Positions 1-64,000 of a stretch of 64,000 nucleotides of DNA are shown piece after piece. This DNA comes from Acidobacteriota bacterium. GTDB taxonomy: Bacteria > Acidobacteriota > Terriglobia > Terriglobales > SCQP01. The position numbers and the translations under genes were made by a program. The number at the start of each line of letters is the position of its first letter. Within the stretch, counting starts at the first letter, position 1. The DNA lies in contig SCQP01000007.1 in NCBI GenBank assembly GCA_004299485.1, positions 206,623 through 270,622 of the forward strand, in the 5' to 3' direction. The notes beneath the pieces are model-generated. The model was not told the origin of the DNA and searched no databases. It worked only from the letters and a program-made list of their open reading frames with translations.

Positions 1-2367
1 AAACTGGCTCAAGTCGGCAGGGTTGGTGCGGTACTGGCCGCCGGATTCGACGTAGACCTGCCACTGGCGGCCGAAGCGGTTGAAGTAGTTCACGAACACG
101 CCGCCCAGGTCGGCCTGCAGGGTTTCATAGATGTCGTGGATGGCCACGCCCTGCTTGAGCGCCTGAGCGCGGTCGACATGGATAAAGCGCTGAGGCACGT
201 GCGGCAAAAACGAAGTATTGATGCGGGCGATCTCCGGCCGCTGGCGCGCGGCAGCAAGAAACGTATCGGTTTCGCGGGCGAGGTAATCGACGCCCTTGCC
301 GGCGCGGTCTTCGAGCACCATGGTGACGCCGCCGGAGGTGCCGACGCCGGGGATTTCCGGCGGCGAAAAGCTGAACGCGGCGCCGGCAGGCAGTTGCCCG
401 AGGGCGGCATTCAGCCGGTGTTCGATCACCTTGTACTGCTCATCGGGCCGGGTGCGCGCGCCCCAGGGCTTGAAGACGACGAAGAAGAAGCCGTTGTAGC
501 TGGTCTCGACGTAGCTGAGCAGGCTGAAGCCGGCGACGCTGTTGACGTAGCGTACGCCCGGAGTGGAGAGCAGGATTTTATTGATCTGGTCGACCGCGGC
601 TTCGGTGCGCTCCAGTGAGGCTGCAGGAGGAAGCTGCAGATTGACGAAGACGTAGCCCTGATCCTCGTCGGGTAAAAAGCCGCTGGGCAGGCGGCTGCCG
701 AACCATATGCCGAGAACGGCGAAACCCAGCAGCAAGACGAAAGCGAGCATCGTCTTGTGCGCCAGAACGTGACAGCCACGGACATAAAAGTGGGTTGTCT
801 TTTCAAACGTCCGGTTGAACCAGCGGAAGAACACCCCGAGCGGACCGCGGTGCCGTTGCCCGCGCGGCTTGAGCAGCAAGGCGGCGAGCGCCGGACTGAG
901 GCTGAGGGCATTGAAGGCCGAGAGGATTACGGAGATGGCGATGGTGGCGGCGAACTGCTGGTAGAGGCGGCCGGTGATGCCGGGCACGAAGGCCGTGGGG
1001 ATAAGCACGGCGGACAAAACCAGAGCGATACCGACGACCGGACCGCTGAGTTCTTCCATGGAACGCAGCGCCGCCGCCTTGGCCTTCATGCCCTGGCTCA
1101 TGTGGTGCTCGACGGCTTCGACCACCACGATGGCGTCGTCGACGACCAGCCCAATCGCCAGCACCATGCCGAACATGGACAGGGTGTTGATGGAAAAGCC
1201 CAGCGCCGGAAAGATGATGAAGGTGCCGATGAGCGAGACCGGCACGGCGAGCAAGGGGATGAGCGTCGCGCGCCAGCTCTGCAGGAAGAGGTAGACCACC
1301 AGGATGACCAGCAGCAGGGCGATGGCGAGGGTGAAGAGGATTTCCTGCAGGCCTTCGCGCACCGCCTGCGTGGTGTCGAGCGAGGGGACAGCGGCGACGC
1401 CGGGCGGAAAGCTGGCCTCCAGGGTTTTGAGGAGCGCGTTCACGCCGTTGGCGGTGTCGATGGCGTTGCTGCCGGGCAACTGGTAGACGGCCAGGATGGC
1501 GCTGGGTTTGCCGTTGAGCTGAGCCGCCTGGGTATAGGTTTGCGTGCCCAGTTCGATCTGCGCGACGTCTTTGAGGCGGACCACGCCGCCCTTGGGATTT
1601 TCCCGAACGACGATGTTGCCGAACTGCTCTGGGGTGGCGAGGCGTCCCTGGGCGCGGACGGCATAGGTGAACTGCTGGCCGCGCGGGGCGGGTTGGGCGC
1701 CCAGCTGGCCGCCGGGGTTGACGGTGTTCTGTGCCTGAACCGCCTGGATGACGTCGCTGACGGTCAGGCCGAGTTTAGCCAGGGCATCCGGGTTGAGCCA
1801 GACGCGCATGGCGTACTGCCCCGCACCGAAGACCTGCACGTTGGCGACTCCGGGCACGCGGCTGATCGGGTCCACCATGTTGATGAAGGCGTAGTTGGCC
1901 AGGAACTGGCTGTTGTGGCTGCCGTTGGGCGAGTAGATCGACACCAGCATCATGGGCGCGTGGGTGGACTTCTGCACCAATACGCCCTGCTCGTTGACCG
2001 CGGCGGGAAGCTGCGAAGCGGCCTGGGACTCGCGCATCTGGGAAAGGATGAGGTCGGTGTCAGGGTCGGTCTTGACGCCGAAGTCCACGATCATCGTCAT
2101 CTGCCCGTTGGCATTGGCGTTGACCGAGTACATGTAATTCATGTTGTCGACGCCGCTCATTTTTTCGGCAATGGGCGTTGCGACCGATTGCGCCAGCGTC
2201 TGCGCGTCGGCGCCAGTAAAGAAGGCCGAGAGCTTGGTTTCCGGCGGAATGATCGCGGGAAACAGCGACACCGGCAGGCCGGCAACGACGATGATGCCGA
2301 CGATCACCGTCAGAATGGCGATCACCATGGCGACGATGGGACGGCGGATGAAGAACTTCGAAAGCAT
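1..2367 (-). CDS. RND efflux pump inner-membrane permease (HAE1/AcrB-like), 3' end cut by window
   Basis: Proton-driven inner-membrane pump subunit of a tripartite multidrug efflux system. The frame is open from the ATG at 2367 to the window edge, about 788 residues of the usual 1,030-1,060. It begins MLSKFFIRRPIVAMV, the normal HAE1 start, followed by the first membrane helix and the porter loop. Further on are the membrane block with GLVVDDAIVVVE (helix 4 acidic pair) and the second-half motif SRLPSGFLPDEDQGY. Its ATG shares one base with the stop of the upstream membrane-fusion gene (TAATG), so the two are translationally coupled. Substrate cannot be told from sequence. The missing C-terminal part and any outer-membrane channel gene lie beyond base 1. 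Confidence 0.95.
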   Translation of the reverse strand, partial: MLSKFFIRRPIVAMVIAILTVIVGIIVVAGLPVSLFPAIIPPETKLSAFFTGADAQTLAQSVATPIAEKMSGVDNMNYMYSVNANANGQMTMIVDFGVKTDPDTDLILSQMRESQAASQLPAAVNEQGVLVQKSTHAPMMLVSIYSPNGSHNSQFLANYAFINMVDPISRVPGVANVQVFGAGQYAMRVWLNPDALAKLGLTVSDVIQAVQAQNTVNPGGQLGAQPAPRGQQFTYAVRAQGRLATPEQFGNIVVRENPKGGVVRLKDVAQIELGTQTYTQAAQLNGKPSAILAVYQLPGSNAIDTANGVNALLKTLEASFPPGVAAVPSLDTTQAVREGLQEILFTLAIALLLVILVVYLFLQSWRATLIPLLAVPVSLIGTFIIFPALGFSINTLSMFGMVLAIGLVVDDAIVVVEAVEHHMSQGMKAKAAALRSMEELSGPVVGIALVLSAVLIPTAFVPGITGRLYQQFAATIAISVILSAFNALSLSPALAALLLKPRGQRHRGPLGVFFRWFNRTFEKTTHFYVRGCHVLAHKTMLAFVLLLGFAVLGIWFGSRLPSGFLPDEDQGYVFVNLQLPPAASLERTEAAVDQINKILLSTPGVRYVNSVAGFSLLSYVETSYNGFFFVVFKPWGARTRPDEQYKVIEHRLNAALGQLPAGAAFSFSPPEIPGVGTSGGVTMVLEDRAGKGVDYLARETDTFLAAARQRPEIARINTSFLPHVPQRFIHVDRAQALKQGVAIHDIYETLQADLGGVFVNYFNRFGRQWQVYVESGGQYRTNPADLSQF

Positions 2368-3584
2368 TACTCGCCCGCTCCGCCCGCGCTTGCGGCGGTG
2401 ACGGGCCGCACGCGAGCGCCTGCCCGGACTTTGCCGGTGCCTTCGACTACGACGCGCTCGCCGGGATTGAGGCCGCTGGTAATCACCCAGCCGGAGCCGG
2501 CGGTGGGACCGAGCTGCACCGGACGAATCGAGATGCGGTCGTCCGCGCCCACGACGGCGACTTCATTGCCACCCTGCACTTCGCTCACCGCCGATTGCGG
2601 CACCACGAGCGCACGGGCGAGGACGCGCGTAAGCGCACGGACCTTGACGGGCTGGCCGGGACGCAGGAGACCGCCGGGGTTGGGAAAGGAAGCGGCCAGC
2701 GCGATGGTGCCGGTATCGGAATTCACCGCGCGGTCGGCAAACAACACGGTGCCCGGATGCGGGTAGATGCTGCCATCGGCGAGGACAAGTTGCACGCCGG
2801 CACGGCCGTGCGGCGCGAGCAGATCGATGGCGCCATGCTGATGCGCCGCGCTGGCGAGGTAGTCCTGGGCGCTAATCGAAAAATACGCCTTGACCGGATT
2901 GAGCTGCGACACGGTGGTCAGGACCGTCTGCGGCGACACCAGGTTGCCGATCTGCACCTGCGCGATGCCGGCGACGCCGGTAATCAGCGAGTGCACTTGG
3001 GTAAACCCGAGATTGAGCGCGGCCTGTTCCACGCCGGCCTGAGCGGCTTTGACCGAGGCTTTGTCGGCGACGACGTTGGCCTCGGCCGCGGCAACCGCGG
3101 CACGCGCGGCGAGTCGCGCTTGCTGATCGTTCTGCAACTGGCTTTGGGGAATGGCGCGCGCGGCGGCCTCGGGCAGATCGCGGTTGACATCGAGCGTGGC
3201 GGCGCCCAGTTGCGCCCTGGCTTGCGCTACCTGCGCCGTGGCCTGCACGACTTGGCCTTCCGCCTGCGCCAGCTTGCCCTTGGTCTCGTCGAGCGCCGCC
3301 TGGAAGGGCCGCGGATCGATCGCAAACAGGATCTGACCCTTGCGCACGACCGAACCTTCGCGGTAGTCCTGCTTCACCAGGTAGCCGCTTACCTGGGGCT
3401 GAATATTGGCGTTGACGTAGCCGGACAGCGTGGCGACCCAGTCGGTATGCACCTCGACCGCCTGCTGCTGGGCGGTAGCCACGACCACCGGAATGGGCGG
3501 CGGCGGCGCGGCCGCGGCGTGAGAACGCGCGCAGCCGGCGGCGAGGGCGGCCGCCGCCAGCAAAAGAACGAGCTTGGCTTTCAT
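2367..3584 (-). CDS. RND efflux membrane-fusion protein (AcrA/HlyD family lipoprotein)
   Basis: Periplasmic adaptor linking the RND pump to an outer-membrane channel. The 405-residue protein has a lipoprotein signal with lipobox LAAGC (Cys18). It continues with a barrel-sandwich/lipoyl half around VSGYLVKQDYREGSVVRKGQ, a long Ala/Gln-rich alpha-helical hairpin (about residues 100-190), the second lipoyl half and a C-terminal beta-barrel ending in VRAGARVRPV. Length and architecture are normal for the AcrA/MexA group. Its ATG overlaps the tetR stop by 4 bp (ATGA) and its stop overlaps the permease start, giving a tight tetR-MFP-RND operon, probably controlled by the TetR protein. Confidence 0.95.
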   Translation of the reverse strand: MKAKLVLLLAAAALAAGCARSHAAAAPPPPIPVVVATAQQQAVEVHTDWVATLSGYVNANIQPQVSGYLVKQDYREGSVVRKGQILFAIDPRPFQAALDETKGKLAQAEGQVVQATAQVAQARAQLGAATLDVNRDLPEAAARAIPQSQLQNDQQARLAARAAVAAAEANVVADKASVKAAQAGVEQAALNLGFTQVHSLITGVAGIAQVQIGNLVSPQTVLTTVSQLNPVKAYFSISAQDYLASAAHQHGAIDLLAPHGRAGVQLVLADGSIYPHPGTVLFADRAVNSDTGTIALAASFPNPGGLLRPGQPVKVRALTRVLARALVVPQSAVSEVQGGNEVAVVGADDRISIRPVQLGPTAGSGWVITSGLNPGERVVVEGTGKVRAGARVRPVTAASAGGAGE

Positions 3585-4189
3585 GTGGTTAAATCTCCGA
3601 TGCGATCCTCGAGATAGCGGGCGAGAATGCCCTCAAAATCCTGCCAGCCGGCGCGGCGGCTGGCCGCGGGCAGCGAGAGCATGCCGCGCAGCAATTGCTG
3701 GATGACCGCTGCATGCTGCAGGGCGCGCGGGGCTCCCAGGCGCGGGCGCCAGGCACGTAAGACGGCGGCGATGCGGCGGCGGAACTGACTGCGGCGGCGA
3801 GCGGATCCCTCGGTGCGGGGCGCATCGAGGAGAGCGGCAAAGCCGGGGCAGGTGCGGTCGATTTCAAACTCCAGTTGCACCAGGCGCGCGGCCAGCGCCG
3901 GGGCGGGCAGACGCGGCGCCGCGGCGCGCAACTGCGCCCAGAGCGGGGCCGCAGCGGTGGTATAACGCTCACGCAGCACTTCGGCAATGGCTTCCTTATG
4001 GGGATAGAACTGATAGAGCGAGCCGACGGCCGCGCCCGCGCGTCCGGCGATGCCGCACATGGTGGCGCCGGCGTAGCCCTGACGGGCCATTTCGGCGCCG
4101 GCGGCGGCCAGCAGGCATTCGACCTTCAACCTGCCCCGCGCCTGCGACGGCACCCGCCGCCTGATGGCAGAACGTGAATCCACATTCAC
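3581..4189 (-). CDS. TetR/AcrR-family transcriptional regulator
   Basis: Probable local repressor of the efflux operon it heads. The 202-residue protein has an N-terminal TetR HTH: an AEMARQGYAGATM helix, then GIAGRAGAAVGSLYQFYPHK as the recognition part. A helical C-terminal ligand domain follows. No ATG is available in frame near the 5' end; translation must begin at GTG 4189 or GTG 4183. The stop overlaps the next gene by 4 bp. A 17-bp inverted repeat 45 bp upstream (4234-4250) is a candidate operator. The ligand is unknown; C-terminal domains of this family are too variable to predict it. Confidence 0.9.
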   Translation of the reverse strand: MNVDSRSAIRRRVPSQARGRLKVECLLAAAGAEMARQGYAGATMCGIAGRAGAAVGSLYQFYPHKEAIAEVLRERYTTAAAPLWAQLRAAAPRLPAPALAARLVQLEFEIDRTCPGFAALLDAPRTEGSARRRSQFRRRIAAVLRAWRPRLGAPRALQHAAVIQQLLRGMLSLPAASRRAGWQDFEGILARYLEDRIGDLTT

Positions 4190-4233
4190 ATCTTAGCAGG
4201 TCCGGCATGAAGCGGCCGTCACGTCATCCCTTG

Positions 4234-4250
4234 CACTTCTATAAGAAGTG
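4234..4250. promoter_or_regulatory. 7-3-7 palindrome upstream of tetR, candidate operator
   Basis: Perfect inverted repeat CACTTCT-ATA-AGAAGTG lying 45 bp before the tetR start. Size and symmetry fit a TetR-family operator, and local TetR regulators usually bind between themselves and their neighbour. No convincing -35/-10 pair was assigned. The role is inferred from position. Confidence 0.45.
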
Positions 4251-4468
4251 GCCGCAGTCGCAGCTTTGCCAGCGCGGCGGGCGGCGCGTTGAGTAGCAGC
4301 CCGGCAGACGAGGTTCCGCGTCGGGTGTCCATACTTATTTAGAGACGGACTGGAGTCAGGAAGTTGGTCAGCGAGACGATCTCATTTGCGTCACAACTTG
4401 GAACACTGCGCGCGAGGGCATGTCGCGGAGCCTCATCGCGCCTCTTTGACCCCTGCTAGGATTGAGCC

Positions 4469-4768
4469 ATGCAGGTCTTTCCAGATCCGGCCGCGCTGGC
4501 CAGTCTCTGCCATCAGTTCCAGATCCGCCGCTTATCGCTATTCGGCTCGAACCTGCACGGCGCGGCCAAGCCCGACAGCGATGTCGACCTGCTGGTCGAA
4601 TTCGAACCCGGGGCCCGGCCGAGTCTGCTCACCATGGCGGATATCGAGATTCGGCTGTCGGCGCTGCTGGGAGGCCGCCGCGTCGACCTCCGTACGGCAA
4701 GGGACCTGAGCCAGCACTTTCGCGACGAGGTGGTGCGCACAGCAGCGCCACTCTATGCTTCCGTCTGA
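4469..4768 (+). CDS. MNT-type nucleotidyltransferase, MntA-like antitoxin
   Basis: Minimal nucleotidyltransferase of the polymerase-beta fold, 99 residues. It carries the complete signature Gly26-Ser27-X10-Asp38-X-Asp40 (GS...DVD), with a further candidate acidic residue in GRRVDLR. In HEPN/MNT pairs such proteins neutralise the HEPN partner by adding AMP to a tyrosine. The downstream DUF86 gene overlaps by 14 bp, the typical MntA-HepT order. The ATG at 4469 is followed at once by the fold core, so no longer form is needed. Confidence 0.85.
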   Translation: MQVFPDPAALASLCHQFQIRRLSLFGSNLHGAAKPDSDVDLLVEFEPGARPSLLTMADIEIRLSALLGGRRVDLRTARDLSQHFRDEVVRTAAPLYASV

Positions 4769-5090
4769 CCGCGTCCGTCTGCGCCATATCGCCGAGGCGC
4801 TTTCCGGCGCCATTGAATTTACGCGGGGACGTACGCGAGATCAAATGGCGACGGATCGAGCCTTGGCATTTGCCGCGGCGCGCGCCATCGAAATTGCCGG
4901 CGAGGCTGCCAGCAAGCTCAGCTCCGAATTTCGGCAGCAGCACCCGGGCATTCCCTGGCCGCAGATCATCGGCATGCGCAACCGGCTCGAGGACGCCTAC
5001 TTCGACATCGATCCTGACATCCTGTGGGAGACGGCTGTCGTCGCCGCCGCGGAGCTTCTGCCGCAAATTCTGCACTTGCTTGCAGAGTAG
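4755..5090 (+). CDS. HEPN/DUF86 family protein, HepT-like toxin with altered catalytic motif
   Basis: Helical HEPN-fold protein of 111 residues, partner of the MNT gene it overlaps. Family toxins are RNases using an R-X4-H-X-Y motif, normally within a stretch like MRNRLIHAYFDI. Here the motif reads Arg75-N-R-L-E-Asp80-A-Tyr82, so the catalytic His is Asp (codon GAC, one base from CAC). The rest of the family signature (IEIAGEAASKLS, WPQIIGMRNRL, ILWETA) is intact. The protein is therefore probably a catalytically weakened or dead toxin that could still bind MntA. No frameshift or truncation is seen. Confidence 0.85.
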   Translation: MLPSDRVRLRHIAEALSGAIEFTRGRTRDQMATDRALAFAAARAIEIAGEAASKLSSEFRQQHPGIPWPQIIGMRNRLEDAYFDIDPDILWETAVVAAAELLPQILHLLAE

Positions 5091-5097
5091 ACGGCAG

Positions 5098-5361
5098 CTA
5101 TTTCTTTTCGAAGTGCTTGGCGTTGATTTCGGCGAAGAGGTCCCATTTTTGCGGGAGGTCTTCGCGGGCGAAGATGGCGGCTACCGGGCAGACGGGGACA
5201 CAAGCGCCACAGTCGATGCATTCCTGCGGGTCGATGTAGAGCTGGGTTTCCGGTTCAAAGTCACCTTCGTCCTTGCGGGGATGGATGCAATCGACCGGGC
5301 AGGCATCCACGCAAGCGGTGTCTTTGACGTTAATGCACGGTTCCGCGATGACGTAGGCCAT
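5098..5361 (-). CDS. 7Fe (3Fe-4S/4Fe-4S) ferredoxin
   Basis: Small soluble electron carrier, 87 residues. Cysteines 9, 17, 21 and 25 form the first set (C-X7-C-X3-C-X3-C) and 48, 51, 54 and 58 the second (CIDCGACVPVCP). This pattern matches bacterial FdxA-type seven-iron ferredoxins, with the usual AYVI N-terminus and an acidic linker. No Shine-Dalgarno is visible: the five bases before the ATG are preceded directly by a five-unit heptamer array (5366-5400). It lies downstream of cupin and nuoN in the same direction but with separate spacing, so co-transcription with nuo is uncertain. Confidence 0.93.
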   Translation of the reverse strand: MAYVIAEPCINVKDTACVDACPVDCIHPRKDEGDFEPETQLYIDPQECIDCGACVPVCPVAAIFAREDLPQKWDLFAEINAKHFEKK

Positions 5362-5365
5362 AACA

Positions 5366-5400
5366 ACAGTTTACAGTTTACAGTTCACAGTTTACAGTTC
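5366..5400. repeat. Heptamer tandem array, 5 x ACAGTTY
   Basis: Five abutting 7-bp units (ACAGTTT, ACAGTTT, ACAGTTC, ACAGTTT, ACAGTTC), directly upstream of the ferredoxin start and occupying its ribosome-binding region. One of thirteen heptamer/octamer loci noted in this window. Confidence 0.9.
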
Positions 5401-5416
5401 CGGGCTCGGGAGATGC

Positions 5417-5716
5417 TCAGGCGCCGCAGTGGACGGTGGCGTCGGTGTCGCCGAGACGGTAATGGAGGACCACCAGCTCGAGGTCGGATTTGGCCTCTAC
5501 GGAATGCTGCTGGTTGGGCTTCATGTCAATCACCACGCCGGGGTTGAGGTCGGTGGGCTTGCCCTCGATTACGAAGCGGCCCGTGCCGCGGACGCAGACG
5601 GCGGTCACGTCCACGTTGCTGGCGTGAGTAGGTACTGCGTTGCCGGCGGCGATCGAGAGGCGGACGGTTTCGGCGCCGGGGCGGGAGGAGATGACCTGCT
5701 TATTGATAGGAGGCAT
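5417..5716 (-). CDS. Small cupin-domain protein
   Basis: Single-domain cupin of 99 residues. The conserved cupin pattern is partly visible: GNAVPTHASNVDVTAVCVRG for motif 1 (one His, no HxH pair) and PGVVIDMKPNQQHSVEA for motif 2 (one His). Metal ligands are fewer than in enzymatic cupins, so it may be a binding or sensory protein; substrate unknown. The ATG at 5716 is preceded by AGGAGG-like bases (TAGGAGG on the plus strand reads as its complement, so no clear SD is claimed). It lies between nuoN and the ferredoxin, all on the minus strand. Confidence 0.75.
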   Translation of the reverse strand: MPPINKQVISSRPGAETVRLSIAAGNAVPTHASNVDVTAVCVRGTGRFVIEGKPTDLNPGVVIDMKPNQQHSVEAKSDLELVVLHYRLGDTDATVHCGA

Positions 5717-5761
5717 GAAGCTATTCTGGCGGGAGGTTGGGCGGCAGCGCCGTGACTGGAA

Positions 5762-7210
5762 TCACCGCAGGGGCAGATGCAACATCATGCGAATGAAGGT
5801 CGCAGGATAGACGCCGACCCAGACGAGGGCGACCAGCAGGACGCCGAGGACCCAGGCGCCGGTGGGGGCGAGGGGGAGCGCGAGCGGGCCGTCGGGGGCG
5901 ATCGCTTCGGGCGGCTCGCGATAGAGGGCGACGACGATGCGCAGGTAGTAGTAGAGGCCGACGACGCTGGTGATGACCAGGACCAGCAACAACATCCAGA
6001 GCGAGGACGAAGCCGCGGCGGCGACGATGTAGAACTTGGCGAGGAAGCCGGCGGTGAGGGGAATGCCGGCAAGCGAGAGCAGCATGGCGGTGAAGACCAG
6101 CGTCAGGAAAGGCCGGCGCCAGAACAGGCCGCGGTAGTCGTCGATGCCGTCGGGCTCGCCTTTGGAGGTGGACAGAGCCGCGATGATGCCGAAGGCGCCC
6201 AGGGTGGTGATGAAGTAGGCGAGGAAGTAAAAGCCGACGGCGGCGGCAGCCATGGCGGCCGAGCGGCTGGCGGCGAGGAAGGCGACCAGGATGTAGCCCA
6301 TGTGGGCGATCGAGGAATAAGCCAGGATGCGCTTGACGTTGCGCTGGCGGAGGGCAAGCAGGTTGCCGACCACCATCGAGGCGAAGGCGAGGATGGTGAG
6401 GGCGAGGAACAGGCGGCCTTCGGGAGCTCCGGTGGATTCGTAGAAAAAGCGCAGGAGGACGGCGAAGATGCCCGCCTTCGAGGCGGTGGCGACGAAGGCG
6501 GTGACGGGGGCGGGGGCGCCTTGGTAGACATCGGGCGTCCAGAGATGGAAGGGGACGAGGCCGAGCTTGAAACCGATACCCACGAGGATGAGCGCGGCGC
6601 CGGGCAGGACCAGACCGGGATCGGCGTGGGGCAACGCCACGGCGAGGAGCGAGAAAGTCATGGTGCCGGTAGCGGCGTAGACCAGGGCCATGCCGAACAG
6701 CAGGAAAGAGGCGGAAGAGGCGGCGAGGACCAGATACTTGATGCCAGCTTCGAGCGGCAACGGACGGCCGTTCGGATAGGCGTTGAGGCCGTAGAGGCTG
6801 ATGCTGAGCAGTTCGAGCGTCAGGAAAAACGATACGAAATCGCCGCTGGCGGCGAGGCCCGCAGCGCCAAGCGTGGCGATCAGCAGGAGGATATAGAACT
6901 CTTCGTGGCGCGGCTCAATCTTTTCGAGGTAGTCGTAAGCCAAGAGAGCTACAACAAACGCTGCGCCGATGACCAGGCCGAAGAAGAACAGGGCGTAGCC
7001 GTCGATGCGGAGCAGCGGGGTGACGCTCACTGGGGCGACGCGGGAAGCCGGCCAGAGGAGGTAGAAGGAAACCGCCAAGCCGACTAGCGTAATGATGAGG
7101 GTGGCGCGGTGGGAGCGCTTGACGCCAATGCCGACCATGGCGATCACCGCGGTGGCGGTGAGGGCGATGAGGGGGGAAAGGGCGAGCCATTGGGCGGGAG
7201 TGAAGCTCAT
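5762..7210 (-). CDS. nuoN: NADH-quinone oxidoreductase subunit N
   Basis: Antiporter-like membrane subunit of complex I, 482 residues, about 14 predicted helices. The proton-antiporter core is recognisable: the Glu of FLTLELLSISLYGLNAYP, the Lys of the VGIGFKLGLVPFHLWTPDVYQGAPAPVTAF block, and RILAYSSIAHMGYI. Last gene of the operon; its ATG overlaps the nuoM stop by 4 bp (ATGA). Length matches bacterial NuoN. The operon order A-B-CD-E-F-G-H-I-J-K-L-M-N is the common bacterial one. Confidence 0.97.
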   Translation of the reverse strand: MSFTPAQWLALSPLIALTATAVIAMVGIGVKRSHRATLIITLVGLAVSFYLLWPASRVAPVSVTPLLRIDGYALFFFGLVIGAAFVVALLAYDYLEKIEPRHEEFYILLLIATLGAAGLAASGDFVSFFLTLELLSISLYGLNAYPNGRPLPLEAGIKYLVLAASSASFLLFGMALVYAATGTMTFSLLAVALPHADPGLVLPGAALILVGIGFKLGLVPFHLWTPDVYQGAPAPVTAFVATASKAGIFAVLLRFFYESTGAPEGRLFLALTILAFASMVVGNLLALRQRNVKRILAYSSIAHMGYILVAFLAASRSAAMAAAAVGFYFLAYFITTLGAFGIIAALSTSKGEPDGIDDYRGLFWRRPFLTLVFTAMLLSLAGIPLTAGFLAKFYIVAAAASSSLWMLLLVLVITSVVGLYYYLRIVVALYREPPEAIAPDGPLALPLAPTGAWVLGVLLVALVWVGVYPATFIRMMLHLPLR

Positions 7211-8871
7211 TTAAGAACCCTCCTTCGCGCGTTGCGCTTCGGAGGGTCTGCGTGCGCCGTGAGGGTGAGGGGAACTTTGGGGAGCGTTGCGGTGCGCACT
7301 TGAGACGCCGCTAACTGGCTTTCGATGAGGGCCAAGCTTGGTGCGGCTTCATTCAGGACGGGTTGGGGGTAGAGGCCGAGCCAGAGGAGGACGGCCATCA
7401 TGGGCACGAGCGAGAGGGCTTCGCGGAAGTTGAGGTCGGGCACTTGCCAGTGGTGGCGGTTGGGGCCCTGGAAAGCCTGCTGCACCATTTCGATGCCGTA
7501 GAAGGTCGAGACCAGAATGCCGATGGCGCCGACGATGGCCAGGCCAACGCTGACGTGGAAGACGCCGAGCAGGATCAGAAATTCGGCGACGAAGTTGCCG
7601 AGGCCGGGCAGGCCGATGGCCGCCATGGCGAAAAATTGTCCGGCGCCGCTGGCGCGTGGGATGACGGCCCAGAGGCCGTTCATCTCCGCCATCTCGCGGG
7701 TGTGCAGACGCTCCTGGATCAGGCCAGTAATGACGAAGAGGGCGCCGGTGGAGAAGCCGTGGCAGAGGATTTCGAGCACCACGCCCTCGAGCGCCCATTT
7801 CGCCGCCTCGCTGCCGGGACCGGCGAGGGCGGCAGCGAAGACGCCGAGCAGGACGAAGCCCATGTGGCTGACGCTGGTGTAGGCGACCAGGCGCTTCATA
7901 TCCGTCTGGCCGTAGGCGAGCAGAGCGCCGTAAACGATGCCGATGCCGGCGAGAACCATCGCCCAGGGCGCGAAGGCGCGGGCGGCGTGCGGGAAGAGCG
8001 GCAGGATGAAGCGCAACAGGCCGTAGGCGCCAGTCTTGAGCATGAGGCCGGCGAGGATGAGACTGCCGGCGGTGGACGCTTCGGTGTGGGCATCGGGCAG
8101 CCAGGTGTGGAAGGGGAACATCGGCAGCTTGACGGAAAAGGCCGCGAAGAAGCCGAGCAGAATCAAGAGCGCGACGCTGGGCGAGAGCGGGGTGTGGAGA
8201 AGCTGGGCGTACTCGAAGGTGTAGACACCGGTGGCGGCGTGGTGCTTGAAGTAGAGCGCCAGAATGGCCAGCAGCATAAGCAGGCCGCTGATCTGGGTAA
8301 AGAGGAAAAACTTGATCGAGGCGTAGACGCGGCGCTCATGGCCCCAAATGGCGATGAGGAAGAACATGGGCACCAGCATCAATTCCCAGGCGAAGTAGAA
8401 CAGGAACAAATCCATCGCCAGGAAGACGCCGGTGATGCCCAGGATCAGCCAGCAAAGATTGAGATGAAAAAATCCAATGCCGCGGCTCGCGCCGCCCTTA
8501 CTCGGGGGCTCCGCCCCCGCCGCCTCCCGGTGGTCGGCGCCCCCGATTTCGCGCCAGGAGCAGAGGACGCCGATCATGCCCAGGGCGAAGGTGAGCAGAA
8601 GCAGCAGCAGGCTGAGGCCGTCGAGGGCGAGATGGAAGTGGATGCCGAACTGCGGAATCCAGTTCCAGTTGACTTCGCGCAGCCAGTGGCCTTGCTGCGC
8701 GCCGGTGAACTGGCCAGCGCCGGAACGGATCCAGATTTGGAGAGTGAGGACGAAGTCGAGGGCGATGCCGATGAGGGCGATCCAGCGCGGGGCGCTGTTG
8801 GACCAGCGGGCGGCGAGGGCGGCCAAACCTCCTGCGGCGGCGAGGATGACCAGTATCCACAGTAGGATCAT
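7207..8871 (-). CDS. nuoM: NADH-quinone oxidoreductase subunit M, with in-frame repeat insertion
   Basis: Antiporter-like proton-pumping subunit of complex I, 554 residues. Family landmarks include FFLIAIWG, KLPMFPFHTWLPDAHTEAST (helix 7-8 Lys/His region), AYTSVSHMGFVLLG and FHLNLCWLILGITG. Between SWREIGG and GFFHLNL it carries about 18 extra residues (DHREAAGAEPPSKGGAS) encoded by the hairpin repeat at 8482-8545. A close relative of this segment is inserted in nuoG. It falls in a loop between membrane helices, so function may be kept. Overlaps nuoN by 4 bp; the gap to nuoL is filled by a heptamer array. Confidence 0.96.
   Translation of the reverse strand: MILLWILVILAAAGGLAALAARWSNSAPRWIALIGIALDFVLTLQIWIRSGAGQFTGAQQGHWLREVNWNWIPQFGIHFHLALDGLSLLLLLLTFALGMIGVLCSWREIGGADHREAAGAEPPSKGGASRGIGFFHLNLCWLILGITGVFLAMDLFLFYFAWELMLVPMFFLIAIWGHERRVYASIKFFLFTQISGLLMLLAILALYFKHHAATGVYTFEYAQLLHTPLSPSVALLILLGFFAAFSVKLPMFPFHTWLPDAHTEASTAGSLILAGLMLKTGAYGLLRFILPLFPHAARAFAPWAMVLAGIGIVYGALLAYGQTDMKRLVAYTSVSHMGFVLLGVFAAALAGPGSEAAKWALEGVVLEILCHGFSTGALFVITGLIQERLHTREMAEMNGLWAVIPRASGAGQFFAMAAIGLPGLGNFVAEFLILLGVFHVSVGLAIVGAIGILVSTFYGIEMVQQAFQGPNRHHWQVPDLNFREALSLVPMMAVLLWLGLYPQPVLNEAAPSLALIESQLAASQVRTATLPKVPLTLTAHADPPKRNARRRVLK
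8482..8545 (-). repeat. Hairpin element inserted in frame in nuoM (copy 1 of 2)
   Basis: About 64 bp with two stem-loops: GCGGC-GCGA-GCCGC at one end and GGGGGC-TCC-GCCCCC in the middle. It aligns along its length with 14973-15031 in nuoG, where the central stem is shorter. Both copies are read in the same frame, giving REAAG...SGAS/GGAS peptides. Confidence 0.85.
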
Positions 8872-8887
8872 TGCGCCCCCCCGAGGA

Positions 8888-8922
8888 GGGAAAAGGGAAG
8901 AGGGAAAAGGGACAAGGGGGTC
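8888..8922. repeat. Heptamer array GGGAAAA-type in nuoL/nuoM gap
   Basis: Units GGGAAAA, GGGAAGA, GGGAAAA, GGGACAA and a degenerate GGGGGTC. Together with a short G-rich stretch they make up the whole 49-bp space between nuoL stop and nuoM start. Confidence 0.85.
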
Positions 8923-10825
8923 ATGGGCGCCCCCAGAGGACGACGACCATCAGGAGGATGGCGCCGGCGGTGATCCAGCCGGCGTAGCGGCGGACGAGGC
9001 CGGACTCGGTGGGCGAGAGCCAGCGATAGAAGGTCTGGCAGAGCCAGGCAATGCCGTCGAAGATTTTGTCGACCACATCGTGGCGGCCGCGGCGGGCGAG
9101 GACGACGGTGGGGTTTACGAAGACGCGGTCATAGAACCAGTCCATGCCCCAGTCGGAGTACCAGAAGCGGTGCAGGTCCTGGGCAAAGCCGCCCGCCATG
9201 AGATTTTCGACCAGCGACGGCTTCTGGAGATAGAACAGCCAGATGAGATAGACGCCCAGGAAAAACGCCACGGCGGCGATGGCTTCGGAGGCGAGCTCGC
9301 TCATGCTGTTGAGGCGAACGACGTCGAGCACGGGCAGAGCGGTCGAGAGGAAATGGGTCATGCGCTCGCCGCCGCCGAAGGCTGCGGGGAGATTGAAGAA
9401 GCCGGCGAGCATCGACAGGAACGCCAGGATGATCATCGGCCACTGGATGGTCCAACGCGGGAACAGGCGCGGGGGCTGCTGTTGCTTGCCGTAGAAGACA
9501 ACAAAGATGAGGCGGGAGATGTAGAGGGCGGTCAGGAGGGCGCCGACCATGGCGCCGATCCAGAGCCAAGTGTGGCCGAAGGGGCTGGCGCCGGCCTGCC
9601 ACATAATCACTCCCTTGCTGTAAAAGCCGGCGCTGATGAGGGGCAAACCGGCAAGGGCGGAGCCGGCAAAGACGAAGCACCAGAAGGCGAGCGGCAGTTT
9701 GTGGCGCAGGCCACCCATTTTGAAGATGTTGTGCTCGTCGGCCAGGGCTTCGATGACGACGCCGGAGGCGAGGAAGAGGAGAGCCTTGAAGAAGGCGTGA
9801 CTGACGAGGTGGAAAATCGCCGCCGACCAGGCGCCGACGCCGAGGGCGAGGAACATGTAGCCGATCTGACTGACGGTGGAGTAGGCGAGAATGCGCTTGA
9901 TGTCGGTCTGGGCGAGGGCGGAGAAGCCGGCAAGCAACAGGGTGCAGAAACCGATCAGGGCGACGGCGAACATGGCCGCGGGCGAGAGCTCGAAGAGCAC
10001 ATGGGTGCGGGCGATGAGGTAGACGCCGGCGGTGACCATGGTGGCGGCATGGATGAGGGCGCTGGTGGGGGTGGGACCGGCCATGGCGTCGGGCAGCCAG
10101 GTCTGCAGGGGAAGCTGCGCGGATTTGCCCACCGCGCCGCCGATCAGCAGGAAGCAGGCCACCGTCGCCGCCGCCGCACCGACGTGCCAGTGCAGCCGGG
10201 CGGCGGCCATCAGCGGCTGAATGTCGAGCGTACCGAGACGGTCGAAGAGCAGGAAGAGGCCGAGGATGAAGGCCGTGTCGCCGGCGCGGGTGACGATGAA
10301 GGCTTTGCGGCCGGCGAGGCCGTTGGCTTCATCGCCGTACCAGAAGCCGATCAGCAAGTAACTGCACAGGCCGACGCCTTCCCAACCCAGCAGCAGCAGC
10401 AGCAGGTTGTTCGCCAGGGTCAGCGTCAGCATCGACGCGACGAACAGATTCATGTAGGCGAAGAAGCGCTCGTAGCCCTCGGAATGTTCCATGTGTTCGG
10501 TCGAATACACATGGATCAAAAAGCTGACGAAGCTCACCACCAGGGTCATGACCACCGACAGGGCGTCGAGGTAGAGGCCCATGTCGACGTGGAAACTGCC
10601 CACCGCGACCCAGTGCCAGACGATCTGGGTGAAGGGCGCTCCGGACGACTTCATGAAGGCGATGCCGATCAGCAGCGAGATGACAAAGGAAGCGCCGATC
10701 GAGAGCGAACCCAGCCAGGCGGCGACGCGCTTGCCGAGATTGCGTCCCCAGACCATGAGGACGAAGGCCGAGACGAAGGGGATGATGGGCTCGAGCCAGA
10801 GCGCGTTGTAAACGGAGGGGTGCAT
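8921..10825 (-). CDS. nuoL: NADH-quinone oxidoreductase subunit L
   Basis: Largest antiporter-like membrane subunit of complex I, 634 residues, with the C-terminal extension that carries the lateral amphipathic helix. Landmarks: GWEGVGLCSYLLIGFWY, SAQLPLQTWLPDAMAGPTP, SALIHAATMVTAGVYL and AYSTVSQIGYM. The C-terminal part (DLHRFWYSDWGMDWFYDRV) and final membrane helix are intact. It is flanked upstream by two GGGAAAA units before nuoK's stop and downstream by the array before nuoM. Start ATG at 10825 gives the usual N-terminus. Confidence 0.97.
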   Translation of the reverse strand: MHPSVYNALWLEPIIPFVSAFVLMVWGRNLGKRVAAWLGSLSIGASFVISLLIGIAFMKSSGAPFTQIVWHWVAVGSFHVDMGLYLDALSVVMTLVVSFVSFLIHVYSTEHMEHSEGYERFFAYMNLFVASMLTLTLANNLLLLLLGWEGVGLCSYLLIGFWYGDEANGLAGRKAFIVTRAGDTAFILGLFLLFDRLGTLDIQPLMAAARLHWHVGAAAATVACFLLIGGAVGKSAQLPLQTWLPDAMAGPTPTSALIHAATMVTAGVYLIARTHVLFELSPAAMFAVALIGFCTLLLAGFSALAQTDIKRILAYSTVSQIGYMFLALGVGAWSAAIFHLVSHAFFKALLFLASGVVIEALADEHNIFKMGGLRHKLPLAFWCFVFAGSALAGLPLISAGFYSKGVIMWQAGASPFGHTWLWIGAMVGALLTALYISRLIFVVFYGKQQQPPRLFPRWTIQWPMIILAFLSMLAGFFNLPAAFGGGERMTHFLSTALPVLDVVRLNSMSELASEAIAAVAFFLGVYLIWLFYLQKPSLVENLMAGGFAQDLHRFWYSDWGMDWFYDRVFVNPTVVLARRGRHDVVDKIFDGIAWLCQTFYRWLSPTESGLVRRYAGWITAGAILLMVVVLWGRP

Positions 10826-10826
10826 A

Positions 10827-10840
10827 GGGAAAAGGGAAAA
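10827..10840. repeat. Two GGGAAAA heptamers in nuoK/nuoL gap
   Basis: GGGAAAA repeated twice, followed by GGCTCGG, filling the 24-bp gap. GGCTCGG (CCGAGCC on the coding strand) also borders arrays at 16015 and 22138. Confidence 0.75.
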
Positions 10841-10849
10841 GGCTCGGGG

Positions 10850-11146
10850 TTATCCTTTCATCTTGTTGGCCTTGTCGGCCTCGACGGATTGGGTTTGGTG
10901 GTGGAGCTGCAGGAGAAGAGCGAGGCCGACGGCGACTTCGGCGGCGGCGACGGCGAGGATGAAGAGGAACATGACCTGGCCATCGGGCTGGTTCCAGGCG
11001 GAGGCGGCGGCGATGAAGGCGAGACCGGCGGCGTTCAGCATAACTTCGATCGACACGAGAATCATGAGCAAATTGCGGCGGGCGATCAGGCCGACTACAC
11101 CGATGGCGAAGAGGACTGCAGCGAGCAACAAACCCATGTGAGTCAT
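10850..11146 (-). CDS. nuoK: NADH-quinone oxidoreductase subunit K
   Basis: Small membrane subunit of complex I, 98 residues, three helices. The conserved buried glutamates are present in SIEVMLNAAGLAF and AAAEVAVGLALL, forming part of the E-channel. A longer upstream frame exists, but the ATG at 11146, which overlaps nuoJ's stop by 4 bp (ATGA), gives the exact family length and N-terminus, so it was chosen. The C-terminus SVEADKANKMKG is typical. Confidence 0.96.
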   Translation of the reverse strand: MTHMGLLLAAVLFAIGVVGLIARRNLLMILVSIEVMLNAAGLAFIAAASAWNQPDGQVMFLFILAVAAAEVAVGLALLLQLHHQTQSVEADKANKMKG

Positions 11147-11694
11147 TGCGTCGCTCCTTTTGTTGTGGCGGCCATTTCCTCTTCCACCGTGTGGGTCTGG
11201 CGGCGGCCGACGCTGGAGCCGATGTGATAGGCGGCGATGACGGCGCCCATGAGCAGGACCGAGGCCAGCTCGACGCCGATGATGTAGGTGGACAGCAGCG
11301 AGCGGCCGACGGCTTGTGGACCGACGTGATGGATGGCGTAGGCGGGGGCGGGGCTGGGGATAATCGTCCAGAGGAAGGCGGCGAGCAGTAGGGCGGCGAG
11401 GATGACGGGGCCGATCCAGCCACGGCCCGGCTGCCATTGCTTTTCCTGCTGCTTGGCGGCTGCCCCCAGGTTCAGCATCATGGTCACGAAGACGAAGAGC
11501 ACCATGATGGCGCCGGCGTAAATGATGACTTCGAGAGCCGCCAGATAGGGCGCGCCCAGAGCGTAGATGGCCACCGCGACCGCCAGCAGCGAGGGGACGA
11601 GATAGAGCAGGGCGTGGAAGGCGTTCATGCGCGTGATCGCCAGGATGGTGGCGATGATGGCGATGATGGCGGCGAAGCCGAATAAGACTGGCAT
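11143..11694 (-). CDS. nuoJ: NADH-quinone oxidoreductase subunit J
   Basis: Membrane subunit of complex I, 183 residues. The start at 11694 (MPVLFGF) was chosen because the longer frame upstream is encoded by repeat DNA and overlaps nuoI. Family features: helix 3 EVIIYAGAIMVLFVFVTMML with its pi-bulge region and NAFHALLYLV. The C-terminal tail (RRQTHTVEEE) is soluble. It overlaps nuoK by 4 bp. The gap to nuoI is occupied by a GGGAAAA array. Confidence 0.95.
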   Translation of the reverse strand: MPVLFGFAAIIAIIATILAITRMNAFHALLYLVPSLLAVAVAIYALGAPYLAALEVIIYAGAIMVLFVFVTMMLNLGAAAKQQEKQWQPGRGWIGPVILAALLLAAFLWTIIPSPAPAYAIHHVGPQAVGRSLLSTYIIGVELASVLLMGAVIAAYHIGSSVGRRQTHTVEEEMAATTKGATQ

Positions 11695-11702
11695 GGCTAG
11701 GA

Positions 11703-11737
11703 GGGAAGAGGGAAAAGGGAAAAGGGAAAAGGGGTCA
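11703..11737. repeat. Heptamer array GGGAARA in nuoI/nuoJ gap
   Basis: Units GGGAAGA, GGGAAAA x3, then GGGGTCA, reaching into nuoI's stop codon. The same word as the arrays at 8888, 10827 and 35606. Confidence 0.85.
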
Positions 11738-12250
11738 TGGGAGGAGGGAGTGGAGATCGACGGGGGGGGCTTCGTGTTCGGATTGGCCTTTGTCTTTGCC
11801 GCCGATCTGGACGCCGGAGACACGCCAGAAGTTGTAGCCGGGGTATTTGCCGGGGCCGTTGATGAGCAGGTTCTCCTTTTCGTAGACCATGTCCTGACGC
11901 CGATATTCGCTCATTTCGATGTCGGGTGTCAGTTGAATTGCGTAGGTGGGGCAAGCATCCTCGCAGAGGCCGCAGAAGATGCAGCGGGAAAAATTGATGC
12001 GGAACCACTCGGGGTAGCGGCGGCCGGTTTCGTCTTCGGTGGCTTGCAGGGCGATGCAGTCGACCGGGCAGACCACGGCGCAGAGGTAGCAGGCGACGCA
12101 GCGTTCGCCACCGTCGGGGTCGCGGGAAAGGATGATGCGGCCGCGATAGCGGGCGGATAAATAGGCCTTTTCCTCCGGGTACTGGATGGTCACACGTTTG
12201 GCGAACATGTGCAGGAAAACGTCCCAGAGAGTGCGAATGATGGAGAACAT
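11735..12250 (-). CDS. nuoI: NADH-quinone oxidoreductase subunit I, 2x[4Fe-4S]
   Basis: Peripheral-arm subunit carrying clusters N6a and N6b, 171 residues. Two CxxCxxCxxxCP motifs are complete: [15 protein letters not shown] and [15 protein letters not shown]. The N-terminal amphipathic helix that docks on NuoH is present ([17 protein letters not shown]). The C-terminal tail [15 protein letters not shown] is somewhat longer than minimal NuoI. Five bases separate it from nuoH. ATG at 12250 gives the normal start. Confidence 0.97.
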
Positions 12251-12255
12251 GAGTG

Positions 12256-13227
12256 CTACTTGAGCGCGACGACGATGGCTCCTGTCACCAGTAAGTTGGC
12301 CAGGGCGAGCGGCAGCATCAGCTTCCAGCCCCAGGTCATCAACTGGTCAAAACGCGGGCGCGGCAGGGCCGCCCGCAAGAGGATGAAGAAACCGATGAAA
12401 CCGAACATCTTGATCAGGAACCAGACCAGGCCAGGCAGGCCCGGACCCAGCCAGCCGCCGAAAAACAGCACCGTGATCAGGCAGGAGATGAGCGTGACGC
12501 CCAGGTACTCGCCCACGAAAAACAGGCCGAACTTCATGCCCGAGTACTCACTGTGGAAGCCGGCGACGAGTTCGGATTCGGCTTCGGGCAGATCGAAGGG
12601 CAGGCGGCGGGTTTCGGCGACGCCGGCGATGAGAAAGAGGACGAAGCCCAGGAACTGCGGAATCACAAACAGCATGTTCTTCTCCTGGGCCTGCACAATG
12701 GCGCCCAGGCTGAAGGAGCCGGCGAGAATTACCGTGCCCATGACCGCGAGGCCCATGAAGACTTCGTAGCTGAGCATCTGGGCGGCGGCGCGCATGCCGC
12801 CGAGGAGCGAATACTTGTTGTTCGAGGCCCAGCCGCCGATGACCACGCTGTAGACGCCGAGCGAGGACATGGCGAGGAAGAACAGCAGGCCGATGTTGAG
12901 GTCGGTGACGACAATGCCGGAGGCGAAGGGCACGACGGCAAAGCCCATGAGAACGGTGGCGGCGACGATGGCGGGCGCGACGATGAAGGGCCATTTGTCG
13001 GCGAAGGGCGGAATCCAGTCTTCCTTGAAAAACAGCTTGACGGCGTCGGCGAGGGGCTGGAGCAGACCGAAGGGGCCGACGCGGTTGGGACCGTAGCGGT
13101 CCTGCCAGACGGCGAGCAAGCGGCGCTCCACCCAGATGAGGAAGGCGGCGATGTTGAGAGCGAAGAAGAGGATGCCGAGCAGGGACCAGATCGGGTACGG
13201 GCTGACCAGGTTTACCAGTTCCTTCAT
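12256..13227 (-). CDS. nuoH: NADH-quinone oxidoreductase subunit H
   Basis: Membrane subunit forming the quinone chamber, 323 residues, eight helices. Signatures: [42 protein letters not shown] and [21 protein letters not shown] (acidic quinone-site loop). Overlaps nuoG's stop by 4 bp. Length and motifs are standard, no insertions seen. Confidence 0.97.
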
Positions 13228-15965
13228 CGCGCCGCCTCCGCGGGTTCGATTTTGGTCCAGGCGGGCAGGGCGGCACCGTCGAAGGCGGTGAAGCCGGCGG
13301 GGACGGTGGCCAGGCTTGCGGCCAGGCCGGGGACGATGCGGAGGGGGACTTGATAGGCGCGGCTGTCCAACTCGATGCGCATGGGCTGGCCGTCACGCCA
13401 GCCAGCGGCGGTGGCGGCTTCGGCGCTCACGCCGACGTAGGCGGCGGGGGAGAGCTCGGCGATCGCTTTGCCCAGGCGGCTCAGCTCGTCGGAGCCGAAG
13501 AGGTGGTGGGAGCGAAGGGTGAGGAAGCTGCCGGGGGTTTGAGGGAGGGGTGAACTTATGGGGCCCTGCTTCGCGCTGCGCGCTACGCAGGGCGCCCCGT
13601 CGAAGAGACGGACACCCGCGTCGCCACCGCGTATAGATTGGTTTACTTCACTCTGGTAGCCGAGTTGCGATTGGGGCGAGTTCCAGCCGGGGCGCCAGAA
13701 GAAGGCGGTGAGGGCGGCGGGGGGCTGGGCGTTGTAGCCCTCCATGGTGAAGCTGAGGGCGGTGTCCTCATCTACAGGGGGCTTGGGCTCGCTGACGCTG
13801 ATATCGGCGTCTTTCGCGGTGCGGCCGCTGAAGCGATGGGTTTCGCGCGGCATTTTCTGCTCGGCCAGGCGGAAGCTGGCGGCCGGGGCGGCGTCGCGCA
13901 CTTTGGCCAGCGCGGGTTCCGACGCGGCGAGTGAGGCGAGGAGACCGTCGAGCTCGACGTCGTGATCCTGGGCTTGCTCCAACCAGCGCCAGGACTCGCG
14001 GATTTCCGGATTGGGCGACAGTACCTGGAAGAAACGCTGGGCGCGGCCTTCGTTGCTGATGAAGGTACCGTCGCCTTCGGCCCAGCTTGCGGCGGGCAGG
14101 ACGAGCTCGGCGGCTTGAGCGGTCGAATGGGTGACCTGATCGAGAACGACGAGATGGCGGCGGGGGTTGCCGACTTCATCGAGCGGCGGGACGCGGAAGC
14201 GGGTGAGAAAGGCTTCGACGGCGGCGGCAGGGGCACGGCGCTCGAGGTCGGTTTCGAGCACGATCACGGTTTCGATATCGTCGAAACGGGCGAGATCGAG
14301 ACCCTCACCCAAGGGGCGCGGGTTGAGCAGCGCCAGGCCGAGGGAGTTGGCTTCCGGAACCACGAAGCTGAGTTCGGGCTTGCGGCCACGCTTTACCAGC
14401 TCGGCAGCGACGGCAGCGGCGGCTTCAATCAACGCCGGGCTGCCGCAGCTTGTTCCGGCGATGATTAACGGGCGATCTGCGGCGAGCAAGGCAGCGAAGA
14501 TGGGGCCGTTGAAGTCGAGGGCGAGACGGGCGAGATCGTCGGGGGCGGCGTGATGGCAGGCGGTCGAGATGTCATCGAGCTTGGTGGCGGCGGGGGTGAG
14601 CTGGAAGAGCGGGCCGTGAGCGTCCTGAATGGCTTCGCGGGCGGCGTGGTCGAGCCAGTGCGGAATTTTGAGGGGATCGCAGATTTCGCGCAGGGGCTTT
14701 TTGCGCATGGCCTGGCGGAGGCTGAGGGCCATGCGGGCGGCGGAGTTGGTGAGGTCTTCGCCCAAGACCAAGGCAGCATCGCAGTTTTCGATGTCGCGCA
14801 GGCTAGGAACGTGGGCGAGGCCGGAGCGCATCAGATCGAGGATGCGGTTGATCAGCGCCAGCTCGTTGTCGCGCATGCCGGCGAAGAAGCGGTCGCGGCC
14901 GACGAGTTCACGGAGGGCGAAGTTGGATTCGAGCGAAGCGCGCGGGGAGCCGATGCCAATCATGCGGCCGGGGCGGCTCGCGCCGCTTTTATCGGGGCTT
15001 CGCCCCGCGGCCTCCCGCTGGTCGGCCTCCCCCCATCGCGCCGCTTGAGCTGCGACGAGGTCGCGCAGGTGGTTGAGGCCGGCTTCGGCGGTCGTGGGGA
15101 CGCCGCGGACGACGGCCTGACGGATGCGCTGATCGGAGGCCAGATATTCGTAGGCGTAGCGGCCGCGGTCGCAGAGGAAGTAGCCGTTGATCTCGCTGTT
15201 GTAGCGGTTGAAGGTGGTGCGGACGCTGTTGTAGCGTTCGCCGGGTGAGATGTTGCAGCCGAGCGAGCAATGGGCGCAGACCGAAGGGGTCCAGCGCAGG
15301 TCCCATTTGCGGGTGTAATGATGCTTGAGGGTGGCGTCGGTGAAGACGCCGGTGGGGCAAACCTCGACCAGATTGCCTGCGAACTCGCTGGCCAGCACGC
15401 CGTCCTGCTCGCGGCCGAAAAACACGCGGTCGCTGATGCCCAGCGCGTCGAAATCGCGGCCGCCAGCGTACTCACGATAGAAGCGCACGCAGCGGTAGCA
15501 CTGGATACAGCGGTTCATTTCGTGGTGAACGAAGGGACCGAGGTACTGATTGCGGAAGGTGCGTTTCTGGAAGCGGTAGCGGCGATAACTGTGGCCAGTC
15601 ATCACCGTCATGTCCTGAAGCTGGCAGTGGCCGCCTTCATCGCACACGGGACAATCGTGGGGATGGTGCACCATCATGCCTTCGATCACCGAAGAGCGGA
15701 AGGCGACGGCTTCGGGATGCTCGATCGAGATGCGGAGGCCCTCGCTCACCGGCGTCATGCAGGACATCACCAGGCGGCCGTGCTCATCGTGCTCATCCTT
15801 GAGCTGCTTGACGGCGCACTGGCGGCAGGCGCCGACGGAGCCCATGGCGGGGTGCCAGCAGAAGTAGGGCAGGTCGAAGCCGAGCGAGAGACAGGCCTGG
15901 AGCATGGACTGGTTCGCGCCCACTGTGTAGGGGTGGCCGTCGACGATGATGTGAACGCTAGGCAT
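13224..15965 (-). CDS. nuoG: NADH-quinone oxidoreductase subunit G, with two repeat-derived in-frame insertions
   Basis: Iron-sulfur subunit of the N-module, 913 residues. The N-terminal [2Fe-2S] ferredoxin domain has [19 protein letters not shown], followed by [16 protein letters not shown] (His/Cys clusters), a [14 protein letters not shown] cluster and a 4Fe-4S/molybdopterin-like domain starting [13 protein letters not shown] 15965 is preferred over an in-frame TTG at 15974 that lies inside the heptamer array. Two segments are foreign to the family: [14 protein letters not shown] (hairpin repeat 14973-15031, shared with nuoM) and [17 protein letters not shown] (palindrome near 13560). Overlaps nuoH by 4 bp. 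Confidence 0.95.
13555..13640 (-). repeat. Palindromic in-frame insertion in nuoG
   Basis: Hairpin with arms GGGGCCCTGC (13560-13569) and GCAGGG-CG-CCCC (13587-13598), inner GCGCTGCGCGC loop. It encodes a stretch from about GGDAGV to KQGP that is foreign to NuoG family sequence. No second copy was found in this window, so element status is inferred from structure and context. Edges approximate. Confidence 0.5.
14973..15031 (-). repeat. Hairpin element inserted in frame in nuoG (copy 2 of 2)
   Basis: About 59 bp. Two stem-loops, GCGGC-GCGA-GCCGC and GGGGC-TTC-GCCCC, and flanks CCTCCCGCTGGTCGGC match the nuoM copy (CCTCCCGGTGGTCGGC). Length difference is a small multiple of three in coding effect, so both remain in frame. 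Confidence 0.85.
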
Positions 15966-15973
15966 GAGGGGCA

Positions 15974-16017
15974 AGTGGCTAGTGGTTAGTGGTTAGTGGC
16001 TAGTGGCTAGTGGCTAG
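15974..16017. repeat. Heptamer array, 6 x AGTGGYT, upstream of nuoG
   Basis: Units AGTGGCT, AGTGGTT, AGTGGTT, AGTGGCT, AGTGGCT, AGTGGCT then AG. It lies 8 bp before the nuoG ATG, over the place where a Shine-Dalgarno would be. The same word recurs at 22111-22138. Bordered by GGAAGGCTCGG. Confidence 0.9.
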
Positions 16018-16060
16018 GAAGGCTCGGAAGTTGTGGCGCACCCCGGGCGCACGGCAGGAC

Positions 16061-16081
16061 TGACGGCTGATGGCTGATGGC
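16061..16081. repeat. Three heptamers TGAYGGC after nuoF
   Basis: TGACGGC, TGATGGC, TGATGGC, immediately downstream of the nuoF stop in the nuoF-nuoG gap. Confidence 0.7.
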
Positions 16082-16083
16082 GA

Positions 16084-17358
16084 TTACGCATCCCAGCCCT
16101 CGTGCGGGCAGCGATGCTCGCGGATATGGTCTTCGAAATCCTGGCGGAAGTGCTGGATGCAGGAGCGGAGGGGGTCAGCGGCGCCGGGGGCGAGAGCGCA
16201 GAAAGTCGCGCCGGGACCCCAGAAGCTGGCGAGATGTTCGAGCTTTTCGATGTCGCCGGGCTGGCCCTTGCCGGCTTCCATGGCGTCGAGGAGACGGCTG
16301 GCCCAGCCGAGGCCGGACCAGCAAGGGGTACACCAGCCGCAGCTTTCGCGGGAGAAGAAGTCGATCAGGTTGGCGACGACGCCGACCAGACAGGCACGGT
16401 CGTCGAGGATGATCATGGTGCCGGTGCCCATGCGGCTGCCAACTTTTTGCGGCGCGCTGAAGTCCATGGCGACATCGAGATGATCGGGCGTGAGGACAGC
16501 CGTCGAGGCGCCGCCGGGCAATAGGCCGCGCAGCTTGAGGCCATCCTGCATGCCGCCGGCGAGATCGAGGATTTCGCCGACCGTGGTGCCCATGGGCAGC
16601 TCCCAGAGGCCAGGGCGCTTGACACGGCCGCTGACGCCATAGATTTTGGTGCCGCCGTCGGTGGTGCGGCTGAGCTTTTGATACCACTCGGCGCCGTGGC
16701 GCAGGATGGCAGGCACGTTGCAGAGGGTTTCAACGTTGTTGACTACCGTGGGCTTGCCCCACAGGCCGCTGATGCCGGGATAGGGCGGCTTGGTGCGGGG
16801 GTTGGCACGCTTGCCTTCGAGGGCGTTGAGCATGCCGGTTTCTTCTCCGCACATGTAGCGGCCGGCGGAGGTGTGCAGATAGACGTGGACATTGCCCAGC
16901 GCCTGGGCGGCGTTGGCCTCGGCGATGGCATGCCGCAGACGTGTGGCGCAGAGGGTGTATTCGCCGCGCAGGAAGATGTAGGCGGTTTCGGCTTCAACGG
17001 CGCGGGCGCAGATGGCGATGCCTTCGAGGAGGAGATGGGGGTTCTGCTCCATCAATAAGCGGTCTTTAAAGGTGCCCGGCTCCATTTCGTCGGCATTGAC
17101 GGCGATGTATTTGGGCTTGGGAGCATCCGGACCCATGGGCAGCACCGACCACTTCATACCAGTGGGAAAGCCGGCGCCGCCACGGCCGCGCAGGTTCGAA
17201 GCCTTGACCATGGCGACAATGGCGGAAGGCTCGAGCTGGTTCGCCGCTGCGAGACCCTGGTAGCCGTCGCAGGCGCGGTAGGCCGCGAGATCGAGCGGCG
17301 TGCCGTCGGCACGGAGGTGGCAGGTGAGCGGGTGGGTGAGTTCGTTGGGCTCACTCAT
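16084..17358 (-). CDS. nuoF: NADH-quinone oxidoreductase subunit F
   Basis: NADH- and FMN-binding subunit, 424 residues. Signatures: GRGGAGFPTGMKW (nucleotide-binding glycine loop), KYIAVNADEMEPGTFKDR, GEYTLCATRL, GAGRYMCGEETG-type FMN site (here SAGRYMCGEETGMLNALEG) and the cluster N3 motif SCGWCTPC. The C-terminal helical domain carries the fourth Cys near DPLRSCIQHF. Overlaps nuoE by 8 bp. Confidence 0.97.
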   Translation of the reverse strand: MSEPNELTHPLTCHLRADGTPLDLAAYRACDGYQGLAAANQLEPSAIVAMVKASNLRGRGGAGFPTGMKWSVLPMGPDAPKPKYIAVNADEMEPGTFKDRLLMEQNPHLLLEGIAICARAVEAETAYIFLRGEYTLCATRLRHAIAEANAAQALGNVHVYLHTSAGRYMCGEETGMLNALEGKRANPRTKPPYPGISGLWGKPTVVNNVETLCNVPAILRHGAEWYQKLSRTTDGGTKIYGVSGRVKRPGLWELPMGTTVGEILDLAGGMQDGLKLRGLLPGGASTAVLTPDHLDVAMDFSAPQKVGSRMGTGTMIILDDRACLVGVVANLIDFFSRESCGWCTPCWSGLGWASRLLDAMEAGKGQPGDIEKLEHLASFWGPGATFCALAPGAADPLRSCIQHFRQDFEDHIREHRCPHEGWDA

Positions 17359-17827
17359 ATTGCTTGAGCACGCCCTCCACGGCGCCGGGATTGCGTTGCG
17401 GGTCGAGGTCGCGATGGAGATCGTCGTCGACCATGAGGACGGGGGCGTGATCGCAGGCGCCCAGGCAGACGATGGGCAGGAGGGTGAACTTGCCGTCTTT
17501 CGTGGTTTCGCCGGGCTTGATGCCGAGGGTGGATTCGAGCTTACGGCAGAGGCGGCCGTAGCCGGTGAGATAGCAGCTCACGCCATCGCAAACCCAGATG
17601 ACGTGCTTGCCCACGGGCTTGCGCAGCAGCAGATTGTAGAAGGTGCAGACGCCTTCGAGCTCTTCGCGGGAGAGCTCGAGGAAGCGGGCGACGTCGTCCA
17701 TGGCTTCGTCGGACACGTGGCCGCGATGCTTTTGGACAATCTTGAGAGCATCGATCGCGACCGCGCGTTTATAGGGGTAATGCGCGACTTCGGACTGGAT
17801 TTCGGATTGTTCGGCCGGGGTGAGCAT
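17351..17827 (-). CDS. nuoE: NADH-quinone oxidoreductase subunit E, [2Fe-2S]
   Basis: Thioredoxin-like [2Fe-2S] subunit (cluster N1a), 158 residues. Ligands in CDGVSCYLTG and CLGACDHAP; the helical N-terminus VAHYPYKRAVAIDALKIVQK is typical, as is GVCTFYNLL. ATG at 17827; the 40-bp gap to nuoCD is filled by an octamer array. Overlaps nuoF start by 8 bp. Confidence 0.96.
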   Translation of the reverse strand: MLTPAEQSEIQSEVAHYPYKRAVAIDALKIVQKHRGHVSDEAMDDVARFLELSREELEGVCTFYNLLLRKPVGKHVIWVCDGVSCYLTGYGRLCRKLESTLGIKPGETTKDGKFTLLPIVCLGACDHAPVLMVDDDLHRDLDPQRNPGAVEGVLKQYE

Positions 17828-17831
17828 GGGG

Positions 17832-17871
17832 TATTTCAGTATGTCAGTATTTCAGTATGTCAGTAACTCAG
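17832..17871. repeat. Octamer array, 5 x TAxxTCAG, between nuoCD and nuoE
   Basis: TATTTCAG, TATGTCAG, TATTTCAG, TATGTCAG, TAACTCAG. Period 8, with alternating TTT/TGT giving a 16-bp super-period. It covers the gap and the nuoCD stop codon. Confidence 0.85.
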
Positions 17872-19730
17872 CGGTCGATGTCGGCGAGGACGAAGTCCAT
17901 GGCGCCTAGCACTGCCAGCAAATCGGGGATCATGTGGCCGCGGCAGAGGAGGGGGAGGGTTTGCATGTTGACAAACGAGGGCGTCCGGACGCGGGTGCGG
18001 TAGGAGTGGCCGGAGCCGTCGCTGGTGAGGTAATAACCGTTGTTGCCTTTGGTTGCTTCGATGGCGCCGAGGGCTTCGCCCTCGGGCATGACGGGACCCC
18101 AGCTTACGCCGAGGAAGTGGGTGATGAGGGTTTCGATGTCGTGCATCGTTCCGCCGCGGCCCTCACCCGTGGGGGCGCCGGAGCGCTCCTTGAGAGGAGG
18201 GGTGGCGCGGGGGTCAGAAGACTTGTAGGGACCGTCGGGCATGATTTTCATGCACTGGTCAATGATGCGCATGCTCTGACGCATTTCTTCGACGCGGACC
18301 TCGGCGCGGCCGTAACAGTCGCCACGCTGGGAGGTGGGGATGTCGAAGTCGAACTGCTCGTAACCACCGTAGGGCTGTTTTTTGCGGAAGTCCCATTCGA
18401 GACCGCTGGCGCGGAGGTTGGGGCCGGTGACACCCCAGTCAATGGCGTCGGCGACGCTCATTTTGCCGACGCCCTGGGTGCGGGCCTTGAAGATGCGGTT
18501 CCCCATCACCTCGTGATCGTATTCCTTGAGGCGCTTGGGGAAATAGTTGAGGAAGTCGCGCATCATGGTGTCCCAGCCGTGGGGCAGGTCCTGGGCGACG
18601 CCGCCGATGCGGAACCAGTTGGGATGCATGCGCGCGCCACAGATGGCTTCGATGAGGCCGAAGGCGCGCTCGCGGTCGTTGAAGGTGAAAAAGACGGGAG
18701 AGAGCTGGCCCAGATCCTGGGCGAAAGTGCCGTACCAGACGAGATGGCTGATGATGCGGAACAGCTCGGCGGTCATGATGCGGATGACCTGCGCGCGGGG
18801 AGGAATCTCGATGCCGCCCAGTTTCTCGACCGCCATCAGATAGGCGAAGTTGTTCATGACCCCGGCGAGGTAGTCGATGCGGTCGGTGTAGGGGATGTAG
18901 GTGTGCCAGGTCTGGCGCTCGCCCATTTTCTCCGCGCCGCGATGGTGATAGCCGATATCGGGAACAACATCGACGATGGTTTCGCCATCGAGCTGCAGCG
19001 CCAGCCGGAGCACGCCGTGGGTGCCGGGATGCTGCGGGCCGATGTTGAGGAACATGAAGTCGGTATCGCCGGCGCTGCGCTGCATGCCCCAGTCTTCGGG
19101 ATTGAAGTGCAGCGTAGCCTGCTCCTGATCGACTTTTTCTTCCCAGAGGCGGAAGGGGCCCATTTCGGTGGCGCGGGCGGGATGCTCCTTGCGCAGAGGA
19201 TGACCGTTCCAGGAGCGCGGCATGAGGAGGCGGCGAAGATGGGGATGGCCATCGAAGCGGACGCCGAACATGTCGTAACACTCGCACTCGTACCAGTTGG
19301 CGGAGGGCCAGATGCTGGTGACCGAATCGAGATGCAAATCGGCGTCGCGCAGCGGGACCTTCAGGCGGAGATACTCGTTGCGGCCGAAAGAGAACAGATG
19401 GTAGACGACGGTAAATTCTTCCCGCGGAGGGCGCGGCCAGTTGGGGGGCGCGGGCTTGCGGCTGCGCTCGTCGACCGCGGTGAGGTCGTAGAGCATTTCG
19501 TAGCGCGGGGAGGCTTCATGCTTGAGCCAGCGCAGAGTGTCGCGGGCGTGTTCGCGGGTCAGCCAGAGAGTGGGGATGCCGTCGCGGGTGGCCTCCTGCG
19601 CGAGGACGGGCAGGCGTTCGAGGCCGGCAGGCAGCGCTACCGGCGCGGCAGGGCGCGGCGGCTGCGTCCAGTGTGGGCCGCCCGAAAGGGCGTCTCCCAA
19701 GGGCACTGGTTGGGGGCCGTCAGATTTCAT
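17868..19730 (-). CDS. nuoCD: NADH-quinone oxidoreductase subunits C and D, fused
   Basis: Fusion of the 30-kDa (NuoC, about residues 30-200) and 49-kDa (NuoD, about 210-620) subunits of the quinone-binding Q-module. NuoC signature [20 protein letters not shown] with PLRKEHPA; NuoD signatures [30 protein letters not shown] and the C-terminal [14 protein letters not shown]. Between PPLKER and MHDIETLI about ten extra Gly-rich residues ([10 protein letters not shown]) interrupt an otherwise conserved stretch. The start ATG overlaps by 11 bp a 53-codon ORF produced by duplication of the nuoB/nuoC junction. An SD-like GGAG lies 13 bp before the ATG. Confidence 0.96.
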
Positions 19731-19747
19731 CCGGGTTCTTCAACTCC
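19720..19747 (-). repeat. Direct repeat, left copy, nuoB/nuoC junction duplication
   Basis: 28 bp matching 19871-19898 at 25 of 28 positions. Read in nuoB's frame both copies encode ELKNPDEI-stop; the three differences are synonymous there. Contains the nuoCD start ATG. Confidence 0.9.
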
Positions 19748-19881
19748 TTGATTGGCGCGGGCCCCAGCGCGGCTCCGCCGCGCGTCCCGCTTATGCTCGC
19801 GCCGGGTTGGGGACCCCGCTCGCCCCAACCCGGCGCTGCGCCCCTCTGTCGGAAGGCTCGGGGTTGGGCTTCAGATTTCAT
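19720..19881 (-). CDS. 53-codon bridging ORF between nuoB and nuoC, probably non-functional product
   Basis: Starts MKSEAQP (compare NuoC's MKSDGPQP) and ends KELKNPDEI, the NuoB C-terminus. It overlaps nuoB's stop and nuoCD's start by the same 11-bp word ATGAAATCTGA, so ribosomes could pass from nuoB to nuoC by two successive stop/start couplings. The middle is encoded by a GC-rich hairpin element. The arrangement is what results from duplicating the nuoB/nuoC overlap around an inserted element. The peptide itself probably has no role; the reading frame may matter for coupling. Confidence 0.5.
19748..19870 (-). repeat. Hairpin element between duplicated nuoB/nuoC junction copies
   Basis: 123 bp of GC-rich palindromic DNA. 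Main stem GCCGGGTTGGGG (19801-19812) with CCCCAACCCGGC (19823-19834). Shares CCCAGCGCGGCTCCGCCG with the element at 21185 and the GCTCG..CCGGG..GGGGACCCCG arrangement with the one at 25472. Confidence 0.8.
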
Positions 19882-19898
19882 CCGGATTCTTTAGCTCC
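19871..19898 (-). repeat. Direct repeat, right copy, 3' end of nuoB
   Basis: 28-bp partner of 19720-19747; this copy contains the real nuoB stop codon and a silent ATG corresponding to the nuoC start. Confidence 0.9.
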
Positions 19899-20518
19899 GT
19901 AGCAGCCATACGGACTTTGTCTTTGCGATCGCGGTGCGAGGGCATCGCGGGGCGGATGGTGCGTTGCTCGCCGACCACCCAGCTCAAGGGACGGCGCTCG
20001 GTGCCGACGGCGTCGCGGAGCAGCAGGATGCCCTCCAGCAGGGCGTCGGGACGGGGCGGACAGCCGGGGACGTAGACATCGACGGGCAGGAACTTGTCGA
20101 CTCCCTGGACGACGCTGTAGATGTCATACATGCCGCCGGAGTTGGCGCAGGAGCCCATGGAGATGACCCAGCGCGGCTCCATCATCTGCTCGTAGAGGCG
20201 CTGGATGACGGGCGCCATTTTGATGAAGACGGTTCCCGCGATGACCATGAGGTCGGCTTCGCGCGGGGTGTTGCGCATGACTTCGGCGCCGAAGCGGGCG
20301 AGGTCATATTTGCTGGTGATGGAGGTCGCCATTTCGACGAAACAGCAGGAAAGACCAAAACCGAAGGGCCAGATGGAGTTTTTGCGCGACCAGGCGAGGA
20401 GCTGCTCCAGGCGGGTGAGCACGACGGAGCGGCGGACCTGCTGCTCGGCTTCATCGGGCAGGAGCTCGAGCGGACGGGTACCGCTCTGCTCGCCGGGCTT
20501 AGTCATCCAATAGTTCAA
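19871..20518 (-). CDS. nuoB: NADH-quinone oxidoreductase subunit B, cluster N2
   Basis: Q-module subunit with [4Fe-4S] cluster N2, 215 residues. Ligands: the tandem Cys of [20 protein letters not shown] and [14 protein letters not shown] 20518 overlaps nuoA's stop (TTGA) and sits 7 bases after GAGG, so it was preferred to the ATG at 20506, which has no spaced SD. The C-terminus past WVVGEQRT is longer than the core family and its last codons are duplicated before nuoC. Confidence 0.95.
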
Positions 20519-20922
20519 ATGTTTACCTCGGGCGGCTTGGAGCCGAAGGAGCGGGTGCGGGCAGGACGGAGCAGTTCATTCCATTCGAGCGCGCCGATAC
20601 GGGCCAGATACCAGAGCGTCAGGAGCAGGATAACGATGAACGTCGCGATTTCAGCGTAGCCGAACCAGCCGGCGTCGCGGGCGACCACCGCCCAGGAAAA
20701 AATGAAGGCCGACTCGAGGTCGAAGACCACGAAAAACATCGCTACCAGATAGAAACGGGCGGAGAGGCGGACTTGGGCGCCGCCGGTGGAGGGCACACCG
20801 CCCTCGTAGGGCAAGGCGGTCGCGTGCTGCCGGTGCCGGCCGCCCAGCAGATACGACAAGCTGAGCATGGCCACCATCAACAGGATCACCAGAACGAAAT
20901 AAACGACCAGAGGCCAGAGCAT
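20515..20922 (-). CDS. nuoA: NADH-quinone oxidoreductase subunit A
   Basis: First gene of the complex I operon, 135 residues, three membrane helices. Signature [21 protein letters not shown] with the conserved Asp-Leu-Glu; loop [16 protein letters not shown] replaces the commoner YECG segment. AGAGAGGA lies about 10 bases before the ATG as a Shine-Dalgarno. Overlaps nuoB (TTGA). A long frame from the upstream HTH gene runs over its first 270 bp in another frame. Confidence 0.96.
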
Positions 20923-22087
20923 TTCGTGATCCTCTCTTCGGATGGTAGCTCTTTAGGTGAGCGGGAGGCAAAGGGGAAATTGCGAGTTTCCGTTTCGAGT
21001 TTCGAGTTGCAGTGGCACAGTGGGAGGCGGCGGCGGGAGCCGTGCGGCGGCAAGTTGCGACGGACACGAGAGAGGAATATGGGCGCGGTTGTTGGGTTGA
21101 ACTGGGGTTGAGGCAGGAGCACGCGAGCCTGTTGCGACGGATTCGGGCGCTGCTAAGTGTGCCAGGCGTTATTAATCGCGGGCGCCCAGCGCGGCTCCGC
21201 CGGCAAACGACGCACTGCGTCGTTGTGCCCCGCTCTCTATGGATCTCCAGACCGCTTAGCCGGGGACCCCTACGCCCCGGCTGCGCTGCGGAAGAGCCGC
21301 GGGGGCGGAAGCGGTAGGAGGGGTTGAGGGCGCGCTGGACGAGGACGGCGGTGCGGGCGGGATTGGTAAGATTTGATCGGGAGCAGGCGCCAGTGGCGCC
21401 TGCTCCCCCAGCGCGGCTGCGCCGGCAAACGACGCACTGCGTCGTTGTTCCCCGCTCTCTGTGGACCTCGGAGCCGCTTCGCCTGGGGCCCCTGCTCCCC
21501 GGCTGCGCTACGCTGAAAACCTTCGGGTCGTCTGGCGGCTCATCGACGAAGCCGTGGCGGCGGTTCCATTCTTCCACGGACTCGGGGTGGTAGATGGGGA
21601 AGCCGTTGGGGCCGATTTCGGGAGGCGGCGGGGGTGGAAACTCGCTGTCCTTGTAGAGCTCGGCCACCCAGTCGGGTTGGGGCCGGGGACCGGCTGGGGG
21701 TTTGGGCTTGGGCTTGGGCTTGACGTCGGGGCCGGGGAGGAAGGCGTCGGGGGAGAGTTGGGCGAGGCTTTCCTGCCATTTGAGGAGCGTGCCGAGGCCT
21801 TTGGGATCGAAGGTGAGTTCGGAGAGGGCGCGCCAGTAGGAGTACTTGCCGGGAGACTGGGCGCGGGCCTGGTTCATGAGCGCCACGCCGTCGAGGAGCA
21901 GGCGCGAGGACCAGGAAATGCCGAACCAGGCGCGGAAGTTGGGATCGCGGCACCAGCGGTAGTAGGTGGTGCGGGGGATATTGGCGGACTTGCAGAGGGC
22001 CAGGGTGCACTGGCCGGAGGGGTTTTCGTGGATGTAGTCCAGCAGGCGGCGCTGGGCGGAGGAAGGCTTGAAAGGCTCGGAAGACAT
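20651..22087 (-). CDS. HTH-domain protein whose frame reads through two repeat elements
   Basis: The frame has 478 codons, but only about the first 195 look like protein. They include a helix-turn-helix region similar to terminase-small-subunit or homeodomain-like HTH proteins (CTLALCKSANIPRTTYYRWCRD), then a Pro-rich linker and PNGFPIYHPESVEEWNRRHG. After DDPKVFS come two near-identical repeat-encoded blocks (GTTTQCVVCRRSRAG twice), then low-complexity sequence overlapping nuoA. The natural stop was probably lost by insertion of the 21407 element. ATG at 22087 lies just downstream of a heptamer array. Function unknown. Confidence 0.5.
   Translation of the reverse strand: MSSEPFKPSSAQRRLLDYIHENPSGQCTLALCKSANIPRTTYYRWCRDPNFRAWFGISWSSRLLLDGVALMNQARAQSPGKYSYWRALSELTFDPKGLGTLLKWQESLAQLSPDAFLPGPDVKPKPKPKPPAGPRPQPDWVAELYKDSEFPPPPPPEIGPNGFPIYHPESVEEWNRRHGFVDEPPDDPKVFSVAQPGSRGPRRSGSEVHRERGTTTQCVVCRRSRAGGAGATGACSRSNLTNPARTAVLVQRALNPSYRFRPRGSSAAQPGRRGPRLSGLEIHRERGTTTQCVVCRRSRAGRPRLITPGTLSSARIRRNRLACSCLNPSSTQQPRPYSSLVSVATCRRTAPAAASHCATATRNSKRKLAISPLPPAHLKSYHPKRGSRNALASGRLFRSGDPVDGGHAQLVVSAGRPAPAARDRLALRGRCALHRRRPSPPLRPFLSGSDVFRGLRPRVGLHFFLGGGRPRRRLVRLR
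20983..21009. repeat. Imperfect heptamers CGAGTTT upstream of nuoA
   Basis: CGAGTTT, CCGTTT (one base short), CGAGTTT, CGAGTTG, 61 bp before the nuoA start, in the probable leader region of the operon. Confidence 0.65.
21185..21295. repeat. Hairpin element, C family copy 1
   Basis: Begins CCCAGCGCGGCTCCGCCGGC and contains the 19-bp near-perfect hairpin AACGACGCA-C-TGCGTCGTT and a GCCGGGG-ACCCCTACG-CCCCGGC stem. About 85% similar by eye to 21407-21517; translated in the HTH frame it gives the second GTTTQCVVCRRSRAG block. Confidence 0.85.
21381..21405. repeat. Perfect 11-bp hairpin next to C2 element
   Basis: GAGCAGGCGCC-AGT-GGCGCCTGCTC. No following T-run, so not a standard intrinsic terminator; part of the repeat cluster upstream of nuoA. 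Confidence 0.7.
21407..21517. repeat. Hairpin element, C family copy 2
   Basis: Second copy of the 21185 element, including the AACGACGCA-C-TGCGTCGTT hairpin, in the same orientation, 222 bp away. It interrupts the HTH frame near codon 195 and is read in frame. Confidence 0.85.
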
Positions 22088-22110
22088 GTAGGCCTCCAGG
22101 ACCGTGGAAC

Positions 22111-22138
22111 AGTGGTTAGTGGCTAGTGGCTAGTGGTT
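22111..22138. repeat. Heptamer array, 4 x AGTGGYT
   Basis: AGTGGTT, AGTGGCT, AGTGGCT, AGTGGTT, followed by AGTGAAGGCTCGG. Same word and same border as the array upstream of nuoG; here 24 bp upstream of the HTH gene start. Confidence 0.9.
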
Positions 22139-22328
22139 AGTGAAGGCTCGGGGGGCGTGAGGGCCTCAGGGACCGGGGCGGGGATGGGGTGACCTTCGGC
22201 GATGCGTACCCACGATGTGCGGCGGGCTGCCCGCGGGAACGGGGCGCGTTCCTCAGAAATTGGGGGCCAATAAGTTAGAGGCGGAAAATTGTACTTTGGT
22301 TGCCTCGCAACGTGAGCTGGGCAGAGCA

Positions 22329-22439
22329 GTGGCTCGCCACTTTTTGCCCTGGTCGCTCCCGTTGGTCGCTTGGAGTGCGGGCTTCGATTCCCTGCGGGGT
22401 CCGCCCGCTAGCGCTCAGGGCTCCTCCAAGCTGCCGCCA
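22329..22439 (+). repeat. 111-bp interspersed element, copy B1
   Basis: From GTGGCTCGCCAC to CTGCCGCCA, exactly 111 bp. Contains GTGGC-TC-GCCAC, a GCTTGGAG/CTCCAAGC pair and GCGGGC/GCCCGC. Differs from consensus by CCTGCGGGG in the middle. Intergenic. Confidence 0.9.
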
Positions 22440-22490
22440 GTCGAAATAGCGCCTCGGGGCGGAGGCGACGGGGTGATCCGGGCGGCGGGC

Positions 22491-22518
22491 GATCAGCAAT
22501 CAGCGATCAGCGATCAGC
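22491..22518. repeat. Heptamer array, 4 x RATCAGC
   Basis: GATCAGC, AATCAGC, GATCAGC, GATCAGC, 26 bp after the end of the GT2-GtrA gene. Confidence 0.85.
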
Positions 22519-22543
22519 CTGCGGTGGAAGGGCTAAGTTTGGG

Positions 22544-23770
22544 TTAGGCGGCGCGGGCGCGGACGGCGCGGGGCGGGCGGCGCCAGGTCACGGCGGCGTT
22601 GGAAAAATAATTCCAGGCGGAGGCCAGGGCGATGCCGACGGCGAGAGCCGCGGGCCAGGGCAGGAGCTCAGCGAGCAAGGTCACGCTGGCGGTATTAATC
22701 CCGAGGCCGACGAGCGAAAGAGTGTAAAAGTGGGCGAGGCGCCTGAGACGATCGCGCACGCTCGGGGCGGCGGAGGAGGCATCACGAAAGGTGTAGAACT
22801 CGTCGCCCAGGAAATTGTTGCCGATGGCAATGGCCGAGGCAGCGGCGGCGGCGAGAGCGGTGGATGATGTCAGGTGATGCAGAAGCCAAAAGGCGAGGTA
22901 GTTGACGGCGACGCCGGTCAGACCGACGGCACCGAAGCTGATCATGCGGCGGACTTCGCCGGTGGCGGCGGCGAGGGAGGCGACCTGGCGCAAAAAGCAC
23001 CAGGTAGGGCGCCAGCCTGCCTTGCTGCTGCCCGCGGTGCGCTGGCCGAAGCGGAAGGGGACTTCGGCCACGACTTGGGGCCCGGCGCGGGCGAGCAGCT
23101 CGAGTAGAATCTTGTAGCCCCGGGGCCGCAGGGCATCGAGCGCGGCGGCGTGGCGGCGGACGAGGAAAAAGCCGGACATGGGGTCGGTGATGCCGGCGAG
23201 CGTGCCCGGAAGCATGAGGCTCGCGAGCCCGGTGGCGGCGCGGGAGCCGAGGCGGCGGGCTTTACCCCAGGCTCCGAGCGCTCCGCCAGCGGTGTAACGG
23301 CTGGCGAGGACCAGATCGGCGTGGCGCTCGTGCAGGGTGAGCAGCAGCTCGGTCAACAGCTCGGGCGGGTGCTGCAGGTCGGCGTCCATGCAACCGAGAA
23401 CGTCTCCGCGGGCGGCACGCCAGCCGGTCAGCACGGCGGTTGACAGGTCGCAGTCGTGGTCGCGCTCGATGAGCCGCAGCCAGCCGAGGCCGGAAGGTGG
23501 CTCGCCACTATTTGCCCTGGTCGCTCCCGTTGGTCGCTTGGAGTGCGGGCTTCGATTCCCGGCAGGGTCCGCCCGCTGGCGCTCAGGGCTCCTCCAAGCT
23601 GCCGCCACTTGGAGCCTGCGGATTTCCTGGCGGGTACCGTCCTGGCTGGCGTCATCGACAATCAGCAGCTCGAATCGCTCTCCGGTGGCGGCCAGTGCGG
23701 CGGCGGTGCGCCGGACCATGGGCTCAATATTGGCGCGCTCATTGCGTGTGGGAACTACGAGTGAAACCAT
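22544..23770 (-). CDS. GT2 polyprenyl-phosphate glycosyltransferase fused to GtrA domain, with in-frame 111-bp element
   Basis: Dolichol-phosphate-mannose-synthase-like enzyme, 408 residues from ATG 23770 (an upstream GTG would add six). N-terminal GT2 domain: VVPTRNERANIEP, LLIVDDASQDGT and CMDADLQHPPELL (DXD). C-terminal GtrA domain (about 285-400, four helices, NFLGDEFYTFRD). It probably loads a sugar on a polyprenyl phosphate and flips it. Thirty-seven residues between RRLQV and WLRLIERD are encoded by the repeat at 23497-23607; homologues have a direct join there. The insertion lies in the Rossmann part, before the DXD, so activity is uncertain. Confidence 0.9.
   Translation of the reverse strand: MVSLVVPTRNERANIEPMVRRTAAALAATGERFELLIVDDASQDGTRQEIRRLQVAAAWRSPERQRADPAGNRSPHSKRPTGATRANSGEPPSGLGWLRLIERDHDCDLSTAVLTGWRAARGDVLGCMDADLQHPPELLTELLLTLHERHADLVLASRYTAGGALGAWGKARRLGSRAATGLASLMLPGTLAGITDPMSGFFLVRRHAAALDALRPRGYKILLELLARAGPQVVAEVPFRFGQRTAGSSKAGWRPTWCFLRQVASLAAATGEVRRMISFGAVGLTGVAVNYLAFWLLHHLTSSTALAAAAASAIAIGNNFLGDEFYTFRDASSAAPSVRDRLRRLAHFYTLSLVGLGINTASVTLLAELLPWPAALAVGIALASAWNYFSNAAVTWRRPPRAVRARAA
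23497..23607 (+). repeat. 111-bp element, copy B2, inside GT2-GtrA gene
   Basis: Full-length copy (111 bp = 37 codons) in frame in a minus-strand gene, giving WRSPERQRADPAGNRS-type residues. One change from consensus in the first spacer (CTATTTGCC). Confidence 0.95.
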
Positions 23771-23822
23771 GCGGTAGGTGAGATGCACGCGGAACGGGGC
23801 ACGACTACCGGAGGGGGCGGCG

Positions 23823-23852
23823 GTCAGCTTGTCAGCGATCAGCTTGTCAGCG
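23823..23852. repeat. TCAGC repeat, period 15 (8+7)
   Basis: GTCAGCTT, GTCAGCG, ATCAGCTT, GTCAGCG, in the 144-bp space between two glycosyltransferase genes. Related to the RATCAGC array at 22491. Confidence 0.75.
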
Positions 23853-23914
23853 GGGCCGGGGTGGCCGACGGTACGCGGAAGGGCGTTACCGCCTTGGCGG
23901 CGGGGTGTGGCTTA

Positions 23915-24691
23915 TCAGCGGGCGCGGAGGGTGGAAGGCGACTTTGGGGGTGCGGCGCCCGGGGCGTAGAGGCTGCGCCAGGCGGCAGTGCGGATGACGA
24001 ACACGTCGGCGAACATGCGGGCGCTGTCGCGGAGGAGATGGATCTTGGCGCCTTCGGCGTGCGACCAGGCAAGGGGCACTTCGGCGACGCGGAGGCGGGC
24101 GCGGCGGGCAAGATAGAGCAGCTCGGGATCAAAACCCCAGCTGTCGATGCGCTGGCGCGGGAAGACGGCCTCGGCGGCGGCGCGGGTGAAAAGCTTGAAG
24201 CCGCATTGGGTGTCGGCGAACGGCAGGCCCAGGGCGAAGCGGACGAGGCGGTTGAAGAGGCGTCCGGCGGCTTTGCGGAGGGGCGGCTGACGCACGGCGA
24301 TCTTTCCGCGGCGGCTGCCGATGGCGATGTCGGCCCCAGCGGCCACCGCCGCTTCGAGGTGTTCCAGTTCTGCGATGGGCGCCGACAGGTCGGCGTCGGT
24401 AAACAGGCGGAGCGCGCCGCAAGCTTCGGTCATGCCGCGGCGCACGCAGAAGCCTTTGCCACGGTGACCGACCGGGGCGAGGATGCGCCAGGTAAGCTGG
24501 GGCGTTGACGGCGGCAGAGGGAGGCGGGGAGTGGCGTCGGTTGAGCCGTCATCGACGATGAGGACTTCGAAGCGCTGGGGGCGCGTGTGGCAGTAGGCTG
24601 CGATGGCGGCGAGGGTTGCGGGGAGGCGCTGGGCTTCGTTGAAGGCAGGGATGACGATGCTGATTTGCGGCGGAGGGAGAGTAGCGTTCAT
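23915..24691 (-). CDS. GT2 glycosyltransferase, ALG5/polyprenyl-phosphate glucosyltransferase-like
   Basis: 258-residue family 2 enzyme likely to make polyprenyl-phosphate sugar. Motifs: ISIVIPAFNEAQRL, LIVDDGSTDAT, RGKGFCVRRGM, LFTDADLSAPI (DXD) and DTQCGFKLFTR (typical of the ALG5/DPM branch), then WGFDPELL. The ATG overlaps the stop of the GT39-like gene by 4 bp, so the two are coupled. With the GT2-GtrA gene this suggests synthesis and use of lipid-linked sugars. The C-terminal tail after YAPGAA is low complexity. Confidence 0.9.
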   Translation of the reverse strand: MNATLPPPQISIVIPAFNEAQRLPATLAAIAAYCHTRPQRFEVLIVDDGSTDATPRLPLPPSTPQLTWRILAPVGHRGKGFCVRRGMTEACGALRLFTDADLSAPIAELEHLEAAVAAGADIAIGSRRGKIAVRQPPLRKAAGRLFNRLVRFALGLPFADTQCGFKLFTRAAAEAVFPRQRIDSWGFDPELLYLARRARLRVAEVPLAWSHAEGAKIHLLRDSARMFADVFVIRTAAWRSLYAPGAAPPKSPSTLRAR

Positions 24692-26412
24692 GGCAGGGCC
24701 AGGCGGTTCATGGGGATGATGATGCTGTGGTCGAGCGTCATCATGGGCAGGACGAGATTGCGGGCGGTGGGCGGGGAGGCGCCGGGGCTTTCGTAGAGCG
24801 AGACCACGATGCCCTGGTTCTCCGGGGTGTTGGCGTGGATGGGGAAGGTTTCGATGAGGCGGTAGGGAGGCTGGTGGAGCACCGCGCGCAGGTAGCGTTC
24901 GGAGGGCAGCAGGTCGGGGCGGTTATCCACGATGACGTAGCGGATGCCATAGGCGGCGAGTTTCTGGCGCACCTGGGCGGGGGAATGCACCAGCTCGCGC
25001 AGGCCCCAGGCGCGCTCCACGTCGGTGACGTAGAGGAGCTTGCGCAACACGATCCAGTGGCGGCCGGGATCGAGGGCGCGGGTGTAAAAGATGAAGTTGC
25101 CGAAGTAGCGTCCGTCGAAGGCGACGAAGGCGGGCGCGTGGGCCGGACGGGGCAGATGGACGACGGCGTTGGCCACGGCGCGGTAGCCGGAAATCGAGGG
25201 CCGCGCGAAGCGCCAGCCCATGACGGCGCAGGTGAGCAGGAGGGCTGCCAGCACTGGCGCGGCAGCACGCTTCGCCCAGCGGGGTGCGTCCGCAGGCCGG
25301 GCCGTTGACCGACGCAGAGCGCATAGCGGGACGGCGGCAAAGAAGACGAAGGCCGGCGCCCAGTAGAGGACATAGCGGCTTTCCTTGTGGGGGATAGCGA
25401 GAAAGGTGAGATATACGGCGGCGATCCAGAGGGCGATGCGGCGGGATTCTATTGATAGGCGCGGGGCCGGGTGTGGCTGCGCCACACCACCCGCTTCACG
25501 CTCGGCCGGGCTGGGGACCCCGAGAGCCCCAGCCCGCCCTGCGCGTTCCTCTGATAGGCACGGGGCCGGGCACCACCAGCGCCAGGAGGCGAGGCCGATG
25601 AGACTGAGGATGAGCACCGGCCAGGTGATCTGCGCTGGCAGGATGCGGACATAGCGGACGTATGTGGCCAGGCTGGTAAAGCTCATGCCGCGAGCTAAAT
25701 CTGTACCCAGAAAACTGTGGACCAGTTTCGTACTCACGATGAGGTACGGTCCGGCGATCACGACCACGATTGCCACCGCCGCCAGCATGGCTTTGGTCGC
25801 AATCCAGCGGAGCTTTTTCTCGAAGGTCAGGGTGAGCAGACAGTAGACGGGGATGAAAACACAGTTTTGCTTGGTCAGGACAGTCAGGGCGGCGAAGAAG
25901 GCGAACAGCAGCAGCGGCCGCGCGGCGCCGGTGCGCAGATAGCGCAGCCAGTAGAAGATGGCGGCCAGCGCCAGCGCCAGCAGGGGAATTTCGAGCACGG
26001 CCGACTGCTCAAACAGCAGCATGTGGGGCAACAGCGCGAGCACGAAGGTTGCCGCCGCAGCGGCATAGGGTCCGGCGATCTCATTCACCAGACGAAACCA
26101 GAAGGCCAGGCCGAAGAGCACAAACGCGAGCACCGCCAGCCGCGCGGTCACCGCGGTGGGGCCGAAGAGCGGAAAGAACAGCGCCTCTTCGAGGTGAAAC
26201 AGGGGCGGCCAAACCAGAATGCCCAGATTGGGGTAATGCGCGTACCAGACGTTGGTGTAGGCGCGCAGGTGAGTTACGGGCAGGTCGCGGAACAGATCGG
26301 CAAAGTACAGGCCGGTTATGGCGTGGGCCTGCTCGTCATGGTTGAGCAGGAACTCGCCCCGCCGGATGCCGTGAAGGAGGAAGGGGAGCACGGCGAGGAG
26401 CACGAGCATCAT
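24688..26412 (-). CDS. GT39/PMT-like membrane glycosyltransferase with in-frame repeat
   Basis: Integral membrane transferase using polyprenyl-phosphate sugars, about 574 residues, ten or more helices. The first loop has the acidic motif LLNHDEQAHAITGLYFADL with HYPNLGILVWPPLFHLEEA, as in PMT/ArnT-type enzymes. The C-terminal soluble part has YGIRYVIVDNRPDLLPS. Start set at ATG 26412: the longer frame upstream is just the translated 111-bp repeat (26422-26532). Residues near WWCPAPCLSEE...PAPRLSIESRR contain a 99-bp insertion flanked by a direct repeat. Acceptor (protein or glycan) unknown. Confidence 0.85.
   Translation of the reverse strand: MMLVLLAVLPFLLHGIRRGEFLLNHDEQAHAITGLYFADLFRDLPVTHLRAYTNVWYAHYPNLGILVWPPLFHLEEALFFPLFGPTAVTARLAVLAFVLFGLAFWFRLVNEIAGPYAAAAATFVLALLPHMLLFEQSAVLEIPLLALALAAIFYWLRYLRTGAARPLLLFAFFAALTVLTKQNCVFIPVYCLLTLTFEKKLRWIATKAMLAAVAIVVVIAGPYLIVSTKLVHSFLGTDLARGMSFTSLATYVRYVRILPAQITWPVLILSLIGLASWRWWCPAPCLSEERAGRAGALGVPSPAEREAGGVAQPHPAPRLSIESRRIALWIAAVYLTFLAIPHKESRYVLYWAPAFVFFAAVPLCALRRSTARPADAPRWAKRAAAPVLAALLLTCAVMGWRFARPSISGYRAVANAVVHLPRPAHAPAFVAFDGRYFGNFIFYTRALDPGRHWIVLRKLLYVTDVERAWGLRELVHSPAQVRQKLAAYGIRYVIVDNRPDLLPSERYLRAVLHQPPYRLIETFPIHANTPENQGIVVSLYESPGASPPTARNLVLPMMTLDHSIIIPMNRLALP
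25453..25570 (-). repeat. Hairpin element with flanking direct repeats, inside GT39-like gene
   Basis: Direct repeats TGATAGGCGCGGGGCCGGG (25453-25471) and TGATAGGCACGGGGCCGGG (25552-25570), 18/19 identical, 99 bp apart (33 codons). Between them: hairpin GTGTGGC-TGC-GCCACAC (25472-25488) and a GGCTGGGG...CCCCAGCC stem. Protein shows the duplication as PAPCLSEE and PAPRLSIE. Confidence 0.85.
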
Positions 26413-26421
26413 CCCGAGCCG

Positions 26422-26532
26422 GTGGCTCGCCACTTTTTGCCCTGGTCGCTCCCGTTGGTCGCTTGGAGTGCGGGCTTCGATTCCCGGCAGGGTCCGCCCG
26501 CTAGCGCTCAGGGCTCCTCCAAGCTGCTGCCG
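26422..26532 (+). repeat. 111-bp element, copy B3
   Basis: GTGGCTCGCCAC to CTGCTGCCGG; the last bases deviate from CTGCCGCCA. Its left end is only 9 bp from the start codon of the GT39-like gene, replacing the natural leader. Confidence 0.9.
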
Positions 26533-26662
26533 GCGGCGGGGCCTTGCTTGGCGCCCGGGGCTCCGCGCCGCCTCGGCCGAAGTGGGGGGGGTAGTTGGTG
26601 GGAGCACGTTGGCTGCGATGCTTACCCGGAGGCGGGCTGTTGCTCCTCGAGCGATGCAAAAA

Positions 26663-26773
26663 GTGGCTCGCCACTTTTTGCCCTAGTCGCTCCCGTTGGT
26701 CGCTTGGAGTGCGGGCTTCGATTCCCGGCAGGGTCCACCCGCTGGCGCTCAGGGCTCCTCCAGGCTGCCGCCA
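26663..26773 (+). repeat. 111-bp element, copy B4
   Basis: Full-length copy ending 5 bp before the stop codon of the GNAT gene; few differences (CCCTAGTCGC, GGTCCACCC, CTCCAGGC). Confidence 0.95.
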
Positions 26774-26778
26774 CTGGT

Positions 26779-27951
26779 TTAGCAGCCGCGCAGGCGCCGG
26801 ATCAGGCGCTGGGCACGGGGCTTGAGCTGATGGCGGGTGAGCCAGCGTCCGCATAAGCGGGTGAGGCGGAGCGAGCCGGCGTGGGTGGAGCGGGCGAGCC
26901 AGGGGTAGAGGCCGGGACGAAAGTAATAGATGGTGGCCTCCTCGAAATGGCTATTGCCGAAGTACTGCTTCTGCGGGCCGCGGCAGCCGAGGTCGAAAAC
27001 CGTGGGTGGGTCGTGGAGAAACATGTCCTGCAGGGCCAGCCAATGGAGCACGGTGCCTGCATCCCATTTGGCCCACTCCGGGTCGTAACCGATGCAAGCG
27101 TAGTAGTAGCGGCCCTTGTATTGGTAGCCGAGCATGAACGAGCAGGGGGCATCGCCGCACCAGAGAATATAGGCGCGCAGCCAGCCCTGGGCGGCGGCGG
27201 TTTCCAGGCGCGGGCGCAAGCGTGCGGGATCGCGAAGCCCCGCTTGCAGGAGCTTGTGCTGGTACGAGCGGCGCGAAATGGCGCCCGCGATCGCAAGGAA
27301 GGGTTCAACCTCGGCAGGAGAGCGGTAGCACTGGAGGCGGACCGGGCCCTTTAGCTCCAGATGCCGCAGTTCGCGCTCGCGGTTCTTGCGCGTCTTCGCA
27401 GAGAACTTGGAGGCGTAGGCGGAAAATGTCGGCGGAAACTCGATCAGATCGTGCGGTACCGGTGGCGCGGGCTGGTAGCGTCGTAATCCGAGGGCCTCGG
27501 GCTCGCGCTGCTCGAGCCAGCGCCAGAGGTGTGTGGATACCGGAACGGTGAGGCGCAGCAGATCCCAGCCGCGGCGCTTGCGCAGCAAGGCGGCGAACAG
27601 GCAGTGGTAGGCTGCGTCGCTCTCGGGCAGGCGTATTTGCTCGCCTGCCAACTGCACCACGCGGGGGTGAAATTGCAGGACTTTCAACTCGCCCAGGCAG
27701 CAGCTCAGTTCGGTGCGCTGGAGCCGTAGCGGGAGGACGTGGTAGCCGCTTCCGGACTCCAGACGCACCCAGCGCAATGCGCCGGGATAGATTTGCTCGA
27801 ACGCAGCGCACCAGTCGGGATCGGATCCAAGGTCGTCTCCGCAGCAGCGGGCTTGCGTGGCGCGCCAGGCCAGCTCGACCTCGGGACGACTTGCCGTCCA
27901 GGTCGCGGCCCAAGCTGGCTCGGGGAGCGGCGGGGGTGTCGCGGTCGTCAT
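26779..27951 (-). CDS. GNAT/CelD-BcsL-like acyltransferase
   Basis: 390-residue protein of the FemAB/CelD-type GNAT group, often found with surface-polysaccharide genes. Visible pattern: AFEQIYPGALRWVRLESGSGYHVLPLRL at the N-terminus, a SAKTRKNRERELRHLE basic segment, ISRRSYQHKLLQ, and the GNAT-like block AYILWCGDAPCSFMLGYQYKGRYYYACIGYDPEWAKWDAGTVL split by typical spacing. PTVFDLGCRGPQKQYFGN resembles the final motif of CelD proteins. Substrate unknown. ATG 27951 is unusually followed by a Pro-rich start. It heads the minus-strand glycosyltransferase cluster. Confidence 0.75.
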   Translation of the reverse strand: MTTATPPPLPEPAWAATWTASRPEVELAWRATQARCCGDDLGSDPDWCAAFEQIYPGALRWVRLESGSGYHVLPLRLQRTELSCCLGELKVLQFHPRVVQLAGEQIRLPESDAAYHCLFAALLRKRRGWDLLRLTVPVSTHLWRWLEQREPEALGLRRYQPAPPVPHDLIEFPPTFSAYASKFSAKTRKNRERELRHLELKGPVRLQCYRSPAEVEPFLAIAGAISRRSYQHKLLQAGLRDPARLRPRLETAAAQGWLRAYILWCGDAPCSFMLGYQYKGRYYYACIGYDPEWAKWDAGTVLHWLALQDMFLHDPPTVFDLGCRGPQKQYFGNSHFEEATIYYFRPGLYPWLARSTHAGSLRLTRLCGRWLTRHQLKPRAQRLIRRLRGC

Positions 27952-27957
27952 GCCGAT

Positions 27958-27983
27958 GTGGCACAGCCACCTCTTGCTGGGCC
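27958..27983 (+). repeat. Truncated element, GTGGC-ACA-GCCAC end
   Basis: GTGGCACAGCCACCTCTTGCTGG is identical to 33756-33778 inside the M48 gene. Sits between the GNAT start and the stop of the NHL lipoprotein gene. Confidence 0.8.
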
Positions 27984-27984
27984 G

Positions 27985-30900
27985 TTAGTGGAGGATGCGG
28001 ATGGTGTTGTTGAGTTTGTCACTGAGGAGGATGAAGCTGCCATCGGGGGCGAGGGCGATGCCGAAGGGGTTGTTGTAGAGCACGGGGCCGGTGAGAGTGC
28101 CGGGCTTTTCGGTGAAGGCGCCATTCTGGACGGCGAGGATGGCCTCGCCGGGCGAGGTGGAGGGCCAGCCGGCCAGGGTATAGACCTGCTGGGTGGCCAG
28201 GTCCATGACGCGGAGCAGGCCGACGTCGGCCTCGGCCCAGTAGAGGCTGCGGCCGTCGGTGGCGACGAAGGCGGGAGTGCAGAGGGTGGCGTTGCCCACG
28301 GGGCCATCGACGTTACCGCAGGCGTTGGCTTTGCCCACGACGGTGGTGACGACCAGGGTCGAGAGGTTGAGTTCGCGGATGGTCTCGCCCTCGAAGTCGC
28401 TGATGTAGATGTTCTGGTGGTCGGGCGACCAGGCCATGCCGTTGGGCTCCTGGAAGTGGGCGGCGGTGCCGATGCCGTCGAGCTCGCTGTTGGAGCCGCT
28501 GCCGGCGATGGTAGAGACGGTCGAGGTGGTGAGGTCGATCAGGCGGATGTCGTCGTTGCCGGCTTCGGCGATGTAGAGCTTGGTGGCATCGGGGGAGAGG
28601 AGGATGCCGTAGGGGTGGTTGAACTCGGCCTGGGCGGCGGGGCCATCGACGTGACCGGCGGAGCCGAAGACGCCGGCGACGGTGGAGACGGTCGAGGTGT
28701 TGAGGTCGAGCTTGCGGATGAGACTGTCGCCGGTATCGGAGATGTAGATGACGTTGTGGGTCGGATCCCAGGCGAGGGCGGCATCTTCAAAGAAATTGGC
28801 CTGATTGGCGGGACCATCCTTGTAGCCGAGGCCGGGGCCGGCGACGGTTGTGACCTGAGTGGTGGCGAGATCGATTTTGCGGATGGCGCCATTGCTGGAG
28901 TCGGCGACGTAGGCGACTTTGCCGTCGGTGACAATGCCTTCGGGCTGATCGAACTGGGCGACCGAGGCGCCGTTGTAGCCGCTGCCGGTGCCGACGCCAT
29001 CGGCGCTGCCGCGGTCCGGCGCTGCGCCGGCGAGGGTGGTGACGGCGGCAGCAAAGCCGCCATCCTTGGCGACGGTGAGGGGATTGCTGACGGCGACCTG
29101 GCGGAGCAGGCCATTGAGGCTATCGGCTACGAACAGGGTGGTGGTGCCGGTGCCGTTGCGGTCGGGGAGGGCGGTGAGGCTGTTAGGGAAGTAGAAGCGC
29201 GCGGCGGAGCCGGAGCCGTCGGCGCTGCCGGAGGCGAAGGCGCCAGCGACGGTGTAGACGGTGGGATTGGGGCCGAGCACGAGGGCGCGGATGGCGTTGC
29301 GGTCGGCGATGTAGAGGATGTTGACGCCGGGGTGGGGGTCCATGACGAGACCGGTGGGGGCTTCGAAGGTAGCAGTGGCGGCGGGGCCATCGGTGTGGCC
29401 CTGGGTGGTGCTGCCGGCGACGGTGGTCACGGCGCCGGTGGCGAGGTTGAGCTGGTCAATCTCGGGATTGCAGGCGTCGCTGAAGAAGAGGTTGGCGCCG
29501 GCGGAGTCAATGGCGAGACCCTGGGGCACGCAGAAGCCATGGCTGGCGACGGTGGAGACGGCACCGGTGGCGATAACGATTTTGCGGATGCTGTCGTTGC
29601 CGGCATCGGCGAGGTAGAGGGTGGTGTGATCGGGGGAGATGACCAGGCCTTGAGGATGACTGAAGCGGGCGGCGGCGCCGACACCGTCGGCATTGCCGGG
29701 CTGGAAGGGGGTGCCGGCGAGGACGCTGGAGGTATCACCGGTGCCGAGGACGTGGGCCATGATGTCGTCTTTTTGATCGTCGGAGATATAGACGGTTTTG
29801 TTGGCGGGATCGAAGGCGATGCCATCGCCTTCGCCGACGGTGAAGGTGTAGGCGGTGTCGCCGATGAGGGTGGTGACGGCGGCGCTGGCGAGGTTGAACT
29901 GGCGCAGGGCCTCACCGCGCAGGTCGGCGAAGAACAGGTTCTGGCCGCCGTCGCTGGTGACGGCGCTGGGATAGAGCAGCGCTGCGGCGCCGGTGCCATC
30001 GGCAAAGCCGGGACCGCCGGGGGCGCCGGCGAGGGTGCTCATCTGGCCGGTCCAGCCGGTGACGGTGAGCAGGACGGTGGCGGTCTGGACGATGGGATTG
30101 CCCTGGTTGTCCTTGGAAGTGCCGGTGACGGTGATGGGCACGGCGCTGACGGCAAGGGAGATGGGCGCGGAGGTAAAGGTGACCTGGACGGGACCGCTGG
30201 CGGTGAGGCTGGCGGGGGCAAAAGTGATGCCCACGTTGGGAGGCGCGCCGGTGGCGGTGAAGGTGACGGGATTGGCGAAGCCGGCCGAAAGCGTGGCTTG
30301 CAGGGTTACGGCCTTGGAATCGGCTTTGGCCAGGGTGAGGGAGTTGGTGGTGGGGGAGAGGGTGAAATCGTTGGGCGGGACCTGGAGGGTGATGGTGGCG
30401 CTGGCGGATTTGGTGGCGTCGGCCTGGCTGGTGGCGGTGATGGTCTCGGTGGCCGGGGAGGGCATGGTTTTGGGGGCGGTGAAGACGCCGTTGGTGTCGA
30501 TGGTGCCGAGGGAGGCGTTGCCGCCGGCGACGTTATTGACGCTCCAGGCGACGGCGGTGTTGGCGCCGCTGCCGCCGGAGACGGTGGCGGTGAAAGTCTG
30601 CGTCGAACCGAGATTGACGATGGCGCTGGTGGGGGAGATGGTGACGGAGATGGGGATGAGCAGGGTGACGACGGCGTTGGCGCTGACGCTGGGATCGGCG
30701 ACGGAGGTGGCGGTGACGTTGACGGTCTGGGTGCCGGGGGCGGTCGCGGGAGCAGTGTAGACGCCGGCGGGGGTGATGGTGCCGACGGTGGAGTCGCCGC
30801 CGGTTTTGCCGTTGACGCTCCAGGTGACGGCGGTGTTGGTGGAGTTGGTGACGGTGGCGGTGAAGGTCTGGGAGGCGCCGAGCGCGAGCGAGACGGTGGC

Positions 30901-31824
30901 GGGCGCGATGGTGATGCCGACGGGCGGGACGATGGTGACTTTGGCGCTGGCGGATTTGGTGTTGTCGGCGTTGCTGGTGGCGGTGATGGTTTCCGTGGCG
31001 GGCGCGGGAACGGTGGCGGGCGCGGTGAAGACGCCTTTGGCGTTGATGACGCCGAGGGTGGCGTTGCCGCCGGCGACGCCGTTGACGGCGAAGGTCACGC
31101 TGGTATCGGTGGCGCCGGTGACGGCGGCGGTGAAGGCGAGGGACTGGCCGATGGCGACATTGGCGCCGGCGGGAGAGAGGGTGACGGTGACGGCTTGCTG
31201 CAAGGTGACGGTGGCGATAGCAGAGATGGCGGGATCGGCGACGCTGGTGGCGGTGACGGTGACCTGTCCGGAGCCGGGGAAGGTGGCGGGCGCGGTATAG
31301 AGGCCGGTAGCGGAGATGGTGCCGTAGGTGGCGTTGCCGCCCTGGGTGCCCTGGACGGACCAGGTGACCGAGGTATTGGTGGTGTTGGTGACGGTGGCCT
31401 GGAACTGGACGGTGCCGCCGGGGGCGACGGTAGCGGTGGCGGGGGTGAGCGTGATGGCCACCGGGGCGGTGAGCTTGACCACCGCGGTGGCGGTGGCATT
31501 GGCGTTGGCGACGCTAAAGGCTTCGACGTCGACCTGGCCGCCGGTGGGGACGGCTTCGGGGGCCGAATAGAGGCCCTGCTGGGTGACGGTGCCGGTGGTG
31601 GCGTCGCCGCCGAGATGGCCGTTGACCTTCCAGACCACGGCGGTGTTGCTGGCGTCGGCGACGGAGGCGGTGAACTGCTGCTGGCCGCCGCCGGCCTGGA
31701 GGGTGACGGTGGTGGGGGAAATACTGACGATGGGTATGACGGGCACGGAGGCGCCGCAGCCCCAGGCCGCCAGACTTACGAGCGCAATCAGCGCCAGCGC
31801 GTAGAAATAGGAGTGCTTCGGCAT
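27985..31824 (-). CDS. Large lipoprotein with five Ig-like repeats and an NHL-type beta-propeller
   Basis: 1,279 residues from ATG 31824 (start chosen because MPKHSYFY begins the signal peptide; lipobox AAWGC). Five bacterial Ig-like repeats of about 90 residues follow, each with TVTLQAGGGQQQF-like and VTWSVNG-GG-A--GTI---G-YTAP patterns, then a sixth diverged domain. From about residue 615 there are roughly ten NHL repeats with DGVGAAARFSHPQGL, YLADAGNDSIRKI and STVAG. Probably exported, outer-membrane-anchored, binding sugar or protein ligands through the propeller. Repeats are diverged, not recent copies. No close functional assignment. Confidence 0.85.
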   Translation of the reverse strand: MPKHSYFYALALIALVSLAAWGCGASVPVIPIVSISPTTVTLQAGGGQQQFTASVADASNTAVVWKVNGHLGGDATTGTVTQQGLYSAPEAVPTGGQVDVEAFSVANANATATAVVKLTAPVAITLTPATATVAPGGTVQFQATVTNTTNTSVTWSVQGTQGGNATYGTISATGLYTAPATFPGSGQVTVTATSVADPAISAIATVTLQQAVTVTLSPAGANVAIGQSLAFTAAVTGATDTSVTFAVNGVAGGNATLGVINAKGVFTAPATVPAPATETITATSNADNTKSASAKVTIVPPVGITIAPATVSLALGASQTFTATVTNSTNTAVTWSVNGKTGGDSTVGTITPAGVYTAPATAPGTQTVNVTATSVADPSVSANAVVTLLIPISVTISPTSAIVNLGSTQTFTATVSGGSGANTAVAWSVNNVAGGNASLGTIDTNGVFTAPKTMPSPATETITATSQADATKSASATITLQVPPNDFTLSPTTNSLTLAKADSKAVTLQATLSAGFANPVTFTATGAPPNVGITFAPASLTASGPVQVTFTSAPISLAVSAVPITVTGTSKDNQGNPIVQTATVLLTVTGWTGQMSTLAGAPGGPGFADGTGAAALLYPSAVTSDGGQNLFFADLRGEALRQFNLASAAVTTLIGDTAYTFTVGEGDGIAFDPANKTVYISDDQKDDIMAHVLGTGDTSSVLAGTPFQPGNADGVGAAARFSHPQGLVISPDHTTLYLADAGNDSIRKIVIATGAVSTVASHGFCVPQGLAIDSAGANLFFSDACNPEIDQLNLATGAVTTVAGSTTQGHTDGPAATATFEAPTGLVMDPHPGVNILYIADRNAIRALVLGPNPTVYTVAGAFASGSADGSGSAARFYFPNSLTALPDRNGTGTTTLFVADSLNGLLRQVAVSNPLTVAKDGGFAAAVTTLAGAAPDRGSADGVGTGSGYNGASVAQFDQPEGIVTDGKVAYVADSSNGAIRKIDLATTQVTTVAGPGLGYKDGPANQANFFEDAALAWDPTHNVIYISDTGDSLIRKLDLNTSTVSTVAGVFGSAGHVDGPAAQAEFNHPYGILLSPDATKLYIAEAGNDDIRLIDLTTSTVSTIAGSGSNSELDGIGTAAHFQEPNGMAWSPDHQNIYISDFEGETIRELNLSTLVVTTVVGKANACGNVDGPVGNATLCTPAFVATDGRSLYWAEADVGLLRVMDLATQQVYTLAGWPSTSPGEAILAVQNGAFTEKPGTLTGPVLYNNPFGIALAPDGSFILLSDKLNNTIRILH

Positions 31825-31838
31825 GGGGGGGAAACTCG

Positions 31839-32330
31839 TCACTGGTAGAGGTATTTCAGCCGTTGCCATTGATGGATGGCGTGAAGGGTGGATTTCAGCG
31901 CCAGGCCGTGATAGACGATGGGGACCATTTCGAGGGCCATGGCCCAGCGGGGATGGCCGCTACGCTCGAGGCCCAAGGCGGGCGAAGTGAAGGCGAGGAT
32001 TTCGAGGGGGGCTTCGATCAGCCAGGCGCGGGTAGCCGAATAGGGGTGACAGCCGTTGACGGAGCGGGAGCTGCGGATGAGGATGTCGGTTTCGCACAGG
32101 CCCATGTCGCGGGCTTCGCGCTCGAGGCGGAAGTGATCGAACATGAGCAGGCCTTCGCCGGCGAGCTCGACCAGGAAGGGACGGTGCCAGCGGGTTTCGA
32201 TTTCGTGATGTTCGGCGCAGCCGAGGCAGGGGATATAGCCCTGAAGAGATTGGGCTACGGCGGGAGAGGCCAGCCAGCCCAAGACGGCGAGGGAAGCAAT
32301 CAAGATGCCGTGGCGGCGCGAAGATTTCAT
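31839..32330 (-). CDS. Small secreted protein of unknown function
   Basis: 163 residues with a clear Sec signal (MKSSRRHGILIASLAVLGWLASPAVA). Mature part has CLGC, ETRWHRPFLVELAGEG and a conserved-looking NGCHPYSATRAWLIEAPLE, then a hydrophobic stretch ALEMVPIVYHGLALKST that may be a membrane helix. The family was not recognised. It lies 14 bp upstream of the NHL lipoprotein start, so the two may be co-transcribed. Confidence 0.65.
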   Translation of the reverse strand: MKSSRRHGILIASLAVLGWLASPAVAQSLQGYIPCLGCAEHHEIETRWHRPFLVELAGEGLLMFDHFRLEREARDMGLCETDILIRSSRSVNGCHPYSATRAWLIEAPLEILAFTSPALGLERSGHPRWAMALEMVPIVYHGLALKSTLHAIHQWQRLKYLYQ

Positions 32331-32551
32331 GACGGCAACTCCGTTTCAGCACTGGATTGGAATTGCGGGCCGGGCATGGGGATGGCTGAGGCGGAGGGCG
32401 TTTCCCACCGTGGAAAGGCACAAATCCACTTTTGGTTCTGGCCGCAAATGCGCCAATACAGGCTGCCGCCCAAGCGGGCCGAGCGTGGGGCCGGGGGGAG
32501 CCGCAACCTTGCTCGGGGAGGGGCGCATCCTCTGATGCAGAGCTGCTACGA

Positions 32552-33670
32552 ATGTCCCCACTGGTTCTGTCACACGCCCGCAGGAGCAAACGGGCAGCGA
32601 GTGGTTCGCACGCGGGCGGACGCGCGCCGGAATGGCGCGGGGAGACGTTTCTACTGGCGGGCGGCTCGCTGCCGCTGGGAGCGGAGGAACAGCAGCGGCG
32701 GCGGCAGGGGTTGGGGATCAGCGTGGTGGTGCAGGTGCTGGTGGGGGTGGTGCTGGCGGCAACGCTGACGATCGGGTCGCCGCTGGTGACACTGCCGCAG
32801 GCGGAGCCGGAGCAGGTTCAGATGTTGCTGTTATGGACGCCGCCGGTCGAGATGCCGCGGCTGCCGCGGGCGGCGGCGGTACATTATCGCCAGCCGAAGC
32901 GGGCGGCGCGAGTGCGGGTTCCGTTGCCGCAACCGGAGAAGAGGGTGCGGCCGGTGCGGCTGCAGGCGGCGCCGCACGTAGGGCTGCCGGGGGCGGCGCC
33001 GCGGCTGGCGGCAGCGGCGCTGCCCCCGCCCCCGCCGCCGGCGGTGAAGCTGGGGGAGTTCGGCGATCCGCACGGGATTCCGGCGCAGGCGGGCAAGCCG
33101 GTGCCGGTGCCGGTGCTGGGGCATTTTGGGCGGGCGGCGGCGGCGGCGGCGCCGGATCCGCCCGACCCGCCCTCGCGGGCGCAGGTGGGGGTGGCGGGGT
33201 TTGCGGGAACGGGGGCAGCCCGCGGCGCGGCGCCGGTGCGGCGGGCGGCGGCGGTGCAGACCGGCGGGTTTGGTGCGGCAGCGGCGGGCACGACGGAAGC
33301 AACCAGCGCGGGGGCGGGAGGAGTGCGGTTGAACGGCTTCGCCGCGGCGCAACCGGCGCGGAGGACGGAAGCTGCCGAGACGAAGGTGGCGGCGCCGGCG
33401 TGGGTGGCGCCGCGCATCCTTTCCTGGCCGGCGCCGGCGTATACCGCCGATGCCACGCAGCATCACATTCAGGGCGAAGTGGTGCTGCGGGTGCGGCTGG
33501 GGTCGAACGGTCAAGTGACGGTGTTGCGACTGGTGCAGGGACTGGGACACGGGCTGGATGCGAGCGCAGAGGCGGCGGCGCGGCAGTTGCGCTTCCGTCC
33601 GGCGGAGCGGAACGGGCAGCCGGTGGACTGGACCGTGCTCGTGCATATCCAATTTCAGCTTGCCAATTGA
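32552..33670 (+). CDS. Energy transducer TonB
   Basis: Couples the inner-membrane proton force to outer-membrane receptors. 372 residues from ATG 32552; the longer open frame upstream lacks protein character. A basic cytoplasmic N-terminus is followed by one membrane helix (ISVVVQVLVGVVLAATL). A long Pro/Ala-rich periplasmic linker follows, and a C-terminal TonB domain (last 85 residues: APAYTADATQHHIQGEVVLR, LRFRPAERNGQPVDW). No exbB/exbD nearby. The linker region is so GC-rich that it is open in several frames on both strands; codon bias supports this one. The M48 gene follows after 7 bp. Confidence 0.88.
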   Translation: MSPLVLSHARRSKRAASGSHAGGRAPEWRGETFLLAGGSLPLGAEEQQRRRQGLGISVVVQVLVGVVLAATLTIGSPLVTLPQAEPEQVQMLLLWTPPVEMPRLPRAAAVHYRQPKRAARVRVPLPQPEKRVRPVRLQAAPHVGLPGAAPRLAAAALPPPPPPAVKLGEFGDPHGIPAQAGKPVPVPVLGHFGRAAAAAAPDPPDPPSRAQVGVAGFAGTGAARGAAPVRRAAAVQTGGFGAAAAGTTEATSAGAGGVRLNGFAAAQPARRTEAAETKVAAPAWVAPRILSWPAPAYTADATQHHIQGEVVLRVRLGSNGQVTVLRLVQGLGHGLDASAEAAARQLRFRPAERNGQPVDWTVLVHIQFQLAN

Positions 33671-33677
33671 GGCGCAT

Positions 33678-35606
33678 ATGAAACCGTCGCGCACCCTAAC
33701 GATTTTGCTCGCTCTGGCAGTGTTGCTGGTTGTGGCGCCCGCGGGCGCGCGGGCGGTGGCACAGCCACCTCTTGCTGGAGCCGCCCTCCCGCTGCCACCC
33801 CAAGCCGCGTGCGGCTTGGGGGCCCCGGCGCTGGTCGGGCTGTGGCTGGGCTTCGCTCCCCGGCAACGGACGCCCGCAGGTGCTCCTGGCGTCTCCAAGT
33901 TGCCGCGACAGGTGACGGCGCCGCCGCCTCCGGCGGTGACGGTACCGGGCGCAGGCGCGATGTCGGCCAGCGCGCTGGCGGACCAGATTCTGGACCGGAT
34001 GAGCGCGCACGAACGGCAGTTGTACAAGCGGATGCAGGAGATGCGGCCGCGGGTGGAGACCTACATGCAGAACCTGCGGGCGGATGCGGTGCTGGGCGAG
34101 GTGCCGACGGCGGACCGGTATTATCTGGGAATTCTGCATTACCGGCAGGGGAAGTATTCGTCGTCCAGTTTTTTGCCGGAACCGCGGCAGGCGTGGCGGC
34201 GCTGGATTGGTCCGATCGATGATGCGATTACGGCGCCGGCGCGGCACATTCTGGATCTGGATGTGTTCCGGAATTCGTTTCCGCAGATGCTGTTTCCCGG
34301 CGGCGACCATTTCGACCGGCAGCATTATCGCTTTGCGTATGTGCAGCGGGCGTTTCTGGGGCAGGTGCGCTGCTATGTGTTCGACGTGGTACCGCTCGAC
34401 GTGCATGCCAAGGGGAGCTTCTGGGGGCGGATCTGGATCGAGGACCAGCACGATTTTCTGGTGCGGTTCAACGGCAGCTTCTGGGAAGACCGCTATGGGC
34501 ATCCGGACCTGCACTTTGACAGTTGGCGGGTGAACGTGCGGCCGCAGGTGTGGCTGCCGACCTACGTCTATACGCAGGCGCACGATCTGGGCTACGGCTT
34601 GTTCCGGCAGGCGCGCTTTCAGGCGCAGACGCGGCTGTGGGGCTATGACCTGACGGCAGGCGGGCATCAGCAGGAGTTGACCACAATGTCGATCGAGGGC
34701 GCGGACATGGCGATAACGGCGCCGCCGCCCAAGCCGATGTCGCCGGTGATTGAGGAACGGGAATGGGAACAGCAGGCGGCGCAGAACGTACTCGACCGGC
34801 TGATGCAGGCGGGACTGCTGGCGCCGCCGGGGCCGGCGGACCAGGTGCTGGACACGGTGGTGCAGAATCTGGAAGTCACCAACAAGCTGGAGATTGCGCC
34901 GCCGGTGAAGTGCCGGATTCTGCTGACCACGCCGCTGGAGACGCTGACGGTGGGGAACACCATTGTGATCAGCCGCGGGCTGATTGACAGCCTGCCGGAC
35001 GAAGCGGCGCTGGCGGCGATGCTGGCGCACGAGCTGGCGCACATCGCCCTGGGGCAGCGCATCGACACGCGCTACGCGTTTGCCGACCGGATGCTGTTTG
35101 CCGACCGGGAGAGTTTGAAGCTGCTGGATCTGCGGCGCACACCGGTGGAGGAACGGCAGGCGAATAGGCTGGCGGTGACGCTGCTGGCGAACTCGCCTTA
35201 CAAGGACAAGATGGCCGAAGCGGGGTTGTTTTTGCGGCAGGTGGCGGAGCGGGAGAAGCTGTCGCCGCATTTGTTCAACCCCAACCTGGGGAACGGCTGG
35301 TTCAGCCGTGACTACCTGACGCGGCTGCACGCGCTGGAGGTGAAAGCGCCAGCGCTGCAGCAGGCGAGCGTGGGGCAGGTGGCGGCGCTGCCGCTGGGCG
35401 GACGGATTCTGGTGAATCCGTGGGACGACAGCATCGAGATGGAAACGCCGGCGCCGGTGCGGTTGCTGTCGGCGCGGGAGAAGATGCCGCTGCAGCTCAG
35501 CCCGTTTTTCCCGGTGCTGCGGCGGTATAGCGCCGCGGACCCGAAGGCGGCGGCGAGCGCGAAACAGGGGACAGGGGCCAGGGGTCAGGGGTCAGGGGGG
35601 GGATAG
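33678..35606 (+). CDS. M48-type zinc metalloprotease, exported, with repeat-derived N- and C-terminal segments
   Basis: 642 residues. Sec signal MKPSRTLTILLALAVLLVVAPAGARA, then 50 residues encoded by the hairpin element 33756-33906 (QPPLAGAALPLPPQ...). A domain with DQILDRMSAHERQLYKRM and DRYYLGILHYRQGKYSSSSFL resembles outer-membrane sorting domains. The peptidase domain carries HELAH in AMLAHELAHIALGQRID plus downstream EERQANRLAVTLLAN. The last residues GTGARGQGSGGG are encoded by heptamers. GAGG lies 9 bp before the ATG. tonB-M48 proximity suggests an envelope role. Confidence 0.85.
   Translation: MKPSRTLTILLALAVLLVVAPAGARAVAQPPLAGAALPLPPQAACGLGAPALVGLWLGFAPRQRTPAGAPGVSKLPRQVTAPPPPAVTVPGAGAMSASALADQILDRMSAHERQLYKRMQEMRPRVETYMQNLRADAVLGEVPTADRYYLGILHYRQGKYSSSSFLPEPRQAWRRWIGPIDDAITAPARHILDLDVFRNSFPQMLFPGGDHFDRQHYRFAYVQRAFLGQVRCYVFDVVPLDVHAKGSFWGRIWIEDQHDFLVRFNGSFWEDRYGHPDLHFDSWRVNVRPQVWLPTYVYTQAHDLGYGLFRQARFQAQTRLWGYDLTAGGHQQELTTMSIEGADMAITAPPPKPMSPVIEEREWEQQAAQNVLDRLMQAGLLAPPGPADQVLDTVVQNLEVTNKLEIAPPVKCRILLTTPLETLTVGNTIVISRGLIDSLPDEAALAAMLAHELAHIALGQRIDTRYAFADRMLFADRESLKLLDLRRTPVEERQANRLAVTLLANSPYKDKMAEAGLFLRQVAEREKLSPHLFNPNLGNGWFSRDYLTRLHALEVKAPALQQASVGQVAALPLGGRILVNPWDDSIEMETPAPVRLLSAREKMPLQLSPFFPVLRRYSAADPKAAASAKQGTGARGQGSGGG
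33756..33906 (+). repeat. Mosaic hairpin element after the M48 signal peptide
   Basis: Starts GTGGC-ACA-GCCAC (as at 27958), has the perfect stem CCCCAAGCCGC-GT-GCGGCTTGGGG (33798-33821), and ends TCTCCAAGTTGCCGC, like the 3' end of the 111-bp family (CTCCAAGCTGCCGC). In frame with the gene. Confidence 0.8.
35565..35592. repeat. Heptamer array, 4 x CAGGGGN, in 3' end of M48 gene
   Basis: CAGGGGA, CAGGGGC, CAGGGGT, CAGGGGT. It is translated as QGTGARGQG, supplying the C-terminal tail. Confidence 0.85.
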
Positions 35607-35633
35607 GGAAAAGGGAAAAGGGAAGAGGGAAGA
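35606..35633. repeat. Heptamer array, 4 x GGGAARA, after M48 gene
   Basis: GGGAAAA, GGGAAAA, GGGAAGA, GGGAAGA, starting in the stop codon and 13 bp after the CAGGGGN array. Same word as three nuo-operon arrays, but here near plus-strand genes. Confidence 0.9.
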
Positions 35634-35691
35634 GCCAGGGCGGGGCATCTGCGAAGAAGTGGCGGCATCCAACGAGCGCGGGGGTTAAGCG

Positions 35692-36252
35692 ATGGCGAAG
35701 GCGGATCTGGCGGGGTTTCGGGTGGCGGCGCTGGTCGAGGATAATTTCGAGCAGGTGGAGTTCACCAAGCCGAAGGCGGCGTTTGAGGCGGCGCTGGCGC
35801 ATGTGGATTTGATTTCCCGGCATTTGGAACTGCACGGCTGGAATCATCACGAGCGGGGGAACGAATTCCGGGCCAATGTGGTGCTGGCCGAAGCGGACCC
35901 GGCGAATTACGACGCCTTGTTTTTGCCCGGAGGGGTGATGAACGGCGATGCCCTGCGCATCGTGCCGGAGGCGCAGGCGTTTGCACGGGCGATGGTGGAG
36001 GAGGACAAACCGGTGGCCGTAATTTGCCACGGCGGATGGCTGCTGATTTCGGCGGGACTGGTGGCGGGGCGGACGCTGACGAGCTGGCCGACGCTGCAGG
36101 ACGACTACCGCAATGCCGAGGCAACGTGGGAAGACCGCGAAGTGGTGGTGGACGGCAACTGGGTGTCGAGCCGGAAGCCGGAGGACATTCCGGCGTTCGC
36201 GCGGGCGGCGATTGCGGTGTTTGGGGCGGCGCTCGAGCGCAAGGCGGCGTAG
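35692..36252 (+). CDS. DJ-1/PfpI family protein (type 1 glutamine amidotransferase-like)
   Basis: 186 residues, flavodoxin-like fold. Family pattern: VEDNFEQVEF (Glu20 next to the active site), LFLPGGVMNGDAL and the nucleophile elbow AVICHGGWLLISAG with Cys112 and His113. Members act as deglycases, chaperones or peptidase-like proteins; specific role cannot be told. Convergent with comM, whose stop lies 13 bp away. No SD recognised before ATG 35692. Confidence 0.9.
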   Translation: MAKADLAGFRVAALVEDNFEQVEFTKPKAAFEAALAHVDLISRHLELHGWNHHERGNEFRANVVLAEADPANYDALFLPGGVMNGDALRIVPEAQAFARAMVEEDKPVAVICHGGWLLISAGLVAGRTLTSWPTLQDDYRNAEATWEDREVVVDGNWVSSRKPEDIPAFARAAIAVFGAALERKAA

Positions 36253-36265
36253 CGCACGGCGGGCC

Positions 36266-37831
36266 TCAGGCCCAGTAGGTGCGGTCGAGGGTGCGGTATT
36301 GGATGGCCTCGGCGAGGTGGGCGGGCTCGAGGGCGGGGGCGGCGGCAAGATCGGCGATGGTGCGGGCGACCTTGAGGATGCGGTCGTGGGCACGGGCGCT
36401 GAGGGCGAGCTTGGTCATGGCGCGCTCGAGAAGCTGCTCGCAGGCGGGCGAGAGGGCGCAGTGGCGGGCAAGCTGGCGGGAACTCATCTGGGCGTTGCAG
36501 AAAATACCTTCGGCGCCGAGGCGGGCGAGCTGGCGGGCGCGGGCGGCGGTGACGCGGTCGCGGATGCGGGCGCTGGGCTCGGCGGCGGCAGCGGCGCCGC
36601 GCAGTTCCTGATATTTGACCGCGGGCACGTCGAGGTGAATATCGATACGGTCGAGGAGAGGGCCGGAGATGCGGCCGGCATAGCGCTGGATTTGGGGCGG
36701 GGTGCAGTGGCACTCGCGCGTGGGATCGTTGAAGAAGCCGCAGGGGCAGGGGTTCATGGCGGCGGCGAGCATGAAGCGGGAGGGATAGGTCACCGAGCTC
36801 GCGGCGCGGACGATGGTGACCTTGCCGTCTTCGAGGGGCTGGCGCATGACTTCGAGAACGGAACGGGGGAACTCGGGGAGCTCGTCGAGAAAGAGCACGC
36901 CGCGATGGGCGAGGCTGACTTCGCCGGGACGGGGACCGTTGCCGCCGCCGATGAGGCCGGCGTCGGAAATGGTGTGGTGGGGAGCGCGGAAGGGACGGTG
37001 AGTGAGGAGCGAGGTGGCGCCGCCTTCGCGGGCGAGGGTGCCGCTGACGCTGTGGATTTGGGTGGCTTCGAGAGCTTCTTCAAAGGTTAAGTCGGGCAGG
37101 ATGGAGGGGATGCGGCGGGCGAGCATGGTCTTGCCGGAGCCGGGCGGGCCGATCATGAGGATGTTGTGGCCGCCGGCACAGGCGACTTCGAGGGCGCGCT
37201 TGGCGGTCTGCTGGCCTTTGACCTCGGCAAAGTCTTCGCCGGCGGAACGCTCGCGCTCGAGCATGGCGGCGGTATCGACGCGGACGGGAGAGGCGGTGGA
37301 GCGGTCACGCATCCAGGTCATGACTTCGGGCAGATCGTGGGCGCCGTAGACGTCGAGGCCCTGCACGACCGCGGCTTCGGCGGCGTTGGCGGCGGGGACG
37401 ATGAGACGCGGAATGCCCTGCGCCCGCGCCATGATGGCCATGGGCAGGCTGCCGCGGATGGGGCGGAGGGAGCCGTCGAGCGCCAGCTCGCCGGCAAAGA
37501 GGCAGTCGCGGATGCCGTGATGGCCGTTGCCGTTGGGGAGTGCCCCCCAGCAGCCGAGCAGCGCCATGGCCATGGGCAGGTCGAAGCCCGAGCCTTCCTT
37601 GCGGACGTCGGCGGGGGCGAGATTGATGAGCACATGGGCGTTGGGCGGGTCGAAACCGCAGTTGCGCATGGCGGCGCGCAGGCGCTCGCGGCTTTCGCGG
37701 ACGGCGGCGTCGGGCAGGCCGACGGTGGCGTAGTGCGGGTCGCCGCCGGGCGCGGGGGTGGAATCGACCTCGACTTCGACCAGGCGCGATTCGATTCCGA
37801 TGACGGCGGCGCTGAGGGTGCGGAAGAGCAT
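36266..37831 (-). CDS. comM: ComM/YifB-type AAA+ ATPase (Mg-chelatase-like)
   Basis: Hexameric helicase of the ComM/YifB family that helps branch migration in natural transformation. 521 residues from ATG 37831 ([14 protein letters not shown]); the longer frame upstream was rejected. Lon-like N-terminal fold ([32 protein letters not shown]), Walker [14 protein letters not shown], Walker [11 protein letters not shown] and a zinc-like [15 protein letters not shown] loop, then the C-terminal Mg-chelatase domain ([18 protein letters not shown]). Full length, no odd features. Confidence 0.93.
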
Positions 37832-38054
37832 GGCCAAACCTTGACTACACGCCAGGGAGGGGGGTGGGGTCAATTCCCCCAAACGGGGGATGGGCGCGCG
37901 GGCTGCGCCCGGCGTACCCTTAACGGGTGAAGAAGGCGCGGAGAAAGGCGGAGCCCGCCGCAGGGCTAGCGGCCGCGCGCGAGGCAAGCCTAGAAGCGCG
38001 CTAGTGGTTGTAGTTCAGTCGGCGCCGGGGGCAGCGGTGGCGACCACCTTCCTC

Positions 38055-38084
38055 TTGACATGCCGGCAAACCGCGCCATATACT
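38055..38084 (+). promoter_or_regulatory. Near-consensus sigma-70-type promoter of the arsR-like gene
   Basis: TTGACA (38055-38060), 18-bp spacer, TATACT (38079-38084). Predicted start of transcription falls at or within a base or two of the ATG at 38092, implying a leaderless mRNA. Confidence 0.75.
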
Positions 38085-38103
38085 GAACCATATGGTTCAG
38101 TAT
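38080..38103. promoter_or_regulatory. Perfect 24-bp palindrome over -10 box and start codon, candidate ArsR-family operator
   Basis: Half-sites ATACTGAACCAT (38080-38091) and ATGGTTCAGTAT (38092-38103). The axis is exactly at the start codon. The palindromic design fits a dimeric winged-helix autorepressor. Confidence 0.8.
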
Positions 38104-38442
38104 TCGAGTGAACGCCTCGACGGCTCGTTCGGCGCGCTGGCGGACGCCACGCGGCGCGGGGTTCTGGAACAGCTCGGGCAAGCGGACGCGTCGATCACGG
38201 CCCTCGCCGCAAAGTTCCACATGACCCTCACGGGTATGAAGAAGCACGTGGGAATCCTGGAGCGAGCGGGACTGGTCACCACGGAAAAGGTCGGGCGGGT
38301 GCGGACCTGCAAGCCCGGTCTACGCGACCTGAAGGAAGCGGCGGCATGGATTGACCGCTACCGCCAACTCTGGGAGGCGCGCTTCGACGAGCTGGAGAAC
38401 ATCGTTGAGGAATTGAAACGACAGAAAAAGTTCAAGGCATGA
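38092..38442 (+). CDS. ArsR-family winged-helix regulator
   Basis: 116 residues, the type that pairs with SRPBCC proteins. Starts MVQYSSERLDGSFGALADATRRGVLEQL, the usual beginning of this group, which fixes the ATG at 38092. HTH: ITALAAKFHMTLTGMKKHVGILERAGLV; wing: TTEKVGRVRTCK. No metal-binding Cys pairs, so not a classical metal sensor. Likely autorepressor binding the palindrome that covers its promoter. The SRPBCC gene follows after 19 bp. Confidence 0.92.
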   Translation: MVQYSSERLDGSFGALADATRRGVLEQLGQADASITALAAKFHMTLTGMKKHVGILERAGLVTTEKVGRVRTCKPGLRDLKEAAAWIDRYRQLWEARFDELENIVEELKRQKKFKA

Positions 38443-38461
38443 AAAAGGAGACCCCAACCTT

Positions 38462-38932
38462 ATGAAGAATCCCACTACGGTAGAACGAACCTCTGAGCGT
38501 GAGCTGGCTGTCACGCGAATCTTTAACGCCCCCGTGCGGCTGGTGTTCGAAGCCTGGACCAAGCCGGAATTGCTCAGGCGGTGGTGGGCGCCGAAGTCGT
38601 TTGGAATATCGTTCGTTTCGTGCGAGGCCGATGTTCGAACGGGGGGCACGTACCGATTTGTGTTCCGCCACGCTGCGGCGGAGCAACCGATGGCCTTCTT
38701 CGGCCGGTATCTCGAAGTCAAGCCTGACGCGCGTATCGTCTGGACGAACGAGGAAAGCGCCGGTGGTCCGCTTACCACCGTGACCTTTGAGGAAAAGGGC
38801 GATACGACCGTGCTGGTCCTGCGCGAACTCTATCCCTCCAAACAAGCTCTCGACGACGCTATCGCCTCGGGAAGCACGGGCACGAGCGGGGCGAGCGAGC
38901 AGTTCGAGCAGTTGGACATACTCCTGGGTTAG
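38462..38932 (+). CDS. SRPBCC/AHSA1-domain protein
   Basis: 156 residues with the START-like fold of Aha1-type proteins: ELAVTRIFNAPVRLVFEAWTKPE, LRRWWAPKSF, DVRTGGTYRFVFR and the C-terminal helix ending QFEQLDILLG. AAGGAGA lies about 10 bp before the ATG. Co-transcribed with the upstream ArsR-like gene, a very common pairing; small-molecule binding is likely, ligand unknown. Its stop overlaps the stop of the convergent esterase gene (38929). Confidence 0.92.
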   Translation: MKNPTTVERTSERELAVTRIFNAPVRLVFEAWTKPELLRRWWAPKSFGISFVSCEADVRTGGTYRFVFRHAAAEQPMAFFGRYLEVKPDARIVWTNEESAGGPLTTVTFEEKGDTTVLVLRELYPSKQALDDAIASGSTGTSGASEQFEQLDILLG

Positions 38933-40593
38933 TGGTTGTAGTTCCAGGACAGGTCGGCGCCTTTGGGAGCGGTGGCGAGGATGCGGGCCTTCATTTGGGG
39001 CATGTAGAGCTGCTCTTCGGTCATCTTGCGATAGGTGCCGTCGAAGCAGTGGGGCTGGAGGCGGCCGAAGGTGAAATCGGCGGTGATTTTGGGATCGGTG
39101 TGGCCGTCGATGGTCTTCTGCATGAGATAGACGGCGTCATTTAAATAATAGGAGTCCATGTCGCCGACGTAGACGTGGAGCTTGCCGTTGAGCCTGGGGG
39201 CGAGCGAGGCCCAGTGGGTGTTGAGGTAGACGTCGAGGTCGAAGTGATCGTGCCAGTACTGGGCGACGTGATGGTTGATGACGCCGGTGAGGGGGTTCCA
39301 GATGTCAGCGGGGTAGCCGTCGGGGCCGACGGGACCGAAAACGGCCTGCCAGATATCCCACTGATCGCCGCTGCGGCCGTGGGTGCCGAGGACGAGCTCG
39401 CGGTGGTTGGCGCGGGCCATGGTCTGGACGAGGCTGCCATCGGGATTGCGCTGATCGGGACGGGGGACGGGGGACCAGGGGCCTTCGAGCCAGTAGGCGT
39501 TAGAGTCCTTATAGATGTTGACGATCTGGAAGTAGCGGAAATCGACGGGATCGGGCGAGGAGCCCCAGGCGCCGTTGAAGTAATCGGGATAGAAGATTTG
39601 GTCGGCGAGGGCTTCCCAGCCGCCGGTGGAGCAGCCGTAGTCGACGCGCGCCCAGCCTTGACCGATGCCGCGGAATTGCTTTTCGACGGCGGGGATCAGC
39701 TCCTGGGTGATGGCGTCACCGTAGGGGCCGAGGTTGGCGGAGTTCACGGCGTAACTATCGTCGTAGTAGGGGTTGGCGGTGTCGATGTAGACCCAGAGGA
39801 ATTTGGGGAGCTTGCCGGCGAGCCATTCGGTTTTGATGCGGTCGAAGCCGCCTTTGAGGTCGTAGCGGAAATGGCCCTGCTCGAGCATGAGGGGGTAATG
39901 GGCACCCGGATGCGTGTAATAACCCTCGGGCAGCACGACGGCGGCCTCGATGTACATGGGCTGGCCCCAGAACTTCGTGAGCCGCTTACTCTCGATGCGG
40001 ACGTGCTTGACCCAGCGCGTGTCGGGTGGCGGCGGGATGGGCGGGATGACTTGGGTGAGCTCGAGGCGCAGCGTGCCGGGACGGCGCGGATCGAAATGGA
40101 CTTTGATCGGGACGCTGTAGAAGTTGCCGGGCTTGCGCGTCATTTGCTGGCCTTCACCTGCGTCGGCGGGGAGCAGGACCGTGTGGCCATCGGCGCGATG
40201 GAAGGTGGTGTAGCGGTTGAAGAGGGCCTGCACGGTGTAGTCACCGGCGGGGAGTTTGGCCAGGCTGGTGATGGGATAGCCGTAGATGGCGGCGTTGATG
40301 ACGGCGGGCTGGCCGGGCTTCCAGGCGAGGACGTTTGTACCGAAGAACTGCTGCGAGCCCACCTGATCGCCGATAGCGAAGCGCGGCTCGAGGGGGCCGC
40401 GGCGGCGCAGGAAGCGAGGCTGATGCAGGCCGGGCGGCTCGGGGCGGGCGATATACAAAAAGACGCGGCCGTTGAGGGGCTGGGGGGAGAGCGACGCCGG
40501 GTAAGTGATAGCCACGCGCGTTTGGGCGGCGAGGGGCAGGGCCAGCAGGAGGGCTGGCGGCGCGGCGAGCAGCGTGAGCAGCAGTTTCCTCAT
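38929..40593 (-). CDS. Secreted esterase/alpha-beta hydrolase (PF00756-like)
   Basis: Periplasmic or secreted hydrolase, about 554 residues from ATG 40593, which directly begins a signal peptide (MRKLLLTLLAAPPALLLALPLAAQ). N-terminal beta domain to about residue 190, then an esterase-D-like domain: LPEGYY, LPKFLWVYIDTANPYYDDSYAVNSANLGPYGDAI split over two motifs, and the nucleophile elbow DYGCSTGGWEAL. HxxxD-like acidic and His ligands occur near VGDMDSYYLND and LQPHCFDG. Substrate unknown; feruloyl or sugar esters are possible. Confidence 0.8.
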   Translation of the reverse strand: MRKLLLTLLAAPPALLLALPLAAQTRVAITYPASLSPQPLNGRVFLYIARPEPPGLHQPRFLRRRGPLEPRFAIGDQVGSQQFFGTNVLAWKPGQPAVINAAIYGYPITSLAKLPAGDYTVQALFNRYTTFHRADGHTVLLPADAGEGQQMTRKPGNFYSVPIKVHFDPRRPGTLRLELTQVIPPIPPPPDTRWVKHVRIESKRLTKFWGQPMYIEAAVVLPEGYYTHPGAHYPLMLEQGHFRYDLKGGFDRIKTEWLAGKLPKFLWVYIDTANPYYDDSYAVNSANLGPYGDAITQELIPAVEKQFRGIGQGWARVDYGCSTGGWEALADQIFYPDYFNGAWGSSPDPVDFRYFQIVNIYKDSNAYWLEGPWSPVPRPDQRNPDGSLVQTMARANHRELVLGTHGRSGDQWDIWQAVFGPVGPDGYPADIWNPLTGVINHHVAQYWHDHFDLDVYLNTHWASLAPRLNGKLHVYVGDMDSYYLNDAVYLMQKTIDGHTDPKITADFTFGRLQPHCFDGTYRKMTEEQLYMPQMKARILATAPKGADLSWNYNH

Positions 40594-40616
40594 AGGCGAC
40601 ATTGTATGCTAGCGAT

Positions 40617-41921
40617 ATGACACGAGACGAACTGATTCTGGCGCACAAAAACTATCTGTTTCCGGCGACGTTTCACTACTTCGACACGCCGCTGGTGCTC
40701 GATCATGCCAAGAACCAGTTCTGCTATGACGCCGACGGCAACGAGTACCTGGACTTTTTCGGCGGCATCGTGACGGTTTCCGTGGGGCACGACAATCCGG
40801 CGGTGAAGCAGGCGATGAAGAAGCAGATGGACAAGCTGGTGCATGTGTCCAACTGCTTTGCCACCGAGCCGATGGTGGCGATGGCGCAGAAGCTGGCGCA
40901 GATTGTACCGATGCCGAAGGTGAATGGGGAGGCGGCGAAGACGTTTTTCACCAATAGCGGCACCGAGGCGGATGAAACCGCGGTGCTGGCGGCGCGGCTG
41001 TACACCGGCTCGACCGAGATCATCGCGCTGCGGTACGGGTACCACGGGCGGTCGGCGCTGGCGATGGCGCTGACCGGGCACGCGCCCTGGCGGCTGGGGC
41101 CGCTGACGCAGCCGGGGATTGTACATGCGCACAACGCGTACTGCTACCGCTGTCCGTTTGGGTTGACGTATCCGGATTGCGGGGTGCGCTGCGCGACCGA
41201 TCTGGAGGAGCTGATCAAGACGTCGACGTCGGGGCACGTGGCGGCGATGATCGCCGAACCGATTCAGGGGGTGGGCGGATTCATTACGCCGCCGAAGGAG
41301 TACTTCCCTATCGTGGCGGAGATTGTGCGCAAGCACGGCGGGTTGTTCATCAGCGACGAGGTGCAGACGGCGTGGGGACGGACGGGCTCGAAGTGGTTTG
41401 GCATTGAGCACTGGGGCGTGACGCCGGACATCATCACCTCGGCCAAGGGGCTGGCGAACGGCATGCCGATCGGGGTGACGGTGGCGCGCGCGGATGTGGC
41501 GGATGCCTTCAAGGGGTTGACGATTTCGACGTTTGGCGGGAACCCGGTGGTGACGGCGGCGGGGAATGCGGTGCTGGAATTTATCGAGCAGCAGAAGCTG
41601 CTGGAGAACACCGAAAAAGTGGGCGCGTATCTGAAGGCGAAGCTGGAGGGATTGCAGGAAAAGCACGCGCTCATCGGCGAAGTGCGCGGAATGGGGCTGC
41701 TGCTGGGGGTGGAGCTGGTGCGCGACCGGCGGACGAAAGAGCCGGCGTCGAAGGAGACCAATGACCTGCTGACGGCGTGCCGGGATCAGCGGCTGCTGAT
41801 CGGCAAGGGCGGGCTGTACGGAAACGTGATCCGGATTTCACCGCCGATGAATATCGGGACCGGCGACGTGGATGAGTTTACGCGGCGGTTCGATGCGGCG
41901 CTGAGCGCAGTTTTAGCGTAG
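40617..41921 (+). CDS. Class III pyridoxal-phosphate aminotransferase (AGXT2/GABA-type)
   Basis: PLP-dependent transaminase, 434 residues from ATG 40617 (an upstream ATG at 40602 would add five). Motifs: FFTNSGTEADETAV, YGYHGRSALAM, ISDEVQTAWGRTGSKWFG and the PLP lysine in ITSAKGLANGMPIGV, then STFGGNPV. The EPIQGVGGF loop fits the alanine-glyoxylate/omega-amino acid branch; exact donor unknown. Its start is only 23 bp from the divergent esterase start, so promoters must overlap each other or lie inside the opposite gene. Confidence 0.93.
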   Translation: MTRDELILAHKNYLFPATFHYFDTPLVLDHAKNQFCYDADGNEYLDFFGGIVTVSVGHDNPAVKQAMKKQMDKLVHVSNCFATEPMVAMAQKLAQIVPMPKVNGEAAKTFFTNSGTEADETAVLAARLYTGSTEIIALRYGYHGRSALAMALTGHAPWRLGPLTQPGIVHAHNAYCYRCPFGLTYPDCGVRCATDLEELIKTSTSGHVAAMIAEPIQGVGGFITPPKEYFPIVAEIVRKHGGLFISDEVQTAWGRTGSKWFGIEHWGVTPDIITSAKGLANGMPIGVTVARADVADAFKGLTISTFGGNPVVTAAGNAVLEFIEQQKLLENTEKVGAYLKAKLEGLQEKHALIGEVRGMGLLLGVELVRDRRTKEPASKETNDLLTACRDQRLLIGKGGLYGNVIRISPPMNIGTGDVDEFTRRFDAALSAVLA

Positions 41922-41937
41922 GAGTTCCCTGCCCCGT

Positions 41938-42020
41938 GTGGCTCGCCACTTTTTGCCCTAGTCGCTCCCTCTGACGCTTGGCCGGGCTGGGGGTGAAGTT
42001 CCAGCCCGGCCCCCGCCATA
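41938..42020 (+). repeat. 111-bp family variant B5 (chimeric, shortened)
   Basis: First 44 bp match the 111-bp family (GTGGCTCGCCAC...GTCGCTCC). The rest is replaced by a GGCCGGGCTGG stem like that of the element at 25472, showing exchange of modules between families. Confidence 0.8.
41980..42011. terminator. Strong hairpin between convergent genes, possible terminator
   Basis: GGCCGGGCTGG and CCAGCCCGGCC form a perfect 11-bp stem with a 10-base loop, between stops at 41921 and 42024. No T-run on either side, so terminator function is uncertain. Confidence 0.45.
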
Positions 42021-42023
42021 GGT

Positions 42024-44315
42024 TTAGTGGAATTGGGCAAAGACCTGGGTACTCTCGCCGTTGAGGCCGGTGATGTTGACCCCGATTTGGACGTGGACCA
42101 CGGTGCCGTTGCAGGTACCCGGGATAGTGATGCTGCCGCTGGTGGCGCTGATGTTGCTCATCTGCAGGGTGTTGCGGCAGTCGGTGGTAGAGGCGGCCTG
42201 GGGATCGCCGTTGTAGGAATCGGCCTTGAGCTGGATGGAGGCGATGGGAAAGGTCTTCGGCAACGTCCAGGTAAAGGTATTGCCAGCACCCAGACTGAGG
42301 GAGGATAGGCTGGCGGTGGAGACGTTGGTGAGCTGAATGCCCTCGGTGGTGTTGGCGTTGGAGTAGAGGGTGTAGCTGAGGGGTCCGTGGGTGGTGGTGA
42401 GGTTGAAGGTAAAGGGAGTCCCTGCCGGAATGAGGGAAGTGAGGGTCGCGCCGGCATCGAAGTGATCGAGGGTGACGGCGAGGGTTCCCCCTGGAGTGGG
42501 CGCGAAGGTTTCCACCTGCTGGGAAGTTTGGGCCAGAGTCGTGCTGGAACCAAAGACGCTGCCGCTGATGGCGGCGGCGGTCACCAGGCCGGGGGGCGCC
42601 TTCACGTCGGCGAAGACACCCGACTGCGGGCTGAGGATTGTGCCCTGCTGCGCGACGTTGTACTCCGAGTTCAGATCCACACCCGCCGGGCGCTCATCGC
42701 CGTCCAGCAGCCAAGTGCCGCTGGTGAGAATCCAGTTCATGTCGGCGCTGAGTTGCGACTGGCCGAGATAGAAGACCATGTGCGTGCTGGCCTTGCCATT
42801 GACGGTATCGAGGCTATTCATGTTGGTGGCGGTGATAGAGGCGGTGTTGCCGCGGGCAAAGGTGACCAGCTCGGCCGCGAACTGACTCTGGTTGAGGCCC
42901 TCGAACATGAGATTGCTGCTCATGAAGGGTTCGATGTCGGTAGCGGCCAACTGTGAACCCTTCGTGGTGAAGACCTGACTAAGGGCGGTGGTCTGCGCCA
43001 GGATGGCGGCCAACGCCGTCGCCTGGGGTGTGCTCACCGGCACTGCGGTCGTGCTGGTGCTGGTGGAGCTGGAGTTGCCGCTGGTGGTCGTCGTGGTGGC
43101 GGTGACGGAGTCGCTGGTGGGCGTGTAGGTAAGGGTGGTGTTCTGGGTCGTGGTGCCGTCGGTGACTTTGATGGTGGTGCCGTTGGCAGTGTTGGTGACG
43201 GTGGTCAGATCCAGAACCTTGTCCAGGCCCGTGCCGTCGGCAGCGAAGGGAGTAGAGATGAGGTTGAAGCTGGCGGCCAGGTTCTGCTGGTTGAGCCAGA
43301 GTTGCACCTGGTTCTGCACAAAGGTGAGCACGGGTTGGAGCTGGGTGGGGGAAGGCGGCGCGGCGGTGGCGGGCGCGGTAAAGGCCGCGTCCATGCCGAG
43401 GCCTTGGGCCGCGTACCAGGAGCGGATGGTGAGATCGGTGAGGGGAGTGAGGTTGACGGTGGCGGTGGCGTTGCTGTCGGCGCTGACGCTGTAGAGGGGC
43501 GTGCCGGAGTTGGGCGTCACGGAGAGCAGGAAGGGCGGGGTCATGCCCGTCGAGTCGAGTGTAAACGTGCCATCGGCGGCGGTGACGGTGGTGCGGCTGG
43601 CCGCGCCGGAAGCTTCCTCCAGGTTGACCGTCACCCCAGCGAGGGGCGCTCCCATGGCGGCGGTGCCGGTGACGGTGCTGGCGGGAGTTACGGTCAGCAC
43701 GTCGGCAGAACTGGTAACGCCGCCCGCGGTGGCGGTGATGTTAGTGGTGCCAGCGCCCACGCTGGTGGCGAGGCCGCTGCTATTGATGGTGGCCACGGCG
43801 GTGTTGCTCGATGCCCAGGTGAAGCTGGCGCCGCTGATGGCGTTCCCCTTGGCGTCGCTGGCGGCGGCGGTGAATTGCTGGGTGGCGCCTTCCTGAATCG
43901 AGGGAGAAGCGGGAGACACACTTACGGAGGCTACCGGGGGCGGGGTGACGGTGATGGCGGCGGCGGCGCTGGTGATGGCGCCGGAGGCCGCGGTCACATT
44001 GGCACTGCCCGCCGCGACGGCGGTAACGAGGCCGCTGCTGCTCACGGTGGCGGCGCTGGGACTGCTGCTGACCCAGGTCAGCGTGGCGCCGGTGATGACG
44101 TTGCCCTTGGCGTCGCTGACCGCCGCGGTCAACTGCTGGGTGGCGCCGATAGCGAGGCTAGCCGAGGCGGGGCTGAGGACAATTTTGGCTACCGGGCCTG
44201 GGGTGGTGCTGGAGCTGGAGTTGCTGCCAGCGCTGCTCGAGCCGCCGCAGCCAGCCAGGATCAGGCTGGTCACCAAAAATAGAACGCTGGAAATATATGC
44301 GCGACGAGGGGTCAT
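42024..44315 (-). CDS. Lipoprotein with two Ig-like (Big_2) domains
   Basis: 763 residues. Signal peptide with lipobox LAGC, then GGSSSAGSNSSSS linker. Two Ig-like domains follow (SPASASLAIGATQQLTA, VSPASPSIQEGATQQFTA), then a carboxypeptidase-like TGTAAMGAPLAGVTVNLEEA segment and a large C-terminal domain not recognised (TTTTSGNSSSTSTS low-complexity, then GNTASITATNMNSLD). Probably anchored in the outer membrane with a surface-binding role. Starts 92 bp from the divergent HTH-propeller gene. Confidence 0.8.
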   Translation of the reverse strand: MTPRRAYISSVLFLVTSLILAGCGGSSSAGSNSSSSTTPGPVAKIVLSPASASLAIGATQQLTAAVSDAKGNVITGATLTWVSSSPSAATVSSSGLVTAVAAGSANVTAASGAITSAAAAITVTPPPVASVSVSPASPSIQEGATQQFTAAASDAKGNAISGASFTWASSNTAVATINSSGLATSVGAGTTNITATAGGVTSSADVLTVTPASTVTGTAAMGAPLAGVTVNLEEASGAASRTTVTAADGTFTLDSTGMTPPFLLSVTPNSGTPLYSVSADSNATATVNLTPLTDLTIRSWYAAQGLGMDAAFTAPATAAPPSPTQLQPVLTFVQNQVQLWLNQQNLAASFNLISTPFAADGTGLDKVLDLTTVTNTANGTTIKVTDGTTTQNTTLTYTPTSDSVTATTTTTSGNSSSTSTSTTAVPVSTPQATALAAILAQTTALSQVFTTKGSQLAATDIEPFMSSNLMFEGLNQSQFAAELVTFARGNTASITATNMNSLDTVNGKASTHMVFYLGQSQLSADMNWILTSGTWLLDGDERPAGVDLNSEYNVAQQGTILSPQSGVFADVKAPPGLVTAAAISGSVFGSSTTLAQTSQQVETFAPTPGGTLAVTLDHFDAGATLTSLIPAGTPFTFNLTTTHGPLSYTLYSNANTTEGIQLTNVSTASLSSLSLGAGNTFTWTLPKTFPIASIQLKADSYNGDPQAASTTDCRNTLQMSNISATSGSITIPGTCNGTVVHVQIGVNITGLNGESTQVFAQFH

Positions 44316-44407
44316 GAGGGTGTGCTCCAGGAATAAAATGGCGGACGCATGCTATTCTTTGGGGTCAGAAAGGACGGCGGCAAGCGACATGAAGTGACCT
44401 GAAGCGT

Positions 44408-46381
44408 ATGTCGCCTGATGTCGCGCCCAGTCTCATGACGGAACCGAACCGCGCCGGCACGCGGCTGGATTCATGGAAAGCCATTGCCGCCCACTTGGGG
44501 CGGGAAGTGCGGACGGTGCAGCGCTGGGAGCGGAGCGAAGGTCTCCCGGTTCACCGGCTGGAGCACCAGAAGCGTGGCTCCGTGTACGCCTTTAGCGAGG
44601 AACTGGATGCCTGGCGGCGGCAACGGGATCCACAAGCGCCGGACGTGGCCATGCCGGCGGAAGGCCCAGCACCGGCGCCGCGGCCGGGATGGGCTTGGCG
44701 GTCGCTGGGATTGGCAGCGGTCCTGCTGGGAATGGCGGGGCTGGTGCTGTATTGGCGCAAGGCCAACCCGCCCCCGGAAGCGCAGCCGAAGGGTGGGCTC
44801 AACGGCAACTGGCAGCAATTGTTTGCGGCCTCGACCGCGGCGGGGGGGCGCTACCGGTTGCTGGCAGCCGGTCCGGCCCCCGGCGCGCTGGCGCTGGCGG
44901 CCGGGGGCAGCGAGTTGTATGTCGCCAACGTCGAGGCACGCACCCTGACCGTGCTGGATACCAGAGCCCTGCGCGCGGTAAGCACCATTCGGTTAGGGGA
45001 GCGGCCTATGGTGCTGGCGGCCAACGGTGAGCGGGTGCTGGCGGGCGGTCCCGACGGTCTGGAGGCGGTGGACATCCGCACGCAGCGAGTATCGCCGGTG
45101 GCGGTCGGGGGCGGGGTCTACGACATCGCGGTCACACCGGATGGACGCTTCGCCTACCTGGCCGAGCGCTTCGACGGGCTGGAGCGACTGGATCTGGCGC
45201 GCCTGGAGGTCGAGCACATCGCCACCCCGAGCTGTCCCAGCGTGCTGGCGCTCTCGCCCAAGCGAGGCACCTTATATGTAGGCTACCAGTGCGGCGGGCC
45301 GGCCGGAGGGCGCGGGCACGACTCTATCGGGGTGTGGGATATGGCGCAGGCGCGTTTTACCGCTGCACTGGCGGGAGATGTGCCGCTGGTGGCGACGGCG
45401 ATGGCCGTATCGCCGGATGGGAATGAGCTGTGGGTCAGCGGCGGCGATGTCTGCACGGCGGCCTACGACCACCGCGGCTGTCCTGCAGGAGCGACGGGCC
45501 TGGTCTACGTGTACAGCACTGCAACCCGGAAGCGGCTGCATACGCTCGCGCTGCGCACGGGAGCGGTGAATCAACTGCAGTTTATCGATGGGGGGCGGCT
45601 GGCCTTACTGGATGCTGCGGTTTTTGACACCACCCGGTATGAAGCGCTGGAGAGGCTGCCGGACACCGTAAGCGCGATCGTGACCGTGCCGGCACACGCG
45701 CGCGCCTTCGCGTCGCTGCCGCAGCGCGGCGCGGTGGCCGTATTTGACGCGCCCTGCCGCCTCTGCACGCCGCCCACGACGGATCTGGTGGCGTGGTGGC
45801 GGGGAGACGGCAGTGGCGCGGACGCCTGGGGAAACCTGGGGGCGCAAGCCGCTGCCGGCCAGGAATACGCGCCCGGACTGACGGGGCAGGCATTTGCCTT
45901 CAGGGGCGGTCCGGACGTGGATCTGGGCCACGATGTCAGCTTGCAGCCGGCGGGATTTACCGTGGGCGCCTGGGTGCGAGCCGAGGGAAGCGGAGCGGTA
46001 TTTTCGCGCGGCGCCCGGGGCCGCGGCTGGAGCCTGGGCTTCAATGCCGCGCACCAGATCGAGTTCTGTGCCGAGACGCTACCGTCGTGCCGCGCGCTGC
46101 CTGGCTGGCCGCTGGGCACGTGGCACCATCTGGCGCTGGCGAGCGCGGAGGGCGGCGAGGTGAGCGTGTATGGCGACGGGCGCGCGCTGGCGCGGTTCCC
46201 CTTGCGGCTCAGCGCCATGGCGCCGGGCGCGGACCTCGAGTTGGGCCGGGGCTGGACGGGGCGCGCCGGCGCGGTGGTGTTCTACGCGCGGCCGTTGCGG
46301 GCGGGCGAGCTTGCCCCGCTGCTGGCTCAACCGGCCTGCTTGGCCGCGGCGGAGCGTCATTCTCCGGCGCGCGGCGAATAG
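44408..46381 (+). CDS. HTH - membrane helix - beta-propeller - LamG protein
   Basis: 657 residues. N-terminal DNA-binding domain of the type DSWKAIAAHLGREVRTVQRWE, SEGLPVHRLEHQKRG (about 20-70), common in acidobacterial membrane regulators. One membrane helix (WRSLGLAAVLLGMAGLVLYW, about 97-116) is followed by YVTN-like propeller repeats (SELYVANVEARTLTVLDT, DIAVTPDGRFAYLAE) and a C-terminal LamG/concanavalin domain (TVGAWVRAEGSG, WHHLALASAEGG). Layout suggests a one-component transmembrane regulator with periplasmic sensor; ligand could be a glycan. ATG 44408 chosen; ATG 44435 is possible. Confidence 0.82.
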   Translation: MSPDVAPSLMTEPNRAGTRLDSWKAIAAHLGREVRTVQRWERSEGLPVHRLEHQKRGSVYAFSEELDAWRRQRDPQAPDVAMPAEGPAPAPRPGWAWRSLGLAAVLLGMAGLVLYWRKANPPPEAQPKGGLNGNWQQLFAASTAAGGRYRLLAAGPAPGALALAAGGSELYVANVEARTLTVLDTRALRAVSTIRLGERPMVLAANGERVLAGGPDGLEAVDIRTQRVSPVAVGGGVYDIAVTPDGRFAYLAERFDGLERLDLARLEVEHIATPSCPSVLALSPKRGTLYVGYQCGGPAGGRGHDSIGVWDMAQARFTAALAGDVPLVATAMAVSPDGNELWVSGGDVCTAAYDHRGCPAGATGLVYVYSTATRKRLHTLALRTGAVNQLQFIDGGRLALLDAAVFDTTRYEALERLPDTVSAIVTVPAHARAFASLPQRGAVAVFDAPCRLCTPPTTDLVAWWRGDGSGADAWGNLGAQAAAGQEYAPGLTGQAFAFRGGPDVDLGHDVSLQPAGFTVGAWVRAEGSGAVFSRGARGRGWSLGFNAAHQIEFCAETLPSCRALPGWPLGTWHHLALASAEGGEVSVYGDGRALARFPLRLSAMAPGADLELGRGWTGRAGAVVFYARPLRAGELAPLLAQPACLAAAERHSPARGE

Positions 46382-46397
46382 ACGCCACCCTCGCGGC

Positions 46398-49097
46398 TTA
46401 GCATTCCTGGGCGGGGGCGGCGACAGAGGCGGCGCCATTCGCCGCCAACTGGTTGAGGACGTAGGGGAGGATGCCGCCGTCGCGGTAGTAGGCCAGCTCC
46501 ATGGGGGTGTCGAGGCGGACGGTCATGGGGAAACGGCGCTGGGAGCCGTCGGGCGAGGTGACAGTGACATCGATCGAGCCGCCGGCCTCGAGGGATTTGC
46601 CGGCGGGGATGTCATAGGTTTCTTCGCCGGTGAGGCCGAGGGAGTCGGCGGATTGGCCGTCGGCGAACTGCAGCGGCAGAATGCCCATGCCGATCAGATT
46701 GGAGCGGTGAATGCGCTCGAAGCTGACGGCAAGCACGGCCTGGACGCCGAGCAGGCGGGGGCCTTTGGCGGCCCAGTCGCGGCTGGAGCCGGAGCCGTAC
46801 TCGGCGCCGGCGAGGATGATGCAGGGAACGCCCTCCGCCGCGTAGATCTGGCTGGCGGCGAAGATGGTCATGACGTCCTTTTGGCCGCCGGGGCCGGCCG
46901 GGAGGTGGCGGGTGAAGCCGCCTTCGGTGCCGGGGGCGAGGCGGTTGCGGAGGCGGACGTTGGCGAAGGTGCCGCGCACCATGACCTCGTGATTGCCGCG
47001 GCGGGAGCCGTAGGAGTTGAAATCGGCGGGCGGGACGCCGTGGGCGATGAGGTACTCGCCGGCGGGGCTTTTGGCGGCGATGGAGCCGGCGGGGGAAATA
47101 TGGTCCGTCGTGACACTATCACCGAGGTAGGCGAGGACGCGGGCGGCGCGGATAGCGTCCGGAGCCTCGGGCACACCCTCGAAGAAGGGGGGCTTTTTGA
47201 TGTAGGTGGAAGCCTCATCCCAGTGATATAAATCGCCGCCTGCGACCTGGAGGCCCTGCCAGTTCTGATCTCCGGTGAAGACGTTGCTGTACTCGCGGGC
47301 GAACATGTCGGGCGAGACGCAGCTTTCCACCGCCTGGGCGACTTCTTCGTTCGTAGGCCAGATGTCGCGGAGGTAGACGGGCTGGGAGTCTTTGCCTTGG
47401 CCGAGGGGCTCGGTGGTGAGGTCGCGGTTCATGTCGCCGGCGAGGGCGTAGGCGACGACGAGAGGCGGGGAGGCGAGGTAGTTGGCGCGGACCTGGGGAT
47501 GAATGCGTCCCTCGAAGTTGCGATTGCCGCTGAGGACGGAGACGGCGACCAGATTGCGATCCTGGACTTCGGCGGCGACCTCCTCGGGTAGCGGGCCGCT
47601 GTTGCCGATGCAGGTGGTACAGCCGTAGCCGACGAGGTTGAAGCCGAGCTGCTCCAGATAGGGCGTGAAACCGGCTTTGTTGAGGTATTCGGTGACGACT
47701 TTGGAGCCGGGGGCGAGGCTGGTTTTGACCCAGGGTTGGGATTTGAGGCCGCGCTCGACGGCTTTTTTGGCGAGCAGGCCGGCGGCCATCAGGACGGTGG
47801 GGTTGCTGGTGTTGGTGCAGCTTGTGATGGCGGCGATGACGACCGAGCCATGATGCAATTGGTGGCCGTTGCTTTCGGCTTTGGCGGCAGCGGTGCCGCC
47901 TGTGGGCAGGAGCTTGGGCAGGGCCTGGGCGAAAGCGGATTTGCTGCGGCTGAGGGGGATGCGATCCTGCGGACGCTTGGGACCGGCGAGGGAGGGTTCG
48001 ACCTGCGCGAGATCGAAATCCAACACGTCGGTGTAGCTGGAGGCGGGCGTATCGGAGCCGAACAGACCCTGCTCCCTGGCATAACGCTCGACGAGGGAGA
48101 CGCGGTCCGGATCCCGATGGGTGAAGCGGAGGTAGTGCAGCGTGGCTTCGTCGATGGGGGAGATGGCGATGGTGGCGCCGTACTCGGGGGACATGTTGCC
48201 GAGGGTGGCGCGGTCGGGGATGGTGAGATGGCGGACGCCCTCGCCAAAGAACTCGACGAACTTGCCGACGACGCCTTTTTTGCGCAGGGCTTCGGCGATG
48301 GTGAGGACCAGATCGGTGGCGGTGGTGCCGGGCTGGAGGTGGTTGAGCAGGCGCACGCCGAGGACATCGGGCAGGAGCATGGAGATGGGCTGGCCGAGCA
48401 TGGCGGCTTCGGCCTCGATGCCGCCGACGCCCCATCCCAGGACGCCGAGGCCGTTGACCATGGGGGTGTGGGAGTCGGTGCCGACGAGGGAATCCGGATA
48501 GGCTTCGACGGTCCCATTGCACTTGCAGCGGACGACGACGCGGGCGAGATACTCGAGATTCACCTGATGGACGATGCCGGTATCGGGGGGAACGACGCGG
48601 AAGTTCTGCAACGCCTTTTGGCCCCAGCGGAGGAAGAGGTAGCGCTCGCGGTTGCGCTGGAGCTCGCGCTCGGCGTTGAAGGCGAAGGCGGAGGGGGAGG
48701 CGTAGCGGTCGACCTGGACGGAGTGGTCAATGACCAGCTCGACGGGCTGCTGCGGGCCGATGAGTTTGGGGTCGCCGCCGCGGGCGCGGAAGGCATCACG
48801 CATGGCGGCGAGATCGGCGACGGCGGGGACGCCGGTGAAATCCTGCAAAAGGACGCGGGCGGGGGTGAAGGCGATTTCGCGATTGGAGTTGTGGCGGGGG
48901 TTCCAATTGGCGAGACGGGTGATGTCGTCGGCGGTGACGAAGCGGCCGTCCTCGTGGCGGAGGAGGTTTTCGAGCAGGATCTTCATGGCGTAGGGGAGAC
49001 GGGAGACCGGGCCTACGCCAGATTTTTCGAGGACATCGAGCCGATAGATGTGCGGGCCGCCAGCGGCGAGGGGCGCGCGCGCGCCAAAAGAGTTCAT
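46398..49097 (-). CDS. acnA: Aconitate hydratase A
   Basis: TCA-cycle enzyme interconverting citrate and isocitrate, 899 residues, the normal length for AcnA/IRP-type. Cluster cysteines lie in ITSCTNTSNP and YGCTTCIGNSGPL. Further motifs: DSHTPMVNGLGVLGWGVGGIEAEAAMLG (split), SRDWAAKGPRLLGV in the mobile domain, and SFERIHRSNLIGMGILPL. Start MNSFGARAPL fits. Monocistronic by position; convergent with the HTH-propeller gene (16 bp apart). Confidence 0.97.
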   Translation of the reverse strand: MNSFGARAPLAAGGPHIYRLDVLEKSGVGPVSRLPYAMKILLENLLRHEDGRFVTADDITRLANWNPRHNSNREIAFTPARVLLQDFTGVPAVADLAAMRDAFRARGGDPKLIGPQQPVELVIDHSVQVDRYASPSAFAFNAERELQRNRERYLFLRWGQKALQNFRVVPPDTGIVHQVNLEYLARVVVRCKCNGTVEAYPDSLVGTDSHTPMVNGLGVLGWGVGGIEAEAAMLGQPISMLLPDVLGVRLLNHLQPGTTATDLVLTIAEALRKKGVVGKFVEFFGEGVRHLTIPDRATLGNMSPEYGATIAISPIDEATLHYLRFTHRDPDRVSLVERYAREQGLFGSDTPASSYTDVLDFDLAQVEPSLAGPKRPQDRIPLSRSKSAFAQALPKLLPTGGTAAAKAESNGHQLHHGSVVIAAITSCTNTSNPTVLMAAGLLAKKAVERGLKSQPWVKTSLAPGSKVVTEYLNKAGFTPYLEQLGFNLVGYGCTTCIGNSGPLPEEVAAEVQDRNLVAVSVLSGNRNFEGRIHPQVRANYLASPPLVVAYALAGDMNRDLTTEPLGQGKDSQPVYLRDIWPTNEEVAQAVESCVSPDMFAREYSNVFTGDQNWQGLQVAGGDLYHWDEASTYIKKPPFFEGVPEAPDAIRAARVLAYLGDSVTTDHISPAGSIAAKSPAGEYLIAHGVPPADFNSYGSRRGNHEVMVRGTFANVRLRNRLAPGTEGGFTRHLPAGPGGQKDVMTIFAASQIYAAEGVPCIILAGAEYGSGSSRDWAAKGPRLLGVQAVLAVSFERIHRSNLIGMGILPLQFADGQSADSLGLTGEETYDIPAGKSLEAGGSIDVTVTSPDGSQRRFPMTVRLDTPMELAYYRDGGILPYVLNQLAANGAASVAAPAQEC

Positions 49098-49143
49098 GAA
49101 GGCCTCCGGAGGACTATTTTAACTTGAGCGGCGGGGAGGCTCG

Positions 49144-49254
49144 GTGGCTCGCCACTTTTAGCCCTGGTCGCTCCCGTTGGTCGCTTGGAGTGCGGGCTTC
49201 GATTCCCGGCAGGGTCCGCCCGCTGGCGCTCAGGGCTCCTCCAAGCTGCCGCCA
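49144..49254 (+). repeat. 111-bp element, copy B6
   Basis: Full-length copy, 31 bp before the epimerase start and 46 bp after the acnA start on the other strand, so it lies in the divergent promoter region of both genes. Confidence 0.95.
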
Positions 49255-49285
49255 GGTGCAGCAAGGGCGATGATAGACTCTGACT

Positions 49286-50251
49286 ATGCAGAAGGTGTAT
49301 TTGGTGACTGGGGTGGCAGGATTCATTGGTTCCGCGCTGGCAGCGGCGCTGCTGCAGCGGGGCGAGCGGGTGCGCGGGGTCGATAACTTCGCCACTGGGA
49401 AGCGTGAAAATCTAAAGCGCTGCGAGGGGTTGGAATTTATCGAGGGCGACATCGGCGACACGGCGTGCGCACAGCGCGCCTGCGAGGGAGTGGAGGTGGT
49501 GTTTCACGAGGCAGCTATCCCGAGCGTGCCACGCTCGGTAGCGCAGCCACTGGAGAGCAACCGGGCCAATGTGGACGCTACCGTCAATCTTCTGGTGGCG
49601 GCGCGGGCAGCGGGCGTGGAGCGCGTGATCTATGCGGCATCCTCGTCGGCCTACGGCAACAGTGCGACCCTACCCAAGCGCGAAGACTTCGTGCCGGCGC
49701 CCTTATCTCCCTATGCGGCTGCCAAGTTGGCCGGCGAGCTTTATCTGCAGGCCTTCCACGCGAGCTATGGGCTGACGACGCTGAGTCTGCGATATTTCAA
49801 TGTTTTTGGACCCTATCAGGACGCCAATAGTCCTTACGCGGCGGTGCTGGCGCGATTTATCAACGCCATGCTGGACGGCAACGCGCCGCAGGTGAACGGT
49901 GACGGCGAGCAGAGCCGCGACTTCACCTATATTGATAACGTGGTAGCGGCCAATTTGCTTGCGGCCGAAGCCCCGGCGGATCGCGTGGCTGGGAAAGTAG
50001 TGAACGTGGCCACGGGCGAGAGGACGTCGCTCCAACAGGTGCTGGCTCTGCTGCGGCCGATGCTGGGGTATACCGGGGAGGTGCATTATGGGCCGGAACG
50101 TTCCGGCGATGTTAAGCACTCGCTGGCCGATATCCGCCGGGCACGGGAGCTGCTGGGGTATGAGCCGCAGGTGAGCTTTGCCGAGGGACTGGAACGGACA
50201 GTGGGCTGGTACCGTGGGCAGGGGGCTAGGGGCGCGAGCTTGAAGGCGTGA
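49286..50251 (+). CDS. NAD-dependent epimerase/dehydratase, UDP-hexose 4-epimerase-like
   Basis: Extended short-chain dehydrogenase, 321 residues, first gene of the polysaccharide locus. NAD-binding VTGVAGFIGSALA, VDNFATGKRENL, then FHEAAIPSVPRSV, ASSSAYGN and catalytic YAAAK; RYFNVFGP and GDGEQSRDFTYI complete the set. Sequence style resembles the WbpP/UDP-GlcNAc 4-epimerase branch. Next gene 97 bp downstream in the same direction. Confidence 0.92.
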   Translation: MQKVYLVTGVAGFIGSALAAALLQRGERVRGVDNFATGKRENLKRCEGLEFIEGDIGDTACAQRACEGVEVVFHEAAIPSVPRSVAQPLESNRANVDATVNLLVAARAAGVERVIYAASSSAYGNSATLPKREDFVPAPLSPYAAAKLAGELYLQAFHASYGLTTLSLRYFNVFGPYQDANSPYAAVLARFINAMLDGNAPQVNGDGEQSRDFTYIDNVVAANLLAAEAPADRVAGKVVNVATGERTSLQQVLALLRPMLGYTGEVHYGPERSGDVKHSLADIRRARELLGYEPQVSFAEGLERTVGWYRGQGARGASLKA

Positions 50252-50348
50252 GCCCACGCGGCAGGCTTTGGGGCGCCGCGAGCGAAGCCGGCCAGATCGG
50301 AACTCCAACAGGGATGAGCACTGATGATTTCAGCCAGAGAGCAGGATC

Positions 50349-51242
50349 ATGAAGCCTATCGTCATCTTCACCGTTGACGTTGAACCAGACAATTGCTGGC
50401 AAAGTCCGCTGGGCACGGGGTTTGAAAGCGCCCACGGCCTGCGCCGTTTTCATCGCCTTTGTAGCCAGTATGGGGTTCGCCCCACCTATTTGGTAACCCA
50501 CTCCGTGGCAGAAAACCGGCCCTACCGGCTGGCGCTGCTGGAGATGCTGCGCACCGGCGAGTGCGAAATCGGCGCTCATCCTCATCTGTGGGAAATTCCA
50601 CCGCAGCACCCGCTCGATGGGGAAAAAAGGTGCGCTACGGAGTATCCCGAGGCAGTGCTGGAAGCGAAGCTCGACGCGCTGTTACGGCTGCTGCGGGAGG
50701 AGTTTGGACCTGTCGTGTCGCATCGGGCCGGACGCTGGGGTTTCAGCGCGGCGCATCATCGGGTGCTGGAGCGCCTCGGTATTCGATATGACACGAGCAT
50801 CACGCCCGGTATCGATTGGCGCAAATCGCGGGGCCCAGATTATCGGTTCGCCAGTGCAAAACCGCACTTCATCGGCGAAGTCATCGAGGTGCCGTGTTCC
50901 ATCCGCCGGTCGTGGCTGCCTACCTGGCTGATCCGTCCCGATTCTTTCAACCGCAAAATACTCGGGGTCAAGCTTACGCCCGAATGGCTGCGGCTTCGCC
51001 GGAATAGCTCCAATGAGCTTATGAAAAGCATTTCGAAATGGGCTTGGGCGCGGCAAGGCTTTGCAAACATGATGACACACTCATCGGAAATGATCGCCGG
51101 GGCTAGTCCCTACTGGCCTTCCGAGGACTCGATCGCTAAGGTTTTCCGCTGCTATGAGCAGCTCTTCACGTTTTGGAGGGCAAGCGGAGCCGAGGGGCTC
51201 ACGCTCGGCGAGTATGGCGACCGGCAGCGCGCCGGTGCATGA
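50349..51242 (+). CDS. Polysaccharide deacetylase-like (NodB-type) protein
   Basis: 297 residues, carbohydrate esterase family 4-like. First motif FTVDVEPDNCWQ (catalytic Asp, TVDVE), second motif EIGAHPHLWEIPPQHPL (His pair), then SHRAGRWGF, a further family motif. Likely deacetylates N-acetyl sugars in the exopolysaccharide or its precursor. The following methyltransferase starts inside its stop (ATGA). Confidence 0.85.
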   Translation: MKPIVIFTVDVEPDNCWQSPLGTGFESAHGLRRFHRLCSQYGVRPTYLVTHSVAENRPYRLALLEMLRTGECEIGAHPHLWEIPPQHPLDGEKRCATEYPEAVLEAKLDALLRLLREEFGPVVSHRAGRWGFSAAHHRVLERLGIRYDTSITPGIDWRKSRGPDYRFASAKPHFIGEVIEVPCSIRRSWLPTWLIRPDSFNRKILGVKLTPEWLRLRRNSSNELMKSISKWAWARQGFANMMTHSSEMIAGASPYWPSEDSIAKVFRCYEQLFTFWRASGAEGLTLGEYGDRQRAGA

Positions 51243-52024
51243 TCGTGGGTGCCAACGATCTGAATCGGATTCGGATTTGGGAGCTGGAGGCGATTCTCAA
51301 CGAGTTTCCGGCGCGAGCCGACGTGCTGGAAATCGGAGCGGGTACGGGAGTTCAGGCACGCTACCTGCAGGAACATGGCTATAGCGTGCAGGCGGTGGAC
51401 CGGCGTGAATCTGGCTACAGGAATTACGCTCACTATGCGCGAAACCGGGTGTTTCCTGTGCAGGAATACGAGGGCGAGCATCTGCCGGTGGCGGATGCCA
51501 GCGCTGATGTTGTGTACACGTCGCACTGTCTGATGTACGTCAGGAATCTGGGATCGCTGAGCGGGGAAATGCGGAGGGTGCTGCGACCTGGGGGCTACGC
51601 GGTTCACGTGGTGCCAACGGTGTCCTGGCGTTTTTGGACCAGCCTTGCCTCGTTTCCGATGGCTGCAATGGCGCTGGCTCGCGCCGTGGCCTGGAGTACA
51701 TGGAGACCTCCCCGAAACCACACCCGCCGAGGCGCCTGGAGGGACGCGCTCGCCGCAGGCTACGCGGCTCTGATCCAGCCTCCTCTTGCCTTGGGGCCGC
51801 ATGCAGGATTTGAGCTTTGGCGATTCCGGCGCGGCCGCTGGCGGCGCAGCTTTGGGGAGAATGGTTTCACGGTGATACGCGACCGTCCCGTAGGCATGTT
51901 CGGCACAGGCTGCCTCTTGTTCGGTAGCGCCTTACCGGCGCCGAAGCGCCAATGGCTGGCGAAGCTCCTGGGGAGCAGCTCCCGGGTGTATTGCGTGCGT
52001 CCGCAATCGGGTTCGGGCCGCTAA
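51239..52024 (+). CDS. SAM-dependent methyltransferase (type 11)
   Basis: 261 residues from ATG 51239, which overlaps the deacetylase stop by 4 bp; the longer frame starting at 51173 was rejected. SAM-binding: DVLEIGAGTGVQARYLQ, VQAVDRRESGY and HLPVADASADVVYTSHCLMYV, EMRRVLRPGGYAVHVVP. Central hydrophobic segment PMAAMALARAVAW suggests membrane association. Could methylate a sugar or lipid carrier of the polysaccharide; substrate unknown. Confidence 0.9.
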   Translation: MIVGANDLNRIRIWELEAILNEFPARADVLEIGAGTGVQARYLQEHGYSVQAVDRRESGYRNYAHYARNRVFPVQEYEGEHLPVADASADVVYTSHCLMYVRNLGSLSGEMRRVLRPGGYAVHVVPTVSWRFWTSLASFPMAAMALARAVAWSTWRPPRNHTRRGAWRDALAAGYAALIQPPLALGPHAGFELWRFRRGRWRRSFGENGFTVIRDRPVGMFGTGCLLFGSALPAPKRQWLAKLLGSSSRVYCVRPQSGSGR

Positions 52025-52041
52025 CCTTGACGACGTAGGGG

Positions 52042-52152
52042 GTGGCTCGCCACTTTTAGCCCGGGTCGCTCCCGATGGTCGCTTGGAGTGCGGGCTTCGA
52101 TTCCCGGCAGGGTCCGCCCGCTGGCGCTCCGGGCTCCTCCAAGCTGCCGCCA
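52042..52152 (+). repeat. 111-bp element, copy B7
   Basis: Full-length copy between the convergent methyltransferase and nucleotide-sugar dehydrogenase genes, 18 bp after one stop and 36 bp before the other. Small changes (CCCGGGTCGC, CCGATGGTCG, GCTCCGGG). Confidence 0.95.
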
Positions 52153-52187
52153 CCGGCCCAGCGACGCTCGGTGCTGTCACGCGCGGT

Positions 52188-53549
52188 TCAGCAATGGACG
52201 ACGTTATCGGCACGGAGCCCACGCGTGGCGTTGCGGGTATCGATGAGCAGGCGGGCGTGGCAGGCGATGGCGCGATAATCCAAGTCGGTGTGATCCGTCA
52301 GGACTGCAACACAATCGAATTGCGCGGCGTCGGCTGGGATAAATGGGATCGAGGCCATCTCGAAATCATTATGGCGTCCTCGCCAGACGCGCGGGCAGTG
52401 AGGATCATGGTAGTTCACTTCGGCGCCCAATTTGGACAATAATTCAATCACCTTCAGCGCGGGTGATTCCCGCAAGTCGTCAATATCTTTCTTGTAAGCG
52501 ACACCCAGGATCAAAATGCGCGCGCCGTCCACCGGGAGGCGGCGGCGGTTGAGCGCGGTGGTGATGGCCTCGACGACCTTGTACGGCATCTCGGTATTGA
52601 TCTCTCCCGCCAACTGAATGAACCGAGTGGTGAAATCGAATTCGTGAGCTTTCCAGGATAAATAAAATGGATCGATGGGGATGCAGTGCCCGCCCAAACC
52701 GGGGCCGGGGTAGAAAGGATGGAATCCGAAGGGTTTGGTGGCTGCGGCCTCGATGACCTCGAAGATATCGATGCCCATGCGAAGACAGAGCTGCTTGAGC
52801 TCGTTGACGAGCGCGATATTGACGCAACGATAGGTGTTTTCCAGGATTTTTGCCATTTCGGCAACGCGGGCGCTGGAGACGCCGACGGCGCTCTCGAAAG
52901 CGGCCGAATACAGTGCCAGCGCCAGGGCGCCGGATTCCGGGTCGATGCCACCCACCAGCTTGGGAATCGTACGGGTGGTGAAATCGCGGTTGCCTGGGTC
53001 CTCGCGTTCGGGGGAATAAGCAACATAGGCGCGCCCCGTGTCGGCCACCGCGACCGACGCGCTGGCATGCGCGGCCTGCGCCATGGCTTTAAGCTCCGCC
53101 CGGCAGCGCACGCCACTGGCTTCCAGGAGGGGCAACAGCACCTCTTCGGTGGTTCCCGGGTAGGTACTGCTCTCGAGCACGATAAGCTGGCCCGGGCGCA
53201 AGCGGCGGGCGATCTCGCGGCCGGCATTTTCGATAAAGCTCACGTCGGGCTCACGCTTGTCGGTCAGCGGCGTGGGTACGCAGATCAGGATGGCGTCCAG
53301 CGCGGCCAAGCGGTCGAAGTCGGTGGTGGCTTGAAATCGGCCCGAGGCCACGGCCTCGGCAACCGTCTCGGCGCCAATATGCTGGATGTAGCTCCGCCCC
53401 TGGGCCAGGCTGGTCACTTTGGAGACGTCGTTATCAAAACCGGTGACATGGAAGCCGGCATGCTGATACACCAGCGCGAGCGGAAGGCCTACGTAACCGA
53501 GGCCGATGATCCCAATTTTGGCGGTGCGGTCGTTAATGGCAAGAAGCAT
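52188..53549 (-). CDS. Nucleotide-sugar dehydrogenase (UDP-GlcNAc/ManNAc dehydrogenase type)
   Basis: Oxidises a UDP-sugar to the uronate for exopolysaccharide. 453 residues from ATG 53549; the longer frame upstream has no protein character. N-terminal IGIIGLGYVGLPLALVYQ, then ESSTYPGTTEEV, catalytic region HPFYPGPGLGGHCIPIDPFY (Cys) and the C-terminal domain ILILGVAYKKDIDDLRESPA. The TYPGTTEE and GPGLGGHCIPIDP forms fit the TviB/WbpA/WecC-like branch rather than UDP-glucose dehydrogenase. Divergent from wzc across 434 bp. Confidence 0.93.
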   Translation of the reverse strand: MLLAINDRTAKIGIIGLGYVGLPLALVYQHAGFHVTGFDNDVSKVTSLAQGRSYIQHIGAETVAEAVASGRFQATTDFDRLAALDAILICVPTPLTDKREPDVSFIENAGREIARRLRPGQLIVLESSTYPGTTEEVLLPLLEASGVRCRAELKAMAQAAHASASVAVADTGRAYVAYSPEREDPGNRDFTTRTIPKLVGGIDPESGALALALYSAAFESAVGVSSARVAEMAKILENTYRCVNIALVNELKQLCLRMGIDIFEVIEAAATKPFGFHPFYPGPGLGGHCIPIDPFYLSWKAHEFDFTTRFIQLAGEINTEMPYKVVEAITTALNRRRLPVDGARILILGVAYKKDIDDLRESPALKVIELLSKLGAEVNYHDPHCPRVWRGRHNDFEMASIPFIPADAAQFDCVAVLTDHTDLDYRAIACHARLLIDTRNATRGLRADNVVHC

Positions 53550-53778
53550 AAAACAGCCCTGAGTATCTGCCGCAAATCGCCTTGCGATTCGCACGCGGAT
53601 CTGAAGAAAATCCCGAGAAGCTAGAGTGTAGACGAAAACCGGGCCAACCCGCAACGGAAAGACAGCCGAGAGAGTCAATGGGGGGCAGCTGAAACGCAGC
53701 GGGCCCGGCGGCGGACCTTGTGTGGCAGTAGGACACCTGAGATCTGAGCCGGCGTTGCAGCATGGCCGCTCCTGCCGC

Positions 53779-53808
53779 TTGCAATGCGGCCGGCTTCACG
53801 AATATACT
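53779..53808 (+). promoter_or_regulatory. Candidate sigma-70-type promoter for wzc operon
   Basis: TTGCAA (53779-53784), 18-bp spacer, TATACT (53803-53808). Would give a leader of about 170 bases before the wzc ATG. Confidence 0.5.
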
Positions 53809-53926
53809 GACCAGCATTAACCTTCGATTGAGTCCCCCCGGACCGATTGCCGGAAAGGCAGCGTGAACACAGTCGGCGCTCCGCCGCCAACCAGAACAAC
53901 GCAAGTCGACCACTGGCGGAGACCGG

Positions 53927-53956
53927 GGCGGGCGCAGGTAGCCGCCTGCGCCCGCC
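53927..53956 (+). terminator. 12-bp leader hairpin before wzc, possible attenuator
   Basis: GGCGGGCGCAGG (53927-53938), loop TAGCCG, CCTGCGCCCGCC (53945-53956), followed by TTT. Perfect GC-rich stem 27 bp before the ATG, inside the presumed leader. It could act as an attenuator; the T-run is short. Confidence 0.5.
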
Positions 53957-53983
53957 TTTGGTAACGACGAGAAGATTGAAATT

Positions 53984-56185
53984 ATGCCCAAAGCTGTACA
54001 ACAACCCTCCCCGATCCCTCCGCCGCAGCCGGTCGCCGGGCGGGCGGGCGCGCCGGCGCCCTGGTGGCAAGCAACGGAAGAGGCGGGACCGCAAGCAGAG
54101 CGGCCGGCAGGGAGTGGCACGCCCTGGGTGTATTACGGCAGGTTGCTGCAGAGAAATCTGTGGCGGCTGGTTACATTTGTCTGTGTCGTTACGGCTGTTG
54201 CGACTTTGATCGCGCTCACGCGGCCGAAGCAGTATGCGGCGGTGACCACGTTGCAGGTGGACGCGCTGGGCGCGCAGGTGGTCGGGGACGAGCATCTGCA
54301 ACGGGCAAGCACCGCGGACAGCGACGCACTGGTGCTGACCGACCAGACCGTAATGACGAGCCCGGCTGTGCTGCTGCAAGTGGTCGAGCAGCTACACCTG
54401 CAGGATAACCCCGCGTTCCGCGCTCCCTCGCACCCGAACCTCACCCCTTCGCCGGACGACGTACTCCGCCAGCTTTCCAATGGCGTGAGCGTGAGTCGAC
54501 CGCCAGCCTCGCTGCTGCTGAATGTCAGCTATCAGACGCAGAGCGCAACTCTGGCGGCGCAGATTGCCAACGCCATTGCCAACTCGTTTCTGAATCTGGA
54601 ATACAACAGCCGGGCGCAGGCACTGAACCAGTCTACGGCCTACATGTCGGGTCAGTTGGACAATCTGCGGGCACAAACGGAGCAGGCACAGCAGAATTTA
54701 GTCAGCTACGAGAGCCGCGCCAACATTCTCGATCCGGACAGCAAAGACAATATCATGGTGGCGCGGCTCACCGAGCTGAACAGCGACCTCACGAAGGCGA
54801 AAAGCCAGCGCATGCAGATGCAAGCGGCGGTGAGGGTGATCGACTCGGGGGCGGCTGCGGGATGGACAAATCCGACACTGACCCAGGAAGTACAGACACT
54901 GCGTGGCCGGCTGCAGACGGACCAGAATCAGTTGCAGGTTCTGGGCCAGATCTACGGGACCAGCCATCCGCGTTATCGCCAACAAAGTACGGTCGTCCGA
55001 CGGGACGAGGAAGCGGTGCAGCAGGCGCAAGCGCGGCTGGCCGGGGCGGCACGGGCCCAATTCGTGGCGGCTCGACTGCAGGAGATGCTGCTGGAGCAAG
55101 CCGTGGCCCAACAAAAGCAGGCCATGGACCAGTTCGAGCGGCGTGCCATCACCTACCGGAGCTTGCAGGCGGCGGCGCAGAACTACACCAAGCTGTATTA
55201 CGACCTGCTGCAGCGGATTGCAGAATCAAAGCTGGCCGCCGGTTTTCACACCACCAACGCCCGGGTGGTCAGCCCGGCGCGGCCCGATTTCCGGCCCGTC
55301 GCGCCCCGCCCCAAGCTCACCGCAGCAGTAGCGCTGCTGCTTTCGCTGCTGGCGGGCGTGGGATTTGTCCTGGCGCGCGACGCTCTGGATCAGAGCGTGG
55401 CCTCTGCCGAACAGGTCGAATTGCTGTTCCGCGTGCCGGTGCTAGGCCTGCTGCCGCTGCTGGAATCAGAGAACGAACTGCAGCTCGCCGGCGGCGGCAG
55501 TGAGGAGGACCGCGAGGCGCGGCACCCGTACCACGAAGCGATTGTTTCGCTGCAAAGCGCCATTCTGCTGGGCGCTGCGGAGGCGCGTGTCGTGGCGATT
55601 ACCAGCGCCCTACCAGCGGAGGGTAAATCCACGGCGGCCGGGCATCTGGCGGCGTCGATGGCGCAGATGGGGCAATCCACGCTGCTGGTCGACGGAGATC
55701 TGCGCAAGCCGCGGGTTCACCGGCTGTTCGGGGTGGCGAATCAGCGCGGGTTATCGCCGGTGCTGCGGGGCACGATGGATCTGGAAGCGGCTCTGCAGCC
55801 CTCAAGGCGCGACAATCTGACGCTGCTTACCGCCGGCCCCACGGTGACCAACTCCGCCGAGCTGCTGCAGCAACACTGGCCCGCCGTTCTCGATCGATTG
55901 CGGGAGAGGTTCGACCGCGTCATCATTGACTGCGGCCCCACGCTGGGATTCGCCGATAGCGGGGCCATCGCCCGGGATACGGATGCGCTAGTGCTGCTGG
56001 TGCGTGCGGGGAAAACAGCGCGGAACCTGGTTCGCGGCGCGCTGCGCCAATTGCGCACCACCGGCGTTGACGTCACCGGTATCGTGCTCAACTGCGTGAG
56101 CGCGCGGCTGGATCCGTACTACTACTACCAGAGCGCCTATCACAACTATTACAACTCGGATGGCGACGGCGAGGAGAGTGAATAA
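53984..56185 (+). CDS. wzc: Polysaccharide co-polymerase / BY-tyrosine autokinase (Wzc-like)
   Basis: 733-residue inner-membrane protein controlling polymer length and export. N-terminal membrane helix (LVTFVCVVTAVATLIAL), Wzz domain, long coiled coil (about 230-420), second helix (LTAAVALLLSLLAGVGFVL), then the BY-kinase domain. Walker A PAEGKST (Lys548), Walker A' TLLVDGDLRKPR, Walker B RVIIDCGPTLGFADS and the C-terminal tyrosine cluster YYYYQSAYHNYYNSD, site of autophosphorylation. Fused kinase is the proteobacterial-type layout. wza follows after 2 bp. Confidence 0.95.
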   Translation: MPKAVQQPSPIPPPQPVAGRAGAPAPWWQATEEAGPQAERPAGSGTPWVYYGRLLQRNLWRLVTFVCVVTAVATLIALTRPKQYAAVTTLQVDALGAQVVGDEHLQRASTADSDALVLTDQTVMTSPAVLLQVVEQLHLQDNPAFRAPSHPNLTPSPDDVLRQLSNGVSVSRPPASLLLNVSYQTQSATLAAQIANAIANSFLNLEYNSRAQALNQSTAYMSGQLDNLRAQTEQAQQNLVSYESRANILDPDSKDNIMVARLTELNSDLTKAKSQRMQMQAAVRVIDSGAAAGWTNPTLTQEVQTLRGRLQTDQNQLQVLGQIYGTSHPRYRQQSTVVRRDEEAVQQAQARLAGAARAQFVAARLQEMLLEQAVAQQKQAMDQFERRAITYRSLQAAAQNYTKLYYDLLQRIAESKLAAGFHTTNARVVSPARPDFRPVAPRPKLTAAVALLLSLLAGVGFVLARDALDQSVASAEQVELLFRVPVLGLLPLLESENELQLAGGGSEEDREARHPYHEAIVSLQSAILLGAAEARVVAITSALPAEGKSTAAGHLAASMAQMGQSTLLVDGDLRKPRVHRLFGVANQRGLSPVLRGTMDLEAALQPSRRDNLTLLTAGPTVTNSAELLQQHWPAVLDRLRERFDRVIIDCGPTLGFADSGAIARDTDALVLLVRAGKTARNLVRGALRQLRTTGVDVTGIVLNCVSARLDPYYYYQSAYHNYYNSDGDGEESE

Positions 56186-56187
56186 GA

Positions 56188-57198
56188 ATGAGGCGGCGTT
56201 CCCGGAACATTGGCTTGGGTTGCATCTTCATGGCTGCCATAGGAATCGCAGGGGCACCAGGTTTGCGTGCGCAAGCGCAGGGGCAAACCACTCAGGCACC
56301 AGCCGAGCCGGCGGTAAGTACGCTGGATGCCAATCTGGTAGTGCCGGCCGCGCCGGACACCTATGTAGTAGGGGATGATGATGTGTTGACCGTCCTGGTG
56401 GATCAGATGCGCGACCTGACCGGTCAGTATAGGGTGGACGCACGCGGTGACATTTCCCTCCCCTACCTGGGCCAACCCATCCACGCCGCGGGTGCGACAC
56501 CGCCACAAATCGCACAGCGAATCGTCACAGACTTGGCCCGAGCGCACTTGGCGCATCAACCGCAGGTGCGGGTGGTAGTGCGAGAGGTAGCGAGTCACAT
56601 GGTTGTGGTGTCCGGTGCAGTTAATCATCCCGGGGTTCTGGAGGCCATCCGCCCGCTGACGCTGGCAGAAGCTATTGCCCGCGCCGGCGGGCTGAGCCAG
56701 GAGGCGGGGGATCAGGTCCGCATCCGGACCTTGCCCGAGGGAGGCGGCAGGCCACAAGTTACCGAGTTGCCCCTGGAGCCGATCGTCGAGGGTCTGCAAT
56801 CGGGCCCACTGCTGACGGGGCAAGAGTCAGTACAAGTGGAACCTGCCACATTCGTATACGTGGTCGGGGCTGTGACTAAGTCGGGGGCGTTTCCAATCAC
56901 AGCGGGCCAGCGCATGACCCTGCTGCGGGCCCTAGCGCTCGCGCAAGGACTGAGTGGGACGGCGGACAAGCAGCATGTGCAAATCATGTACCAAAGCGCC
57001 AGCGCAACACCGCCGCCCGATCTGGTAGTCAATTTAGACGGCATATTGAAACGCCGAGCAGAAGATATTGCACTCCATTCGGGTGCGGTAGTTTACGTTG
57101 CGGAGAGCCAGCGATCCAAGGTACTGGCCGCGGTGATCAATACCAGCATGCAGACTTTGGCCCTCGCCGTGGGTTACAACGCGGGGCGCATCTTTTAG
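56188..57198 (+). CDS. wza: Outer-membrane polysaccharide export protein (Wza-like, SLBB)
   Basis: 336 residues with signal peptide (CIFMAAIGIAGAPGLRA); no lipobox was seen at the usual place. Poly-export domain: YVVGDDDVLTVLVDQM and RVDARGDISLPYLGQPIHAAG, then two SLBB domains (VVVSGAVNHPGVLEA, YVVGAVTKSGAFPI). The C-terminus VLAAVINTSMQTLALAVG resembles the short final helix of the export pore. Two bases downstream of wzc, so same transcript. Lack of a lipid anchor is unusual compared with Wza of enteric bacteria. Confidence 0.9.
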   Translation: MRRRSRNIGLGCIFMAAIGIAGAPGLRAQAQGQTTQAPAEPAVSTLDANLVVPAAPDTYVVGDDDVLTVLVDQMRDLTGQYRVDARGDISLPYLGQPIHAAGATPPQIAQRIVTDLARAHLAHQPQVRVVVREVASHMVVVSGAVNHPGVLEAIRPLTLAEAIARAGGLSQEAGDQVRIRTLPEGGGRPQVTELPLEPIVEGLQSGPLLTGQESVQVEPATFVYVVGAVTKSGAFPITAGQRMTLLRALALAQGLSGTADKQHVQIMYQSASATPPPDLVVNLDGILKRRAEDIALHSGAVVYVAESQRSKVLAAVINTSMQTLALAVGYNAGRIF

Positions 57199-57317
57199 GG
57201 CGTCACGCCAGGGGACATAAATCTGGCTTGGTCGCTGACGCATGAGATGGTTTGTAGCGAAGAATAATATCCGCAGAGCGCTGGAACATTGCGCCAGAGC
57301 AAGGTGGCGGTAGACCG

Positions 57318-58487
57318 ATGCGTGTCCTGATGGTTGCTAACCTGGACTGGTATTTGTACAACTATCGTCTCGCGCTGGCGGAGGCGATCCGGACGGAAGG
57401 ACATGAAGTGCATCTACTGGGTTCGGAGGGGGAATATCTGCCGCGTCTGCGGAGGCTGGGTTTCCCTTGCCACAGTTGGAAGCTATCGCGGCAAGTGAGT
57501 GGGCCATGGCGGGCGGTGGCCGAGATGCGGCGGTTGACGGGCGTGATCGCCAAGGTACGCCCCGATCTCGTGCATTATTTCACCGTCAAGCCAATGCTCT
57601 ACGGCGCGCTGGTGAGGCGTTGGTGTCGCCATAGCTACGCCGTAGTCAACGCTCCGGCTGGCCTTTGGTCCGCGTTCTCGGCACCGGGACTGCGTTCCCG
57701 TCCGGCCCGAAGCCTGATGCGGCGCTGGTATGGGCTGGCGTGCAATGGGCCGGGCGTGGAAAACATTCTGCAAAACCCCGACGACATCCAGGAGTTACAA
57801 CAATGGCGGGCGTTGCGGGCAAGCAACTTCCACCTCATCCGCGGCTCCGGCGTCTCGTTGCAACGCTTCACTGCTACCGCGCGGGCGCCCTCCGACGCTG
57901 TGGTTGTGCTGATGGCCACGCGCGTGAACGCCTTTAAGGGCGTGCGCGAGTTTGTAGCGGCGGCGCGATACTTGCGCGAGCGTGAGTTGCACGTCGAGTT
58001 CGTGCTGGCGGGCAAACCGGATCGGGGCTTATTCGGCGCTATTGGGGAAGAGGAGATCGCCGCCTGGGTGGAAAAAAAATGGATCCGGTATCTTGGCCAC
58101 CGCGAGGATATGAGGGAGGTGCTGCAGAGCAGCGACGTGGTCGTGTTGCCGAGCCAGATTCGAGAGGGCGTGCCCCGCATCCTGATCGAGGCGGCGGCAA
58201 TGGGCAAGCCCCTGGTGGCCACGGACGTGCCCGGCTGCCGGGAGATCGTGCAGGAGGGACTGACCGGTTTTCTGATTCCCCCTGGAGATGCACTGGAATT
58301 AGCGGATCGCGTCGCCCGCCTCGCCGCCGATGCTGGACTACGCGCCCGCATGGGCGCCAACGGGCGCCGGCTGGTTGCCGCAGAATTTGACGAAAGCAGG
58401 GTCGTGCAGGCGACCTTGCGCGTCTATGAACAGGCTTGGAGGCAACTTGGCGACCGTGTGCGAGCGGCGGCGGCCGCCAGCGCGTAG
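57318..58487 (+). CDS. GT4 family glycosyltransferase
   Basis: 389 residues, GT-B fold. Start MRVLMVANLDWYLYNYRLALAEA; donor-binding half has LMATRVNAFKGVREFVAAA, FVLAGKP and the EX7E-type motif PSQIREGVPRILIEAAAMGKPLVATDVPG. The style resembles WecA-independent capsular GTs of the galactosyl/glucosyl transferase group. Follows wza after 119 bp. Acceptor unknown. Confidence 0.93.
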   Translation: MRVLMVANLDWYLYNYRLALAEAIRTEGHEVHLLGSEGEYLPRLRRLGFPCHSWKLSRQVSGPWRAVAEMRRLTGVIAKVRPDLVHYFTVKPMLYGALVRRWCRHSYAVVNAPAGLWSAFSAPGLRSRPARSLMRRWYGLACNGPGVENILQNPDDIQELQQWRALRASNFHLIRGSGVSLQRFTATARAPSDAVVVLMATRVNAFKGVREFVAAARYLRERELHVEFVLAGKPDRGLFGAIGEEEIAAWVEKKWIRYLGHREDMREVLQSSDVVVLPSQIREGVPRILIEAAAMGKPLVATDVPGCREIVQEGLTGFLIPPGDALELADRVARLAADAGLRARMGANGRRLVAAEFDESRVVQATLRVYEQAWRQLGDRVRAAAAASA

Positions 58488-58525
58488 CTGTGAGGCGGAT
58501 GCGGATGCGTGCAGCAGCGCCCGTT

Positions 58526-58636
58526 GTGGCTCGCCACTTTTTGCCCGGGTCGCTCCCGTTGATCGCTTGGAGTGCGGGCTTCGATTCCCGGCCGGGTGCG
58601 CCCGCTGGCGCTCCGGGCTCCTCCAAGCTGCCGCCA
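58526..58636 (+). repeat. 111-bp element, copy B8
   Basis: Full-length copy between two GT4 genes, ending 15 bp before the next start codon. Differences: CCCGGGTCGC, TTGATCGC, CCGGCCGGGTGCG, GCTCCGGG. Confidence 0.95.
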
Positions 58637-58651
58637 GCGATTTCCGTGAGC

Positions 58652-59764
58652 ATGGCAATGGCGCGTGAAGAGCGGCGGCGGCTGGTGTTGCTCATCGACT
58701 GCCTGCGGATCGGCGGTGCGGAGCGGCAGTTGATCACGTTAGCCCAAAGCCTGGGCGCGAAGGGCTTTGAGGTGATCGTCATCACTTATCGCGACGTGCC
58801 TGCGGATGTGGCTACGTTTTGCGTACCCCCAGGCGTCCAGCATGTCCACGTGCCGGGGCGAGGCTGGAACCGGAAATTGCTGCGACGTCTGCGGGCCTTG
58901 CAACCGGCATGGATTTGCGGCGGTCTGCCGCGGGCGAATCTGCGCCTGGTACTCTACCGACCCTGGCTGGGCACAACTCGGCTGATCATGTGCTTCCGCA
59001 GTTGCTGCCGGCCGCGGCAGGCCCCCTCGCTGCGCCGCCGGATCATGTTGCGGGCCGAGCCCGTTTTTCTTCGCTGGGCGGATGGGGTCATCGCCAATAG
59101 CCAGGCTGGCCGCGACCTGCTGGCCTGCGCCTCTCATGGACGGATCCAGGCCAGGGTAGTGCCCAATGGAATTGACACGGAGCGATTCCGGCCAGATGCA
59201 GATGGGGGACGGCGCTTCCGGCAGGAGCACGGCATTCGCGACGACGTCGCTCTGATCGGAATCGTGGCGCGCCTGCACTACGCCAAGCATCATGAGCTGT
59301 TTCTGCTGGCAGCCGCGCAAATGCCTGCCGCCGTGCAGTTTGCCTGCATTGGCGGTGGCCCCGTGGATTATATCCGCGAACTGCAAACAATGGCGCAGGG
59401 GCTGGGGCTCGGCGCACGGGTCCTGTTTACCGGCGACACCGCAGATATGGGCGCCGCCTACAACGCCTTGAGCCTGTGTACCCTGTGCTCGCGTTTTGAA
59501 GGCCTGCCCAATGCATTAGCGGAGGCAATGGCCTGCGGCGTTCCCTGTGTGGGCACTGAGGTGGGCGACACCGCCGCGCTATTGGGCGAAACCGGAGTCA
59601 CCGTGCCGCCGGATGATGCGGCGGCACTGGCGAAGGCCTGGGGAACGGTTCTGAGCTGGGATCGCGCTCGGGCCGGACAGCGGGCGCGCCAGCGGATCCT
59701 TGATTGCTACAGTACGGCGGCACTGGCACAGCGGACGGCGGCGGTTCTGGAGGCGATACGGTAG
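58652..59764 (+). CDS. GT4 family glycosyltransferase (first of a tandem pair)
   Basis: 370 residues from ATG 58652; the longer frame upstream only translates the 111-bp repeat. GT-B motifs: LRIGGAERQLITLAQ, NGIDTERFRPDADG, IGIVARLHYAKHHELFL, CIGGGPVDYI and SRFEGLPNALAEAMACGVPCVGT. Close relative of the next gene along its whole length: LVLLI, GGAERQL, NGIDTERFRP and CVGT-VGDT match in order. Probably adds a sugar to the polysaccharide repeat unit. Confidence 0.92.
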   Translation: MAMAREERRRLVLLIDCLRIGGAERQLITLAQSLGAKGFEVIVITYRDVPADVATFCVPPGVQHVHVPGRGWNRKLLRRLRALQPAWICGGLPRANLRLVLYRPWLGTTRLIMCFRSCCRPRQAPSLRRRIMLRAEPVFLRWADGVIANSQAGRDLLACASHGRIQARVVPNGIDTERFRPDADGGRRFRQEHGIRDDVALIGIVARLHYAKHHELFLLAAAQMPAAVQFACIGGGPVDYIRELQTMAQGLGLGARVLFTGDTADMGAAYNALSLCTLCSRFEGLPNALAEAMACGVPCVGTEVGDTAALLGETGVTVPPDDAAALAKAWGTVLSWDRARAGQRARQRILDCYSTAALAQRTAAVLEAIR

Positions 59765-59781
59765 CGCCAACGCCAGCCGGG

Positions 59782-60912
59782 GTGCATTTGCCGAAGGTTG
59801 GCGCGCAGCGTGGGCCGCGGCGACGGCTCGTGCTGTTGATTGGCAGCCTATGGGTAGGAGGCGCGGAGCGCCAACTCGTCACGCTCGCGCAGCATCTGGA
59901 TCAGAGCAAGTTTGAGGTCATTCTCGTGACCTACCGTGCTGTGCCTCCGGGCATGGCTCAGTTTCCTGCACCGGCAGGGGTGCGGCACGTGCAAGCTCCC
60001 AGCAGCCGCAGAAATGTGCTGGCGCTGGCCTTGGTTTTACGACGCCTGCAAGCGACGTGGATCTACTCGTTTCTGCCGGGGGCCAATCTCCGGCTGTTGC
60101 TCTGCCGACCACTTTTGGGCGGCGTGCATCTCGTCTGTGGCATGCGCAGCACGCTCGCGCCGGAGCAGCTTTCGTCGCAGCGCGAGCGCGTTTTGCTGCG
60201 GTTCGAGTGGGGCCTCCAACGTTGGGCCGACGCGGTCGTCTCCAATAGCGAGGCTGGCCGCCGACTGCTGCTACGCGCAACGCAGGGTAAAGTGAAGGCG
60301 CGGGTGGTGTACAACGGCATCGATACCGAGCGCTTTCGGCCAAACGCGGCGGCCGGACTGCGGGTGCGGCAACAATGGGGCATTCCCGCCGGGGCTGCAG
60401 TGGTCGGCATCATCTCCCGGCTGGATCCGGTGAAAAACCACACGCTGTTCCTGCAGGCGGCGGCCCAGATGCCGCCCGATGTCCATTTCCTTTGCGTGGG
60501 CGGCGGTAAGGCGGATTATGCGCAGGCACTCCGCGCCCAGGCGCAGAGACTGGGGCTGGGATTGCGGATGCATTTTGTGGGTGAGCGTACTGACCTGGAG
60601 GCTCTCTACAGCAGCCTGAACCTTTGCACGCTCAGCTCGGATTCGGAAGGGTTCCCGAACAGCCTGGGCGAGGCTATGGCCTGTGAGGTGCCTTGCGTGG
60701 GAACTGACGTCGGCGATACGACTTACCTGGTCGGCGATACTGGCATGGTCGTTCCCGCGGGCGATGCGGCGGGGCTGGCAGCGGCCTGGCAGGCGGTACT
60801 AGGATGGGAGCCAGCGGTGGCCGGGGCGCGTTGCCGGCAGAGGATTCTCAATGAGTTTGGAGCAGGTACGGCAGCGTTGCAGACGGCTGCGGTTTTGGAG
60901 GCGCTGCTGTAG
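59782..60912 (+). CDS. GT4 family glycosyltransferase (second of a tandem pair)
   Basis: 376 residues if started at GTG 59782, 17 bp after the previous stop; a TTG at 59704 overlapping the previous gene by 61 bp is the alternative. GT-B motifs: LWVGGAERQLVTLAQ, NGIDTERFRPNAAAG, VGIISRLDPVKNHTLFL and SDSEGFPNSLGEAMACEVPCVGTDVGD. Tandem paralogue of the preceding gene. Together with the 57318 gene, three GT4 enzymes may build most of one repeat unit. Confidence 0.9.
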   Translation: MHLPKVGAQRGPRRRLVLLIGSLWVGGAERQLVTLAQHLDQSKFEVILVTYRAVPPGMAQFPAPAGVRHVQAPSSRRNVLALALVLRRLQATWIYSFLPGANLRLLLCRPLLGGVHLVCGMRSTLAPEQLSSQRERVLLRFEWGLQRWADAVVSNSEAGRRLLLRATQGKVKARVVYNGIDTERFRPNAAAGLRVRQQWGIPAGAAVVGIISRLDPVKNHTLFLQAAAQMPPDVHFLCVGGGKADYAQALRAQAQRLGLGLRMHFVGERTDLEALYSSLNLCTLSSDSEGFPNSLGEAMACEVPCVGTDVGDTTYLVGDTGMVVPAGDAAGLAAAWQAVLGWEPAVAGARCRQRILNEFGAGTAALQTAAVLEALL

Positions 60913-60920
60913 CGGGTGAC

Positions 60921-62120
60921 ATGCCGCACACTTTGAACCAGTCCGCCTGGCTGGAAGCAGCACTGCTGGTTGGGTTCTGCATTTTTTTAACCCGCAAATA
61001 TTTGCCCACGGCAGTTGCGGTGCTCGTGGTCCTGATCCGTTTTGCGATTCCCATTGCCTATTTCCAGTACTACTTCCGCGGCGCCTGGATCGGTATCGAC
61101 GCGAACACATACGCGAATGGGGGCGCTAAGCTGCTCACTTCCGGGTACAACGTCTTCACCGTGCTGTTCACCGCAAGCGGCTTCCGCTTTGCCCAGGTCG
61201 TCGCCGGAGATAGGATCAAGATTGGACCATTTCTTTGGAACTTGCTCTGGTTCAGCTTGTTCGGCATCCGGATCTGCGTGCCTGTACTGGCCAACGTCGC
61301 TGCAACGCTTGTGGCGGGCTTTTTTCTATACCGGATCGTGATCCTCTGTGGCGGACGCCCGTTCTACGCCAAAGTCATGGCCGCGGCCATGCTGCTGCAC
61401 CCCATGATGATTTGTTACAGCTCGTTCGCTGACCTTAAAGATTCTCTTGTTCTCTGCCTGCTGCTCATGATGTTGTATTATTTGCTGCTGCTGGCGCGGC
61501 GATTCAGTCTCCGATCGATTCTTTGGCTGGCGGTGATCAGCCTCGTGCTCACCAGTGTGCGCTACTACGCCGCCCTGCCCGTGGTGGTGGCCTTCGGGTT
61601 GTGGCTCACTATTTCCGAGCAGAAACTTCAGAAGATATGGCTGGTGCCGGTCGCCGTCGTCGGCGCGGCGGCGGTCGCGCGACTCATTCATCTCAGCGCG
61701 CGCAGCAGCGAGGTTTTGCGGGACTTGCAGCCGCAACAGATCCTCTACGGTATCGGGCATTTTTTGCTGACCCCGCGACCCTGGGAGCTGGGTAGGAACG
61801 TCGGGTTCCTTTATCCCGCGATGGTGCTCCATTGGATAGGACTGCCGTTTGCCGTGCTGGGCGCGGTAGCCTTGTGGCGCAGCTCCCGCACCGCACGTTT
61901 GTTGCTGGTTTATGCGGTCGAGCTCACGATTCTGTACGCACTGAGTGCCAATGCGCTGGGCCAGTACCGGGAGCGCTATCAATTCTATTTCGTGTTCGTG
62001 TGGGCGCAAGCCCATGGCGTCTGGCTGCTCTGGCGCCTGCTGCGCAAATTGCCGCTCCGGGGCCGGCCAAAGGTCTCCCCGGCCGCCACCCACGCGATCG
62101 CAGACCAGGTGGCGCTATGA
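60921..62120 (+). CDS. Multi-pass membrane protein of the polysaccharide locus
   Basis: 399 residues with about ten membrane helices. No clear family match; a periplasmic stretch DANTYANGGAKLLTSG and FADLKDSLVLCLLLMMLYY are notable. Similar large membrane proteins in such loci are Wzy polymerases or GT39-like enzymes, but no diagnostic motif was found. ATG 60921 eight bases after the previous stop; stop overlaps the next gene by 4 bp (ATGA), so part of the operon. Confidence 0.7.
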   Translation: MPHTLNQSAWLEAALLVGFCIFLTRKYLPTAVAVLVVLIRFAIPIAYFQYYFRGAWIGIDANTYANGGAKLLTSGYNVFTVLFTASGFRFAQVVAGDRIKIGPFLWNLLWFSLFGIRICVPVLANVAATLVAGFFLYRIVILCGGRPFYAKVMAAAMLLHPMMICYSSFADLKDSLVLCLLLMMLYYLLLLARRFSLRSILWLAVISLVLTSVRYYAALPVVVAFGLWLTISEQKLQKIWLVPVAVVGAAAVARLIHLSARSSEVLRDLQPQQILYGIGHFLLTPRPWELGRNVGFLYPAMVLHWIGLPFAVLGAVALWRSSRTARLLLVYAVELTILYALSANALGQYRERYQFYFVFVWAQAHGVWLLWRLLRKLPLRGRPKVSPAATHAIADQVAL

Positions 62121-63529
62121 GCGTCCATGGCCGGCGAGCGCATCCCCATTCGCCACAGCATCGGAGCGCCCGGCTGGTGGGGGAGCCCTGGCGGGCACGA
62201 TCGCAGCGCGCCACCGGCGCGGGAAGGTGGCTTGCGTTGGCGGTGTGCGTGCCGGTGCTGGCTATAAGCCTCATGCTGAGCTGGATGGCGGTGCGCACGA
62301 TGGTGGCCGCGCATTATAGCGCAGCGGTCAATAACGATGCCATGCCGGCGGAGGCCATGCTGTGGCATTTGCGGGACGCGATTGCCATGCGGCCGGACAT
62401 CGCCAGCAGTTGGCGTCAGCAGGCCGATTTGGAGTTGGATTTCAATCCGGAGGCTGCCCTGGCGAGCGCCCGCAGAGCCACCGAACTGGACGGTTATGAT
62501 TGGCAGAACTGGCGGAGTCTGGGAATGGCGGAGTATCGCCTTGGCGAGCTACCCGCGGCGCGAAGGGCGCTGGAGCACGCCGCACAGGACAGCCAGGGAT
62601 TTGCAGCACATTACGAACTGGCCAATTTTCATCTCCTGCTGGGCGACGAGGCAGGCTTCTGGGCGGAAATGAAACATGCTCTGGCGATTGCGCCCGCCAG
62701 TCAGGCGCCGATCGCTGTTGCCGCCTGCCTGCGCGCCAGCGGGAACGATCCGCAACCGCTGCTGGCCATTCTCCCCCGTCAGCGGCCCCAGTTAACGTTG
62801 GCCATCGCCGGCGTGCTCCTCGATGACAGCGCGCTCGCCGCAGCCGAACAGGTGTGGGATCGACTGACGTGCCCGGAACGGTTGTTTCCGAATTGCCGCA
62901 GCGGCCTGGAGGCAATCCTGGGCGTGGTCAGCCGCCCGCCTGCGCGGCGGGCCGGGGAGGTACAGGCCGCGAACCACGATCGTGGTGGGCGTGCGGCCTT
63001 CGCGCTGAGGGCGTGGAATACTGCCGTCCGGCAGGGATATCTCCGCCAGGAACGGGCGCAGGCCGGCAGGGTCAGCGACAGCCAATTTCAACACTCATGG
63101 CCGGGGTTCGGCTTTGGCTGGACGGCATCGGCCGCAGTAAAACTGTTGCTCATCTCCAACGTGATGCCAAACCCCGTGGTATCGGTACGGCTCGGGGGAA
63201 TGGAACCCGACCAGGGATGGCTGTTTGAACAGTTGATCGCCCTGGCGCCCGGGCAGCACTATCGGGTGCAGATGCACAGCCGCTGGCTGGGCGCAAGCGA
63301 TGCGCAGGGCATTTATCTCGCCTTCCGCGGCCTGGACGGGCGGGTACTGTCCCAGGCGCCCGTGGCGCTGATGCCAGGCTGGGCGACGACGCTACTGGAC
63401 TTCACGCCTCCTCCGGGCACACGTTTGTTTTACGTTGCTTGCCGCTATCAAAGACCGCTGGGCCAGGTGCCGCTGCGCGGCGAGTTGCAGACGGCGGAGG
63501 TGTCCATGCGGGCGGAGGCAACCCCATGA
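62117..63529 (+). CDS. Membrane-anchored TPR-like protein of the polysaccharide locus
   Basis: 470 residues from ATG 62117 (ATGA overlap with the preceding gene). Basic N-terminus, one membrane helix (LALAVCVPVLAISLMLSWMAV), then tetratricopeptide-like helical repeats (about 75-215: AALASARRATELDGYDWQNWRSLGMAEYRLGEL is split by repeat borders) and a C-terminal beta-rich domain (YRVQMHSRWLGASDAQGIYLAF split, jelly-roll-like). It may organise polymerisation or ligation. Ends with an ATGA overlap with the next gene. Confidence 0.72.
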   Translation: MSVHGRRAHPHSPQHRSARLVGEPWRARSQRATGAGRWLALAVCVPVLAISLMLSWMAVRTMVAAHYSAAVNNDAMPAEAMLWHLRDAIAMRPDIASSWRQQADLELDFNPEAALASARRATELDGYDWQNWRSLGMAEYRLGELPAARRALEHAAQDSQGFAAHYELANFHLLLGDEAGFWAEMKHALAIAPASQAPIAVAACLRASGNDPQPLLAILPRQRPQLTLAIAGVLLDDSALAAAEQVWDRLTCPERLFPNCRSGLEAILGVVSRPPARRAGEVQAANHDRGGRAAFALRAWNTAVRQGYLRQERAQAGRVSDSQFQHSWPGFGFGWTASAAVKLLLISNVMPNPVVSVRLGGMEPDQGWLFEQLIALAPGQHYRVQMHSRWLGASDAQGIYLAFRGLDGRVLSQAPVALMPGWATTLLDFTPPPGTRLFYVACRYQRPLGQVPLRGELQTAEVSMRAEATP

Positions 63530-64000
63530 GGAGCATGGACACAGTGATCCCTCTGGCACGCTGGCGCTGGCGGGCCACGGCCGGTGCGGCCATCATCGTT
63601 GCGCTGGCCATTGCCGGCCTTGGGGGCGTGCATGCCTGGGCCTGGGCGCCGCTCCTGGTTGTGGCCTGCGGCGGCGTGTCGGTGCTGCTGATCGCCTGCG
63701 CCTGGCGCGGGATGCCGTTGCCGTGGAGTTGGATGCTGGTACCCGCATTGGCATTTTTTGCGATGGCGGTTTGGCAATGGCTGGGTCATGCGACGGTGGC
63801 GCCAGCGCTGACGCTGACGGGTATCCTGCAGCTCGCCTTGCCCGGCGCCGTATTCTACCTCGCCTTGTTTGGCGCCCAGTCGCGGCGGAGCAGCCGCTGG
63901 GCCGCCCGCTTCGTCTGGGCCGCAACCGGCGTGCTGGCGGGCGAAGCCATCTTTCAGTATTTTACCGCGAGCGGATACATTTACTGGTTCCGTGATGCCA
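63526..64000 (+). CDS. Probable O-antigen ligase/polymerase family protein, 3' end cut by window
   Basis: Open from ATG 63526 to the window end, 158 residues of a multi-helix membrane protein (four or five helices so far). The segment HATVAPALTLTGILQLALP, then AIFQYFTASGYIYWFRDA, resembles the start of WaaL/Wzy-like proteins of exopolysaccharide loci. Overlaps the TPR gene by 4 bp. The large periplasmic loop that would confirm the family lies outside the window. Confidence 0.6.
   Translation, partial: MRSMDTVIPLARWRWRATAGAAIIVALAIAGLGGVHAWAWAPLLVVACGGVSVLLIACAWRGMPLPWSWMLVPALAFFAMAVWQWLGHATVAPALTLTGILQLALPGAVFYLALFGAQSRRSSRWAARFVWAATGVLAGEAIFQYFTASGYIYWFRDA

Follow-up and report, generated by a model that had tools for sequence, protein, structure and literature searches.

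We analysed a 64,000-nucleotide stretch of DNA (the window), in which a peptidase M48 gene (33678..35606, + strand) carries an insertion of 153 nt, or 51 codons (33756..33908, + strand). The gene was assigned on the basis of PF01435, its translation and its relatives, and its frame is open across the element. The insertion begins directly after MKPSRTLTILLALAVLLVVAPAGARA, read from the sequence as a predicted signal peptide, and continues in its frame. It starts with GTGGCACAGCCAC and finishes with AAGTTGCCGCGA / GTTGCCGCGA. M48 orthologues in the related genomes G003 and G004 are without the element. A genome search recovered at least six full-length copies with 88-100% identity, as well as a head-only short copy of 23 nt at 27958..27980 (+ strand). 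In about 14 further copies positions 1-36 are joined straight to positions 74-152, that is, without the CCACCCCAAGCCGCGTGCGGCTTGGGG hairpin. We refer to this family as B, and to its 153-nt form as B-long. An earlier note on this DNA had described the M48 element as a joint between two other repeat families. Its 5' end does match the sequence at 27958, and the 3' halves of this element and of a 111-nt family (A, below) are homologous. However, given the at least six full-length copies and the roughly 14 that lack only the internal hairpin, the M48 element is an ordinary member of the B-long family and not a join of two others.

Other elements in the window belong to four further families. Family A elements occur on the + strand at 22329..22439 (111 nt, intergenic), 26422..26532, 26663..26773, 49144..49254, 52042..52152 and 58526..58636. 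Another 111-nt copy (23497..23607, + strand) lies in frame within a GT2 glycosyltransferase gene (22544..23770, - strand; Glycos_transf_2 and GtrA), where it forms a net insert of 37 codons against homologues at four loci in three relatives, with G006 contributing two of the loci. A family C element (25447..25547, + strand) is likewise in frame within a PMT_2 mannosyltransferase-like gene (24688..26412, - strand). Family D is represented between nuoB and nuoC (about 19746..19844, + strand), and the D-like family E by two copies on the + strand, one at 21186..21289, whose first stem carries a AAACGACGC..GCGTCGTTT hairpin, and one at 21408..21511. As the earlier note had recognized, the nuoB/nuoC element shares its layout with the C element at 25447..25547 and the E element at 21186. 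The element at 41938..42011 (+ strand) is a composite in which positions 1-32 of A run directly into the C-type GGCCGGGCTGG stem, which is the second stem of C. This junction, also proposed earlier, was seen only here. Indeed, all of the sequences named in that note are present where it placed them.

Two kinds of local repetition were also observed. The nuoB/nuoC element is flanked by a 33-nt direct repeat with 85% identity (window 19715-19747 and 19866-19898), and at L035:15113-15513 two D elements lie within a tandem unit of 172 nt in which the end of the upstream gene is repeated; D insertion may be associated with local duplication. Separately, tandem AGTGGCTAGTGGTTAG heptamer-type repeats occur at window positions 15960-16036 and 22111-22140.

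Element families in the genome

We sampled 60 stretches of 20 kb plus the window (61 stretches), amounting to 1.264 Mb of the 3.30-Mb genome, or 38%. Elements were located in this sample with one seed per family in single-pass searches; profiles of B built by iterated nhmmer drifted into A and were dropped. The sample contains 157 elements (A, 86; B, 23; C, 29; D, 13; E, 6), and genome-wide figures rest on these 61 stretches, of which the first 20 were picked partly for their A copies. Family A measures 111 nt and B 114 nt, or 153 nt with an inserted hairpin, and elements of C, D and E are about 99 nt long. Matches between the named elements are far beyond chance in BLAST and nhmmer comparisons. 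The five families form at least two superfamilies (A/B and C/D/E), each of which has multiplied here.

An alignment of A, B and the A-like and B-like elements found in sister species extends from end to end, and some of the latter appear intermediate between the two families (GTGGCTCGGCCACC...CTTCGATCCCCGGCAACGG). Thus, the right half that A and B have in common reflects common descent, because the homology extends over their whole length. Families C and D have one layout with different stems. These stems covary: 10 of 24 pairs have changes on both sides and 94.7% of cells are paired, a level reached in none of 500 shuffles. RNAalifold applied to a mixed A/B alignment returned a weak common fold. 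Elements are not clearly clustered beyond chance, as four adjacent pairs lie within 25 bp of each other where 2.6 are expected. One VPS10/sortilin-like gene (L043:3605-6763) contains three in-frame elements (A, C and A), two of which are 2 nt apart.

Insertion sites and interrupted genes

The junctions follow a simple rule. Cores of A are 110 nt long, plus 1, in 68 of 71 copies; the core is followed by R, three free bases and then, in 91% of cases, G. In B, the sequence G-W is followed by three free bases and a G in 100% of copies. Read directly, the ends of both families are GTGGC at the start and GCCGC[CG]N ahead of NNNG. The insertion for A is a fixed 111 nt placed 3 nt upstream of a G, and the B and D inserts are 114 and 99 nt. 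In related genomes the same G follows most elements, which are there 108 and 114 nt long. We found no target duplication: the left and right flanks of A (71 copies), B, C and D have no consistent match, and none was seen at empty sites. Short forms without the large hairpin exist for A (41 nt) and B (23 nt). NNNG follows short A in eight of nine copies (p about 0.0009), and so these look like insertion products rather than the outcome of later decay. At L045:8468 lies a B element, about 46 nt long, whose hairpin is collapsed to its base.

Some 35 of the 157 elements (~22%) are inside predicted genes, a count that depends on our own ORF caller, which uses codon usage and is biased toward open frames. 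Since genes make up 89% of the sample, they are strongly avoided yet not excluded. A flank-frame test, in which the element itself is ignored, is free of this bias but small: 15 elements keep the frame across the element, 14 of them stop-free, and two on the same strand do not. The interrupted genes encode SMC, ThiE, an M24 peptidase, an AMP ligase, a pyridine-nucleotide reductase, a HemG-like oxidase, EgtD, a sulfite reductase, a TreZ-like hydrolase, a secretin, two glycosyltransferases and the M48 peptidase, and Pfam domains are split by the genic elements or lie on both sides of them. The lengths 99, 108, 111, 114 and 153 nt are all multiples of three, although these five length classes are not all independent. 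The 41-nt short A is not divisible by three, and no genic example of a short copy was found. A genic insertion thus usually adds 33-51 residues without breaking the frame, given lengths in multiples of three and GC-rich sequence with few stops. The frames of the elements are no more open than those of shuffled sequence of equal composition; composition alone accounts for the scarcity of stops, with no sign of selection against them.

Related genomes provide empty sites for many of these insertions. For example, the SMC protein of every relative that has the region matches up to residue 1129-1134 and resumes at about 1165-1168, and the DNA on the two sides is adjacent. In five of six alignments this insert, a D element, amounts to 33 codons. 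Only one SMC gene was found in the genome (G000), where weaker matches cover the repeat itself, and insertions thus persist even in this gene. The net insert of A is 37 codons in the M24 peptidase (against four relatives) and in the AMP ligase (against two), as in the glycosyltransferase above, and that of B is 38 codons in HemG (against one relative). For M24, ThiE, AMP ligase, HemG and EgtD, relatives within the genus match the joined flanks in one stretch. The relatives are fairly divergent, so that junctions can be placed only to within one base. Because relatives carry uninterrupted genes, the tested genic insertions are lineage-specific.

Mobility and competing readings

We consider it highly probable that the element in the M48 gene is one copy of a miniature mobile element, hairpin-forming and non-autonomous, which works in the manner of Rickettsia palindromic elements (RPE). 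A parent transposon with the same ends was not seen in the 1.26-Mb sample. Retrotransposition by a standard reverse transcriptase was considered and found to be without support, as a search for RVT_1 reverse transcriptases in this genome returned none.

A narrower form of the mobile-element reading is that the repeats are of the REP/BIME type and mobilised by RAYT, in which case a tyrosine HUH transposase would cut the GTGGC hairpin heads. The lack of target duplication, the target base at a fixed distance, the terminal hairpin and the structured single strand would all fit such an enzyme. Acidobacterial tyrosine transposases with repeat families have been described, and REPs inside genes are known, for instance in O. 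terrae (PMC3733652); the elements studied here are similarly high-copy hairpin repeats, some of them within genes. Genes for Y1_Tnp (Y1/RAYT transposase) are present in some relatives, among them G002, G003 and G006. On the other hand, Y1_Tnp was found neither in the present genome, which is 98.8% complete, nor in G001 and G004, two incomplete assemblies that both carry elements. Furthermore, REPs are 20-40 nt long and bear a GTAG/CGTC tag, whereas the units here span 99-153 nt and neither tag was seen. We regard mobilisation by RAYT as possible, though on balance unlikely.

The earlier note had favoured a common pool of hairpin modules that exchange freely and form no true families. Several features do point that way. 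The 39-nt internal hairpin of B is present or absent at one fixed site, and in G002 an A-like element (L136) has an insert resembling it at the homologous position. The AAACGACGC..GCGTCGTTT hairpin (AAACGACGCACTGCGTCGTTT) is common to C-type (L045:14516, L095:2103) and E-type (21186) elements, and the C element at L108:8169 has an extra piece similar to the AAACGACGCACTGCGTCGTTT hairpin. In addition, there are composites, each a single case: 41938, L043:6267 (C then A), L095, L118 and L108. The last of these (L108:16694) is a complete B within a short A whose site follows the NNNG target rule, which identifies it as a nested insertion. More directly, when head and tail modules were scored apart in the 157 elements, we counted 73 with A at both ends, 16 with B at both ends and neither of the two mixed arrangements, i.e., no mixed ends among 89 A/B elements; the partial A/B elements in the sample comprise 14 that are head-only and five that are tail-only. 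The clean copies of the M48 element and the whole-length homology of A and B, with intermediates in sister species, also stand against a pool of modules. The earlier note had named clean families that do not mix as the outcome that would refute it, and on this count its central claim fails for the ends. The reading of modules exchanged between families thus mostly fails. What survives of it is a limited modularity, consisting of optional internal hairpins at fixed sites, hairpin-less short forms and rare composites, and not of exchanged ends. A pool without true families is largely refuted, and we rate it improbable. As a separate observation, the A-like element at L136/L141 of G002 has another palindrome at the B-long insert site, where the position is conserved and the stem sequence differs.

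It could also be that these are functional RNA or terminator elements retained for regulation, with the genic insertions as by-products. Intergenic copies are the majority, and A copies are somewhat commoner in convergent gaps (21 of 64) than the background (102 of 623). However, elements are frequent in divergent and tandem gaps too, genic copies occur in both orientations, and the insertion sites are lineage-specific, all of which make a regulatory role quite improbable as the explanation. Removal at the RNA level, by which tiny self-excising or ribosome-bypassed inserts would leave the host protein unaffected, would suit both the insertions within conserved domains of essential proteins (e.g., SMC and ThiE) and the strongly covarying stems, but it needs neither lengths in multiples of three nor a nearly stop-free frame (14 of 15, a weaker argument given that frames at this GC content are mostly open regardless), an Rfam scan of the elements matched no family, intron or ribozyme features were not seen, and we judge it very improbable.

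For the miniature mobile element that we prefer, the covarying stems suggest that copying would proceed via a folded single strand, and a putative enzyme acting in trans would move the elements. Selection would then remove most genic insertions. Families may diverge through base changes that preserve the fold and through gain or loss of internal hairpins, and composites probably arise when elements land in or beside one another, at times with subsequent deletion.

Relation to known palindromic elements

The closest parallels in behaviour are the RPE and Wolbachia palindromic elements, which are hairpin-forming, about 100-150 nt long, present as several families per genome and without a known mobiliser, and which occur both in intergenic regions and in frame in conserved protein genes (PMC2229807, PMC10969869, PMC3767692). 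The elements described here are of the same 100-150 nt class, form hairpins, belong to multiple families, and likewise occupy intergenic sites as well as in-frame sites within conserved protein genes. They differ in several respects. RPE of R. conorii end in CGTC (PMC3733652), whereas A and B start with GTGGC, obey the NNNG rule and have no CGTC end. Rickettsia orthologues often share an insert, whereas the insertions tested here are absent from relatives. The window has a GC content of 65% and its lineage appears to be other than Rickettsiales; kin structure and GC may point to a place in Acidobacteriota. Finally, every net length measured here, which covers A, B and D against empty sites, is a multiple of three. 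From this comparison, the elements appear to work like RPE and are best filed outside RPE membership, the likeness described being one of behaviour.

The ERIC/RU-1, RU-2 and RU-3 MITEs are also small non-autonomous elements able to fuse in frame with genes (PMC2759123, PMC2229807), a likeness that extends to the elements here. Most bacterial MITEs duplicate their target and are bounded by terminal inverted repeats and TA ends (PMC2229807); by contrast, no target duplication was detected here. In the literature searched, which mostly excluded subscription papers, we found no reports of such elements in Acidobacteria. A wider proposal, which we consider evenly balanced, is that a clade of GC-rich bacteria outside Rickettsiales independently evolved a translation-compatible miniature transposon. 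Its hairpin families would be kept at lengths divisible by three across species and genera and would insert 3 nt before a G without target duplication, invading essential genes such as SMC in frame.

In-frame palindromic elements are best known from Rickettsia and Wolbachia, and a usual explanation there is genome decay. Here, the fixed-length families, the many empty sites and the simple target rule make the mobiliser and any selection on length testable questions. The same is true of how SMC or ThiE tolerate an insert of 33-38 residues in a conserved domain. Annotators should accordingly read unusual inserts in this group's conserved proteins as mobile DNA.
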